IMG/VR virus record: IMGVR_UViG_3300013233_000601
Location: 1 to 38,185 of that record
DNA length: 38,185 nt
Source: a virus
Strand: one strand, 5' to 3'
Each line of letters begins with the position of its first letter. The stretch's first letter is position 1. Shown here in pieces: positions 1 through 38,185 of the stretch. The translations under genes were made by a program, and so were the position numbers. The notes beneath the pieces are model-generated. The model did not search any database. It saw only the letters and a list, made by a program, of their open reading frames with translations, and was not told where the DNA came from.

Positions 1-239
1 AGCTGTTTTATGAGTGTTCTCATGCCGTCGGCTTCGTCGCCTTTGAGGCTTTCGTCGTCAACGTAGGGCATGGCGGTCTGGCCTGAATTAAAGATCATGC
101 GCAGCGATTGCGCCATCTGGTGTTTGGCTTGGCCATCAAATCGAATGGGGCTGAACGCCCACTCGTTCCACGTTGAGGAGGTGCTTTGGCCTTGGCCGAT
201 GGCCATGCGGTTGATGGTGGTTAGGTTTCTCTGGAACAG
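1..239. repeat. Terminal direct repeat, left copy (contig circularisation overlap)
   Basis: These 239 bases are identical to 37947-38185, with no mismatch when the two stretches are read side by side. The reading frame of the large terminase continues correctly from position 1 into position 37946, which shows that the sequence is circular, or a circularly permuted linear phage genome. The repeat is most likely the overlap left by assembly and not a biological terminal repeat, because it lies inside a coding region with no special structure. The unique length is therefore 37,946 bp. Confidence 0.95.
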
Positions 240-1376
240 TTCGTCGTTGACGCTGGTCATGAGGCCGATGCCGAAGGCATCCCCCATTGCGTAGTCGGGT
301 GCGAAGTACTCCCATAAGCCAATCAAGTCGTTTTTGATGATCATCTCATCGGTTCCCGCTGGCCATGTGCGGGCGTAGATGAAACAAGTGAAGTTGCCGA
401 TCTGTTCGGTGATCACCACAGCTGAGCGGGAGGCTTCTGGGGTTTCGCCGTGTCCGGTGTGATCGTAGCCGAGGCTGATGAGGCCGCGCTTGCGGTATTT
501 CACACCAGGTAAGGGGCTGGCCAGCTCTATTTTGGCGTTGAGGCCGCGCTGCATGGCTTTTCTGACCCATATTTCCCAGATCAGGTTGCGGGCGCTGATG
601 TTTTTGCAGAGCAGTTGGCGGATGTATTCGTCTGGGCTGAGTTGATCGCGCATCTGCATGATGAACTCTTCTTGCAGGATGCCCAGCTCAATGCCGAGAT
701 ACGCATCGACAACGGGCAGTGAAACGTAGGCTCCTGAGTCGATCAAATCGGAGAGGGTGTCGGCTCCTTTGAATACGCCGGTGACTCGGATCATGGGTTT
801 GTTGAGGGCGTGGATGGAGGCTCCTGCGCGCCGTGCTGATCCCATCATCAAAAGGAATCGAGAGAAGAGTCGGTCTTTTGGCATGTCATCGACTTCTTCC
901 AGTGAGGCGCAGGTGAGATCACCGCCATCAACGTTGGCCATGATGCCGTAGGCGCGCACCACTGAGCCATTCGCAAGGATGAAATAAGTGTCTGCTATCT
1001 GTCGGCGGCCTGATTTGTAGTCAATAAAGCTGCTGAGGGCTTCGGATCGTCTGATCGCGTCGATGTGGTATTTGAGGTTGACGCGGCTTTGCGCTTCTCT
1101 GGGGGCGACGATTCCCAGCTCTTGTGATGGATTGGTGGCGAGGAATTTTAGCAGCCACATCTCTTTTATGAAGGTCTTGCCGGTTCGACGGCAGGAGTAA
1201 TCGACGGTGTTGTTGTATTGATCCATTTCCAAGCATTTGAGCAACTGCATGGAGTCGAGTTCGATGTTGTGGATGTGCTTGTGCCAGAGGAAGTGGTCGT
1301 CGGCGTAGCGCATGATTTCGGATTCAGCGATGTTTTGTAGGCTGATGCGCTGGGCTGATGAGACTCTGGAACCCAC
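1..1376 (-). CDS. terL: Terminase large subunit, N-terminal part (continues at 37946)
   Basis: ATPase and nuclease that drives DNA into the procapsid and cuts the concatemer. Joined across the circle junction (1376 to 1, then 37946 to 37724) it encodes 532 residues, a normal TerL length. The ATPase domain shows a Walker A-like motif CRRTGKT at residues 62-68 and a Walker B with catalytic acid, CASLEEVDDM, at about 156-165. The RNase H-fold nuclease shows acidic residues in SLGYDHTGHG (D305), YAMGDAF (D366) and GDDCFD (about 483-487). The start taken is GTG at 1376, which directly follows the TAA of the small subunit in the same frame, with AAGAGAG about 8 bases upstream. An internal ATG at residue 22 is a less likely start. 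Confidence 0.9.
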   Translation of the reverse strand, partial: MGSRVSSAQRISLQNIAESEIMRYADDHFLWHKHIHNIELDSMQLLKCLEMDQYNNTVDYSCRRTGKTFIKEMWLLKFLATNPSQELGIVAPREAQSRVNLKYHIDAIRRSEALSSFIDYKSGRRQIADTYFILANGSVVRAYGIMANVDGGDLTCASLEEVDDMPKDRLFSRFLLMMGSARRAGASIHALNKPMIRVTGVFKGADTLSDLIDSGAYVSLPVVDAYLGIELGILQEEFIMQMRDQLSPDEYIRQLLCKNISARNLIWEIWVRKAMQRGLNAKIELASPLPGVKYRKRGLISLGYDHTGHGETPEASRSAVVITEQIGNFTCFIYARTWPAGTDEMIIKNDLIGLWEYFAPDYAMGDAFGIGLMTSVNDELFQRNLTTINRMAIGQGQSTSSTWNEWAFSPIRFDGQAKHQMAQSLRMIFNSGQTAMPYVDDESLKGDEADGMRTLIKQ

Positions 1377-2315
1377 TTATTTACTCTCTTGGTGTGAGTG
1401 TTCAATCAGCACGGGGTCTCGGGCGGTGCGTTCTTGGCTGCGCTCCAGTAGACCGCGCAACTGTTCGACGGATTTGGTTTGGCGGTCTTGAAATTCGCGG
1501 GTGGTCTCTCGGTCGTCGTCTTCTTTGTCGAGATAGCCTTTGAGCGTGGCGGCTTGCTCTTGGGCTTTGTAGGTCATGTTCATGTCGCCCAAGCTGACTT
1601 GGTTTTTGGCCACCATGTCGGTGATGACTTTGAGCAGAGGGTGGGCTTTGCTGTCCAGCACGGGCTGGTCTACCCCATCACTGTCACGGTACGTTAGGGC
1701 TGTGGGGTTGCCCTCTTTGTCCAGCACCACTTTGGGTTGATGGGTCATAACCCCTTCACCGGCCACGGTCATAAGCATTTGGCTGTAGATCCCCATGAGC
1801 GCGGCCTGATTTTCGGCCATCAAATCGCGCAGGATGGCGGGGTCGTCTTTGTCAAAGGCAAGCTGGAACTTCATGAACAGTTCGGTTTTCTTTAGGCAGG
1901 CGTTGAATTTGGTTTTGCAGATCTGGGTTTTTTCATGCTCACAGGATTGGCACTCGGGGTATTTGCCGACAATCGCTGGGAAGTATTTGGCGACTTTGGC
2001 GTAGAGGCCGTGCTTGAGGGCGTTGAAGCGGGTGATTTTGGCTTCTTCTGGCGTTGGATGACCCACTAAATTTGTGGAGCTGGCGGCTTTGCCCTCTTTT
2101 GTTTTGGGGCCGGTTGCCATTGATCGGGCTTTTAAGCTGCCTTTTTCCCAGTTTGCTTGGGGGATTCGGGTGCCGCACTGCTCGCAGTAGCTCCAATAGT
2201 CGTATGGATGCCATGTTTTTTCTGGCGCTGGCACGGTCTCATCTGGCTCGCCTTTGAATTTGTTTTTGCAGGGAGCGCAGTAGAAGGCGACTTCGGTTAG
2301 GGGCTTGTTATCCAT
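1377..2315 (-). CDS. terS: Putative terminase small subunit
   Basis: 312-residue protein directly upstream of TerL, the usual place for the DNA-recognition subunit of the packaging motor. The N-terminus has zinc-binding pairs (CAPC at residues 14-17 and CEQC at about 44-47), and a second cluster, CQSCEHEKTQIC, lies near 120. Between them is GPKTKEGKAASSTNLVGH followed by NALKHGLYAK, a pattern common in small terminase-like phage proteins. The C-terminal third is charged and probably helical. The ATG overlaps the end of the serine recombinase gene by 8 bases, and the gene ends in TAA immediately before the TerL GTG, so the three genes are probably translationally coupled. The role is inferred mainly from position and the HGL-type motif; it is longer than many TerS proteins. 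Confidence 0.7.
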   Translation of the reverse strand: MDNKPLTEVAFYCAPCKNKFKGEPDETVPAPEKTWHPYDYWSYCEQCGTRIPQANWEKGSLKARSMATGPKTKEGKAASSTNLVGHPTPEEAKITRFNALKHGLYAKVAKYFPAIVGKYPECQSCEHEKTQICKTKFNACLKKTELFMKFQLAFDKDDPAILRDLMAENQAALMGIYSQMLMTVAGEGVMTHQPKVVLDKEGNPTALTYRDSDGVDQPVLDSKAHPLLKVITDMVAKNQVSLGDMNMTYKAQEQAATLKGYLDKEDDDRETTREFQDRQTKSVEQLRGLLERSQERTARDPVLIEHSHQESK

Positions 2316-3915
2316 GCAGGCCGCCGGTTAGGGGGATTGTGAGCGTGGCGGTTCCCAGTAAGCCCCGCTTGGGGAGCCAAACATCTTTACTATGAACCGC
2401 GCCACTTGGCGTGGTGATTAGCTTGCTTTCATCGTATTCAATCACTGCTTCACCCTCTCTTATTTCTATTCCATTGATAAAGCTGGCCAAGAATACTCGT
2501 GCCCGTTTTGGATCTTCACTGTCTGTTATGACGCTGGTCAAAAAACCGCGTATCTGCTGGATTATCTTATCATTTTTCTGAAAAACCGGTTCTTTTTCGC
2601 TGTTTATGGCGCTGATTTGCTGTTCTATTTTGTCTTTTTCTTGGCTGTTGTCTCTGATTCTTTGCATTAGATCTTTGATGTTTGGGGCTTGTTTGCCGAG
2701 GTCTTCTAGAATTTCGTAGATGTTGTTGATCTTGCGTTGCAGTCCGTTCTGTTTGTTGATTAATCGGTTTCGACGAACCATTTGCTCTTTGCTCCAGTCG
2801 TTACAACTGCTTTCAAGCTTGGCGGCGATGCCTTCTAGGGTTTGTTTGGTGATGATGTGGGTGGCGATGTGTTTGGACAGTAGGCGGTCGATGCCTTCGG
2901 CGTTGAGGCGTTTTAGTTTGTGCGTTTTCCTCTGCTTTGCGTCTCGACATACATAGTAGTAGTAGCGTTTGGATCGGCCTTTGGCGGATTCGATGTGCAT
3001 GGGGGCTTGGCATACGCCGCAGGTGAGTAGGCCGGTGAATAAGTGGCGGCTGTGGGGTGATCCGGTGGTGGTGTTGGCTTGGTCTTGGTCGAGGGTTGTC
3101 TGTACGAGTTCCCAGAGTGCTTGGGGGATGGCGGCTACATGGGATTTGACTGTGATCCATTCTTTTTGGGGGCGTTTTATGCCGGTTGCGCCGTCCTTTT
3201 TGTTGAATACGGTGTGGCCGGTTACGGTTTGGTTGCGTAGCAGTTGGCCAACCACTGTTTTGTTCCAGCGTTTGCCTCTGTTGAGTTTGTTTTGTTGGTT
3301 GAGCAGTTGGGTGATGCTGCGTGCGCCGTGGCCGTCTCGCTTGAGTTGGAATATCTCTTTTAGTGTGTCGATTTCGTCGTCGTTGATGATGAGTTTGCGC
3401 CGTCTGGGGTTGTCGTCGGCTTGGGTGACTCTGAATCCGTAGCAGGGTTTGCCGCCGTTCCAGTAGCCTTGCTCGGCGTTCCTGACTAGGCTGCGTTTGG
3501 TGTCGAGTGAGGTTTGGATTGATTTGTATTCGTCCATGACTTCCATGAAGTTGTCTAGCAGTTGGCCTTCGGTGCTGTTTAGGTCAACGCTCATGGATTG
3601 GTAGATGAGTTCGGTGCCGCTGGCTTTGAGCCGCAGCTTGTATTTGATGGCGGTGAGCCTGTTTCTGGCAAACCGGCTGCTGCTCCATGTCAGAAAGTAG
3701 TCTACTTTGTTGTTTTCGCAGTGTTCGACTGCTTGAATTAGTTTTGCGCGGTCTCCTTTCCAGCCAGAGACGGCTCCTTCTACAAATTCCGCCACTACCG
3801 TTGCCCCTAGGGCTTCTGCCTTTTGCCTCCCTCTTTCCAGTTGCGCTGGGATGGATATGTCGTTGTCGTCTTGCTTTTTGTCGCTGACTCGGGCGTGGAT
3901 AATGGCGGTTTTCAT
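2308..3915 (-). CDS. Large serine recombinase (phage integrase type)
   Basis: 535-residue site-specific recombinase that would cut and join att sites through a 5'-phosphoserine intermediate. The resolvase domain (about 2-145) begins with HARVSDKK, where S11 is the expected nucleophile, and contains SSSRFARNR. A recombinase domain (about 160-275) has GYWNGGKPCYGFRV and ITQLLNQQN. A zinc-ribbon region (about 290-345) has CGVC and YYYYVCRDAKQRK; only three cysteines are evident, so the fourth ligand is missing or replaced. A long charged coiled coil follows (about 370-450), as in large serine integrases. It overlaps the small terminase start by 8 bases, an unusual place for an integrase. No directionality factor was recognised. 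Confidence 0.92.
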   Translation of the reverse strand: MKTAIIHARVSDKKQDDNDISIPAQLERGRQKAEALGATVVAEFVEGAVSGWKGDRAKLIQAVEHCENNKVDYFLTWSSSRFARNRLTAIKYKLRLKASGTELIYQSMSVDLNSTEGQLLDNFMEVMDEYKSIQTSLDTKRSLVRNAEQGYWNGGKPCYGFRVTQADDNPRRRKLIINDDEIDTLKEIFQLKRDGHGARSITQLLNQQNKLNRGKRWNKTVVGQLLRNQTVTGHTVFNKKDGATGIKRPQKEWITVKSHVAAIPQALWELVQTTLDQDQANTTTGSPHSRHLFTGLLTCGVCQAPMHIESAKGRSKRYYYYVCRDAKQRKTHKLKRLNAEGIDRLLSKHIATHIITKQTLEGIAAKLESSCNDWSKEQMVRRNRLINKQNGLQRKINNIYEILEDLGKQAPNIKDLMQRIRDNSQEKDKIEQQISAINSEKEPVFQKNDKIIQQIRGFLTSVITDSEDPKRARVFLASFINGIEIREGEAVIEYDESKLITTPSGAVHSKDVWLPKRGLLGTATLTIPLTGGLHG

Positions 3916-3918
3916 GGT

Positions 3919-4044
3919 TTATTCGTTTTCTCGTTTCTTTTTGATGTGGTCGATGATGTAGTAAACCGCTATGGCGATTATCACTGTGCCGCCAATCCCT
4001 ATTACCCAGAAACTAAACCGTATCTGTTCGCTGATGCTCCACAT
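3919..4044 (-). CDS. 41-residue single-pass membrane peptide
   Basis: Short open frame of 41 codons plus TAA that ends 3 bases before the serine recombinase ATG. The product starts MWSISEQIRFSFWV, has one strongly hydrophobic segment at about residues 10-31 (many Ile, Val and Gly), and ends in a basic tail HIKKKRENE, a clear inner-membrane single-span pattern with the basic end cytoplasmic. No family is recognised. Tight spacing to the recombinase suggests cotranscription or translational coupling. No strong Shine-Dalgarno sequence was found (a weak AGGATCACCCC precedes the ATG), so expression is not certain. Confidence 0.5.
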   Translation of the reverse strand: MWSISEQIRFSFWVIGIGGTVIIAIAVYYIIDHIKKKRENE

Positions 4045-4477
4045 GGGGTGATCCTGTTCGTTGTCGTTGGATCGAGCAGTGTATGCAGCGTTTTATGTTG
4101 TGGGTGCGATTTTCCTATTTACTGCGGGGTAGAAAGTTCTATTTGGTGCAGATTATTAAGTACCCACCCCCCCTCCGATGGGTCGGGATCTATCTCTGCC
4201 AAGCCCCCACCCCTGTTGAGCTGACCATTCCGTTGTTGTTACTGCGCTATCTGTTCTGCTGTTGGATTGTAGGTTGTTGATTATTCATGGTCTGCCGTCT
4301 GCCTAACTGCGCTTTATGACATAGGACGCAGTTAGGGTGAATTGAGGGTTAGAGAGTTTGCCCCTTTTTTAATCGTTTTAGCCCTACTCTCAGCAGTGGC
4401 CAGCAACATAGGGGCCATCCCTCAAAGTGGTTAACGCTACATGACTTCTGTCGCAGAGATAGAGCCAAAGAGAAGCA
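4045..4477. other. 433-bp intergenic region between two recombinase genes
   Basis: No convincing gene was found on either strand; the minus-strand frames are 13-25 codons without good ribosome binding sites. It holds one perfect 10-bp inverted repeat (4302-4311 and 4327-4336), a C-rich run at about 4164-4173, and a 6-base inverted repeat GAGAGT/ACTCTC at about 4351-4402 around a T-rich centre. As the only long non-coding stretch between the tyrosine integrase and the serine recombinase, it is the natural place to look for an attachment site and for the promoter of the recombinase-terminase transcript. No consensus promoter was found. Confidence 0.5.
4302..4336. repeat. Perfect 10-bp inverted repeat with 15-bp spacer
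   Basis: The arms are CCTAACTGCG (4302-4311) and CGCAGTTAGG (4327-4336), separated by 15 bases. No T-run follows on either strand, so it does not look like an intrinsic terminator. It could be a recombinase or regulator binding site. The spacer is longer than the 6-8 bp typical of a tyrosine recombinase core, so the att-site reading is only a possibility. Confidence 0.6.
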
Positions 4478-5476
4478 TCATCCCAATTCCCGTACCAATC
4501 CTGATGCAGGTATGGTCATGTTCCGTAGTGGGCTGGCTTTGTTCATCAACGCTCTCTTCTTCTGCATGGCTAAGTGAATATAGACCTTGGCTGTCTCTAA
4601 TGTGGCATGGCCTAACGCATCGGAGATCTGATAGATGTCGGCATCATGCTCAGCCAGTTGAGTACCGAACAGGTGACGGAAGGCGTGAGGGTGGCATTGC
4701 TCCTTGGGCAGACCGGCTTTATGGCCGTGCCGCATGAGGATGTCATTGACCCCTTCCCGACTTAATCGCAGGTTCTCACCACGGCGTTCATGCTCTGGCA
4801 CTTGGTAGTTGCGAGTGGTGATGAACAGGGATCGTTGGCCATTCTTCAGCAGCCGGTCATAGGGTTGCAGTTCGGGGTGGAACAAGTAGGCCTTCAACAT
4901 CAGTCGAGCCTCTGCAACAACGGGAATCAATCGCTCTCGGTTGCCCTTCTCTTTAATGATGACCAACAACTCTTCTTTGCCCTCATCGTTTGACCAGACC
5001 AAATGCTCTTGGTTAAGGCCAACCAGTCCACTGACCCTCATACCGGTACCGATCAGCAGCGACATAATGGCAGCATCCCTCACGCCTAAGAATTTGGACA
5101 GATCCGGCTGTTGCAGCATCTTCTCTGCGGTCTCCATGCTGGCCACCCTTGGCAGTCTTCTCCCTAAGTCGGGATAGTCGAGGTGTTTGGCGGGGTTTTT
5201 TTTCAGATAGCCGACCCGTTCGCACCATGAGAAGAAGCCTCGTATAGCGGCAACATGAACAGCACGGCTACCGGCTCCCAATCCCATCGAGAACAGGACA
5301 GGTCCGGTGAACTCTTCAACCAGTGGTGCCAGGTCCATATCGAATGAGAGGCTGGATCGTTCTTCCAACATATTAAAGAGGCGGGTTACGGATAGGCGGT
5401 ACTTATCGACGGTCTTTGCTGAGCGATTTTTGTTGGTTAGCAGCCACTCACACCACTGATCTATGGTCTCGTACAT
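4478..5476 (-). CDS. Tyrosine recombinase / integrase, full length
   Basis: 332-residue phage/Xer-type recombinase. An N-terminal core-binding (SAM-like) domain covers about 1-100. The catalytic domain carries R147 (GTGMRVSGL), K177 (KEKGNRERLIP), H264 and R267 (HPHAFRH), H290 (LGHATLETA) and nucleophile Y299 (KVYIH), so all six active-site positions are present. The glutamate usual three residues after the first arginine is glycine here. The longer frame begins at 5512, but ATG at 5476 is preferred because AAAGGA lies about 8 bases upstream of it. The upstream region is full of GTTACC/GGTAAC repeats, including a dyad at 5506-5519 close to the start, which suggests regulated expression. Confidence 0.93.
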   Translation of the reverse strand: MYETIDQWCEWLLTNKNRSAKTVDKYRLSVTRLFNMLEERSSLSFDMDLAPLVEEFTGPVLFSMGLGAGSRAVHVAAIRGFFSWCERVGYLKKNPAKHLDYPDLGRRLPRVASMETAEKMLQQPDLSKFLGVRDAAIMSLLIGTGMRVSGLVGLNQEHLVWSNDEGKEELLVIIKEKGNRERLIPVVAEARLMLKAYLFHPELQPYDRLLKNGQRSLFITTRNYQVPEHERRGENLRLSREGVNDILMRHGHKAGLPKEQCHPHAFRHLFGTQLAEHDADIYQISDALGHATLETAKVYIHLAMQKKRALMNKASPLRNMTIPASGLVRELG

Positions 5477-5504
5477 AAAAAATATCCTTTGGGGTCGGGG
5501 ATCG

Positions 5505-5780
5505 GGTAACAATGGTTACAACCCCGTTTCACCACTATTTTACCTTTTATAAACAATAGCTTAGGTGTTACCTCCAAAAGGTAACATAAGGTAACAGGCA
5601 TTCTGAAAGTAAGTGTAAGTGATTGATATAAATAAAGAAATCATGTTACCTAAAAAAGTTACCTATTGAGGTACACGTGTTACCCCTTGTTAACCGTTTT
5701 GTTAACCTTTTGAATGTTGCTTAAAGTGTTGATAAATATATAGTTTATGTACTTATTAAGTAATTGTAACCAATGTTACC
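5505..5780. repeat. GTTACC/GGTAAC repeat array, candidate origin or operator cluster
   Basis: The non-coding region 5477-5928 (452 bp, strongly AT-rich) contains exact GGTAAC or GTTACC hexamers at 5505-5510, 5567-5572, 5580-5585, 5590-5595, 5645-5650, 5658-5663, 5679-5684 and 5775-5780, plus related GTTAACC at 5689-5695 and 5701-5707. Two occurrences form the same dyad GTAAC-N4-GTTAC (5506-5519 and 5766-5779), and one forms GTTACCTCCAAAAGGTAAC (5567-5585). The array lies downstream of the helicase-primase and upstream of the integrase. Iterons of a replication origin and operators of a dimeric regulator are the two plausible readings. Confidence 0.75.
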
Positions 5781-5874
5781 CTATCCCCTTTCCTTGAAAG
5801 TTTTTTTTACCTAAAAGCATAGAGATAACATTAACTAACCCACATATCCCCATGTATTAATTACTAATATGCAC

Positions 5875-5901
5875 AAAAAAGCCCGATAATCAGTCGGGCT
5901 T
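5875..5901 (-). terminator. Intrinsic terminator of the replication operon
   Basis: On the minus strand the stem AAGCCCGA/TCGGGCTT (5894-5901 with 5879-5886) has a 7-base loop and is followed by a T-run (A-run 5875-5880 on plus). It lies 28 bases after the stop of the helicase-primase gene, exactly where a terminator for this leftward operon is expected, and it separates that operon from the repeat array and integrase. Confidence 0.88.
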
Positions 5902-5928
5902 GTCTTCATTGTTACGCTCAATCAAGGT

Positions 5929-8595
5929 CTATCTGACTTTAAACCTCCAGCACTTTAGGGTTCTATCAAAGACGTTTGATCTGACCGCGCAAAATTGATC
6001 AAATCGGCGTGTTTTGGAGCCTGCCAAATACTGTCTCAAAACCTTGTTGGGTTCGATTTCGAGTCTCAACTCATCACAGACTTGCCTGAAGTGGTTCAGA
6101 TTGATGGCGATGTAATCGGGATCTTTGCTGTGATTCAATCTGGGTTTGGGTGCTGTCAGGGTTGGCATGTTGGGGTCTCGGAATCCTTCGATGTAGTCGT
6201 AGGTCTCCCAGAATGCCGCCACCACGGGATGATCGTCGTTGGTCGCTTGTTGACGCTCTCTGGCCATGTCCGCGATCAAGAGGGATGTTTCATCAATTAA
6301 CGTGTCTGAGAGATTGAATATGGGCTGCATCGCCTTGAGCATGGCGATCAACTGAGCATGGCACTTGGCAATACGAAAGGTTTTAATCGCAGGGTCATCT
6401 ATTAAAATCTTTTCTATTTTTGGAAAAATCTCAGCGAACTGTTTGAGTATCTGCTTTTCTTTTTTCACCACCTCCACCAAAAACCCACTCAACTCATCCA
6501 CTGGCCAAATCGCCAACCGATCAGCAGCCTGCTTACTCTGCTCATTATGCCCCTCTCTGGAAAAGTGAAGGTGGCAAATACGGGTCAAGATCGCTTCACT
6601 GGCTTCTACAGTCCTGTTTTGAGCAATCACCAACGCCCCTTTGAACGGTGGCTCAATGGTGGCGTTGGTGTTGTCTTTCACGCCCTTTGATCGAGTTGCC
6701 CGACCGTTATAAGCCGGTTTCAACTCTTCCCAATCAAACTTTTTCGTATGCGGTCCAGATTCATCACGATCACCCTCAATCAAGACAATCGGCATATTGG
6801 ATACCTGAGCCATGTTTCGCGCTCGCCCCGGGCCAGTGGTCTTACCCGGATCAAAGCCCTCGTAATCTTCCCGCCCAAAGAGCTTCCATAAAAACTCAAT
6901 CAAAGTGGTTTTACCGGACCCCGCATCCCCGACGATCTCCAAAAAGGGGAACGACTTTTGGCTTTTACGCAGCTGCTCTGCAAACAGTGACGAAAACCAA
7001 TAGGTCAGGCTAACAATGCCTTTTTGACCGTAAGCGGCGATGATGTCGTCGATCCATGCGGTACTCTTTAGCTTGTCTTCCAGTTGCAGGTGAACCGACC
7101 CCAGATTGGATTTGATGCTGTTTTCACCGACATCAAAAAAATCATCTTTATTCAGGTTGTAAACAATCCCGTCTTTGATGGCTTTGTTGTCGTAGACGTA
7201 AATGCCGCTCTCTTTGTCGTAGCCAAGAAAATCAATCATGTTGACAACTTTGGTCTTATTTCGGTACCAGTCCTTCACCATGTAATCCAGATCGGAACTC
7301 TTGCCGGTGAACAGCGCACCAGGCGCGGTGCTCATCACCTTACCCTTGAATTCACCTGCCGAGCTGAGTGCTTTACCAGAGAGTGCGACATTGCAATCAT
7401 GCGAGCCACTGCCAAAGCGAATACGGAAGTAATACTGCCCCTCATCAATATGGGGGTTTCTTTGGTAATAGAGGAAGCTGGGAACGCAATTGGCGATCTC
7501 TTTTATCTCACCAGCACTCTCCATCGCCATCTCGCCATAATCCTTTTCCAGCTCCTCACGGGTGCCTTCTTTGTCGTCCTTTTCCACTCCCAGCTCTTTA
7601 TCATATTTCTCTTTATCAAACTTAAAACGGTAGAGCTTATTTTTGAATTCGGTAATGAGGAAGCTTTGTTGAGTGCGTTTGTAGATCAAATTGCACTTCT
7701 TGCGCGCACTGGGTGCAATCAACAGACTGCCTTCATAAAGCGCGTCTTTAAAGAACCATTTGCCCTCCATTAACCCCTTCTGATAAGCGTCGTTCCAATC
7801 CAGACCCTCTTTCGGAACCAAGGCCGCGTTGACCGCCTCTTTTTCATCGCGCAACCGCTTGACCATCTTATGAGTGGCGTCTTTACCGGCTTTGTTGTTG
7901 TCCAGCGCAACCACCCAAGTGATGCCTTGGTGCAAATACGGTTTGAGGGCATTTTCGGGGTAGTTCATGCAGGTCATCAGACTGACCGCTTTTTTACCGG
8001 CATACATCAACGCCAGAGCATCAAAGATCCCTTCAACCAACCAAATCTCATCACCCAAGTTGATCTCCATTTTGGGCGGTGACCACCAATCGCCTTTGTA
8101 AAAACTGCCGTCGGCTTTACGTTGGCCACCGAAGTGGGCTTTGCGGCCAATGGCCTCGGCGTTTTCGACAAACCGCTCCCAATAGCGTGTTTTACCGTTA
8201 TCCAGATAAAAGCGGACGGTAGGTGATCCGGCTTGCTTCTTGGGATCATAAAACGAGGCTTGTTGGTACCAGCCTTTGATTGCTTGGGTATCAAATCCCC
8301 GCTGCAACTGAAGATAAGCGTCGGCGGTTAGGTTGGGGTTTTCAGGTGTGGGTGGGTATTTTTTGGACAGATCGGCGAACAGGTCAGGAAACAGATCCCG
8401 CACGGTGCTGTCCCAACCGCACTTGTTAAGACGGCCACAACGAATGAATTTGGTTTTTTCAGCGCTGGCAAACAACTCTTTTTTGTGGCACTCAGGGCAC
8501 TTACCTTTTTGCAAATACGCGCCTTTTTGCACAAAACCAAATTCATCAATCAAGGCTTGTTTGGCTTGTTGGTTGATCAGATCCCAATCAATCAT
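5929..8595 (-). CDS. Zinc-finger/TOPRIM/helicase replication protein (primase-helicase)
   Basis: 888-residue protein combining primase and helicase parts. The N-terminal zinc motif has Cys33, Cys36, Cys53 and Cys59 (CPEC... CGRLNKC). The TOPRIM domain shows the conserved Glu in IWLVEGIFDA (E188) and the Asp in VVALDNNKAG (D231). The C-terminal P-loop ATPase has Walker A GDAGSGKT at 556-563 and a Walker B-like PIVLIEGDRDE near 605. It would lay primers and unwind the phage DNA. The frame is open to 8628, but ATG at 8595 forms an ATGA overlap with the preceding gene, the usual coupling in this genome. It is the only candidate replication initiator or helicase here, and SSB is encoded far away at about 30.4 kb. 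Confidence 0.9.
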   Translation of the reverse strand: MIDWDLINQQAKQALIDEFGFVQKGAYLQKGKCPECHKKELFASAEKTKFIRCGRLNKCGWDSTVRDLFPDLFADLSKKYPPTPENPNLTADAYLQLQRGFDTQAIKGWYQQASFYDPKKQAGSPTVRFYLDNGKTRYWERFVENAEAIGRKAHFGGQRKADGSFYKGDWWSPPKMEINLGDEIWLVEGIFDALALMYAGKKAVSLMTCMNYPENALKPYLHQGITWVVALDNNKAGKDATHKMVKRLRDEKEAVNAALVPKEGLDWNDAYQKGLMEGKWFFKDALYEGSLLIAPSARKKCNLIYKRTQQSFLITEFKNKLYRFKFDKEKYDKELGVEKDDKEGTREELEKDYGEMAMESAGEIKEIANCVPSFLYYQRNPHIDEGQYYFRIRFGSGSHDCNVALSGKALSSAGEFKGKVMSTAPGALFTGKSSDLDYMVKDWYRNKTKVVNMIDFLGYDKESGIYVYDNKAIKDGIVYNLNKDDFFDVGENSIKSNLGSVHLQLEDKLKSTAWIDDIIAAYGQKGIVSLTYWFSSLFAEQLRKSQKSFPFLEIVGDAGSGKTTLIEFLWKLFGREDYEGFDPGKTTGPGRARNMAQVSNMPIVLIEGDRDESGPHTKKFDWEELKPAYNGRATRSKGVKDNTNATIEPPFKGALVIAQNRTVEASEAILTRICHLHFSREGHNEQSKQAADRLAIWPVDELSGFLVEVVKKEKQILKQFAEIFPKIEKILIDDPAIKTFRIAKCHAQLIAMLKAMQPIFNLSDTLIDETSLLIADMARERQQATNDDHPVVAAFWETYDYIEGFRDPNMPTLTAPKPRLNHSKDPDYIAINLNHFRQVCDELRLEIEPNKVLRQYLAGSKTRRFDQFCAVRSNVFDRTLKCWRFKVR

Positions 8596-8861
8596 TTCGC
8601 CATCCCCGCTTGGTAGTACTCGCGGCACTCTTGCTCTTCCAAAACCAATTCAGCGCCGAAGGTTTTTCGTAATTCACTCATGTTGTCATCGCGTAATAGG
8701 TCAACTAATTCGGGGTTGGTCTTCTTCATTCCAGCAAAAATGATCTGTTTTTTCTGCTTTGAAAGTCGGCGTGTGTTAATCCATTTTTTTGACGCTTTCG
8801 GGGCGCGAAAAACAACAACACAGCTCTGACCGGCTGGATAAATATTATTTAAAGGGTACAT
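8592..8861 (-). CDS. Uncharacterised 89-residue protein, first gene of the replication unit
   Basis: No family recognised. The start is ATG at 8861, because GGAG lies 6-9 bases upstream; the longer frame to 8897 begins with TTG inside a terminator hairpin. The N-terminal half (MYPLNNIYPAG, then VVVFRAPKASKKW) looks like a compact beta-rich segment. The C-terminal half is charged and helical and ends EQECREYYQAGMAK. It overlaps the helicase-primase by 4 bases (ATGA), so the two are surely cotranslated. A replication accessory role is inferred from this coupling only. Confidence 0.75.
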   Translation of the reverse strand: MYPLNNIYPAGQSCVVVFRAPKASKKWINTRRLSKQKKQIIFAGMKKTNPELVDLLRDDNMSELRKTFGAELVLEEQECREYYQAGMAK

Positions 8862-8877
8862 GACGTTCTCCAGGGCT

Positions 8878-8915
8878 AAAAAAAGCGCCTCTGCCAAAAT
8901 GACAGAGAGCGCGCT
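8878..8915 (-). terminator. Terminator-like hairpin in the leader of the replication unit
   Basis: On the minus strand AGCGC (8911-8915) pairs with GCGCT (8884-8888), an inner CTCTG/CAGAG (8903-8907 with 8889-8893) extends the stem with a 3-base bulge, and a seven-base T-run follows. The hairpin ends only about 17 bases before the ATG at 8861, leaving just the ribosome binding site in between. Transcripts of the replication genes must either pass through it or start inside it, so it may be an attenuator or the target of antitermination. Confidence 0.8.
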
Positions 8916-9004
8916 GTTGGATTTATGGAACAGAGTCCTGAGTCAGGGAGTACTGAATATCTGTTCTGGGTTTAAGCCAACTGATTGATCAAACAATCCC
9001 CATT

Positions 9005-9049
9005 TCAGGCTTATGAGTGAATGGCGTCACTGAGCAATTAGGAGCCTGA
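9005..9049. other. Non-coding stretch with an interrupted stem-loop
   Basis: The region 8916-9076 has no gene. TCAGGCT (9005-9011) is complementary to AGCCTGA (9043-9049), and an inner AGTGA/TCACT pair (9016-9020 and 9027-9031) closes a 6-base loop, with an asymmetric internal loop between the two stems. No T-run follows, so it is not a standard terminator. A TTGATCAA palindrome lies near 8976-8983. Function unknown; a structured leader RNA or protein binding site is possible. Confidence 0.35.
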
Positions 9050-9076
9050 ATGCCTCCGCTCTTTTGAGGTAAAACG

Positions 9077-9361
9077 TCAATCGGTATCGGCGGCCTCTCC
9101 GGCCAACGCGGCATAAGCAGCCCCGTCGATGTAATCATCTGGCTGATGGCCTCCTTGGCAAGATCGGCTGATCTTCAACAGCTCCATAAATTGCCAGCCA
9201 TCCACCTCAGATAAGGTGGTGCCTTTAAGGGCATTAAAGGCTTTTACCGTTGCGGCCATCGAGCGCTCACCCTCTTCGCTGTCACGCTGTTTGCCACGCT
9301 CTTTGAGCAGGTTTGAAGCGGTGTCGAGGATGATTGAGGCCTTTGTTTTGTCGGTTGTCAT
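9077..9361 (-). CDS. DUF6378-like phage protein
   Basis: 94 residues. The C-terminal half has ELLKISRSCQGGHQPDDYIDGAAYAALAGE, matching the pattern of the DUF6378 family found in many tailed phages (a D-Y-x-D-x-A-A-Y-x-x-L sequence). The N-terminus (SIILDTASNLLKERG) is also typical. Molecular function is not established. AAGGAA 8-13 bases before the ATG supports this start, and the gene sits 11 bases after the preceding stop in the early operon. Confidence 0.8.
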   Translation of the reverse strand: MTTDKTKASIILDTASNLLKERGKQRDSEEGERSMAATVKAFNALKGTTLSEVDGWQFMELLKISRSCQGGHQPDDYIDGAAYAALAGEAADTD

Positions 9362-9372
9362 GTTGGTGTTCC

Positions 9373-9657
9373 TTAAAACGTAAATTCAGGTTGAGAATTG
9401 CCAAAGAACGATTGGCATTTCAGCTTGGCCATTTCTTTTGAGCAGCGGGATATGCCTTTGGACATTGCGTACCGCTTCTCTTTCAAAATATCCAAATGGT
9501 TTGCCATCATGACCGCTTCGCTTTTTTCCAACCCCTGCGAGCGGATCAATAACTGCTGAAGTTCTCGGTGTTTTTCCAACATCATATTGAGTGCTTTCAA
9601 AGCTTGCCGATAATCGGCCTTTTTCACCATTAAAGAGAGGTATTCATCATTGTTCAT
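9373..9657 (-). CDS. Small helical protein of unknown function
   Basis: 94 residues, no recognised family. The sequence is almost all helix-forming (KADYRQALKALNMMLEKHRELQQLLIR), suggesting a coiled coil or helical hairpin, with two cysteines near the C-terminus. ATG at 9657 overlaps the stop of the small tyrosine recombinase gene by 4 bases (ATGA), so it is translated from the same message. It might work with that recombinase, but this rests on coupling alone. Confidence 0.7.
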   Translation of the reverse strand: MNNDEYLSLMVKKADYRQALKALNMMLEKHRELQQLLIRSQGLEKSEAVMMANHLDILKEKRYAMSKGISRCSKEMAKLKCQSFFGNSQPEFTF

Positions 9658-10259
9658 CGGGCTGCCCTCGCAAGATCAAGTTGCATCTGTTCTTTATCAG
9701 GTTTGGCGTAAATCGCCGTGGTTTTGATGCTGGAGTGACCCAAAGCGCGTTGGGCAACCAACAGTGGTTCTTTGTGTGTTGAGGTTTCCACCACTCGTTT
9801 GGCTAAGGTGTGGCGGAAGGTGTGGGGGGATACATCGCTGCTGATACCGGCTCTTTTCGCCCAGCGTTTCATCAGGCTTTGATACGAACGCACGCTTAAC
9901 CCTTGGCGCTTTTTGCTCATGACCAACGGCTCATCCAGATCGTTCACATAACCTTGGCGACGGCGCAGCAGGATGAGGTTTTCGATGGCTTGGCGGGCGG
10001 GCTTGGTAAGGAAGATGCTGTGGGCTTTTTTGCGTTTATTGGTGATGGCACGGATCACGAGGTGATCGGTTAGCAGGGCGCTCTGTGCGTCGCCGACGGT
10101 GAGTTTGCTCATGGGTGTGACGCGGATGCCGGTTTGACGCATCAGCACCATCCAGTTGATGTCACGTTCTGCCATTGGGGATGAATCTTGGCGGACGGTT
10201 TTGAAGAGTTGTTTCTCTTCGGCGCGGGTTAAGTAGCGATCAAATACAGGGTTTGTCAT
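9654..10259 (-). CDS. Short tyrosine recombinase (catalytic domain only)
   Basis: 201 residues, about the size of FimB/FimE-type recombinases, with no N-terminal core-binding domain. Active-site residues are R46 (QTGIRVTPM), Lys in TNKRKKAH (75-78), H146 and R149 (SPHTFRH), H175 (LGHSSIKTT) and Y184 (AIYAKP). The usual Glu after the first arginine is replaced by a PM pair. The frame extends to 10325, but ATG at 10259 has AGGAGA six bases upstream. It lies inside the early operon together with replication genes, so DNA inversion, dimer resolution or help in integration or excision are possible roles. It is the second tyrosine recombinase of this genome. Confidence 0.88.
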   Translation of the reverse strand: MTNPVFDRYLTRAEEKQLFKTVRQDSSPMAERDINWMVLMRQTGIRVTPMSKLTVGDAQSALLTDHLVIRAITNKRKKAHSIFLTKPARQAIENLILLRRRQGYVNDLDEPLVMSKKRQGLSVRSYQSLMKRWAKRAGISSDVSPHTFRHTLAKRVVETSTHKEPLLVAQRALGHSSIKTTAIYAKPDKEQMQLDLARAAR

Positions 10260-10382
10260 GGCGGCTCTCCTCTTGGTGAAGTCTGGCCTTTGGTGTGTTG
10301 GTCTGATGGCGTATTTCATATTCAAAATGCAGCCAAATCAGATCCGTTAAGTTCAATTTCTTGCCGTTTCGGTTGTCGTTGA

Positions 10383-10463
10383 TTACGAGATCAGTTTGAG
10401 ACTGAGCCAAACGGCGATGCCTAAGTGGGTGATCACGTTCAGTTGGGTGGAAACATGTTCCAT
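10383..10463 (-). CDS. Possible 26-residue peptide
   Basis: Short frame ATG to TAA encoding a peptide that starts MEHVSTQLNVITH and ends with a hydrophobic stretch AVWLSLKLIS. It begins 4 bases after the stop of the 86-residue zinc-finger gene. No clear ribosome binding site is visible, and the stretch 10260-10467 could equally be untranslated. Listed only because the position fits the otherwise gap-free operon. Confidence 0.2.
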   Translation of the reverse strand: MEHVSTQLNVITHLGIAVWLSLKLIS

Positions 10464-10467
10464 GTTG

Positions 10468-10728
10468 TTATATTTCATTAGCTGAGTAGAAGACGTCAGC
10501 CTCTGCTGATATTTTAAATTGCTTTTTGTTAATAGTTATCACTACGGAGTTATCCATCAGGTAGTGATCATTTTCACAATTAGATGTCTGAGCATATTTA
10601 AGCGCAGCATCTTCTTCGCTCATTGCATGTATTTCGTAATTGTCGCCGTCTTCGTCGGTTATAGAAAACTGCTTGCAATTACATTTGTCGCTGAAAATAA
10701 ATTCATTGCATCTTTTACACGTGGGCAT
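10468..10728 (-). CDS. Small N-terminal zinc-finger protein
   Basis: 86 residues. The N-terminus MPTCKRCNEFIFSDKCNCK has a CxxC plus CxC arrangement likely to bind one zinc. The remainder (ITDEDGDNYEIHAMSEEDAALKYAQ) resembles small acidic phage proteins with a short beta-alpha unit, and a second cysteine-containing segment lies near residue 50. No catalytic motif. TAGGAG 8-13 bases upstream supports ATG at 10728. Composition is more AT-rich than the structural genes. Function unknown; a nucleic-acid or protein-binding role is suggested only by the zinc motif. Confidence 0.75.
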   Translation of the reverse strand: MPTCKRCNEFIFSDKCNCKQFSITDEDGDNYEIHAMSEEDAALKYAQTSNCENDHYLMDNSVVITINKKQFKISAEADVFYSANEI

Positions 10729-10756
10729 GTAAATAACTCCTAGTTAAATACAGACG

Positions 10757-10897
10757 TTATCTGAGCATCTGGGCGGTTAGGGCGTTGTAGTACGCCTCAA
10801 CGATGCCGATAGTGATCAGTGAGACCGAAAGCACGACCGCCACGTTGATGCTGGCATCCAGCAGCCAGAGGGCGGCTTGTTTGGTTTTAAGCTGCAT
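10757..10897 (-). CDS. 46-residue single-span membrane protein
   Basis: Frame of 46 codons with one hydrophobic helix (about residues 17-34: INVAVVLSVSLITIGIV) after a basic N-terminus MQLKTKQAALW. It overlaps the upstream ribbon-helix-helix gene by 11 bases and ends 28 bases before the zinc-finger gene, so it fits the operon. No family recognised. Small membrane proteins of early phage operons can act in superinfection exclusion or host takeover; nothing in the sequence proves this. Confidence 0.6.
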   Translation of the reverse strand: MQLKTKQAALWLLDASINVAVVLSVSLITIGIVEAYYNALTAQMLR

Positions 10898-11048
10898 GAG
10901 CGTTTTCGCTCAGTTTGCGTTTGACCAGGTCACGAACGAGGTCAGAAATGGTTTGTCCGGTGGTGGCGGCCAAGATTTTCAACTGCCGGTGTTGATCCGA
11001 CACAAGCTCCAGATTTAGACGCTTAGTGCTGGGTTTTTGAGTCTGCAT
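10887..11048 (-). CDS. Ribbon-helix-helix DNA-binding protein
   Basis: 53 residues. A short strand TKRLNLEL is followed by SDQHRQLKILAATTGQTISDLVRDLVKRKL, the beta-alpha-alpha pattern of Arc/MetJ/ParD-like proteins, which bind DNA as dimers through the strand. The ATG at 11048 has GGGAG about 8 bases upstream. It is the first gene of the leftward early operon, directly opposite the repressor, the position of a Cro-like or excision regulator in many temperate phages. No toxin-like partner lies next to it, so an antitoxin role is less likely. Confidence 0.78.
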   Translation of the reverse strand: MQTQKPSTKRLNLELVSDQHRQLKILAATTGQTISDLVRDLVKRKLSENAHAA

Positions 11049-11060
11049 CTCTTACACTCC

Positions 11061-11088
11061 CTTGGGGTTTTGAGTAGATGAATATAAT
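11061..11088 (+). promoter_or_regulatory. Repressor promoter, overlapping the early promoter
   Basis: A consensus -10 TATAAT is at 11083-11088 on plus, with a weak -35 (CTTGGG or TTGGGG at about 11061-11067, spacer 15-16). Its -10 overlaps the -10 of the leftward promoter base by base, so RNA polymerase cannot use both at once. This is the expected layout of a lysis-lysogeny switch. Confidence 0.6.
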
Positions 11089-11115
11089 AATAGTGCCGTA
11101 ATGAGACTATTGCAA
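11087..11115 (-). promoter_or_regulatory. Leftward early promoter
   Basis: On the minus strand, TTGCAA (11110-11115) and TATTAT (11087-11092) are separated by exactly 17 bases, a good sigma70 promoter. It would start transcription near 11080, about 30 bases before the ribbon-helix-helix gene. The -35 element lies inside the first codons of the longest repressor frame, which argues for the shorter repressor start at 11131. Confidence 0.72.
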
Positions 11116-11130
11116 GAGGAATTCAACGAA

Positions 11131-11520
11131 ATGGCACGAACAGAGGCGATTATTGAGAGATTAAAAATCGTTGTTGGCGTTAAGACTTCAACTCAACTTG
11201 CTGAAAAAATTGGAGTTAATCGGCCTGTAATAAGCACTTGGAAGGCTCGAAAAAAAATTCCATACGAAGCCTGCGAAGAAGTCTCAAAACAGTACAGCGT
11301 CAGTCTTGAATGGCTGCTGTCTGGAACGGGGGATATGAAACCTCAGTCAGGACAAGCCGATTCACCCTCCATCGACCCTCAATCCCAAAAGATGCTCGAA
11401 CTGTATGCGGCCCTGACCGACTCACAGCGGAGAGAGATTTGCTCTGCTGCTGAAGAGAAGAAACGGTTGAATGAGATCGAGAAGTTAGTGCAAGAACTGC
11501 GCGATGAGAAAAGCGCTTAA
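11131..11520 (+). CDS. CI-type repressor, short form without peptidase domain
   Basis: 129 residues from ATG 11131. The N-terminal half is a bacteriophage CI-repressor HTH domain: VKTSTQLAEKIGVNRPVISTWKARKKIPYE with helix-turn-helix at about 18-42, followed by the family signature SLEWLLSGTGD at about 58-68. The C-terminal half is charged and helical (LTDSQRREICSAAEEKKRLNEIEKLVQELRDEK) and probably oligomerises. There is no S24 autocleavage domain, so RecA-stimulated self-cleavage is not expected. AGAGGA about 10 bases upstream supports 11131; ATG 11101 would give ten more residues with almost no leader. It is one of two plus-strand genes and faces the early operon. Confidence 0.85.
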   Translation: MARTEAIIERLKIVVGVKTSTQLAEKIGVNRPVISTWKARKKIPYEACEEVSKQYSVSLEWLLSGTGDMKPQSGQADSPSIDPQSQKMLELYAALTDSQRREICSAAEEKKRLNEIEKLVQELRDEKSA

Positions 11521-11532
11521 GAGGAGTTAGAG

Positions 11533-11742
11533 ATGGAAAACATTGATGATCAAATTATCAGTCTGGGAACATTAAGGCCCGGCGAGAGAATGGAGATAAA
11601 CAATGTCGCAAAAAAAGCCCAAAGATATACGTTTGAATGCGGAGAATATGGAAAAATCTCCTTTGATTTAATCATCGGAGGGGCTGTCACGTTTACCGCT
11701 GGCAGTGTCGCTCCCAAGATCATGACAAGTGACATTGATTAG
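11533..11742 (+). CDS. Small protein cotranscribed with the repressor
   Basis: 69 residues, no family recognised. It starts 12 bases after the repressor stop with GAGGAG 7-12 bases before the ATG, so it is in the same transcript and would be expressed in the lysogen. The sequence alternates polar and hydrophobic residues (RYTFECGEYGKISFDLIIGGAVTFTAG), suggesting a small beta-rich fold. Its low GC matches the repressor. A lysogenic-conversion or immunity-accessory role is possible but unproven. Confidence 0.7.
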   Translation: MENIDDQIISLGTLRPGERMEINNVAKKAQRYTFECGEYGKISFDLIIGGAVTFTAGSVAPKIMTSDID

Positions 11743-11829
11743 CGATTCTTTGGGAGAGTGTTTTATTTTCACGCCCTTGGGAGTACCTTGGTTGTGAATT
11801 AAAACGGTTATCGTTTTTGCTTTATTCAT
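11668..11829 (-). CDS. Possible 53-residue protein overlapping the repressor partner in antisense
   Basis: Minus-strand frame with a good ribosome site (TAGGA six bases before ATG 11829). The product begins MNKAKTITVLIHNQGTPKGV, which recalls the short N-terminal segment in front of some GIY-YIG domain proteins, but no such domain follows. It overlaps the end of the plus-strand gene 11533-11742 by 75 bases and lies downstream of the tail genes. It could be a real small gene, a truncated remnant or chance. Confidence 0.3.
   Translation of the reverse strand: MNKAKTITVLIHNQGTPKGVKIKHSPKESLINVTCHDLGSDTASGKRDSPSDD
11801..11817. terminator. Weak bidirectional hairpin
   Basis: AAAACG (11801-11806) pairs with CGTTTT (11812-11817) around a 5-base loop, and T-rich sequence follows on both strands. 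It lies between the end of the repressor transcript and the end of the tail transcript, where terminators are expected, but the stem is short and AU-rich. Confidence 0.35.
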
Positions 11830-11856
11830 AGCAGATCCTAATAATAATCTAATGGG

Positions 11857-12213
11857 CTAAACAACCAACCCATCCACGGTGAATTCATCACCCCAAGGTT
11901 GCCCTTGGGTGTTGGCGGCATCAAACAACACCAACTGGGCTTTATACGTCCCTGCTGCCAAACCGGCAACAATCCCCAACTTAAAGATGATCAGACGATT
12001 GGCGCTGTAGGTGGCCCAATCGAAAACCCCCGCATGAGCCACCACATCACTGTCCAAGGTGGTTTTGTTGTCGTCGGTATCGGTCAGAATCAACTGCACG
12101 CGATTGACCGCGCCGAGGTTCGCCAACGATTGCAGGTTCAATTCATCGTAAAGCGAAACCTCACGCCGAAACTCACCCCCGTAGCCCACATGGAACCGCT
12201 CACGCTGGCTCAT
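11857..12213 (-). CDS. Putative tail-tip accessory protein
   Basis: 118 residues, last recognisable gene of the tail operon. The sequence is beta-rich (VQLILTDTDDNKTTLDSD, then AGTYKAQLVLFDAANTQGQPWGDEFTV), resembling the small domain found in phage baseplate or fibre proteins that describe a material law between strands, but no family can be named with certainty. It starts where the duplicated 270-residue protein ends, suggesting a shared transcript and assembly at the tail tip. Confidence 0.65.
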   Translation of the reverse strand: MSQRERFHVGYGGEFRREVSLYDELNLQSLANLGAVNRVQLILTDTDDNKTTLDSDVVAHAGVFDWATYSANRLIIFKLGIVAGLAAGTYKAQLVLFDAANTQGQPWGDEFTVDGLVV

Positions 12214-13025
12214 TACGCCGCCCCCACCAAGCCAATCAATAAGGCGGGATAGTTGATGCTGTTGCCGGTTGTCAACGGCTGATCGGTTGGCTCATCAAAA
12301 ACATAAACCAACTGACTGTTGGCATCGTCCACCCACGCAAAGAACAGATTGTCTGTGGCCAGACTGTCGGCGGTCACCGTTGCCGCAGCGGTTTTGGCCG
12401 TAATGGTCAGGTCATAACCCAAACCGTTGAGAACCACGGAAAAGTCCGCTGCCGCCAACGTCCGACCGGCACCACTGACGTTGAATCCCGGTGTGGCATC
12501 GGCTGGCGCATTAACAGCCTCAGTGTAAGTGGTAGGCAAAGACTTACAGACGTTGAGCCGCAAACCATTGGCCTGCGCCCAATTTAAACCCTGCTGCATA
12601 AAGAGCGGGTTGAGTCGGACATTGGGAAACGTGAAGCCGGTGGAGAGCAGCGGGAAGTTGATGGCGTTGCCCACGGTCAATGCCTGATTGCTCGGCTCAT
12701 CAAACACCTGCAAGATCGTGCTGTTGTTCGTATCCAACCAAGCAAACCAAAGATCATCACTGGCCAAGGTCGCTTCCACCACCGTGGCACCGGCTGACTT
12801 AGCCGCAAGGGTGATGGTCTGGCCGTTGCTGGCGTTGGCCGCCACGGTTAATTCTGCACCTGCTAGTGATCGACCCGCGCCACTGACGTTGAATCCCGGT
12901 GTGCCATTGCTGGGTGCGTTGACCGCCTCCAGATACGTTGTGGGTTTGGCTTTGCAGACGGTCATAAGCAGGCCGTTGGCGGCTCCGAAGTTCAGTCCTT
13001 GGTGGAACAGTTGGTCATTGAGCAT
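12213..13025 (-). CDS. Tail protein made of a tandem 136-residue duplication
   Basis: 270 residues built of two homologous halves (about 1-134 and 137-268). Both halves contain QGLN-(F/W)-xxANGL, VCK-(A/S)-xPTTYxEAVNAP, TPGFNVSGAGR-(S/T)-LA, LFFAW-type and VFDEP elements in the same order. At DNA level a 24-bp stretch is identical at 12472-12495 and 12880-12903, exactly 408 bp (136 codons) apart. Each half is probably a beta-sandwich-like particle-surface domain. Position after the tip protein suggests a receptor-side decoration or fibre part. Family not recognised. Confidence 0.75.
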   Translation of the reverse strand: MLNDQLFHQGLNFGAANGLLMTVCKAKPTTYLEAVNAPSNGTPGFNVSGAGRSLAGAELTVAANASNGQTITLAAKSAGATVVEATLASDDLWFAWLDTNNSTILQVFDEPSNQALTVGNAINFPLLSTGFTFPNVRLNPLFMQQGLNWAQANGLRLNVCKSLPTTYTEAVNAPADATPGFNVSGAGRTLAAADFSVVLNGLGYDLTITAKTAAATVTADSLATDNLFFAWVDDANSQLVYVFDEPTDQPLTTGNSINYPALLIGLVGAA

Positions 13026-13054
13026 GGCGTGATTCTCGTCTGATTAATCGTTAT

Positions 13055-14038
13055 TTATGATGTCAATCTAAGCAGGGTCTTGCTCTCGTTAGTATATCGC
13101 GCCGGTCTGTTTGATGATGAAAAACGCACCGGTCGATGCCGACTGACCCGCCGTCCAAGGCTCGGTAAATAGGGAACATTGACGCTGCCACTGATTTGCA
13201 CTGAACCGGATCGAATGGACAACCCCGTGAGGTGATGGGATTGCTTTAATCCGCCACTGCTTTGCACGCTGCCAGAGCGAAGCACCACGCCACCCAGATC
13301 CCCCACCGATGAGATCACCCCACTGCTCTGCACTGAGCCAGACCGAACCGTGACGGCTGACAGAGTGACGTTCAGAGTCAGATCGTCGGTGGCTTGACTG
13401 GCAGCGGATCGAACCGATATGCCACTGAGCTGTTGTTGTTGACTGAGGGCGTTGTTGACTTGCTCGGCAGCGGATCGGATCAGCACACCACCCAACTCAC
13501 CGACAACCGAAATCAGGCCGCTGACCTGCGCTGATCCTGAGCGGACAGATGCCCCAGAGAGCTGTTGCTGTTGGCTCAGGGTGTTGGCGACCTGATCCGC
13601 TGCACCACGGTTGGTGACGGGATCGAGCGCATGTTGTTGGCCAACGCTGTTGCTGATCTGAACGGCAGACGAGCGGATCGTGACCGATCCTAAAACAAGC
13701 AATTGGCTCAGACTGGCGCTGCTCTGTTGGCTTCCGGATCTGAGGGTGATGCCGTTTAACTGCTGCTGTTGGGTCAGGCTGCCGATGGCTTGAACAGCAC
13801 TGGATCGAACCGTGGCGCTTGCCAACGTCTGCTGTTGAGTCAATGCCCCGCTGTTCTGATTGGCAGCAGATCGGATCGTAATACCAGCCAGTTGTTGATC
13901 TTGGCTTACTGACCCGCTGCTCTGATCATCAGCAGATCGAACCGTCACCGCCCCCAGATTAGCCCCACCGGCAACCACCGCCTGATTGGGCAGCCACGCG
14001 GTTAATGGGCTGTTGGGGATTCGAGCATAAATAGCCAT
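13055..14038 (-). CDS. Tail protein with twelve exact 22-residue repeats
   Basis: 327 residues. After a short N-terminus (MAIYARIPNSPLTAWLPNQ), residues 28-291 are twelve uninterrupted units of exactly 22 residues with approximate consensus LxGxTIRSGSxQxSGxLSQQQQ. The RS at unit positions 7-8 is kept in eleven units and the Q at position 12 in all. A basic C-terminus follows (GRRVSRHRPVRF). The strict period with alternating small or hydrophobic residues suggests a beta-solenoid or other fibrous fold. The location among receptor-side tail genes suggests a fibre or a spacer between fibre domains. No known family was recognised. Confidence 0.75.
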   Translation of the reverse strand: MAIYARIPNSPLTAWLPNQAVVAGGANLGAVTVRSADDQSSGSVSQDQQLAGITIRSAANQNSGALTQQQTLASATVRSSAVQAIGSLTQQQQLNGITLRSGSQQSSASLSQLLVLGSVTIRSSAVQISNSVGQQHALDPVTNRGAADQVANTLSQQQQLSGASVRSGSAQVSGLISVVGELGGVLIRSAAEQVNNALSQQQQLSGISVRSAASQATDDLTLNVTLSAVTVRSGSVQSSGVISSVGDLGGVVLRSGSVQSSGGLKQSHHLTGLSIRSGSVQISGSVNVPYLPSLGRRVSRHRPVRFSSSNRPARYTNESKTLLRLTS

Positions 14039-15301
14039 TTAGGTCACCACGGGCGAGATGGCCAGCGACATAGCCACTTGGCCAGCCATGCCAGCGTCGT
14101 TGTAATCGGCGATCAAGATCACATCATCAGGAACAGAGATGGTGAAACTGATAGACCCCGCACCACCGGCAGTGCTGCCGGTGCCGACCTCTTGCAAGCC
14201 GGTCGGGAAGGAGGTGGCCACATAGGCACGAACCGCCACGCCGTCGGGCAATGGGGAGCCATCGGCCAGCAAAAACGTCTCGCTGACGGTGTAGGTGACC
14301 GTGATGTTGGGCAGCCAAGCGGATTCTGAATAGAAAGTACTGGGTGAGTTTTGCGCTTGAAAATACGCCAATTCTCGTGCCGGTGTGTTAATCGTTGATT
14401 TGATTTCAATGCTGGCCACATCACGCACAAACCCGCCAACACTGCCGCCCCGCGCACCGAAGTGAGAGAAGCTGCCTACGATGCCAGCAGGCATTGCCCC
14501 GCCAACGTCCTGCACGGATTGAACACCGTCCTCATAGACCGTCATCGTTGCTGTGGTGTCGTCGTAGGTGATCGAGTGCCGATGCCAGCCGGTTGGCGTA
14601 ATGGGTGCGACCCAGCCCCCAGAATTCAACCAATCTGTTTTACCAGAAATTTCAGGCACCGCGCCATCAACATCACACCGCAGAACATCCTCTGCTCCTT
14701 GTCCGAGGCCGGTCAGATTAACCGCAGCACCCGCTCCCACATCGGCAGACCACCACGATACCGTAAAGGCATAGGGGTTGAATGAGTTGGCGTTGAACTC
14801 AATCTCATTGCCAGCACCATCATCAAACCAACCAAGCCCAAGCGGCGAGAGCGTCCGCCCCACCGCCATTGTGCCAACGATGTTGCCCGCAGTCGCAACA
14901 GGGCTGCTGTCCGCTGCCGTGCCATTGGCCGCTGCCGGTGGTGTACCGGCCAACAACGCCATGACGCTGTGGGTCGGGTAGACCGCAGCGGAGTTTTGAT
15001 TGTTGGTTGCAGCAGGGTTTCCGATGTCGATGTGAATGATGGTTGGGTTGATGCCGTCACTTGCAGGCAGTGAGACAAACATCATCAAGCTGCCCGCTGC
15101 TTGATCGACCCAGCCGATATGATCATCCAGCAGCGTGCCGTCGGGTAACGAGGCGCGAACGTCAGATCCATCGGCGGCCAGATTAGCGATGATTTCAGCC
15201 TGCCCATTAAAAAGCACTGGCATATCAAAGGCTGCGCCATCAGCTGGGTATTTGCCTACGGCGACGGTGATTTCTTTGTGTGTTGCCCAACCGGTTAGCA
15301 T
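14039..15301 (-). CDS. Tail fibre-like protein with LamG/concanavalin-type domain
   Basis: 420 residues. The N-terminal part (WATHKEITVAVGKYPADGA, DGSDVRASLPDGTLL, SLPASDGINPTIIHIDIGN) has the look of the DUF2341 domain. The middle (about 130-310: TVSWWSADVGAG, GWHRHSITYDDTTATMTVYEDG) matches the pattern of a LamG/concanavalin A-like lectin, including the W-H-x-x-x-x-Y-D motif. The C-terminal 80 residues form another beta-rich domain (VSETFLLADGSPLPDG). Together this suggests binding of surface glycans, so a receptor-binding role. AAGGAA lies upstream of the ATG, 9 bases after the tip protein stop. Confidence 0.78.
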   Translation of the reverse strand: MLTGWATHKEITVAVGKYPADGAAFDMPVLFNGQAEIIANLAADGSDVRASLPDGTLLDDHIGWVDQAAGSLMMFVSLPASDGINPTIIHIDIGNPAATNNQNSAAVYPTHSVMALLAGTPPAAANGTAADSSPVATAGNIVGTMAVGRTLSPLGLGWFDDGAGNEIEFNANSFNPYAFTVSWWSADVGAGAAVNLTGLGQGAEDVLRCDVDGAVPEISGKTDWLNSGGWVAPITPTGWHRHSITYDDTTATMTVYEDGVQSVQDVGGAMPAGIVGSFSHFGARGGSVGGFVRDVASIEIKSTINTPARELAYFQAQNSPSTFYSESAWLPNITVTYTVSETFLLADGSPLPDGVAVRAYVATSFPTGLQEVGTGSTAGGAGSISFTISVPDDVILIADYNDAGMAGQVAMSLAISPVVT

Positions 15302-15310
15302 GGTATTTCC

Positions 15311-18300
15311 TTACTTTTTGTTTGTTGCAACGGTAATAACTTGGTTTGTACAGCCGACCTGATCTCCGCCCACGCTTTGATCGCTGGTCAGTTGAATGGC
15401 GTAATAGTCATAGGTTGCCGACGGCGTTGGGTCAAAAACGGTTTGAGTGATAACCGTCCCAGCGTAATAAAAACCAAACTCTCTGACGATGACAAACGAA
15501 AAAGATCTGTTTACATACCGCACCAACCTGACTTTTGCATCGGTTAACAGAACGAGGCTTAAATTGATCATGGGCGTGTTGCTGAATCCAACGTATTGAA
15601 CCTGTAGGAATCGTGGCCATTGGTCTTTAACCACAAGCGTTTGATATTGATCAAGTGGTTCTGATGCGGTGTAAAAATCAGAGACGGCTCCTTGGTCTAT
15701 CTCGTTTTCAGATACTGATCCTAGGGTCGCCAAAGCGCCTTGATTTGCTATTGCTGCTGCTGTGTTTTGGCTTGTTGGATCGGCTCCGGCTGCTGCTGGC
15801 TGTAAAGAATCAATCGTCTGGCCGTCTGAATAGGGCGTATCTGATGCGGTTTGAATCGTGCGAATACGAACAAAATCAATGCTCACAAATCCCGTTGAGT
15901 TCGGATAATTTACAACGAAAACTGGGCGAATCTTTACTACACTCGGATGGAATTTTCCGGGGTTTTGCAGTGTACCAACGCCGGACGTTCCGACCGTCGA
16001 GCCGCGACCTTGAGAATAGCCCTTGAACTCTGCCCATCCACTTGCTGTGACAGCGGCAATAGCGTGATAGTGCTGACTCCCGTGGGTATCAACGCCAATG
16101 ACGTTGACTCTGGCTCCGGATCCGTCGTAGCCCTCCCAGCCAAGATATATCTGTCCAGCAGAGGAGGAGTACAGTCGAAAATGGATCTCGATCAAGTCAT
16201 CTGTGATAGAGATGAATTCATCGTGTGAATACCACCCAGTTCCGCCTGTTGCTTGAATATAACCCCCACCTGTAGCTGGCGCACCGCCTGCAATCCAATT
16301 GAGTTGACCTGCTGAGTTGTTGCCGGGCGTTGGCAGCCAGTGCGCGACTGATTTTGAATCGGTAAAATCAAGATTTTTGAATCTCGATCCAGATACCGCG
16401 CCGGTATCCACACCGCCAACATTTTGTCCCCAAACAACCTGACCATCGGCAATCAACGGCAGTGACAACACCACGGTTGCGTATTCAATCACCGACTCAT
16501 TGCCCGCAAAATCCACCGCAGCCACGGCAAACCGAACGGTGCCAACGGGAATGCCGCTGACAATGGCAGGAGCGTCGTTAAACAAGCCCCCGTTGATCGG
16601 CAAGGTGTTCGGCATGGTGAGCCAATTCTGCGCGGTATTGCTGCTCCACTTGATTCGATAACCCGCCAAATCTTTGGCGCGTGTCGCCTGCGTCCAACCG
16701 ATTTCCGTGGTGCTGTCGGTGAGCATGGCTACTCCCAACGACCCCGCATCCACCGCATTGGGTGCCACGGTGTCGCCGGTCACCAGATAATCGTTTACCA
16801 GCGCCGGTTGGCGATTACCAACCAACTCACTGATCTGGGCAGCGGTGGCTGAAATGCGTAATCCAGAGCCAACGGGTAATTTAATGCTGTAGCTCTTGCC
16901 CTCGTAGCGGCCTGCAAAGACGGCTTCAAATTGATTGCCACCTGGCGTTAACGTCCGCACATCCAGCAGCATGAAATCAGCGTGCTGAGTCTCAAACGTC
17001 ACCGTGATTTGTGGAGATTCGTTAACACCCAACTGAATCTCTTCAAAGGTCATGGCCGTCACTTCTGGCCGTGATGCCCAGTAGTTCGGTGCAACAGGAG
17101 TGAAGTGGCCACCGCTCTTGGCAGCGTAATACTCTGGCACTTCGTCAATGGCGGTGATGTCCAACATGCGACTGCCACTGGGTTTGATGTCGGTGATTTT
17201 GACCCGCTTGCCAGGCGTTGGGTTTGGCTCAAAAAACCAGAGGTAATCTTGTTGCGGTGACGTGGCATCCGCATCCGGCGAGACCGAAAGCGGCGTGCTC
17301 AGCGTCAGAACAGAGGTCTCTGTATTGCCGTTGGCGGTCACCGCCACGGTTTCCATTTCCCCGTTGGGCAGTCGGACGGTGATGTATTCCGCATTGGCTG
17401 TGGTGCGCGGCACCGGTTTATCTAAGGTTAATTGATTGATCGTACCGGCAATTAAACGCCCTGACTTACTCCACTGAGTCATGTCGTGACTGAGGGTGAC
17501 AACATCCCCGCGCTGGCAAACAAAGCCCTCCATGTCGGTTTTCCACTTAATGCGACGGCGATGATAGAGACCTTCGGCAAACATGAGGTTGGCCTCTTCC
17601 GAGGCTTGGGTCTCACTACTACAGCCCCACAACTCCATGCGTACCGTTTCACCGTTACCCGTTGATGGGTTACTGACGCGAATGGACTTGGGTTTGTAGC
17701 CGATGGCCGCATCCCGAAACATCACCTCGACTTCGGATGCCAGTTGATCACTGATGTAACTGACCTCGAAGCTGCCCGCAACGATGTTGGGCATCCCGAA
17801 CATCGTTACCGGCGGTTGATTCTCGGCGTTCCAGACCACGCCCAACTTGCCACTCGACCACGTTGCCGATGCGCGGCCACAACGGGCAATCATCCCCAGC
17901 ACTTGCCCCACGGACATTTTGCGGTCAATGATGCCATTGGCGGCCAGAGCGTTGGTTTTACACCAAACGCCCCACTCATAGAGAGAGGCCAGATCAATGC
18001 GGGTTAGGGGCATCATGGCACCATAAAGAATCGGCCCCGTTGCGCCATCCCGCCGCCGCCCCAGAGCAAATTTCAGGAACTCCCATGCGGGGTTGCCGCC
18101 CTTTATCGGCGCACCCAATGTGTAATTCAGGCCGGATTGAATCAGGGGTAAAACCGAACTGGAGCAGAGGGCGTTCACGCCTTCCAGTCGGCCTTGCAGT
18201 TGGCCGTTGGCTTTGATGCGCAAGCCCAACCGATTCTGGCCAGCGTAGTTGGCACTGTCGGGTTGATAACTGCGGATGGCGGTCAAATTAAGATCCGCAA

Positions 18301-19618
18301 AAACAGAGTTGTTGTTGGCAACATTGAGGGGTGACAGTTTGTTCACTCGCACCTCATATTGACCTTTGGCAACACTGCGGTAGTAGCTACGCCTTACGGC
18401 TTTGTAGTCGTCGTTACGAATCAGTGCATAGGGTGCGCTGCTGTAGGTCACCCCTTCTGGGGTTAAACCCGCGCCGCTGGATTGGGGGGGTTCAGAGCCA
18501 TCCATGAGCGTCCAATGCCAGACGTGATTTTCACTGTAATCGCCCCATTCCTCCACAAACGCCACTGCGCCTTCAGTGTGACCGGTGGGTGAATAGAGCG
18601 TATCGGGGTTGCTGTCATAATAATCTTGGTACCACTCCAGCGTCCCTTCACCGTCATCCCACATCACCCCAACACTCCAATAATGGCTTTGATCGACGGG
18701 TACGGTGTCAAAAATAAGCGAGATCCATGTGGCTGATCCAACAGGCCGGTATTCAATGTTGATCTGAGCATCTTGGCTGACGGTGTCGTTGTCGCTGTTC
18801 AGAGCGTAAACCGCCCCCACCAGATCAATGCCGATCCTCGTAGTGTTGAGGCTGGTTGTTTTTTGGATGAATGTGCCATCATCAGGCAGGGCGGCACCGG
18901 CCAGCGTATCGACGTTGCCCGGGGCTTGCAGTAACGCACCGGTTTCGTCTGACTGGTAGACCTCGAACTCTTTGTAATTGGCCAGCGGGGTGTCGCCGAT
19001 GTGCAGATCGCCAATGGCCATTGGCCCAACGCCAAAGTTGAAGTCGGTGAACAGGTATTGGTCGCCGTTTTCGTCAAATTCGGTGAAATCTTTGAAGGCT
19101 TTGTCCGGTACCAGCTTGTGGCTGCCGACCAAATAGGCCAACGGCTGATAGGGACGGGAGCGGTTCTGAGTGCCTTCGATGTTGTAGCTGGGGCTGGCAT
19201 CGTTTTCGTGCTTGGTCAGTTCGGGTACGTCAGGCGGATAGAGCGCGGTGCCGATCATGCCGCCGATCATCAATGCTTGGCTGGGTGGAACCAACATAAA
19301 CACAAGAGCCGCTGCAACGGCGATGGTGACAATGGAGCGGACGACTTTATTGGCATCTCCGCCCCCGCCACTGTCACCGGCTTTGGTTAAAATATTGATC
19401 AGATCATCGGGTTTTATCGGCCAGTGCGCCCACTGATCGGGTTCAACCACCACGCCATTAACGTGAATCACATTCAACTCAGGGGCAACCTTGATCCCCC
19501 GTTGATCCTGCAACTGATGCAGGGCATCACTGAGCGTTTTGGCCACCAAAGTGAGTTGAGCGCGATTTTGTAAGGGCAGCAGTGGGTTTGAACTGTGGGT
19601 CAGGTGGCAGGCTTGCAT
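15311..19618 (-). CDS. Tail tip / host specificity protein (gpJ-like) with gpI-like N-terminus
   Basis: 1435 residues, the largest gene. It forms the central tail tip that closes the tube and contacts the cell envelope. The N-terminal 80 residues resemble the beta-grasp part of lambda gpI (VIHVNGVVVEPDQW, then DDLINILTK), followed by a Gly-rich linker GDSGGGGDANK and a hydrophobic segment at about 92-128. Residues 135-900 are the gpJ-type hub region (RPYQPLAYLVGSHKLVPDKAF). A fibronectin III-like domain lies near 940-1040 (EIGWTQATRAKDLAGYRIKW). The C-terminal third is beta-rich and probably variable. It overlaps the NlpC/P60 gene by 19 bases. Confidence 0.9.
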   Translation of the reverse strand: MQACHLTHSSNPLLPLQNRAQLTLVAKTLSDALHQLQDQRGIKVAPELNVIHVNGVVVEPDQWAHWPIKPDDLINILTKAGDSGGGGDANKVVRSIVTIAVAAALVFMLVPPSQALMIGGMIGTALYPPDVPELTKHENDASPSYNIEGTQNRSRPYQPLAYLVGSHKLVPDKAFKDFTEFDENGDQYLFTDFNFGVGPMAIGDLHIGDTPLANYKEFEVYQSDETGALLQAPGNVDTLAGAALPDDGTFIQKTTSLNTTRIGIDLVGAVYALNSDNDTVSQDAQINIEYRPVGSATWISLIFDTVPVDQSHYWSVGVMWDDGEGTLEWYQDYYDSNPDTLYSPTGHTEGAVAFVEEWGDYSENHVWHWTLMDGSEPPQSSGAGLTPEGVTYSSAPYALIRNDDYKAVRRSYYRSVAKGQYEVRVNKLSPLNVANNNSVFADLNLTAIRSYQPDSANYAGQNRLGLRIKANGQLQGRLEGVNALCSSSVLPLIQSGLNYTLGAPIKGGNPAWEFLKFALGRRRDGATGPILYGAMMPLTRIDLASLYEWGVWCKTNALAANGIIDRKMSVGQVLGMIARCGRASATWSSGKLGVVWNAENQPPVTMFGMPNIVAGSFEVSYISDQLASEVEVMFRDAAIGYKPKSIRVSNPSTGNGETVRMELWGCSSETQASEEANLMFAEGLYHRRRIKWKTDMEGFVCQRGDVVTLSHDMTQWSKSGRLIAGTINQLTLDKPVPRTTANAEYITVRLPNGEMETVAVTANGNTETSVLTLSTPLSVSPDADATSPQQDYLWFFEPNPTPGKRVKITDIKPSGSRMLDITAIDEVPEYYAAKSGGHFTPVAPNYWASRPEVTAMTFEEIQLGVNESPQITVTFETQHADFMLLDVRTLTPGGNQFEAVFAGRYEGKSYSIKLPVGSGLRISATAAQISELVGNRQPALVNDYLVTGDTVAPNAVDAGSLGVAMLTDSTTEIGWTQATRAKDLAGYRIKWSSNTAQNWLTMPNTLPINGGLFNDAPAIVSGIPVGTVRFAVAAVDFAGNESVIEYATVVLSLPLIADGQVVWGQNVGGVDTGAVSGSRFKNLDFTDSKSVAHWLPTPGNNSAGQLNWIAGGAPATGGGYIQATGGTGWYSHDEFISITDDLIEIHFRLYSSSAGQIYLGWEGYDGSGARVNVIGVDTHGSQHYHAIAAVTASGWAEFKGYSQGRGSTVGTSGVGTLQNPGKFHPSVVKIRPVFVVNYPNSTGFVSIDFVRIRTIQTASDTPYSDGQTIDSLQPAAAGADPTSQNTAAAIANQGALATLGSVSENEIDQGAVSDFYTASEPLDQYQTLVVKDQWPRFLQVQYVGFSNTPMINLSLVLLTDAKVRLVRYVNRSFSFVIVREFGFYYAGTVITQTVFDPTPSATYDYYAIQLTSDQSVGGDQVGCTNQVITVATNKK

Positions 19619-19989
19619 CGATAAAATCCGTCAATGGTTATGTTTAGGGTGTGCAACTCTCGCATCTTATGCAGTGCCGCCCCTGCACCGGAGAGCGCGT
19701 GGAGGACGTAGCCGATGCCGCCGATGGTGCAGTAAATGCCAACGTGGCGGCGGACGTTAAGGGCGGTCATCAAAACCACATCCCCCTCCGTTGGCTCTGT
19801 TGTTTCTGCACAAAGATGCTCTATTTGATGCAAAAGAAGCGTATTGCGCGGCGCTGTACGCGCAGGCTTGTGGGGTATGGTGACGAAAATGCCAAAGTAT
19901 TCGCGTAGCACGTCAACAACCAGCTCGGCGCAGGGCGCTGGCTTCCGATAATCTCGGCTTAAAAACTCTAACGCCCAATGGTCGGACAT
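19600..19989 (-). CDS. NlpC/P60-like tail tip hydrolase (gpK-like)
   Basis: 129 residues. A Cys-His peptidase pattern is visible: C19 in PAPCAELVVDVLREYFGI, H85 in RRHVGIYC, and a third polar position in VLHALSG. The GDVVLM segment before the His is typical of the family. In lambda-like phages the homologous protein acts at the tail tip to open peptidoglycan cross-links during DNA entry. It lies between the DUF1833-like protein and the tip protein as in other siphophages and overlaps both neighbours. It lacks an N-terminal JAB-type domain. It is not a stand-alone lysis enzyme. Confidence 0.82.
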   Translation of the reverse strand: MSDHWALEFLSRDYRKPAPCAELVVDVLREYFGIFVTIPHKPARTAPRNTLLLHQIEHLCAETTEPTEGDVVLMTALNVRRHVGIYCTIGGIGYVLHALSGAGAALHKMRELHTLNITIDGFYRCKPAT

Positions 19990-20459
19990 TAGAAGATCCC
20001 GGGTGCGGTTTCTGGGGTGTAGCGAATCGGCACGGCGGCACGGTTGAGCAGGTCTTCATAACCCAACCGCGCCGATACCGTTGTTGTGTTGGCAACGAGG
20101 TTGGTCATATCCATCGTCACTTGCCACTCAACAATGTCAGGGTTGGAGACAAACACACGGCTCAAGGTCGCTGTGGCACCGGCTCCGCCATTGGAGATCT
20201 CAAGCCACTGCATCAACTCCCTGCCGACGTTGTCCATCTTCAGGGTCGCTTTGGGTGAGCCTTGGGTCAGGTCGTCTGGCGGGGTGACATCAAAGGGCAT
20301 TTTCACATAGAGGTTGCCGTTCGATGTGATGTTCTGGCTGTCTTGTACCACGCGGATCGGTGCGGCCAGATCGGGATGATCGATCTGCAACAGGATGACC
20401 ATCGGGTCGATTGAGTTGGTGGCGTTGACCTTTACTTTGCCGCTGTTTGAGAGGTTCAT
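19989..20459 (-). CDS. Minor tail protein, DUF1833-like (gpL-like position)
   Basis: 156 residues from ATG 20459, which overlaps the preceding stop by 4 bases (ATGA). The frame is open to 20582, but that extension is Arg/Pro-rich and lies inside the upstream gene. The sequence SIDPMVILLQIDHPDLAAPIRVVQDSQNI and LYVKMPFDVTPPDD fits the DUF1833 family of phage tail proteins, which occupy the place of lambda gpL between gpM-like and gpK-like proteins. It probably helps assemble the tail tip. Confidence 0.8.
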   Translation of the reverse strand: MNLSNSGKVKVNATNSIDPMVILLQIDHPDLAAPIRVVQDSQNITSNGNLYVKMPFDVTPPDDLTQGSPKATLKMDNVGRELMQWLEISNGGAGATATLSRVFVSNPDIVEWQVTMDMTNLVANTTTVSARLGYEDLLNRAAVPIRYTPETAPGIF

Positions 20460-20815
20460 TCTTGGGTCTCTAGGGTAAACGTCACAATCCAGTTGAGCTG
20501 CAACCGGTTCACGGGTCTGGCGCTGTATTCGCCGTTGACGATGCGGCCATTTTTCGTAGCGCCATCCACTGGATCTGTCCAATTAAACTCGTCGGCACCA
20601 CGGCCAATATTAGCCTTAAACCACGTTTTGAACGCTAAAAAGTCGGTTTTGGTAAAGAGGTATTCCAACGGGCGTTGAACGGAAACCGAAGAGCGAATCT
20701 TAGCCTGCTTTGCCATGCTCTCTTCCATCTCAGTTCTCTGTACCGCGCTCTGTGGATTCTCTGCGTAGCCGGTGGCGAGCAGCTTGCCGGTTGCGGGGAA
20801 GGTTTCGACGGCCAT
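20456..20815 (-). CDS. Minor tail protein (gpM-like position)
   Basis: 119 residues. The central segment FLAFKTWFKANIGRGADEFNWTDPVDG, followed by RLQLNWIVTFTLE, is typical of small tail-tip proteins placed directly after the tape measure in siphophages. It probably joins the tape measure C-terminus to the tip complex. ATG 20815 overlaps the tape measure stop by 1 base, and the gene is coupled to the next by ATGA. Confidence 0.75.
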   Translation of the reverse strand: MAVETFPATGKLLATGYAENPQSAVQRTEMEESMAKQAKIRSSVSVQRPLEYLFTKTDFLAFKTWFKANIGRGADEFNWTDPVDGATKNGRIVNGEYSARPVNRLQLNWIVTFTLETQE

Positions 20816-22977
20816 TAGCGTTGGCTCCGTTCAAGGCCGTAGGTGCCTTGCATCTGATTTGAGATCGGGCCGTTGCTGGACAGATCGTCGGTGAAGACTC
20901 GGATCACCAAGCCTTCGGCATCAAAGCTGGGTTGGGCGCTCTTGACCTGTTTTTCGCCACCGCTGTTGACCAGCTCGACTTTGATGTTTTGCGTTCCACC
21001 TGCTTGAGTGGGTGCGCTGGGCATCGCCAAGGTGACGGGAATGGAGCGGCCATCGGGCAACGGCACATACGCCTCTGGCTGGCGACCCTCTCCAAAGACC
21101 GATAACTGTGGTGAGTTGGCAATGCCGCCGTTGGCGTATTGGTTCAGCTTCATCGCGCCTTTGGAGCTGACCACGTTGCCGTTTTCGCTGAAGAGTGCCG
21201 CCGCGAAATCGATCACGCTGCCACCGCCCCCTCCTGCTGCGCCACCTCCACTTGGGTTGATCCCCAACAGCGGTTCGACAATCTGTTTTTGGATCACCAT
21301 CTGCATCAACATTCTGATCCAACTTTGCAGCATATCGCCAAAGCTGTCCTCGCCGGTGAGCACCATGTCGGTGAGTGATTTTGAGAGGTCTTGACTCATA
21401 TTGCCAATGGCGGACTCAATGGCTTTTTGCATGTCGCTGGCTTTCTCGGTGATGCCGTCCATCTGCTCCAGCGCTCGGTCGTAGGTCTCTTGGTCGATGG
21501 CGTTCACACTCAGAAGAGATTGGTATTCCAGTAGTTTGGTTGCCCGCAACTCTTCTTCTGTGCGCAGGCTTTCGGTGAGCCGCGCGCCTTCGTCCAGTAT
21601 CGCCAAGCGGTCACGCTCAGCGGCGGTGGCTTGCTCTTCTGATAGCTTTAGGGTGTCTAAGCTGGTTGCCAAAGAGAGCAGTTGGGCTTGTTGAGCGGGG
21701 GCTAAATTTTGCAGTGCGCCCTGCTCAATCTCGTAGCGAATTTTGGCGGCTTGGCCGGTCTCATCATAGAGGGCTTTTTGTTTCTCAAGATCGGCCAGCA
21801 GCTTGCCAAACTTCTTGCCACTTTCAGCGGTGATTTTGACCTTGATTTCCTGCTCTTGCGTCTCAATCTTTTCGGCTATGGCCTTTTGGTCGAATTTTTT
21901 TAACAGCGAGTTCACTTCGATGATCTGCTGCTTTACACCTTCGATTTCCGCTTGCTGTTTTTTAATGAATGAGGGGGTTGCGCTGTCGCGGGCGCGAATT
22001 TTGTACTGCTCCAGAGCGCGGGTGAGCAAGATGAATTGCTGCTGCCGGTCTTTCAGTTGCAGCGCCAACTCATCTTTGTCGTCCAGCCCACGGATCTGAT
22101 CCATCTCCATTTTCTGCACGCCAGGGTTGCGTTGCAAATGGTCGACGTTGACCCCCACATCAATGGCGTTCAGCGCTTCAACAGCGAGGGTGGCGTTTTT
22201 GATTAAGTCGCCCATCCAGAGCAGCGTGTCTTTGGCAAATTCGTTAAAGCCTGACTCGCCCAGCGAGACAACAAAGCTGTCCCACGCATCACCCAGATTT
22301 GATGCTGCGCCGCCGAGCGTGTCCATCTGACGTTTCATTCCGCCTGCAAACTGGACATTGCCCAACTGTTGCAAATAGCCCTCAATGGCAGACGCTTCTT
22401 TACGAACGGTGGTTTTTACACCGGCGAACGTGAAGGTGACGTTCTCGCCTTCGCTGGCTGACTTGATACCGAACTCTTTTAGGCGCTCGAATTCGCCGGT
22501 TGCGGCATCCGCCACCGCTTCGATCATGTCGTTTAGGTCCTTGCCCATTGCCGATGCGGTGTTGCCGTAGCTGCGCAGGGATTCCGTCGAGGGATCAAGC
22601 CCTAAATTTTTGAGCTGGATAAACGCGCCAGTGACCTGTTGCAGGTCGTAAGGTGTTTCTGATGCAAACGATTTGATCTTTTCAAATGCCGCATCGGCTC
22701 CCGCTTGTGAGCCAGTAACGCTGACCAGACTGGCATTGAGCTTTTGGAACTCGGCGTTGACCTGATACAGCTCACTGATTGCAGCACCAACCGCCATGCC
22801 TGCAAATGCTCCTGCCAGCAGTTTCAATGATCCAGCAAAATGACTCGCAGACGCAGAGGATCGTCTTGACTCATCTCCTAGGCGGCGCGTGCGGTCTTCT
22901 GCTCGGCGGATTGTGGCTTCGTAATCTCGGCCATCGGCGCTGATGATGATGCGGATGTCATTGCTGCTGCTGGACAT
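20815..22977 (-). CDS. Tail tape measure protein
   Basis: 720 residues. It sets tail length and is ejected ahead of the DNA. Typical regions: N-terminal IIISADGRDYEATIRRAEDRTRRL, a hydrophobic segment at about 46-68 (AGSLKLLAGAFAGMAVGAA), then SVTGSQAGADAAFEKIKSFASETPYDLQQVTGAF, the tape-measure domain. Long coiled coil covers about 300-520, and the C-terminus (SLTDMVLTGEDSFGDMLQSWIRMLMQMVIQK) is of the lambda tape-measure C-terminal type. At the usual 1.5 angstrom per residue the tail would be about 108 nm. It lies directly after the frameshifted chaperone pair, as expected. Confidence 0.93.
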   Translation of the reverse strand: MSSSSNDIRIIISADGRDYEATIRRAEDRTRRLGDESRRSSASASHFAGSLKLLAGAFAGMAVGAAISELYQVNAEFQKLNASLVSVTGSQAGADAAFEKIKSFASETPYDLQQVTGAFIQLKNLGLDPSTESLRSYGNTASAMGKDLNDMIEAVADAATGEFERLKEFGIKSASEGENVTFTFAGVKTTVRKEASAIEGYLQQLGNVQFAGGMKRQMDTLGGAASNLGDAWDSFVVSLGESGFNEFAKDTLLWMGDLIKNATLAVEALNAIDVGVNVDHLQRNPGVQKMEMDQIRGLDDKDELALQLKDRQQQFILLTRALEQYKIRARDSATPSFIKKQQAEIEGVKQQIIEVNSLLKKFDQKAIAEKIETQEQEIKVKITAESGKKFGKLLADLEKQKALYDETGQAAKIRYEIEQGALQNLAPAQQAQLLSLATSLDTLKLSEEQATAAERDRLAILDEGARLTESLRTEEELRATKLLEYQSLLSVNAIDQETYDRALEQMDGITEKASDMQKAIESAIGNMSQDLSKSLTDMVLTGEDSFGDMLQSWIRMLMQMVIQKQIVEPLLGINPSGGGAAGGGGGSVIDFAAALFSENGNVVSSKGAMKLNQYANGGIANSPQLSVFGEGRQPEAYVPLPDGRSIPVTLAMPSAPTQAGGTQNIKVELVNSGGEKQVKSAQPSFDAEGLVIRVFTDDLSSNGPISNQMQGTYGLERSQR

Positions 22978-23263
22978 TGTTTATCTCACTGTCTTCTATT
23001 AGTTCGATGATCTCTAGGCAAAAATCCAACCGCCAACCTTTGGCTTGAATCACCGGTAAAAAGACCGACATATCCAGCCCGACCACTCCGGCAAAACTGG
23101 TGCGCCATTGACGCTTAAAGCGCTGCGCCAGATCCCAGAGCGGTTGTTCCCAACCTAAAATGGGTGGTAAATCATCATGGCTTGGCTGCTCCCCCAAATC
23201 TCGAAATACGGCTAACGCTTGCGGCCCGCCTCGGTGGATCCACTCCAGACGTGCCGCTATTCT
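22958..23263 (-). CDS. Tail assembly chaperone, frameshift extension (DUF1799-like, gpT position)
   Basis: 101 codons read in the -1 frame after the A7 slippery site; the full fusion spans 23625 to 22958 and would be 222 residues. This frame has no ATG before the LDMSVF segment and no ribosome site, but protein-like sequence starts right at the slip point (ARLEWIHRGGPQALAVFRDLG), which argues strongly for translation by frameshifting. The region ILGWEQPLWDLAQRF and GVVGLDMSVFLPVIQAKGW fits DUF1799, known from the T part of G/GT tail chaperones. It overlaps the tape measure start by 20 bases. Confidence 0.85.
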   Translation of the reverse strand, partial: RIAARLEWIHRGGPQALAVFRDLGEQPSHDDLPPILGWEQPLWDLAQRFKRQWRTSFAGVVGLDMSVFLPVIQAKGWRLDFCLEIIELIEDSEINNVQQQQ

Positions 23264-23625
23264 TTTTTTGCAGCAGCATCCTCTTCGGCGAGGTGGTTTT
23301 GCAGCAGCTTTATTTTGCTAAAGACAAACTGCTGAGCCAATGAAATCCGCATAAATCGGTTGATGTTGCCCTCATTGGCGGGAACCGATTCACCGTGTTC
23401 GTCACTCACGCCTGTCCACGATTTAATGCAGTGGTTGCCAACCAATTCGGCGTACCGCTGAACGTCTTTTTTGACATCAACGATGTGGCCAGCGTCATTG
23501 CTGATCCGCTCCGTTGTTTTCTCAATAAAGAGTTGGTCGAAATCTTCGGTCAACGGCTCCAGCTCCAGAGTGATCCCCGCTGCTGTCCACTCATGATGAG
23601 TGGTGCGCAAGTCGATGATCAGCAT
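23257..23625 (-). CDS. Tail assembly chaperone (gpG-like)
   Basis: 122 residues. It lies between the tail tube and tape measure genes, where gpG-type chaperones sit, and ends with EEDAAAKKE on a slippery A7 run. The sequence (ITLELEPLTEDFDQLFIEKTTERIS, then RYAELVGNHCIKSWTGV) is typical of this class. The zero-frame product would be made in excess and bind the tape measure; the minor fusion product would also recruit tube subunits. ATG 23625 overlaps the previous gene by 7 bases. Confidence 0.85.
   Translation of the reverse strand: MLIIDLRTTHHEWTAAGITLELEPLTEDFDQLFIEKTTERISNDAGHIVDVKKDVQRYAELVGNHCIKSWTGVSDEHGESVPANEGNINRFMRISLAQQFVFSKIKLLQNHLAEEDAAAKKE
23263..23269 (-). promoter_or_regulatory. 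Programmed -1 ribosomal frameshift site
   Basis: The minus strand reads GCA AAA AAA GAA TAG at the end of the gpG-like gene: seven A residues ending 3 bases before the final codon-stop pair. A -1 slip on AAA AAA changes the reading to AGA ATA GCG and continues for 100 codons. Such slippery runs in tail chaperone genes are a conserved siphophage feature. Confidence 0.85.
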
Positions 23626-23807
23626 GAGGCGCTGCGCGTGAAGCCGTACATGTCTTCAATCTTCAGCAGCTGATCTGGTGTGGTCACCGTGATCCTGCCG
23701 TGCTTGATCTCCAGACGATCTTTGCCCAACTGAATGCTGCCACTGAGATACGCATCAGAATAGAATGTGACCGGCTCAAAAGGCTCTTTTTTAGAGGTCT
23801 TAGACAT
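23619..23807 (-). CDS. Small tail-region protein
   Basis: 62 residues from ATG 23807; five more codons are open to 23822. The sequence is a single compact beta-rich unit (PVTFYSDAYLSGSIQLGKDRLEIKHGRITV) ending DMYGFTRSASC. It overlaps the tail tube gene by 8 bases and the gpG-like gene by 7. Family not recognised. Small proteins between tube and chaperone genes are common in siphophages and often of unknown role. Confidence 0.7.
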   Translation of the reverse strand: MSKTSKKEPFEPVTFYSDAYLSGSIQLGKDRLEIKHGRITVTTPDQLLKIEDMYGFTRSASC

Positions 23808-24747
23808 AGCTGGCCACCCCATTGATTAAGGTCAAGGTGGGTGCTACCGCATCGTTGTGCGCTCGCCATGCAACGGTCTGAATCAACCCTTTTGCACTGG
23901 GAATGTCTTGTGTGGGTTTGTCGAACTCCACCGCTGGCAGAGTCAGAGCGAGTGATGAGGTGCCGTTGTCTCGCACGGTCAGGGTCAGTGGCCGAGAGGT
24001 GTGGTCTTCGGCGTACTGCATTAAGTTGCCGTCGTGCATCATGGCGGTCATCTCGCCTGTGATCTCCGGTTCACCCAAGAGGAAAATGCCCGGGCCGGTG
24101 CTGCCATCGGCAAGCGTGTAGCCTTCCAGATTGTTTTTGATATTGACCTTGCCTGCCGAAACTCGACCCAGCGTATTGCCACCACTGACATCAAAGATCT
24201 CGCCCCCTTTGCGACACGCTCGGGCTTTTGCCAGTGCGGTGGGAGCAGCATCGAAGGCGGCTGTTGGGTTGGGCAGCACTTGCGAGGCACCCATGAAATT
24301 CATCTGCATGGTTTGATCGCCTTCGCGCACGTCCCAACTGATCTCATCGAGCATAAAACCCAAATAGCGGCGATAGATTGCGGTGTTGCCCTTGTAGACC
24401 AGATCCAACAACGCGCTGTCGCGCTCGGCCAGTGAGAGAGTGAATGTGTGCGTGAACGGCCCGGCACCTGTGGTGGCCGGTGCGCCCCAGAGCAGAGAGA
24501 GCCAAAAGCCAATGTCGTTCAAGCAGAGGATGGAGTTCATCTGCGCTGAAAATTTGCTGTCGGAGATGTCGCGCTTCTCGGCCAGTGTCGAGCCGTTCAG
24601 GGTGTTGTCTGGCACATAATCCTCATCATCCTTGATGTTGAGCGTGTCGAACTTGACCTTGTAGGCCGCAGCTGGTGTGGGCGCGGTGCGAAAAACGGAT
24701 TCTTTTTGAGCTAAAAGCTCGGTGGCTCGACCGTGATAAATGGCCAT
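23800..24747 (-). CDS. Major tail tube protein
   Basis: 315 residues. Position between the tail terminator and the chaperones, and sequence features such as MAIYHGRATELLAQKESVFRTAP, FTHTFTLSLAERDSALLDLVYKGNTAIYR, and a second domain with EPEITGEMTAMMHDGN, mark it as a siphovirus tube protein. Its length suggests a tube domain plus an added C-terminal domain. GAGGG upstream of the ATG gives strong translation, as expected for a major virion component. Confidence 0.85.
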   Translation of the reverse strand: MAIYHGRATELLAQKESVFRTAPTPAAAYKVKFDTLNIKDDEDYVPDNTLNGSTLAEKRDISDSKFSAQMNSILCLNDIGFWLSLLWGAPATTGAGPFTHTFTLSLAERDSALLDLVYKGNTAIYRRYLGFMLDEISWDVREGDQTMQMNFMGASQVLPNPTAAFDAAPTALAKARACRKGGEIFDVSGGNTLGRVSAGKVNIKNNLEGYTLADGSTGPGIFLLGEPEITGEMTAMMHDGNLMQYAEDHTSRPLTLTVRDNGTSSLALTLPAVEFDKPTQDIPSAKGLIQTVAWRAHNDAVAPTLTLINGVASYV

Positions 24748-24761
24748 ATCAATACCCTCTG

Positions 24762-25178
24762 TTAACTAAAATTGACCCAATCGGCTTGGCAAACAAACCA
24801 GCCGAACGGATTGTCCAACTGGCGGCTTAATTTCATACTCTTCACATCAATGCCGCAGGTGGTTGAGTCCAACTGCAAGGCATCCATAACTTCTTCAAAT
24901 AGGGTTAACTCGGCCTCTTGAACCTCTGACCCTGTACTGCCTTCGGTCAACTGGATGTAGCCAATGAACATCAGGCTCAAATCCCCTGCATCCGTCTCGG
25001 CGTGGGTTGTTTTATCGAATCCAGAAGCGTCAAACAGCATCACCGTCACCGCGCCTTTTTGCAGCTCAGTGAGCGGCCAGTCTGCGGGTTCTCGGTAGCT
25101 GCCGGTGATGATTCTGTGCGGCATGGCGGCAACCAATGTGGCTTTTACTTTTGCTAAATCATTACCGATGCGACTCAT
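24762..25178 (-). CDS. Tail terminator (gpU-like)
   Basis: 138 residues. The protein follows the gp10-like tail-completion gene and precedes the tube, the usual place of the terminator that caps the tail and joins it to the head. The start MSRIGNDLAKVKATLVAAMPHR and end DNPFGWFVCQADWVNF fit small alpha/beta terminators. ATG overlaps the previous stop by 4 bases. The assignment depends on position more than on motifs. Confidence 0.7.
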   Translation of the reverse strand: MSRIGNDLAKVKATLVAAMPHRIITGSYREPADWPLTELQKGAVTVMLFDASGFDKTTHAETDAGDLSLMFIGYIQLTEGSTGSEVQEAELTLFEEVMDALQLDSTTCGIDVKSMKLSRQLDNPFGWFVCQADWVNFS

Positions 25179-25675
25179 AATCCCGACACCAATAAGGCTC
25201 TCTGAACAGCTTGCTGTATCAGCTGATTGATCCTTGATTCTTTGCTATCAAAAGCGGGCTGCAAATACGGTTGAGCGGGGGTTCCGTGCCGGTAGATGTG
25301 GTGCTTGATCATAAAAACCAGATCTTCTTCGTCGGTGTCGGCGCTGTTGGGGGTGATTCCTTTGATTCTAATCCAGTCTGATAAAGTGTCGGTCGGCACC
25401 CACCCTCCAGGCCCGGCACCGCGCTCAACGTAGGCCGCATGATCTGAGTCAACCACCACTTCAATCGCCAAAACCCCCGCAGACCGTGGCGGCTCTTTAG
25501 CCCTTATTGAGTTTGTCAGTTCAGAAAATGCTTTTGGTACGTTAGACCGCGCCTCCCTAACCACTTCATTCGCCCCGCGAGACAATGCTCGTCGAACAAA
25601 CTCCGCCGTTTTTTGAGGTGCTATCTGCATCGCATCGAGAACAAGACCCGTTTCAATATTAAATTGTATATCCAT
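25175..25675 (-). CDS. Tail completion protein (HK97 gp10-like)
   Basis: 166 residues. The sequence has the family order: long N-terminal helix (AEFVRRALSRGANEVVREARSNVPKAFSELTNSIRA), then DHAAYVERG and GTPAQPYLQPAFDS near the C-terminus; PAxPYLxPA is characteristic of the HK97 gp10 family. It helps attach or complete the tail at the connector. It overlaps the upstream adaptor gene by 17 bases and the terminator gene by 4. Confidence 0.83.
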   Translation of the reverse strand: MDIQFNIETGLVLDAMQIAPQKTAEFVRRALSRGANEVVREARSNVPKAFSELTNSIRAKEPPRSAGVLAIEVVVDSDHAAYVERGAGPGGWVPTDTLSDWIRIKGITPNSADTDEEDLVFMIKHHIYRHGTPAQPYLQPAFDSKESRINQLIQQAVQRALLVSGL

Positions 25676-26288
25676 TGACTGCGGCCTCCTTAAATTGGCT
25701 CATAAGCTGGTCGTACATGGCAGCCGGTGTGCCGTTTTTGCTGCCGCCTGACAAGCCATCACGAATGGAGACGGATTTGCCAAGATTGCGCAGGCTCAGC
25801 TCTTTGCAGGCTTCCGCTTGCGCCCTGAGCAGCAACAGATCTCGGCTTGATTCCGGCACCGTGGTGGTGCCGTCGTTGGCGACGATGTGTTGAGCGTAAT
25901 ACTCAAACTGAGCGGTGCTGCCAAAAATAGCCAGGTCAGTTGCTGAAATCGCTGGCTCTATGATCAGAGTTGTTGCGCCACTTACGTTCGTTGTTGAGAG
26001 CAGTGGCCGCGAACCTGGATAGAAGCAATCCCACGGGTTGTATTTGCGCCGCTCGATCTCTGCCCACATCAACCATCTGGGGCGCACCATGTCGCTGGGT
26101 GCGGGGTATTCGCTCTGCTCGGCTTTCAGTTCGAGGGTGACGCGCCGATTGCGGCGGTGATAGCGGCTCAGATCGGCAGCGGCACGTTGAATATGGCGCT
26201 GGAAGTCATCGTCACCTGAGCTGGTAAACAGAGTCGCGCTGTCTTTCAGGCTCGCTTTTAGATCCGCAACCAGCGCGTCGAGCTTCAT
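25659..26288 (-). CDS. Putative head-tail adaptor
   Basis: 209 residues. It has an alpha-helical N-terminus (LDALVADLKASLKDSATLF), a polar middle with PRWLMWAEIERRKYNPWDCFYPGSRP, and a helical end. Position between capsid-side genes and the gp10-like gene suggests the connector ring that binds the portal. No precise family is assigned. It starts 4 bases before the end of the coiled-coil membrane gene. Confidence 0.65.
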   Translation of the reverse strand: MKLDALVADLKASLKDSATLFTSSGDDDFQRHIQRAAADLSRYHRRNRRVTLELKAEQSEYPAPSDMVRPRWLMWAEIERRKYNPWDCFYPGSRPLLSTTNVSGATTLIIEPAISATDLAIFGSTAQFEYYAQHIVANDGTTTVPESSRDLLLLRAQAEACKELSLRNLGKSVSIRDGLSGGSKNGTPAAMYDQLMSQFKEAAVNGYTI

Positions 26289-26608
26289 TGCGCCGCCACC
26301 AGTTTGACGTAGCCGATGTAGCCCACCACCGACGTGCCCAACAGCCAGATCATCATCCGCTCAACAACCCGCCCGTAGCTTTGTAGTTTGGCGTGGTTCA
26401 TCCGAACGGTGGCGTGTTCTTCGCTGTGACTGATCTCCATTTTGCGCACGCGCTCATCCAGATCTCGAACCTGATAACCGATGCGATGCTGCGCTTCACG
26501 CTGGGTGTTGAACTTCTCTTCCAGCACCACTACTTTTGTGAGCTTCGCGCCGATCTCTTTCAGCTCTAGGCGAATGTTGCGCAGCTCTTCTTGCAACCCT
26601 TTATCCAT
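26285..26608 (-). CDS. Coiled-coil protein with C-terminal membrane helix (XhlA-like layout)
   Basis: 107 residues from ATG 26608, which overlaps the upstream stop; a GTG at 26635 would give nine more. Residues 1-80 are heptad-like (EELRNIRLELKEIGAKLTKVVVLEEKFNTQ, RVRKMEISHSEEH), and about 82-102 form one membrane helix (MIWLLGTSVVGYIGYVKLV). This layout resembles XhlA-type lysis accessory proteins, and no other lysis gene is recognised in the genome. It sits among connector genes, so a structural or scaffolding role is also possible. Confidence 0.6.
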   Translation of the reverse strand: MDKGLQEELRNIRLELKEIGAKLTKVVVLEEKFNTQREAQHRIGYQVRDLDERVRKMEISHSEEHATVRMNHAKLQSYGRVVERMMIWLLGTSVVGYIGYVKLVAAQ

Positions 26609-26942
26609 TGCCATCAGGGGCATCATGACTGGCACGGTTTAATTGCTCTTCAGCAAGAGCAGATAATAATGTTGAGCGGCTTTCAGATTGCTCTTCCAAT
26701 CTCGCCAAAACAATCAACTCCTCGTCTGAACAACCACCCAACTGATACACCACCTCTGGCACTGTATTGGTTAATAACTGCTCAAGGTCGGCGTAAGGAT
26801 TTTGAGGTTCCTCGTCTTCAGTGTTGCTGGGTTCAGGGTCGAGATAAGCTTCATCCACTTCTCGCCATTCGCCAGGCGGAATGGCTTTGTTGCCGATGTG
26901 CTTGATGGTCTTGCCATCGTTGAAAATCATTTTTTTAGACAT
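26601..26942 (-). CDS. Small head-region protein of unknown function
   Basis: 113 residues from ATG 26942 (AGGT about 9 bases upstream). The N-terminus MSKKMIFNDGKTIKHIGNKAIPPGEWREV is a pattern seen in small proteins after major capsid genes in several phages. The middle is acidic (DPEPSNTEDEEPQNPYADLEQ), and the end is helical. It might be a decoration or connector accessory protein. It is separated from the capsid gene by a terminator. Confidence 0.65.
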   Translation of the reverse strand: MSKKMIFNDGKTIKHIGNKAIPPGEWREVDEAYLDPEPSNTEDEEPQNPYADLEQLLTNTVPEVVYQLGGCSDEELIVLARLEEQSESRSTLLSALAEEQLNRASHDAPDGNG

Positions 26943-26967
26943 TGATAGCACCTATAACGTAAGTATT

Positions 26968-26992
26968 AAAAAGCAGCCCCTTGGCGGGGCTG
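26968..26992 (-). terminator. Intrinsic terminator after the capsid gene
   Basis: On the minus strand CAGCCCC (26986-26992) and GGGGCTG (26974-26980) form a 7-bp GC-rich stem with a 5-base loop, followed by C and TTTTT. It lies 22 bases after the capsid stop. Partial termination here would give more capsid mRNA than connector and tail mRNA. Confidence 0.85.
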
Positions 26993-27013
26993 AATGTCGC
27001 GTGGAACAGGTTA

Positions 27014-29572
27014 TTAACGACCGGCGAAGGAGTACGCCAGCACAGAGGTGTAGCGGTTGGCGATGGGTTTGGGGGTGTGAATCGCGCCGTACTCTTCACC
27101 GTAGGCTACTTTTTTCCCTGTGGGCTTGCCGGTTGCATCGACCGCTTCAAACGGCGTGCCGGTGGAGAAGGCTTTGGCCACGGTGTAGGTGGTGGTGCCA
27201 CGAACCCCAATGAGGGTACGTTCGTCGCCCAGATCCATTGTGGCGTTGCTGCTGTAGGCCGCAATGTTTTTGATCTTCTCAAGATCACCGCCACCGCTGA
27301 CATCGTTGCCGCTGCGTTTCAGGCTCAAGGCGAACTGATCGGCGTTGGTGGCTTGGTCATTGAGAATGGGCGATTGCAGCAAGAAGTCAGGGGTGACGTA
27401 ACGATCACTGATCATCATGGCTTTACGAGCGCCGATTTTGCGCAGCAAGCCGTTCATGTGCTCACCATCGGTCACCCCAGTGGGCAGATCCATATCGAAC
27501 TTGACCAGATTGGTGGCGTAGTCGTAAGAGACGGTGCAGGCAGTGGCGCTGGCTGGGGCTACGGCTGCGCCGGTTTCGCTGACAAACTGAAGGTAACCCA
27601 AGTTGACGTTGGTCAAACGGTAGTAGGTGCCTGCCGCTTGGGTACCGGTGCCGTTGTATTCCGCCAAAACGGTGCCGCCGAGGGTGACGGTCATGGGGTT
27701 GGATGGCAGACCCACCGCCAAGCCGGTCAGATCGCGCACTTGATGCGGGCGAACGATGGGGAATTGGACGGTTTTAATGCTGCTGAGTGTGCCGTCGAAC
27801 TGAGCTGATACATCTTCGTTGGCAACGGAACCGGCCAGATAGCTGTCGGCAGTGCGTTGAATGGTGTTGGCGATGCGCTTGGCGACCAGCTCACGCAAGA
27901 AACGCGCGTTGGATTCGACGTTGCGACCGTAAGCGTCCCAATCAATACCAGAGGTGCGAGAGAAGTGGGCCACTTCGTTGGAGACCTCTAGCCCCAGCTT
28001 TATGGCGTTGATGTAGGCGGTGTCCATCTTTTGCGAGATGCCAGCCTGATGAATGCCGCCGCCTTCGTAAACCACACCATCGTTGCCCACCGCTGCCACA
28101 TCGCGCAGTTCATAAGGGATCTGAGTTGTGTGGGTGGCGGTAGCGTCGGTCAAGGTCTGCACCAGTTCCAACACGTTGAGATCGGTCAAGGCTTCGCGGA
28201 TGACGGTGCGCTGAACGCCCATTGGCAGGCTGCTGTCTGCCATACCCACTTGGCCTGATGCCAACTGCTTGTGTTCGTTGACCATTGCGCCCATGTGCTG
28301 CTGATCGAACAGGGAGAGCATTTTGGCAACAAAGGGATGATCTTTCTTGCCGTCTGAGAGTTTTAACCCACCCAGTGAATAGGCTGAGCTGGTTTTCAGG
28401 CCGGTGTCGTAGCGCTCTTGCAGAGACTTGACGGCGTTGCCTTCGTCTACGCTGATGCGTGGGCTGCCTGCGACCTGATAGCCCATATCGGAGAGCTGTT
28501 TGGCAGCTTCCAGTTGGTTTCCCATGGCGATTTGTTGGGTGGCCAGCGCCAGTACCTGCTCACCGGTGGTGTTGGCACCGATCAGGCCGCTGACGTTTTC
28601 ACACAGCTCTTTTTTGGTCGTGTCGCTGAGGCCTTCGGCGGCGTTAATCGCGTCACTGAAGGTTTTGATTTTGCTGTCGGTGTCTTCGCTGAGTTTTTTA
28701 CTCGCTGCGGCTTGCTCTGCACGCTCTTCTGACAGCAGTTTTTTCACGGCTGCGGCATCCAGTCCGGCGGGAGCGTCAGGAACACTGAGGTTTAAGGTGA
28801 CGGCTTTGCCTGCTTGTTCGTTGGCGGCAAAGATGCTGTCGGCCAGTGTGTCGTATTCAGCCAGCAGTTTGTTGTGGGTTTCGGTGTCGTCTTCGGCGAG
28901 GTTTCGCGCACCGGCTCCGGCGGCTTTTAAGACGGCGACGATCTGTTCTTCTGAGAGTTTTTTCTGTTCCAGTTTTTTGCGTAACGCTGTGAGGAATTTA
29001 TTCATGATTTCTTGTCTCGATTCGGTCAGTTCTTTAATGAGTGTGGGGTGAAGGTAGGTGCGCGGTGCGCCTTCTTCTTCTGCGAGCTGGATGGTGTCCA
29101 GCCCTTTGATCACAGGGCGGATGGTCAGACCAGCACCCAACAGCGTCGCGCCGTGGGATTGACCCGCTTCGTTGTCCACAAAATCCTCGTGGAACTCGGC
29201 GGAGAGGTAGACAAAGCCGCGATCCTTGACGGCTTTAATGCCGAAGGGTGTCCACTCCACTTGGGCGCGGAGGCGGTTGCCTTCGATCCGCAGTGAAAGC
29301 ACTTTGGCTGCGGCACCGTCGCTGGCCTTGTGAGCCACGTCGAAAAAGATCTCTTGGCCGTAGACCTTGTCGTCGAAGTTTTTCACCATCGAGAGCAGCA
29401 TCTCTTTGCTGATCTCGAAGCTGCCGTAACGCGGATCGGTGAAGGTGCCTGTGCGGGTGATGGTGACGACGCTGGTTTTCACGCCCTCTTGCAGTTGCAC
29501 ATGCAAGCCGCTCAGGAATCGCACTGAGCCTTGGTTGTTCTGTTCCAGCTTAAAATGTCGTGCTTGTTTCAT
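27014..29572 (-). CDS. Protease-scaffold-major capsid fusion protein
   Basis: 852 residues combining functions usually split over two or three genes. Residues about 30-165 match Mu gpI-like prohead proteases: FEISKEMLLSMVKNF, FFDVAHKASDGAAAKVLSL, AQVEWTPFGIKAVKDRGFVYLSAEF. Residues about 190-390 are charged, helical and Ala/Glu-rich, like a scaffold or delta domain. From about 395 to 852 is the capsid protein (LPMGVQRTVIREALTDLNVLELV, SNEVAHFSRTSGIDWDAYGRN). An internal ATG at 29005 (residue 190, MNKFLTALRKK) could start a separate scaffold-capsid product. GGGTGA precedes the first ATG. The preceding terminator leaves no space for a separate promoter. Confidence 0.87.
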   Translation of the reverse strand: MKQARHFKLEQNNQGSVRFLSGLHVQLQEGVKTSVVTITRTGTFTDPRYGSFEISKEMLLSMVKNFDDKVYGQEIFFDVAHKASDGAAAKVLSLRIEGNRLRAQVEWTPFGIKAVKDRGFVYLSAEFHEDFVDNEAGQSHGATLLGAGLTIRPVIKGLDTIQLAEEEGAPRTYLHPTLIKELTESRQEIMNKFLTALRKKLEQKKLSEEQIVAVLKAAGAGARNLAEDDTETHNKLLAEYDTLADSIFAANEQAGKAVTLNLSVPDAPAGLDAAAVKKLLSEERAEQAAASKKLSEDTDSKIKTFSDAINAAEGLSDTTKKELCENVSGLIGANTTGEQVLALATQQIAMGNQLEAAKQLSDMGYQVAGSPRISVDEGNAVKSLQERYDTGLKTSSAYSLGGLKLSDGKKDHPFVAKMLSLFDQQHMGAMVNEHKQLASGQVGMADSSLPMGVQRTVIREALTDLNVLELVQTLTDATATHTTQIPYELRDVAAVGNDGVVYEGGGIHQAGISQKMDTAYINAIKLGLEVSNEVAHFSRTSGIDWDAYGRNVESNARFLRELVAKRIANTIQRTADSYLAGSVANEDVSAQFDGTLSSIKTVQFPIVRPHQVRDLTGLAVGLPSNPMTVTLGGTVLAEYNGTGTQAAGTYYRLTNVNLGYLQFVSETGAAVAPASATACTVSYDYATNLVKFDMDLPTGVTDGEHMNGLLRKIGARKAMMISDRYVTPDFLLQSPILNDQATNADQFALSLKRSGNDVSGGGDLEKIKNIAAYSSNATMDLGDERTLIGVRGTTTYTVAKAFSTGTPFEAVDATGKPTGKKVAYGEEYGAIHTPKPIANRYTSVLAYSFAGR

Positions 29573-29583
29573 ATTTCACCCAT

Positions 29584-29620
29584 AAAAAAAGCCGAACGCC
29601 CCTGATGGAGTGTTCGGCTT
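29584..29620 (-). terminator. Terminator hairpin directly in front of the capsid gene
   Basis: On the minus strand AAGCCGAAC (29612-29620) pairs perfectly with GTTCGGCTT (29589-29597), and a T-run follows. The T-run ends about 11 bases before the capsid ATG. The stretch 29621-29807 upstream of it contains no gene and no clear promoter. It ends the non-structural block, yet any capsid transcript from upstream must cross it, so control by antitermination or attenuation is possible. Confidence 0.85.
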
Positions 29621-29807
29621 ATTGGTTTCGTGTTGACCTTTGCCCTGTTTGCTTAGGATAGCAAAGTTTGCTTTGGCCAGTGCTAAATCAGTGAAAACCG
29701 GTGTGCCGCTGGATTTATCCCTCTCATGATAAAAAAATCAGCTCACGGTTCTGTCTGAAAACACAACGATAATGGATCGTCAATTCATGTGCATTCTCCC
29801 TTTGGGG

Positions 29808-30146
29808 TTAGCAGTGGCGACCCGAGGGATCGAAGGCGTTGAGAAAATTTTGACAGAACCAGTTGGCGATTGCCCATCGCCAGTGGCTGCGACCGCCGGA
29901 CAGGTGACGCTTGAGCCGGTCGGTGAGCAGGAACTCCCGTGGCAACTCTAGGAACATCAGGGTGCCGACGGTCAGGTTGTAGGCGATGTCGAACAGGTAG
30001 CCGACAAACAGCAGTGGATAAGCAAAGGTTTTGGCCACCACGGTCAGTTGGTCTTGGTCGCGCTTGAGTGCCATCACGGCCAGATAGAGTGCCCAGGTGG
30101 TGACGGTGAAAAACCAGAGGGCGAAGATAATCAGGGTCAGTTTCAT
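29808..30146 (-). CDS. Multi-span membrane protein
   Basis: 112 residues. Hydrophobic segments at about 3-25 (LTLIIFALWFFTVTTWALYLAVM) and 40-66 (FAYPLLFVGYLFDIAYNLTVGTLMFLEL), then a polar basic end with ELPREFLLTDRLKRHLSGG and CQNFLNAFDPSGRHC. This ELPRE...DRLKRH... FDPSGRHC pattern is one seen in small membrane proteins of many phages of Gram-negative bacteria, without known function. It is 12 bases downstream of SSB. A holin-like role cannot be excluded. Confidence 0.75.
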   Translation of the reverse strand: MKLTLIIFALWFFTVTTWALYLAVMALKRDQDQLTVVAKTFAYPLLFVGYLFDIAYNLTVGTLMFLELPREFLLTDRLKRHLSGGRSHWRWAIANWFCQNFLNAFDPSGRHC

Positions 30147-30158
30147 AGTGAGGTCTCT

Positions 30159-30578
30159 TTAAAAGGGGATGTGCTCGTCGAATTCTGGCGCGTCACCTTG
30201 AGGTGGTTCACCCACTGGCGGTGTGCCTGCTCCGGCTCCATCGGGTCGTCCGCCAAGCATCTGCATGTTGTCGGCGATGATGCCGGTGCTGTAGCGTTTG
30301 ATGCCGTCTTTCTCCCACTGAGTGGTTTTGAGGCGGCCTTCAATGTAGAGCTGGCTGCCTTTCTTGACGTATTCGGCGGTGATCTCGGCCAGCTTTCCCC
30401 ACATTGTGATGCGGTGCCATTCGGTTTCCTCTTGTTTTTGGCCGGTCTGTTTGTCTTTCCAGCTTCTGGTGGTGGCCAGTGACAAGGTGACAACCTGTGC
30501 GCCACTGGGGGTGAATTTTGATTCTGGATCTTGACCGACGTTGCCGATCAGGGTCACTTTGTTGATGCCTTTTGCCAT
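30159..30578 (-). CDS. ssb: Single-stranded DNA-binding protein
   Basis: 139 residues from ATG 30578 (AGGA upstream; seven more codons are open to 30599). OB-fold features are clear: [51 protein letters not shown]. The C-terminus is Pro/Gly-rich and ends FDEHIPF, a version of the acidic DDDIPF tip through which SSB recruits partners. It coats single strands during phage replication. It is located far from the helicase-primase, inside a block between head genes. Confidence 0.93.
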
Positions 30579-30580
30579 TG

Positions 30581-30916
30581 TTATCGTCCTATTTTCCAAA
30601 CTTTACTGAGGGTGAACAGGGTCATGGAGTCCCGCAGCGTGTGGGCGCTGCTTGGGACGAGGTTCATGACGCTGAAACGGATGTTGTTGCGGGTGGTGTG
30701 GCTGAATCGCAGCATGAGTGCCGGATTGGGTTCGGTTGTGGTGAACGGTTGGCGCTGCGTGATGATGGTGGTGCAGTTGGGGTTAAGTCGCTTGGTGCAG
30801 GTGGTGAGTTGGTCGGTGGTGGGTTGACTGGCGATGTAGGCCACGCCCAATTCCATCTCTAACGCACTGGCTTGGCTGCTGATGAAAAGGATTAATACGG
30901 CGAGGATTGTTTTCAT
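30581..30916 (-). CDS. Small exported protein
   Basis: 111 residues. The N-terminus [18 protein letters not shown] is a clear signal peptide with an A-x-A cleavage site near residue 18. The mature part ([19 protein letters not shown], then [25 protein letters not shown]) alternates residues as in beta strands of envelope proteins, and has two cysteines ([11 protein letters not shown]) that could form a disulphide. No family recognised. It is coupled by ATGA to the 55-residue gene and ends 2 bases before SSB. A phage-encoded periplasmic or outer-membrane protein could change host surface or block superinfection. Confidence 0.75.
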
Positions 30917-31080
30917 TTTATTTGTTCCAATTTGTTTACCAAGTCGAGGCAGATTTTCTGCCGGTTTTCATCCAACTTATTCCAGAGTTGGGCGGGGTTT
31001 TCACCCAGCATGGGCAGGTCTCGGCGATAAAAGCAGTCGCATATCAATTGCGCTTTTTTAACGTGCGTCTCTTTCTTCAT
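30913..31080 (-). CDS. 55-residue cytoplasmic protein
   Basis: Frame of 55 codons (starts MKKETHVKKAQLICDCFYRRD, with middle LGENPAQLWNKLDENRQK, ends NKLEQIK). It overlaps the Com-like gene by 23 bases and the exported-protein gene by 4 (ATGA), so it fits the operon without gap. Helical and basic; no family recognised. Confidence 0.65.
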   Translation of the reverse strand: MKKETHVKKAQLICDCFYRRDLPMLGENPAQLWNKLDENRQKICLDLVNKLEQIK

Positions 31081-31294
31081 AATGTGTCCTTAAAAATTCG
31101 GTGTAGCGCTGAACGTATTCGGCGCTGCTGGCGGATAATGATTTAATCGGTACCGGCACCATGCGCTTGCACTGAGGACAGAGGGCTTTTTGCTGTTCGA
31201 CGTGAACCATTCGAGAATGAATCTTACCGTTTTGGTAGATCTTCTTACTGCAAACGCAGCGGATGACCTCAGGTTCGGCGATGGTGTTGTTCAT
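31058..31294 (-). CDS. Com-like small zinc-finger protein
   Basis: 78 residues. Cysteines are arranged CVC (13-15) and CPQC (39-42), with the sequence VIRCVCSKK near the N-terminus and ALCPQCKRMVPV after it. This resembles the short zinc finger of Mu Com, an RNA-binding translational activator of the DNA-modification gene mom. The first pair is C-x-C and not C-x-x-C. No Mom-like gene was found nearby. The assignment is tentative; it may bind RNA or DNA of another target. Confidence 0.6.
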   Translation of the reverse strand: MNNTIAEPEVIRCVCSKKIYQNGKIHSRMVHVEQQKALCPQCKRMVPVPIKSLSASSAEYVQRYTEFLRTHYEERDAR

Positions 31295-31903
31295 TTAAAG
31301 GTATCCGTAGCCTCTTAAATCAATGCCCTGAAACTCGGTGTTTTCGGGGTTCTCTTTTTGACGTTTAATCAGTTCTTTTAAACCCACTCCGCGCCAACCG
31401 GTCTTTTCCCCTGTTTTCATAGCCAACATATCACTGCCGCCGCCGGTTGAGGCGTATCGCGCCTGAACCCCAGCTCGGGTTAATCCGGTTATTTCCATAA
31501 TTTCTTTTACGGTCATCATTCGATCTTCACCGCAATCGAGTTTTGTATCTTCTCTTTTTCTCACGTTGCTGGTTCTTGGATCGGTGGCCAATACCTTTTT
31601 GTTTAACAAGCGTTCCGCTGGCCAGTGTGCGACGCGGTAGCGGGCGGCACTGGCGGGAATGCCGACAATCTCGGCAATCTCGTTGAGGGTCATCTTGCGG
31701 CCTCCGCCAACGTCGTACTCTTTTTTGGTGGGGTTGTTTAAGGTGTGCCCGTAATTCATTTTGTTTCTCAGAACGTCTTCAGGGGGCCAGTTTTTCACGC
31801 GGGTTTTTGCGGTCGTTAAGGTCAGGCCGACTTTGTCTGCGATTTCTTTTACGGTCATCATGCGACCGTTACCGACGTGGTGTTTCTTAGCTATTCTTTT
31901 CAT
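31295..31903 (-). CDS. Protein with three tandem helix-turn-helix-like repeats
   Basis: 202 residues. Three related units occur at about 8-45, 63-100 and 122-160. Each starts with a (G)R-(M/K)-MT motif, then (V/L)-(K/N)-EI, a 'turn' (VGLT, VGIP, TGLT) and a recognition-helix-like segment (TTAKTRVKNWP, ASAARYRVAHWP, RAGVQARYAST). The linkers are basic. Multiple HTH units in one chain suggest binding to a long or repeated DNA site. It starts where the membrane winged-helix gene ends (TAATG), so both are coupled. No known family was recognised. Confidence 0.75.
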   Translation of the reverse strand: MKRIAKKHHVGNGRMMTVKEIADKVGLTLTTAKTRVKNWPPEDVLRNKMNYGHTLNNPTKKEYDVGGGRKMTLNEIAEIVGIPASAARYRVAHWPAERLLNKKVLATDPRTSNVRKREDTKLDCGEDRMMTVKEIMEITGLTRAGVQARYASTGGGSDMLAMKTGEKTGWRGVGLKELIKRQKENPENTEFQGIDLRGYGYL

Positions 31904-32892
31904 TATCCCTGCTCCCCTTTTGATGCGTTCAGTTTACCGTTGGCGACTATTTTTAAGCTGGGCTTGCTGCTTGAGTGCGTCTTTTTTAGGCGGTAATAAC
32001 GGCTGTTGTTTTTAATCTCTCGCTTTAAATAGCCGTCTTCCCAGAGGGCGTTTAAGACGCTGGCCGCTTGCGGGCTGTTGAGGCCGTGGTGCTTTTTTAG
32101 CTGGGTGACGCTGGGGCGAATTTCGCCGCTGAGGATGTTGTTTTCGAGTTCTCCTAACGCTGGATTAAAGGCGGCTTTCGGTTCGGTGGGTTTTTCGGCT
32201 GCGGGTTTTTTCGTGTGGGTTTTCAGGGTGGTGGTGCTGTGTCCATAGAGGGCGAAGCCGAAAAGGGATAACAGGTCGATGAGGATGGAGAGGCCACCGA
32301 AGATGCTCCAGTGGAGTTGGTTGATGCTCCAACCGGTGGAGGTGGCCACCCCTTGCCAGAAGATGAGGCTGCTGCTGCCGGTGGTGAGGCTTTGTTGTTG
32401 GGTTTGGCTTTGCTGCTGCTGTTGTTGCAGCGTTTGGAGCTGCTGTTGCAGGGGTGTGACGCACTTGGTGAGCCAACCGGCTGGGCAGGCGGTGAGTTGT
32501 TTGATGAGCGCCTGTTGTTGGGTTTCGAGGCGCTGCTGTTGTTGTTGGCTGCGCTGGTAGGCTTGGCTGGTTCGGACATCGATGGCGGTGTGGTTGTCGA
32601 GCCGACTTTTGAAAAAGTAGACTCCGGTGGCTCCGCTGAGGGCGACCAAGAGGCCGAGCAGTGCGATGAGGCCGAGGCGGTTTAGGCCACGGCTGTTGGG
32701 CAGGAAGATGGCGGCTTGGGCTTTGACCAGAACCAAGGCGCTGACGATGGCGATGGCGAGGAGAACAAAGCCCACGCTGGGGTTGATGCTGTAGTAGGCG
32801 TAGCCGTCGGCTGTGGCGCTGACGCTGGCGAGGAGCAGGCCGACGATGAGGCCGAGGCGCTGCTGGGGGGTGATGTTTTGTCGTGTGATCAT
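31903..32892 (-). CDS. Membrane protein with Gln-rich coil and C-terminal winged helix
   Basis: 329 residues. Three hydrophobic segments lie at about 12-32, 42-62 and 70-92. A Gln-rich coiled coil at about 112-172 (QRSQQQQQRLETQQQ and similar) contains two cysteines near 137 and 146. A further hydrophobic region covers about 178-218. The C-terminus (about 248-305: NILSGEIRPSVTQLKKHHGLNSPQAASVL, then LWEDGYLKREIKNNSRYYRL) reads as a winged-helix DNA-binding domain. It might tether DNA to the membrane or signal from the envelope. GGAGGA lies upstream of the ATG. Coupled to the triple-HTH gene. Family not recognised. Confidence 0.75.
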   Translation of the reverse strand: MITRQNITPQQRLGLIVGLLLASVSATADGYAYYSINPSVGFVLLAIAIVSALVLVKAQAAIFLPNSRGLNRLGLIALLGLLVALSGATGVYFFKSRLDNHTAIDVRTSQAYQRSQQQQQRLETQQQALIKQLTACPAGWLTKCVTPLQQQLQTLQQQQQQSQTQQQSLTTGSSSLIFWQGVATSTGWSINQLHWSIFGGLSILIDLLSLFGFALYGHSTTTLKTHTKKPAAEKPTEPKAAFNPALGELENNILSGEIRPSVTQLKKHHGLNSPQAASVLNALWEDGYLKREIKNNSRYYRLKKTHSSSKPSLKIVANGKLNASKGEQG

Positions 32893-32949
32893 GATGATCC
32901 TCCGACCAACCGGCTTGGTTTCGCTGCACCGGTTGGTGCTGCGGGTTAA

Positions 32950-33330
32950 TTAAGCGGTTTTTTGGCTTTTGAATGTGCCGGTGACGATGCCGACGCGCCG
33001 GTAGAAGCTGGCTGGGCTTTCTTTGTCTCCGCGCACGGCTCCGGCTGGGATGAGGGTTTCGGTGACGGTGTCGCCGCCGACGGTGTAGACGTGGCGGTCG
33101 GTGGGTTCGGGGTTTTCTTGGCGTTCTTTGCGGTCGGCTTCGATGGCTTCGGCGGTGGCTGCTCGGACGCTGGAGAGCAGCTTCATGAGCACGGAGAGGC
33201 CGTAACGACCGTCGTCATCTAGGACGCTTTTGGGGTTGACTAAGCTGGCGAGGGTTTCGTCGCAGATGTCGAGTTGATTGAGGGCTTGCAGGGGGCTTTT
33301 TGTTTCAGACAGATGTACGTTGACGATCAT
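32950..33330 (-). CDS. Uncharacterised 126-residue protein
   Basis: First gene of the block that leads to SSB. AAAGGAG 7-13 bases upstream of the ATG gives a strong ribosome site. The middle (GRYGLSVLMKLLSSVRAATAEAIEADRKERQE) is helical; the end is mixed (HVYTVGGDTVTETLIPAGAVRGDKESPASFYRRVG). No family recognised. The leader contains a paired stem-loop (33356-33393), suggesting regulated expression. Confidence 0.7.
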   Translation of the reverse strand: MIVNVHLSETKSPLQALNQLDICDETLASLVNPKSVLDDDGRYGLSVLMKLLSSVRAATAEAIEADRKERQENPEPTDRHVYTVGGDTVTETLIPAGAVRGDKESPASFYRRVGIVTGTFKSQKTA

Positions 33331-33355
33331 TTCGAATAACTCCTTTGAGAATTAT

Positions 33356-33393
33356 CCGCCACGGTCTGAGGTCAATCAGAAATAGGGTGGCGG
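33356..33393. promoter_or_regulatory. Stem-loop in the leader of the 126-residue gene
   Basis: CCGCCAC (33356-33362) is complementary to GTGGCGG (33387-33393), and inside it TCTGA (33365-33369) pairs with TCAGA (33376-33380) around a 6-base loop. On plus it is followed by TTTTTT, so it could also act as a terminator for antisense transcription. On minus it ends about 7 bases before the ribosome binding site. Confidence 0.55.
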
Positions 33394-33526
33394 GGTTTTT
33401 TGTGGATTGACCTTACCGTCAAAGGAAACGGCGAGCCGAAGCTCTCCACGCAAACCCCACCATTACGAGCATAAAAAAAGCGCTCTAATGGCGCTGTTGC
33501 GCCTTTGAATTACCGGAGGTCAATCC
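33369..33526. repeat. Three copies of AGGTCAATC(C/A)
   Basis: AGGTCAATCA at 33369-33378, the inverted copy GGATTGACCT at 33404-33413, and AGGTCAATCC at 33517-33526, all in the 266-bp gene-free region between DinD and the 126-residue gene. The sequence contains TTGACC, a possible -35 element on the minus strand, but no well-spaced -10 was found. It may be a regulator binding site. Confidence 0.5.
33473..33495 (-). terminator. Terminator after the DinD-like gene
   Basis: On the minus strand AGCGC (33491-33495) pairs with GCGCT (33479-33483) around a 7-base loop and is followed by seven T residues. It is about 100 bases downstream of the DinD-like stop codon and 140 bases before the next gene start. 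Confidence 0.75.
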
Positions 33527-33596
33527 GTTTTGCTGATTTTGCAGCAATGAGTAAATGTTAATTGAGTGATTCCTTTTTGTCAAGGGTGGTTGGGGG

Positions 33597-34451
33597 TTAC
33601 TTTTTATTATCCAGTTTATTGAGTCCTTTTTGGGTTTGCTTTAATGAGGTTTTTACTTTTTTAATATCCGATGAGAGCGATAAGTCTTCTGGCCGAACAC
33701 CGCTGATCTCGTGCATGGTTCGACGCACCTTGCGCCCCACTTCTTCAGCGACGTTTTCAGCGGCTTTTTGGCCAATGATGTGTTCTTTTTCCATTTTCAT
33801 TTCTGTTTGCGTTAAGCGGAACAGATTAGCGGCTAATTCGGTTTTACCCATGAAGTCTAGCAATGTCCGGTTTTTGTTTTGCAGCCCCTTGTGCTCTTTT
33901 AACCGTTTTAAATTCATGTTGTACATGCCACGGTACCCTGCATTTTGAAACAGGGCGTAGCCTTCGCCTATCACCCCCGCTTTCTGAGCCGCCAAACTGA
34001 TGCTTTTCTCATGTTGCGAGAGTTCTTCTCGTACCACAACCCGCTCCACTTCACTGACATCATCAACATAGCGACGAATGGTTTCAGCACTTGCGGCAAA
34101 GAAGGCTTGCGCTTGTGCCACTTCAATCTTTTTATTGTCGGCGTTCATCGCCACCAAGTAGCAAGCAAAACGAGAGAGCTTGAAATCCATTTCTTTACGG
34201 TCATCAACCACTCTATAGACCTGCTCAAACTCATCAACTGTCGCTATGTCGAGCGTCATACAGGTGGTCATGGCCCGGTTAATCGCTTTTTTGAAGGTGG
34301 TGTAAGACTCGTACCCCAGCATCTTCATGTAATCACTTGCAAACCAGTAAGTGAACCCATTTTGACTGGCCAGATCATTGAAGTTTAGACAATTTTTATC
34401 AAAATGAAACACGTCTGTTCCCATTAAGTCTATCTCTTCGTGATTTCTCAT
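33597..34451 (-). CDS. dinD: DinD-like DNA-damage protein with BRO-N-type N-terminus
   Basis: 284 residues from ATG 34451 (the frame opens at a TTG at 34469). The N-terminal 110 residues fit a BRO-N-like domain (TYWFASDYMKMLGYESYTTF, LSRFACYLVAMN). The rest follows the E. coli DinD pattern in order: REELSQHEKSISLAAQKAGV, YALFQNAGYRGMYNM, HKGLQNKNRTLLDFMG, TELAANLFRLTQTE, GRKVRRTMHEISG. In E. coli DinD is SOS-induced and limits RecA activity; here it could modulate the host recombination or SOS response. It has its own promoter and terminator, the form of a phage moron. No E. coli-type LexA box was found upstream. Confidence 0.87.
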   Translation of the reverse strand: MRNHEEIDLMGTDVFHFDKNCLNFNDLASQNGFTYWFASDYMKMLGYESYTTFKKAINRAMTTCMTLDIATVDEFEQVYRVVDDRKEMDFKLSRFACYLVAMNADNKKIEVAQAQAFFAASAETIRRYVDDVSEVERVVVREELSQHEKSISLAAQKAGVIGEGYALFQNAGYRGMYNMNLKRLKEHKGLQNKNRTLLDFMGKTELAANLFRLTQTEMKMEKEHIIGQKAAENVAEEVGRKVRRTMHEISGVRPEDLSLSSDIKKVKTSLKQTQKGLNKLDNKK

Positions 34452-34478
34452 CACCACCTGCCTCTTCAAAAAAAGGCC

Positions 34479-34507
34479 ATTATACTTATCTACTCAACTG
34501 AGTGATA
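34479..34507 (-). promoter_or_regulatory. Promoter of the DinD-like gene with internal palindrome
   Basis: On the minus strand the -10 is TATAAT (34479-34484), perfect, with a weak -35 TATCAC (34502-34507) at 17 bases. The spacer contains the palindrome ACTCA-AC-TGAGT (34492-34503), which could be an operator. The element overlaps the last codons of the upstream gene. Confidence 0.6.
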
Positions 34508-34732
34508 GGGTGGAAGAGGTTGCCAGCGTAATAATTCATAACGCTGCTTGGCTTTTCTTTCAAAGCGCCGGTAATGGTCTGTATCTGAGCAGGAGTAGCA
34601 TTTTACCTCTGCCACTGACCATCTTTTTGACATGCCATCAAACACGCAAATCAGAGGCCAAGGGTGATTGAATTCGCCGATAAAGACGGTGCCGTCTGTG
34701 GGGGCTGTTTTTGCTGGTTGCCAATCGCTCAT
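34490..34732 (-). CDS. DUF551-like small protein
   Basis: 80 residues with the order typical of DUF551-type phage proteins: N-terminal WQPAKTAPTDGTVFIGEF and C-terminal LLRWQPLPPYHS. Two or three cysteines lie in the middle (VKCYSCSD). Function unknown in the family. It is coupled to its upstream neighbour by a 4-base overlap. Confidence 0.75.
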   Translation of the reverse strand: MSDWQPAKTAPTDGTVFIGEFNHPWPLICVFDGMSKRWSVAEVKCYSCSDTDHYRRFERKAKQRYELLRWQPLPPYHSVE

Positions 34733-35082
34733 GGTGTTGTGTCCAGTGGGTCAAGGTAATCAAAGCCGTCTCTTAATGTGGCGCTGACGTTGTTGGATTT
34801 TATTAATTTTTTTAGCACTTGATTGGTGGTGCGCCATTTTTTAATCGTGCCTGAGCGGATTAATTCAGCACGGCGGTCTTTTAATATGCGTTTGATGCGT
34901 TTGTTGTCTTCTGTGGTGGTGGCAATGATGCAGCAGTCGGTGACAACCTCGGTTAACCACTGAGATTCTTTGTTGCTTTCCAGTTGGGGGTCGATTGTGT
35001 CCATGAATATCTCGGTTAAATCTGCGGCGGTGAGCCAGTCACCGTGGATGATGTGCTGCGGGGTTAGGTGGGCTATGGTCAC
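34729..35082 (-). CDS. Uncharacterised 117-residue protein
   Basis: Starts with GTG at 35082 in a GTGA overlap with the preceding 52-residue gene. Mainly helical, with WLTAADLTEIFMDTIDPQLESNKESQ and a basic C-terminal part (RIKRILKDRRAELIRSGTIKK, KLIKSNNV). The second half has a helix-turn-helix-like rhythm, but no family can be named. Confidence 0.7.
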   Translation of the reverse strand: MTIAHLTPQHIIHGDWLTAADLTEIFMDTIDPQLESNKESQWLTEVVTDCCIIATTTEDNKRIKRILKDRRAELIRSGTIKKWRTTNQVLKKLIKSNNVSATLRDGFDYLDPLDTTP

Positions 35083-35237
35083 TCGGGCGGGAAGCGGATG
35101 TAATGATCTGTTAGAGCGTCTTTATAGAGTTCGCCCTCTTCTTCAAGCTCGCAGTCCATGTCGTAAATCATGTTTTTTACGGCTGATTCTTGGGCTTGGT
35201 TGTCTTCTGTTGTTCTTGTTTGTTGGTAGGTTGTCAT
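35079..35237 (-). CDS. 52-residue acidic protein
   Basis: Frame ATG 35237 to TGA, starting MTTYQQTRTTEDNQAQ and ending ALTDHYIRFPPE with an acidic middle (DMDCELEEEGELYKD). It overlaps the next gene by 4 bases and starts 11 bases after the head morphogenesis stop, filling the gap exactly. A weak AGAG-type ribosome site is present. No family recognised. Confidence 0.65.
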   Translation of the reverse strand: MTTYQQTRTTEDNQAQESAVKNMIYDMDCELEEEGELYKDALTDHYIRFPPE

Positions 35238-35248
35238 TTTTCTCTCGG

Positions 35249-36328
35249 TTAAATTAAATCGGTGTTTATTCCACGCCGTTTTAATGATGCCTCAACTTTA
35301 TGCCACGGCTTATTAATTTGGCTCTCTTTAATTAAGCCTATTTTATAGGCCTTGTATTTTTTCTGACTTCCTAAGACGTTTAATTGCGTGGTTGGCGGTT
35401 GCTCTGACAACCACTCCAAGCCGGTCTGCTGGCCTGCTTCATCCGCTTGGCTCACTTCGTCTCTGTAGACCAACTGCTCAAAGCTGATGGTGTTGGGGTG
35501 CGCTGGCCACGGTGATTTGCCCACTGGATAAACCCCTGTGCCGAGGCCGTGGAGGTTGGCGCTGGCGTGCAGATCACAGATGTCTTTTTTCCGGTGGTTG
35601 GGTGAGAGGGTGAACTTGGTGCCGACCACATCGGGATCCACAAAGGCACTGGCTTTGAATGCTTCGCCGTGGGCGCGGTTGATCTCGGTGCGAAAGACGC
35701 GCTTGGCTTGCGCCAGTGGGTTCATGGCTCCGGTCATAAACTCTTTGCCGAGAAGTTTGGAGAGTTGTTCTGGGTTGGCGTTGTTGGCTTTGCGGCTGAT
35801 GGATGCGGGTACGGCTTCGCCTCGGCTGACAAAGGCGTTGGCGGTTTTCCATGCGCTCTCGCCTTGGCTGACGGCTTCGCGGATGGTGCGGCTCAACACT
35901 TCCCGTGCGCCTGCGTCGATGCGCCAGAGCCGGTCACTGAGCTGGAGGCCGTCTTTGGCGACGGTCTCTTTGATGTTGGAGAGGGTGGCGGTGACGGCGG
36001 CGGCAATCAGTTCGGGTGGCACGGTTTGGGTTGCTGAAAAGGGCGTTACGCCGATCTGTGCGGATCGCTGCTGTTCGTCGGCCAATTGTTGCTGGATCTC
36101 GGCGTTGAGTTGATCCAATCGCGCTTCGATCTGGCGGATTAAGCCGATCATTTGGCTGCTGCCGATGCGCCCTGCTCCGGCGTTGGCGTAGATGAGCACG
36201 GTTTGTTCGATCTTTTCTCGGTAGTCGTTGTAGAGCTTGGTGAGCCGTCCGGCACTGCTGTTGTCCAGCTCTCGGAGGGCTTGTTGTGCGTCGTTAATGG
36301 CGGCTTGCAGTTCGTTACTGATCGGCAT
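35249..36328 (-). CDS. Minor head / head morphogenesis protein (MuF-like)
   Basis: 359 residues. The long helical N-terminus leads to a C-terminal region with the MuF-type signature RTEINRAHGEAFKASA followed by DICDLHASANLHGLGTGVYPVGKSPWPAHPNTIS. The family sits next to the portal, is packed in the head and may be ejected with DNA. The start overlaps the portal stop by 1 base. No toxin or other effector domain is fused to it. Confidence 0.85.
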   Translation of the reverse strand: MPISNELQAAINDAQQALRELDNSSAGRLTKLYNDYREKIEQTVLIYANAGAGRIGSSQMIGLIRQIEARLDQLNAEIQQQLADEQQRSAQIGVTPFSATQTVPPELIAAAVTATLSNIKETVAKDGLQLSDRLWRIDAGAREVLSRTIREAVSQGESAWKTANAFVSRGEAVPASISRKANNANPEQLSKLLGKEFMTGAMNPLAQAKRVFRTEINRAHGEAFKASAFVDPDVVGTKFTLSPNHRKKDICDLHASANLHGLGTGVYPVGKSPWPAHPNTISFEQLVYRDEVSQADEAGQQTGLEWLSEQPPTTQLNVLGSQKKYKAYKIGLIKESQINKPWHKVEASLKRRGINTDLI

Positions 36329-37722
36329 TAATCGTTGCTCACATCGGTGGCGCTTTCACCTTTTTTGGCGTTGTTTTCGGTGATGGTGATCTTTGGTTTT
36401 GGTTTGTCGCCCTCTTCATCGTCATCGTCTGGGTAAGGCTCTCGGCTTTTTTGCTCTGCTTCGCGCTGCTCCAACTCTTGTTTGGGGTCGAGGTTGGCGA
36501 TGCGCCAGACGCTGTCTTGGCTGGCTCCAAGGGCTTGGATCTTGAGGGCGCGGTCGGCGGACTGGCTTGGGGTTTCGGTGCGGCGTTCGGCAAACTTCAC
36601 TTTGAAACGGTAGTTGTCGGGGTTGATGCCTTGCAGCAGCAGATCCAAGCGGAAGCCTTGCTCGTAGACCATCGCTTGCAGGTCTTGCAGTGCGTCCAGC
36701 TCCTCAAAATAGTCGCGCTTCATGTCTTCCAACACGTCCCGAGAGAGGCCGTCGGTGTACCCAAACAACCCTTTGGGTGCTGGCGCACCGCTGAAGAAGG
36801 TGTCGAGCAGGTAGGCAACATCGGCGATTTGATCCAGATGTGCGTCACCGTCCAGAGAGCTGACGCTGCCCTTGCGGTTGAGGTAGTAGTCGGTCTGAAC
36901 CCCTTGAGCCATTGCTGTTTCGGTCTGCATTTTGTAATCAGTGAGGGCTTCGTCGGTGGCTCCTTCCAGAACATGCACTTTGCGCTGAGGTGCGCGCGCG
37001 TGACGGCGTAGGACTAGGTCGTCCTCTGTCATCATGAGTTTTTGCCAGACGGTGCGGCTGGCATCGAGATAAGGCCGACCCATGCAGCCTTTGTCGTCCC
37101 AGTTTTCGGGGTCGAGCCGCACCAAGGAGAGTTGCCAGAGCGGGAATGATGCGCTCTCTTTGCCTTCCAAAATGTCCCACTGAATAAAGGCTTTTGATGG
37201 GTCTATAAACTGGCCGTTCTTGCCCACTTGCGGAACGATGGTTTCCGCTGGCATTCGCACGCCACTGACGATGCGCTGGTTGCTGTCCAACACCCACTGC
37301 ATTGGCAAGTTGCCTTCCATGAGCAATCCTTTGGCATCGGATTCGAGCTTTTGGGTGTTGTGCAGATTGAGTCGGCGCTCAAATTTTTGCCAGAGGGTGT
37401 GCAGGCGCTTTTTGTCGCTGCTGGCTTCCAGCCGTAAACCGCCTTTTATCGCTGCTCTGGCGGTGCGTCCGTGGATCTTCTTTACCCGTGGGTCGATGCG
37501 GTGCATGTGGCGGATGTCGAGGATGGTGGCGCGTAGCTGGTAGTCGATGCCAAAAAAGTTCTGTAAATAGAACATTTGGTTTTCGGCGGTGGATCGAAAG
37601 CCGCGCTCGGTGCTGGGGGTGACGTGCCCCGCTCGGTACAAGCCCTCTTTGACCGCTGCCGGTGGCAGATTACCGATGCCGAGGGCGAGGTATTTTTGTT
37701 GGATGCTGTAGAGGTTTTTCAT
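36328..37722 (-). CDS. Portal protein
   Basis: 464 residues from ATG 37722, which begins one base after the TerL stop; the upstream extension to 37809 lies within TerL in another frame. Portal features: RATILDIRHMHRIDPRVKKIHGRTARAAIKGG near the start, NLPMQWVLDSNQRIVSGVRMPAETIVPQVG, and RVKFAERRTETPSQSADRALKIQALG in the stem/crown part, ending in an acidic-basic tail (PYPDDDDEEGDKPKPK). It forms the dodecameric DNA gate and docks the terminase. The gene order TerS-TerL-portal-MuF is standard. Confidence 0.88.
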   Translation of the reverse strand: MKNLYSIQQKYLALGIGNLPPAAVKEGLYRAGHVTPSTERGFRSTAENQMFYLQNFFGIDYQLRATILDIRHMHRIDPRVKKIHGRTARAAIKGGLRLEASSDKKRLHTLWQKFERRLNLHNTQKLESDAKGLLMEGNLPMQWVLDSNQRIVSGVRMPAETIVPQVGKNGQFIDPSKAFIQWDILEGKESASFPLWQLSLVRLDPENWDDKGCMGRPYLDASRTVWQKLMMTEDDLVLRRHARAPQRKVHVLEGATDEALTDYKMQTETAMAQGVQTDYYLNRKGSVSSLDGDAHLDQIADVAYLLDTFFSGAPAPKGLFGYTDGLSRDVLEDMKRDYFEELDALQDLQAMVYEQGFRLDLLLQGINPDNYRFKVKFAERRTETPSQSADRALKIQALGASQDSVWRIANLDPKQELEQREAEQKSREPYPDDDDEEGDKPKPKITITENNAKKGESATDVSND

Positions 37723-37723
37723 G

Positions 37724-38185
37724 TTAGATAATCCGGTCGGATGGGAGTCTGTGAGGGCTAAAGCCGAGTAATTGGTCGCGGGTGACGATGCTGCTGAGCA
37801 CTTGGCCACTGGCTGCGGGTGCGCCGCGCGTCACCATGCCCCAGACGCTGGCCATTGCGGCATCAAAGCAATCATCACCCAGCTTGCTGTTGACCATTTT
37901 GTAACTGGTGAAGCTGCCACGGGTCTCGATGGCTTTGATGTTGGAGAGCTGTTTTATGAGTGTTCTCATGCCGTCGGCTTCGTCGCCTTTGAGGCTTTCG
38001 TCGTCAACGTAGGGCATGGCGGTCTGGCCTGAATTAAAGATCATGCGCAGCGATTGCGCCATCTGGTGTTTGGCTTGGCCATCAAATCGAATGGGGCTGA
38101 ACGCCCACTCGTTCCACGTTGAGGAGGTGCTTTGGCCTTGGCCGATGGCCATGCGGTTGATGGTGGTTAGGTTTCTCTGGAACAG
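37724..38185 (-). CDS. terL: Terminase large subunit, C-terminal part (5' side cut by window end)
   Basis: This is the C-terminal end of the gene listed at 1-1376. On the circle, only 37724-37946 is new; 37947-38185 repeats 1-239. It encodes the last part of the nuclease domain, including GDDCFDAAMASVWG with its acidic metal-binding residues, and ends one base before the portal ATG. An apparent ATG-started frame at 38152 is only an internal methionine (residue 391). Confidence 0.9.
   Translation of the reverse strand: MFQRNLTTINRMAIGQGQSTSSTWNEWAFSPIRFDGQAKHQMAQSLRMIFNSGQTAMPYVDDESLKGDEADGMRTLIKQLSNIKAIETRGSFTSYKMVNSKLGDDCFDAAMASVWGMVTRGAPAASGQVLSSIVTRDQLLGFSPHRLPSDRII
37947..38185. repeat. 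Terminal direct repeat, right copy
   Basis: Identical to 1-239 and in frame with the large terminase. See the left copy for the reasoning. Genes in this part should be counted once. Confidence 0.95.

Follow-up and report, generated by a model that had tools for sequence, protein, structure and literature searches.

The three site-specific recombinases of this small phage probably do different jobs: a large serine recombinase (LSR) would integrate the phage at a tRNA gene via an attP located in its own gene, a Xer-like tyrosine recombinase would resolve genome multimers at a dif-like site, and a short tyrosine recombinase might help to process replicating DNA. Such a division of jobs would explain why one small phage carries three recombinases, integration being exchangeable and the other two enzymes being core genes. 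Two defined sites also become available for tests: a predicted 49-bp attP that is directed at tRNA genes and located in the gene of the serine integrase, and a dif-like site of 29 bp carried by the phage.

The window, that is, the whole 38,185-nucleotide stretch analysed here, is a virus record from IMG/VR whose two ends share a perfect 239-bp repeat, and therefore represents a circular unit of 37,946 bp. All three recombinase ORFs lie on the minus strand, at the coordinates already given in a preliminary description of this DNA. The features are as follows.

1377-2315, minus strand: probable small terminase gene, conserved and located upstream of the terminase, no Pfam match; its start overlaps the LSR stop
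2308-3915, minus strand: LSR, 535 aa, predicted phage integrase (Pfam domains; homologues at the prophage end, with the 3' end at the host junction)
2350-2398, minus strand: predicted LSR attP, 49-bp dyad GGTTCATAGTAAAGATGTTTGGCTCCCCAAGCGGGGCTTACTGGGAACC, within the 3' end of the LSR coding sequence; dyad common to nearly all free relatives examined
2371-2379, minus strand: predicted crossover core TGGCTCCCC, matching the attL/attR core of prophages in tRNA-Asn genes
4305-4333, minus strand: single-copy dif-like site, 29 bp, AACTGCGTCCT-ATGTCAT-AAAGCGCAGTT, 3' of the Xer-like gene (leave-one-out score; kept in relatives)
4478-5476, minus strand: Xer-like tyrosine recombinase, 332 aa, family core gene, probable multimer resolvase (Pfam, occurrence in relatives, Xer models, nearest structure)
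5477-5928, no strand assigned: A+T-rich region (34% GC), probable iteron-type origin between the primase and Xer-like genes (repeats)
5929-8628, minus strand: primase/helicase-type replication protein (phrog_1139, match 3.8e-279)
9654-10259, minus strand: short tyrosine recombinase, 201 aa, catalytic domain only, family core gene (Pfam, occurrence in relatives, AlphaFold)

Three recombinases recur together in a phage family

The preliminary description had noted three recombinases that keep their catalytic residues, and both domain matches and alignments of relatives bore this out. The LSR has the make-up of a large serine integrase, with a Resolvase catalytic domain (PF00239, 2e-21), a Recombinase domain (PF07508, 1e-17), a zinc ribbon (Zn_ribbon_recom, PF13408, 7e-12) and the catalytic serine, whose motif (R9-V10-S11) was unchanged across 8 relatives. 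The Xer-like enzyme combines Phage_integrase (2e-26) with SAM_1, and its residues R147, K177, H264, R267, H290 and Y299 were unchanged across 9 relatives. In the short enzyme, which matches the catalytic part only of Phage_integrase (7e-25), R46, K75, H146, R149 and Y184 were invariant, and the second His (175) was replaced by Gln in one relative. Among 50,697 phage records, Microcystis phage vB_MaeS-yong1 gave the best match to each of the three enzymes (50% identity for the LSR, 37% for the Xer-like enzyme and 39% for the short enzyme), and the three-enzyme set was found again in further contigs. With a common best-match phage and this recurrence, the co-occurrence of the three enzymes is beyond chance.

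Scanning viral contigs with a single LSR or Xer-like sequence revealed no relative; the relatives analysed here were recovered through alignment-based and portal-based scans. The family, of proteobacterial temperate phages, was defined via the portal, a gene unrelated to the recombinases, and the prophage sample comprised 25 genomes carrying prophages of this portal-defined family. Relatives of the LSR were present in 16 of these genomes, relatives of the Xer-like enzyme in 24, with or without the LSR, and relatives of the short enzyme likewise in 24. Enzyme loss in relatives, proposed in the preliminary description as a test of the roles, affected mainly one enzyme: 9 of the 25 lack the LSR, the five of these nine that were examined have a replacement integrase, and loss of either tyrosine enzyme is very rare. 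The integration module is exchangeable, and the two tyrosine enzymes are core genes of the family.

The LSR is the integrase of related prophages

In ten prophages of relatives, the prophage end coincided with the LSR 3' end, so that in these ten lysogens the LSR gene lies directly at the junction of prophage and host. The LSR 3' end overlapped a called host tRNA gene in nine of the ten (Asn in six, and Leu, Arg and His), and in five prophages the other end repeated an identical core of 11-21 bp containing TGGCTCCCC. The uninterrupted host site (attB) was found for one lysogen, G019: the empty site was contiguous in one relative (93% over 150 bp), and the flanks were 1.2 kb apart in another relative, compared with 44 kb in the lysogen. 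All of the integrated prophages examined that carry the LSR were joined at the LSR site, and no second site was seen in use. The phage integrase is therefore the LSR, as shown in relatives and predicted by homology for the window, in line with the earlier view that one enzyme is enough for integration. The LSR would insert the phage into the host at the 3' end of a tRNA gene, by prediction that of tRNA-Asn; integrated copies of the window's own phage were not found, and its host and attB are predicted. Overall, what the preliminary description had observed was confirmed, and its interpretation was supported in part.

A predicted attP inside the LSR coding sequence

An attachment site had been expected near 4045-4477, in the gap between the Xer-like and LSR genes. 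This position was rejected because the junctions in relatives' prophages fall within the LSR gene, placing the predicted attP at 2350-2398. The arms of this dyad covary, 85.7% of cells being paired versus 15-41% when slid. The dyad falls in rare codons of the LSR, and in one relative it is read in a different reading frame. Its predicted crossover core, TGGCTCCCC, is the reverse complement of a tRNA-Asn 3' end and encodes W-L-P in the LSR.

Since the attP would lie inside the LSR coding sequence, integration would swap the C-terminal tail of the LSR for antisense-tRNA codons, exchanging the last ~20 residues for a tail translated from the antisense strand of the tRNA gene. The LSR ORFs of prophages retain all domains, and the difference is confined to the tail. 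In free relatives the C-terminus is Ala in 17 of 19 and Ala-Ala in 11 of 19, resembling ssrA-type degradation tags. Tentatively, integration might then be a switch on the phage's own integrase, the LSR tail of the circular phage and the host antisense-tRNA tail of the prophage setting integrase stability or directionality, a serine counterpart of the archaeal suicidal integrases in phages with their own Xer/dif-like system. If true, the tail switch would make stability or directionality depend on the integration state, and the rewriting of the C-terminus would offer a natural test of how that state might control integrase activity or direction. In the circular phage the replication and recombination genes adjoin the late genes, and integration would also part these two groups.

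An exact-phrase search of open-access text found no paper on an attP inside a serine integrase gene. Large serine integrases of the phiC31/Bxb1/TP901-1 type resemble the LSR in domains, in an attP dyad of ~50 bp and in a short shared core. Unlike in these, the predicted attP is within the coding sequence of the LSR itself and integration is aimed at tRNA gene 3' ends, a target described for mycobacteriophage tyrosine integrases (PMC9262239). Self-disrupting recombinases have been stated to occur only in archaea (PMC8371274). As in archaeal suicidal (SSV-type) integrases, the recombination site is inside the integrase gene and the gene is changed on integration; however, those are tyrosine enzymes split in two fragments, whereas the LSR is a serine enzyme that keeps its catalytic, recombinase and zinc domains, exchanges its C-terminal tail only, and is not broken into non-functional pieces. 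The integration-dependent immunity of BPs-like mycobacteriophages (PMC9262239) likewise involves an attP in a coding gene, a tRNA target and a changed C-terminus, but there a repressor is truncated by a tyrosine integrase, whereas here it is the tail of the integrase itself that changes. The analysis identified many related integrases together with their matching attP and tRNA attB, which may be of interest to genome engineers.

The Xer-like enzyme and a nearby dif-like site

The nearest solved relative of the 332-aa enzyme is XerD, although its identity to proteobacterial XerD is only 30-32%. It matched the XerC, XerD and PRK00283 models over the full length at 164-174 bits, under the curated cut-offs of 279-335; judged by these scores, it is Xer-like and no Xer orthologue. 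The candidate site 3' of its gene had a leave-one-out score of 35.8 bits, compared with 10.0 for the next best in the window and a shuffle maximum of 7.1, with training sites picked partly by symmetry and by eye. The site is conserved in relatives with and without the LSR, one per genome at a fixed place, and was present in 8 of 11 prophages outside the model-building set; no recognisable site was found in the other three. A single dif-like site linked to the recombinase gene is the arrangement of single-recombinase Xer systems.

The preliminary description called the Xer-like enzyme a full tyrosine integrase, and a choice of two attachment sites was among the uses that it proposed for the additional recombinases. 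It adjoins the region of the attP, and in LSR-less prophages its gene lies at a prophage end, near a tRNA gene. A second integrase is nonetheless highly improbable and largely refuted: all five LSR-less prophages examined bring their own separate tyrosine integrase at the attachment end, across the att site, and so the Xer-like enzyme is not the integrase; its assignment to LSR-less prophages from its prophage-end position was dropped, since the other ends carry the separate integrases. Moreover, its gene is contiguous with the terminase in LSR-bearing and LSR-less phages alike, a search of the 700 bp upstream of it at 13 LSR-bearing loci (some of the same phage) gave no tRNA T-loop motif apart from one match inside a gene, and integration, the hallmark of a canonical phage tyrosine integrase, takes place at the LSR site in LSR-bearing prophages. 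An exact-repeat search gave no common core at the ends of the LSR-less prophages L048 and L053; in L048, a tRNA-Ser-like sequence is present at both ends. The 29-bp dyad could alternatively be a transcription-factor operator or a terminator, since operators are typically dyads too and, in some relatives, the conserved gene that follows has further half-site-like sequences at its start, as judged by eye. We consider this rather unlikely, as the dyad occurs exactly once per genome, is laid out as 11-7-11 around an asymmetric centre that is partly conserved, has no T-run in the window and stays 3' of the recombinase gene whatever gene comes next.

We favour resolution of genome multimers as the probable role of the Xer-like enzyme, which would act at the single site at 4305-4333, beside its own gene and the probable origin, and would convert multimeric forms of the replicating circular genome to monomers. 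Dimer resolution had been anticipated, and stands as a probable function, but it fits the 332-aa enzyme better than the short one to which it had been assigned. XerS/difSL and XerH/difH (PMC5357621, PMC2731167) also pair one recombinase with one adjoining dif-like site; unlike them, the Xer-like enzyme is encoded by a temperate phage, and its 29-bp site has different arms. Phage P1 Cre/loxP (PMC2409434) offers a likeness to the proposed role, a phage tyrosine recombinase keeping circular phage DNA monomeric. P1 is a plasmid prophage, whereas prophages of this family integrate, and multimer resolution would therefore be of use to the replicating form.

The short enzyme and the origin region

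AlphaFold predicted a complete catalytic fold for the short enzyme (pLDDT 88.8), which is a complete, active-looking Xer-like catalytic domain. That it forms a XerC/XerD-type pair with the Xer-like enzyme on the dif-like site would agree with the occurrence of each in 24 of 25 genomes and with a right inner arm better conserved than the left, as expected of two different half-sites. We regard such a pair as unlikely: the arms share a near-identical 8-bp motif, which fits one enzyme, the short enzyme has no N-terminal DNA-binding domain, and co-evolution of the two is weak, their distances giving no sign of pairing (r = 0.30). Prophage G031 keeps the Xer-like enzyme and lacks both the short enzyme and the dif-like site. 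The short enzyme could instead be a Fim-type DNA invertase of a phase-variable phage segment, given its similar size (201 aa, with the complete fold), its low scores with tyrosine invertase models (32-33 bits) and 30% identity to plasmid invertases. This is very unlikely, as Xer models are far ahead (91 bits) and a dyad search of the gene flanks in 24 relatives, which covered these flanks for repeats bounding an invertible segment and for a site of the enzyme, found no conserved dyad. The most likely role of the short enzyme, which is expressed ahead of the replication genes, is tentatively that it might help to process replicating phage DNA.

The region at 5477-5928 contains 7-8 copies of GGTAACA in both orientations. 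An attP arm region was rejected as the best reading of this array, since the corresponding place in relatives holds other repeated motifs, which is more iteron-like.

Organisation of the recombinase and replication genes

The virus record has as its ends a perfect 239-bp repeat and carries almost all of its genes on the minus strand. We confirmed the three recombinase genes at the positions proposed in the preliminary description, with their catalytic residues intact. The gene order is short enzyme, small genes, primase, probable origin, Xer-like enzyme, large serine recombinase (LSR), probable small terminase, large terminase, portal and late genes. The features of interest are:

2308-3915 (-): LSR, 535 aa
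2350-2398: predicted attP dyad, 49 bp, within the LSR gene
4305-4333 (-): dif-like site, 29 bp
4478-5476 (-): Xer-like tyrosine recombinase, 332 aa
5477-5928: probable origin
5929-8628: primase
9077-9361: DUF6378 protein
9654-10259 (-): short tyrosine recombinase, 201 aa

The stretch between the primase and Xer-like genes is A+T-rich or repeat-rich and contains an array of one short motif, as it does in most members. The motif occurs in both orientations and varies from phage to phage: GGTAACA in the window, GTCCCACAT in genome G001, GGTGCAAG in locus L076, and AACCCGCGCA in L094, L098, L109 and L119. The arrays are most simply read as iteron origins, which are probably fast evolving. The window primase is of the phrog_1139 type, with relatives in P2-like phages, and is unlike the primase of the relatives bearing all three recombinases; the replication gene was thus exchanged, and the recombinases were kept. 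The DUF6378 protein, encoded in the short-recombinase operon, belongs to a PHROG family labelled phosphofructokinase.

Conservation of the three recombinases

All three enzymes have their best phage-record match in one phage, Microcystis phage vB_MaeS-yong1, whose replication protein is of a different type from that of the window. In all five records whose short-enzyme relative reaches about 40% identity or above (yong1, G001, G002, G004 and G005), the Xer-like gene directly precedes an LSR; the LSR is absent from two weaker short-enzyme matches (27%) and from one 13-kb fragment. To avoid selection on the recombinases, we sampled by the portal protein (alignment A4), obtaining 34 bacterial loci and 80 viral contigs. 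Strong family matches to the Xer-like enzyme were present in 24 of the 25 portal-defined prophage-carrying genomes (absent from G016), to the short enzyme also in 24 (absent from G031) and to the LSR in 16, counts that include many metagenome-assembled genomes with possible binning errors and matches sometimes on a contig other than that of the portal. L004 (MT855965.1) is recorded as a Microcystis phage; the prophages of the family found here are all in Proteobacteria, and the stated host may deserve checking.

Being near-universal, the short enzyme matters to the phage. It corresponds to the catalytic half of an Xer-like enzyme (91 bits to XerC vs 32-33 to Fim invertase models), and its structure model is a confident, complete catalytic domain closest to XerA. 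In the window, as in the relatives examined, its gene comes before those for replication. We found no conserved dyad in the flanks of this gene, and nothing special in its co-variation with the Xer-like enzyme.

LSR-driven integration at tRNA genes

In the LSR-bearing prophages, one end coincides with the 3' end of the LSR gene and the other lies on the terminase side. tRNA calling revealed that the LSR 3' end overlaps, in antisense, tRNA-Asn (six prophages), tRNA-Leu, tRNA-Arg or tRNA-His; a tenth prophage has a tRNA-Asn-like core with no tRNA called. In five prophages the cores common to both ends (19, 14, 11, 16 and 21 bp) contain TGGCTCCCC, the reverse complement of a tRNA-Asn 3' end. For the Pseudogulbenkiania prophage, a query made by joining the two flanks is contiguous in the relative G033 (93% over 150 bp spanning the junction), and the flanks are 1.2 kb apart in G034 compared to about 44 kb in the lysogen. 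In genomes G013 (L034, L160, L161) and G018 (L040, L158, L159), contigs binned with bacteria have a circularly permuted gene order with no split at the LSR site, which suggests unintegrated phage DNA.

Some LSR-less prophages have the Xer-like gene at the prophage end near a tRNA. The Xer-like enzyme was ruled out as their integrase, since five of them carry a separate tyrosine integrase beside the att site, at the opposite end; the previous assignment of 4478-5476 as a full tyrosine integrase was thus not borne out. In two viral contigs a different LSR occupies the integrase position. The integrase is therefore the part that can be swapped, and the Xer-like enzyme is retained. In the LSR-less relatives L098 (398-2032) and L109 (3358-4959), a different large serine recombinase is encoded on the upstream side of the Xer-like gene, another integrase exchange.

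The attachment site lies within the LSR gene

The attachment core falls inside the LSR open reading frame, where it encodes a conserved W-L-P. As a consequence, the LSR of a prophage finishes on codons antisense to the tRNA gene (for example, WLPEQGSNLRPAD*). In free phages this core sits at the centre of a 49-bp dyad, GGTTCATAGTA...TGGCTCCCC...TACTGCGAACC, whose arms covary (GGTTCGCAG/CTGCGAACC vs GGTTCCCAG/CTGGGAACC) and are paired at 85.7% of positions, compared to 15-41% when slid. Because the arms covary and pair, the LSR protein motif V-H-S...W-L-P...L-L-R-T is largely a DNA site. Two further observations support this: in G+C-rich relatives the LSR genes seldom use the dyad-arm codons GTT and CGA/GGA outside the arms, and locus L126 (around 3530) retains the dyad in a different reading frame with the tRNA core inverted, an arrangement expected to reverse the orientation in which the phage integrates. 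Relative to the terminase, the LSR gene can face either way, apparently with attP at its 3' end in both cases. The inverted genes (L034 5559-7208, L075 3925-5694, L051 5367-6914, L069, L115 and L030) look as if LSR and attP moved as a cassette.

According to a review, recombinases that disrupt their own gene occur in archaea only (PMC8371274). The LSR family provides a bacterial, serine-type example that is milder, the change being confined to the tail, and its enzyme is a new variant among the serine integrases; a phrase search of the open-access literature found no earlier description of it. Mycobacteriophage BPs has its attP inside the gene for its repressor (PMC9262239). Most LSRs of free phages terminate in Ala or Ala-Ala (the window's own ends in Gly), a feature that may be compared with the ssrA-like tags of the BPs system.

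A dif-like site accompanies the Xer-like gene

In the stretch that separates the Xer-like gene from the following module is a 29-bp element (consensus AACTGCGCNTT-ATGACAA-AAAGCGCAGTT), located 118-240 bp beyond the stop codon of that gene in most members. With a leave-one-out matrix the window copy scored 35.8 bits, the next-best window position 10.0 and shuffled sequence up to 7.1. Each of nine further loci had one clear copy, save L075, where the spacer is one base longer, and among LSR-bearing prophage ends outside the model one clear copy was present in 8 of 11, 155-442 bp past the gene. The arms of the site covary, in training sites picked partly for symmetry. Because the site is present whether or not a phage has the LSR, it is assigned to the Xer-like gene. 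The same layout is seen in the single-recombinase systems XerS/difSL and XerH/difH (PMC5357621, PMC2731167), and this, with the adjoining probable origin, makes multimer resolution the best reading: the Xer-like enzyme and its site would resolve multimers of the replicating circle.

Directly after the dif-like site, many relatives carry a conserved gene whose product is about 140-205 aa long and has no Pfam match; this gene was not found at that place in the window:

L029 6769-7386: conserved post-dif gene
L045 6463-7002: conserved post-dif gene
L034 5087-5587: conserved post-dif gene
L004 25929-26468: conserved post-dif gene

Half-site-like sequences recur close to the start of this gene.
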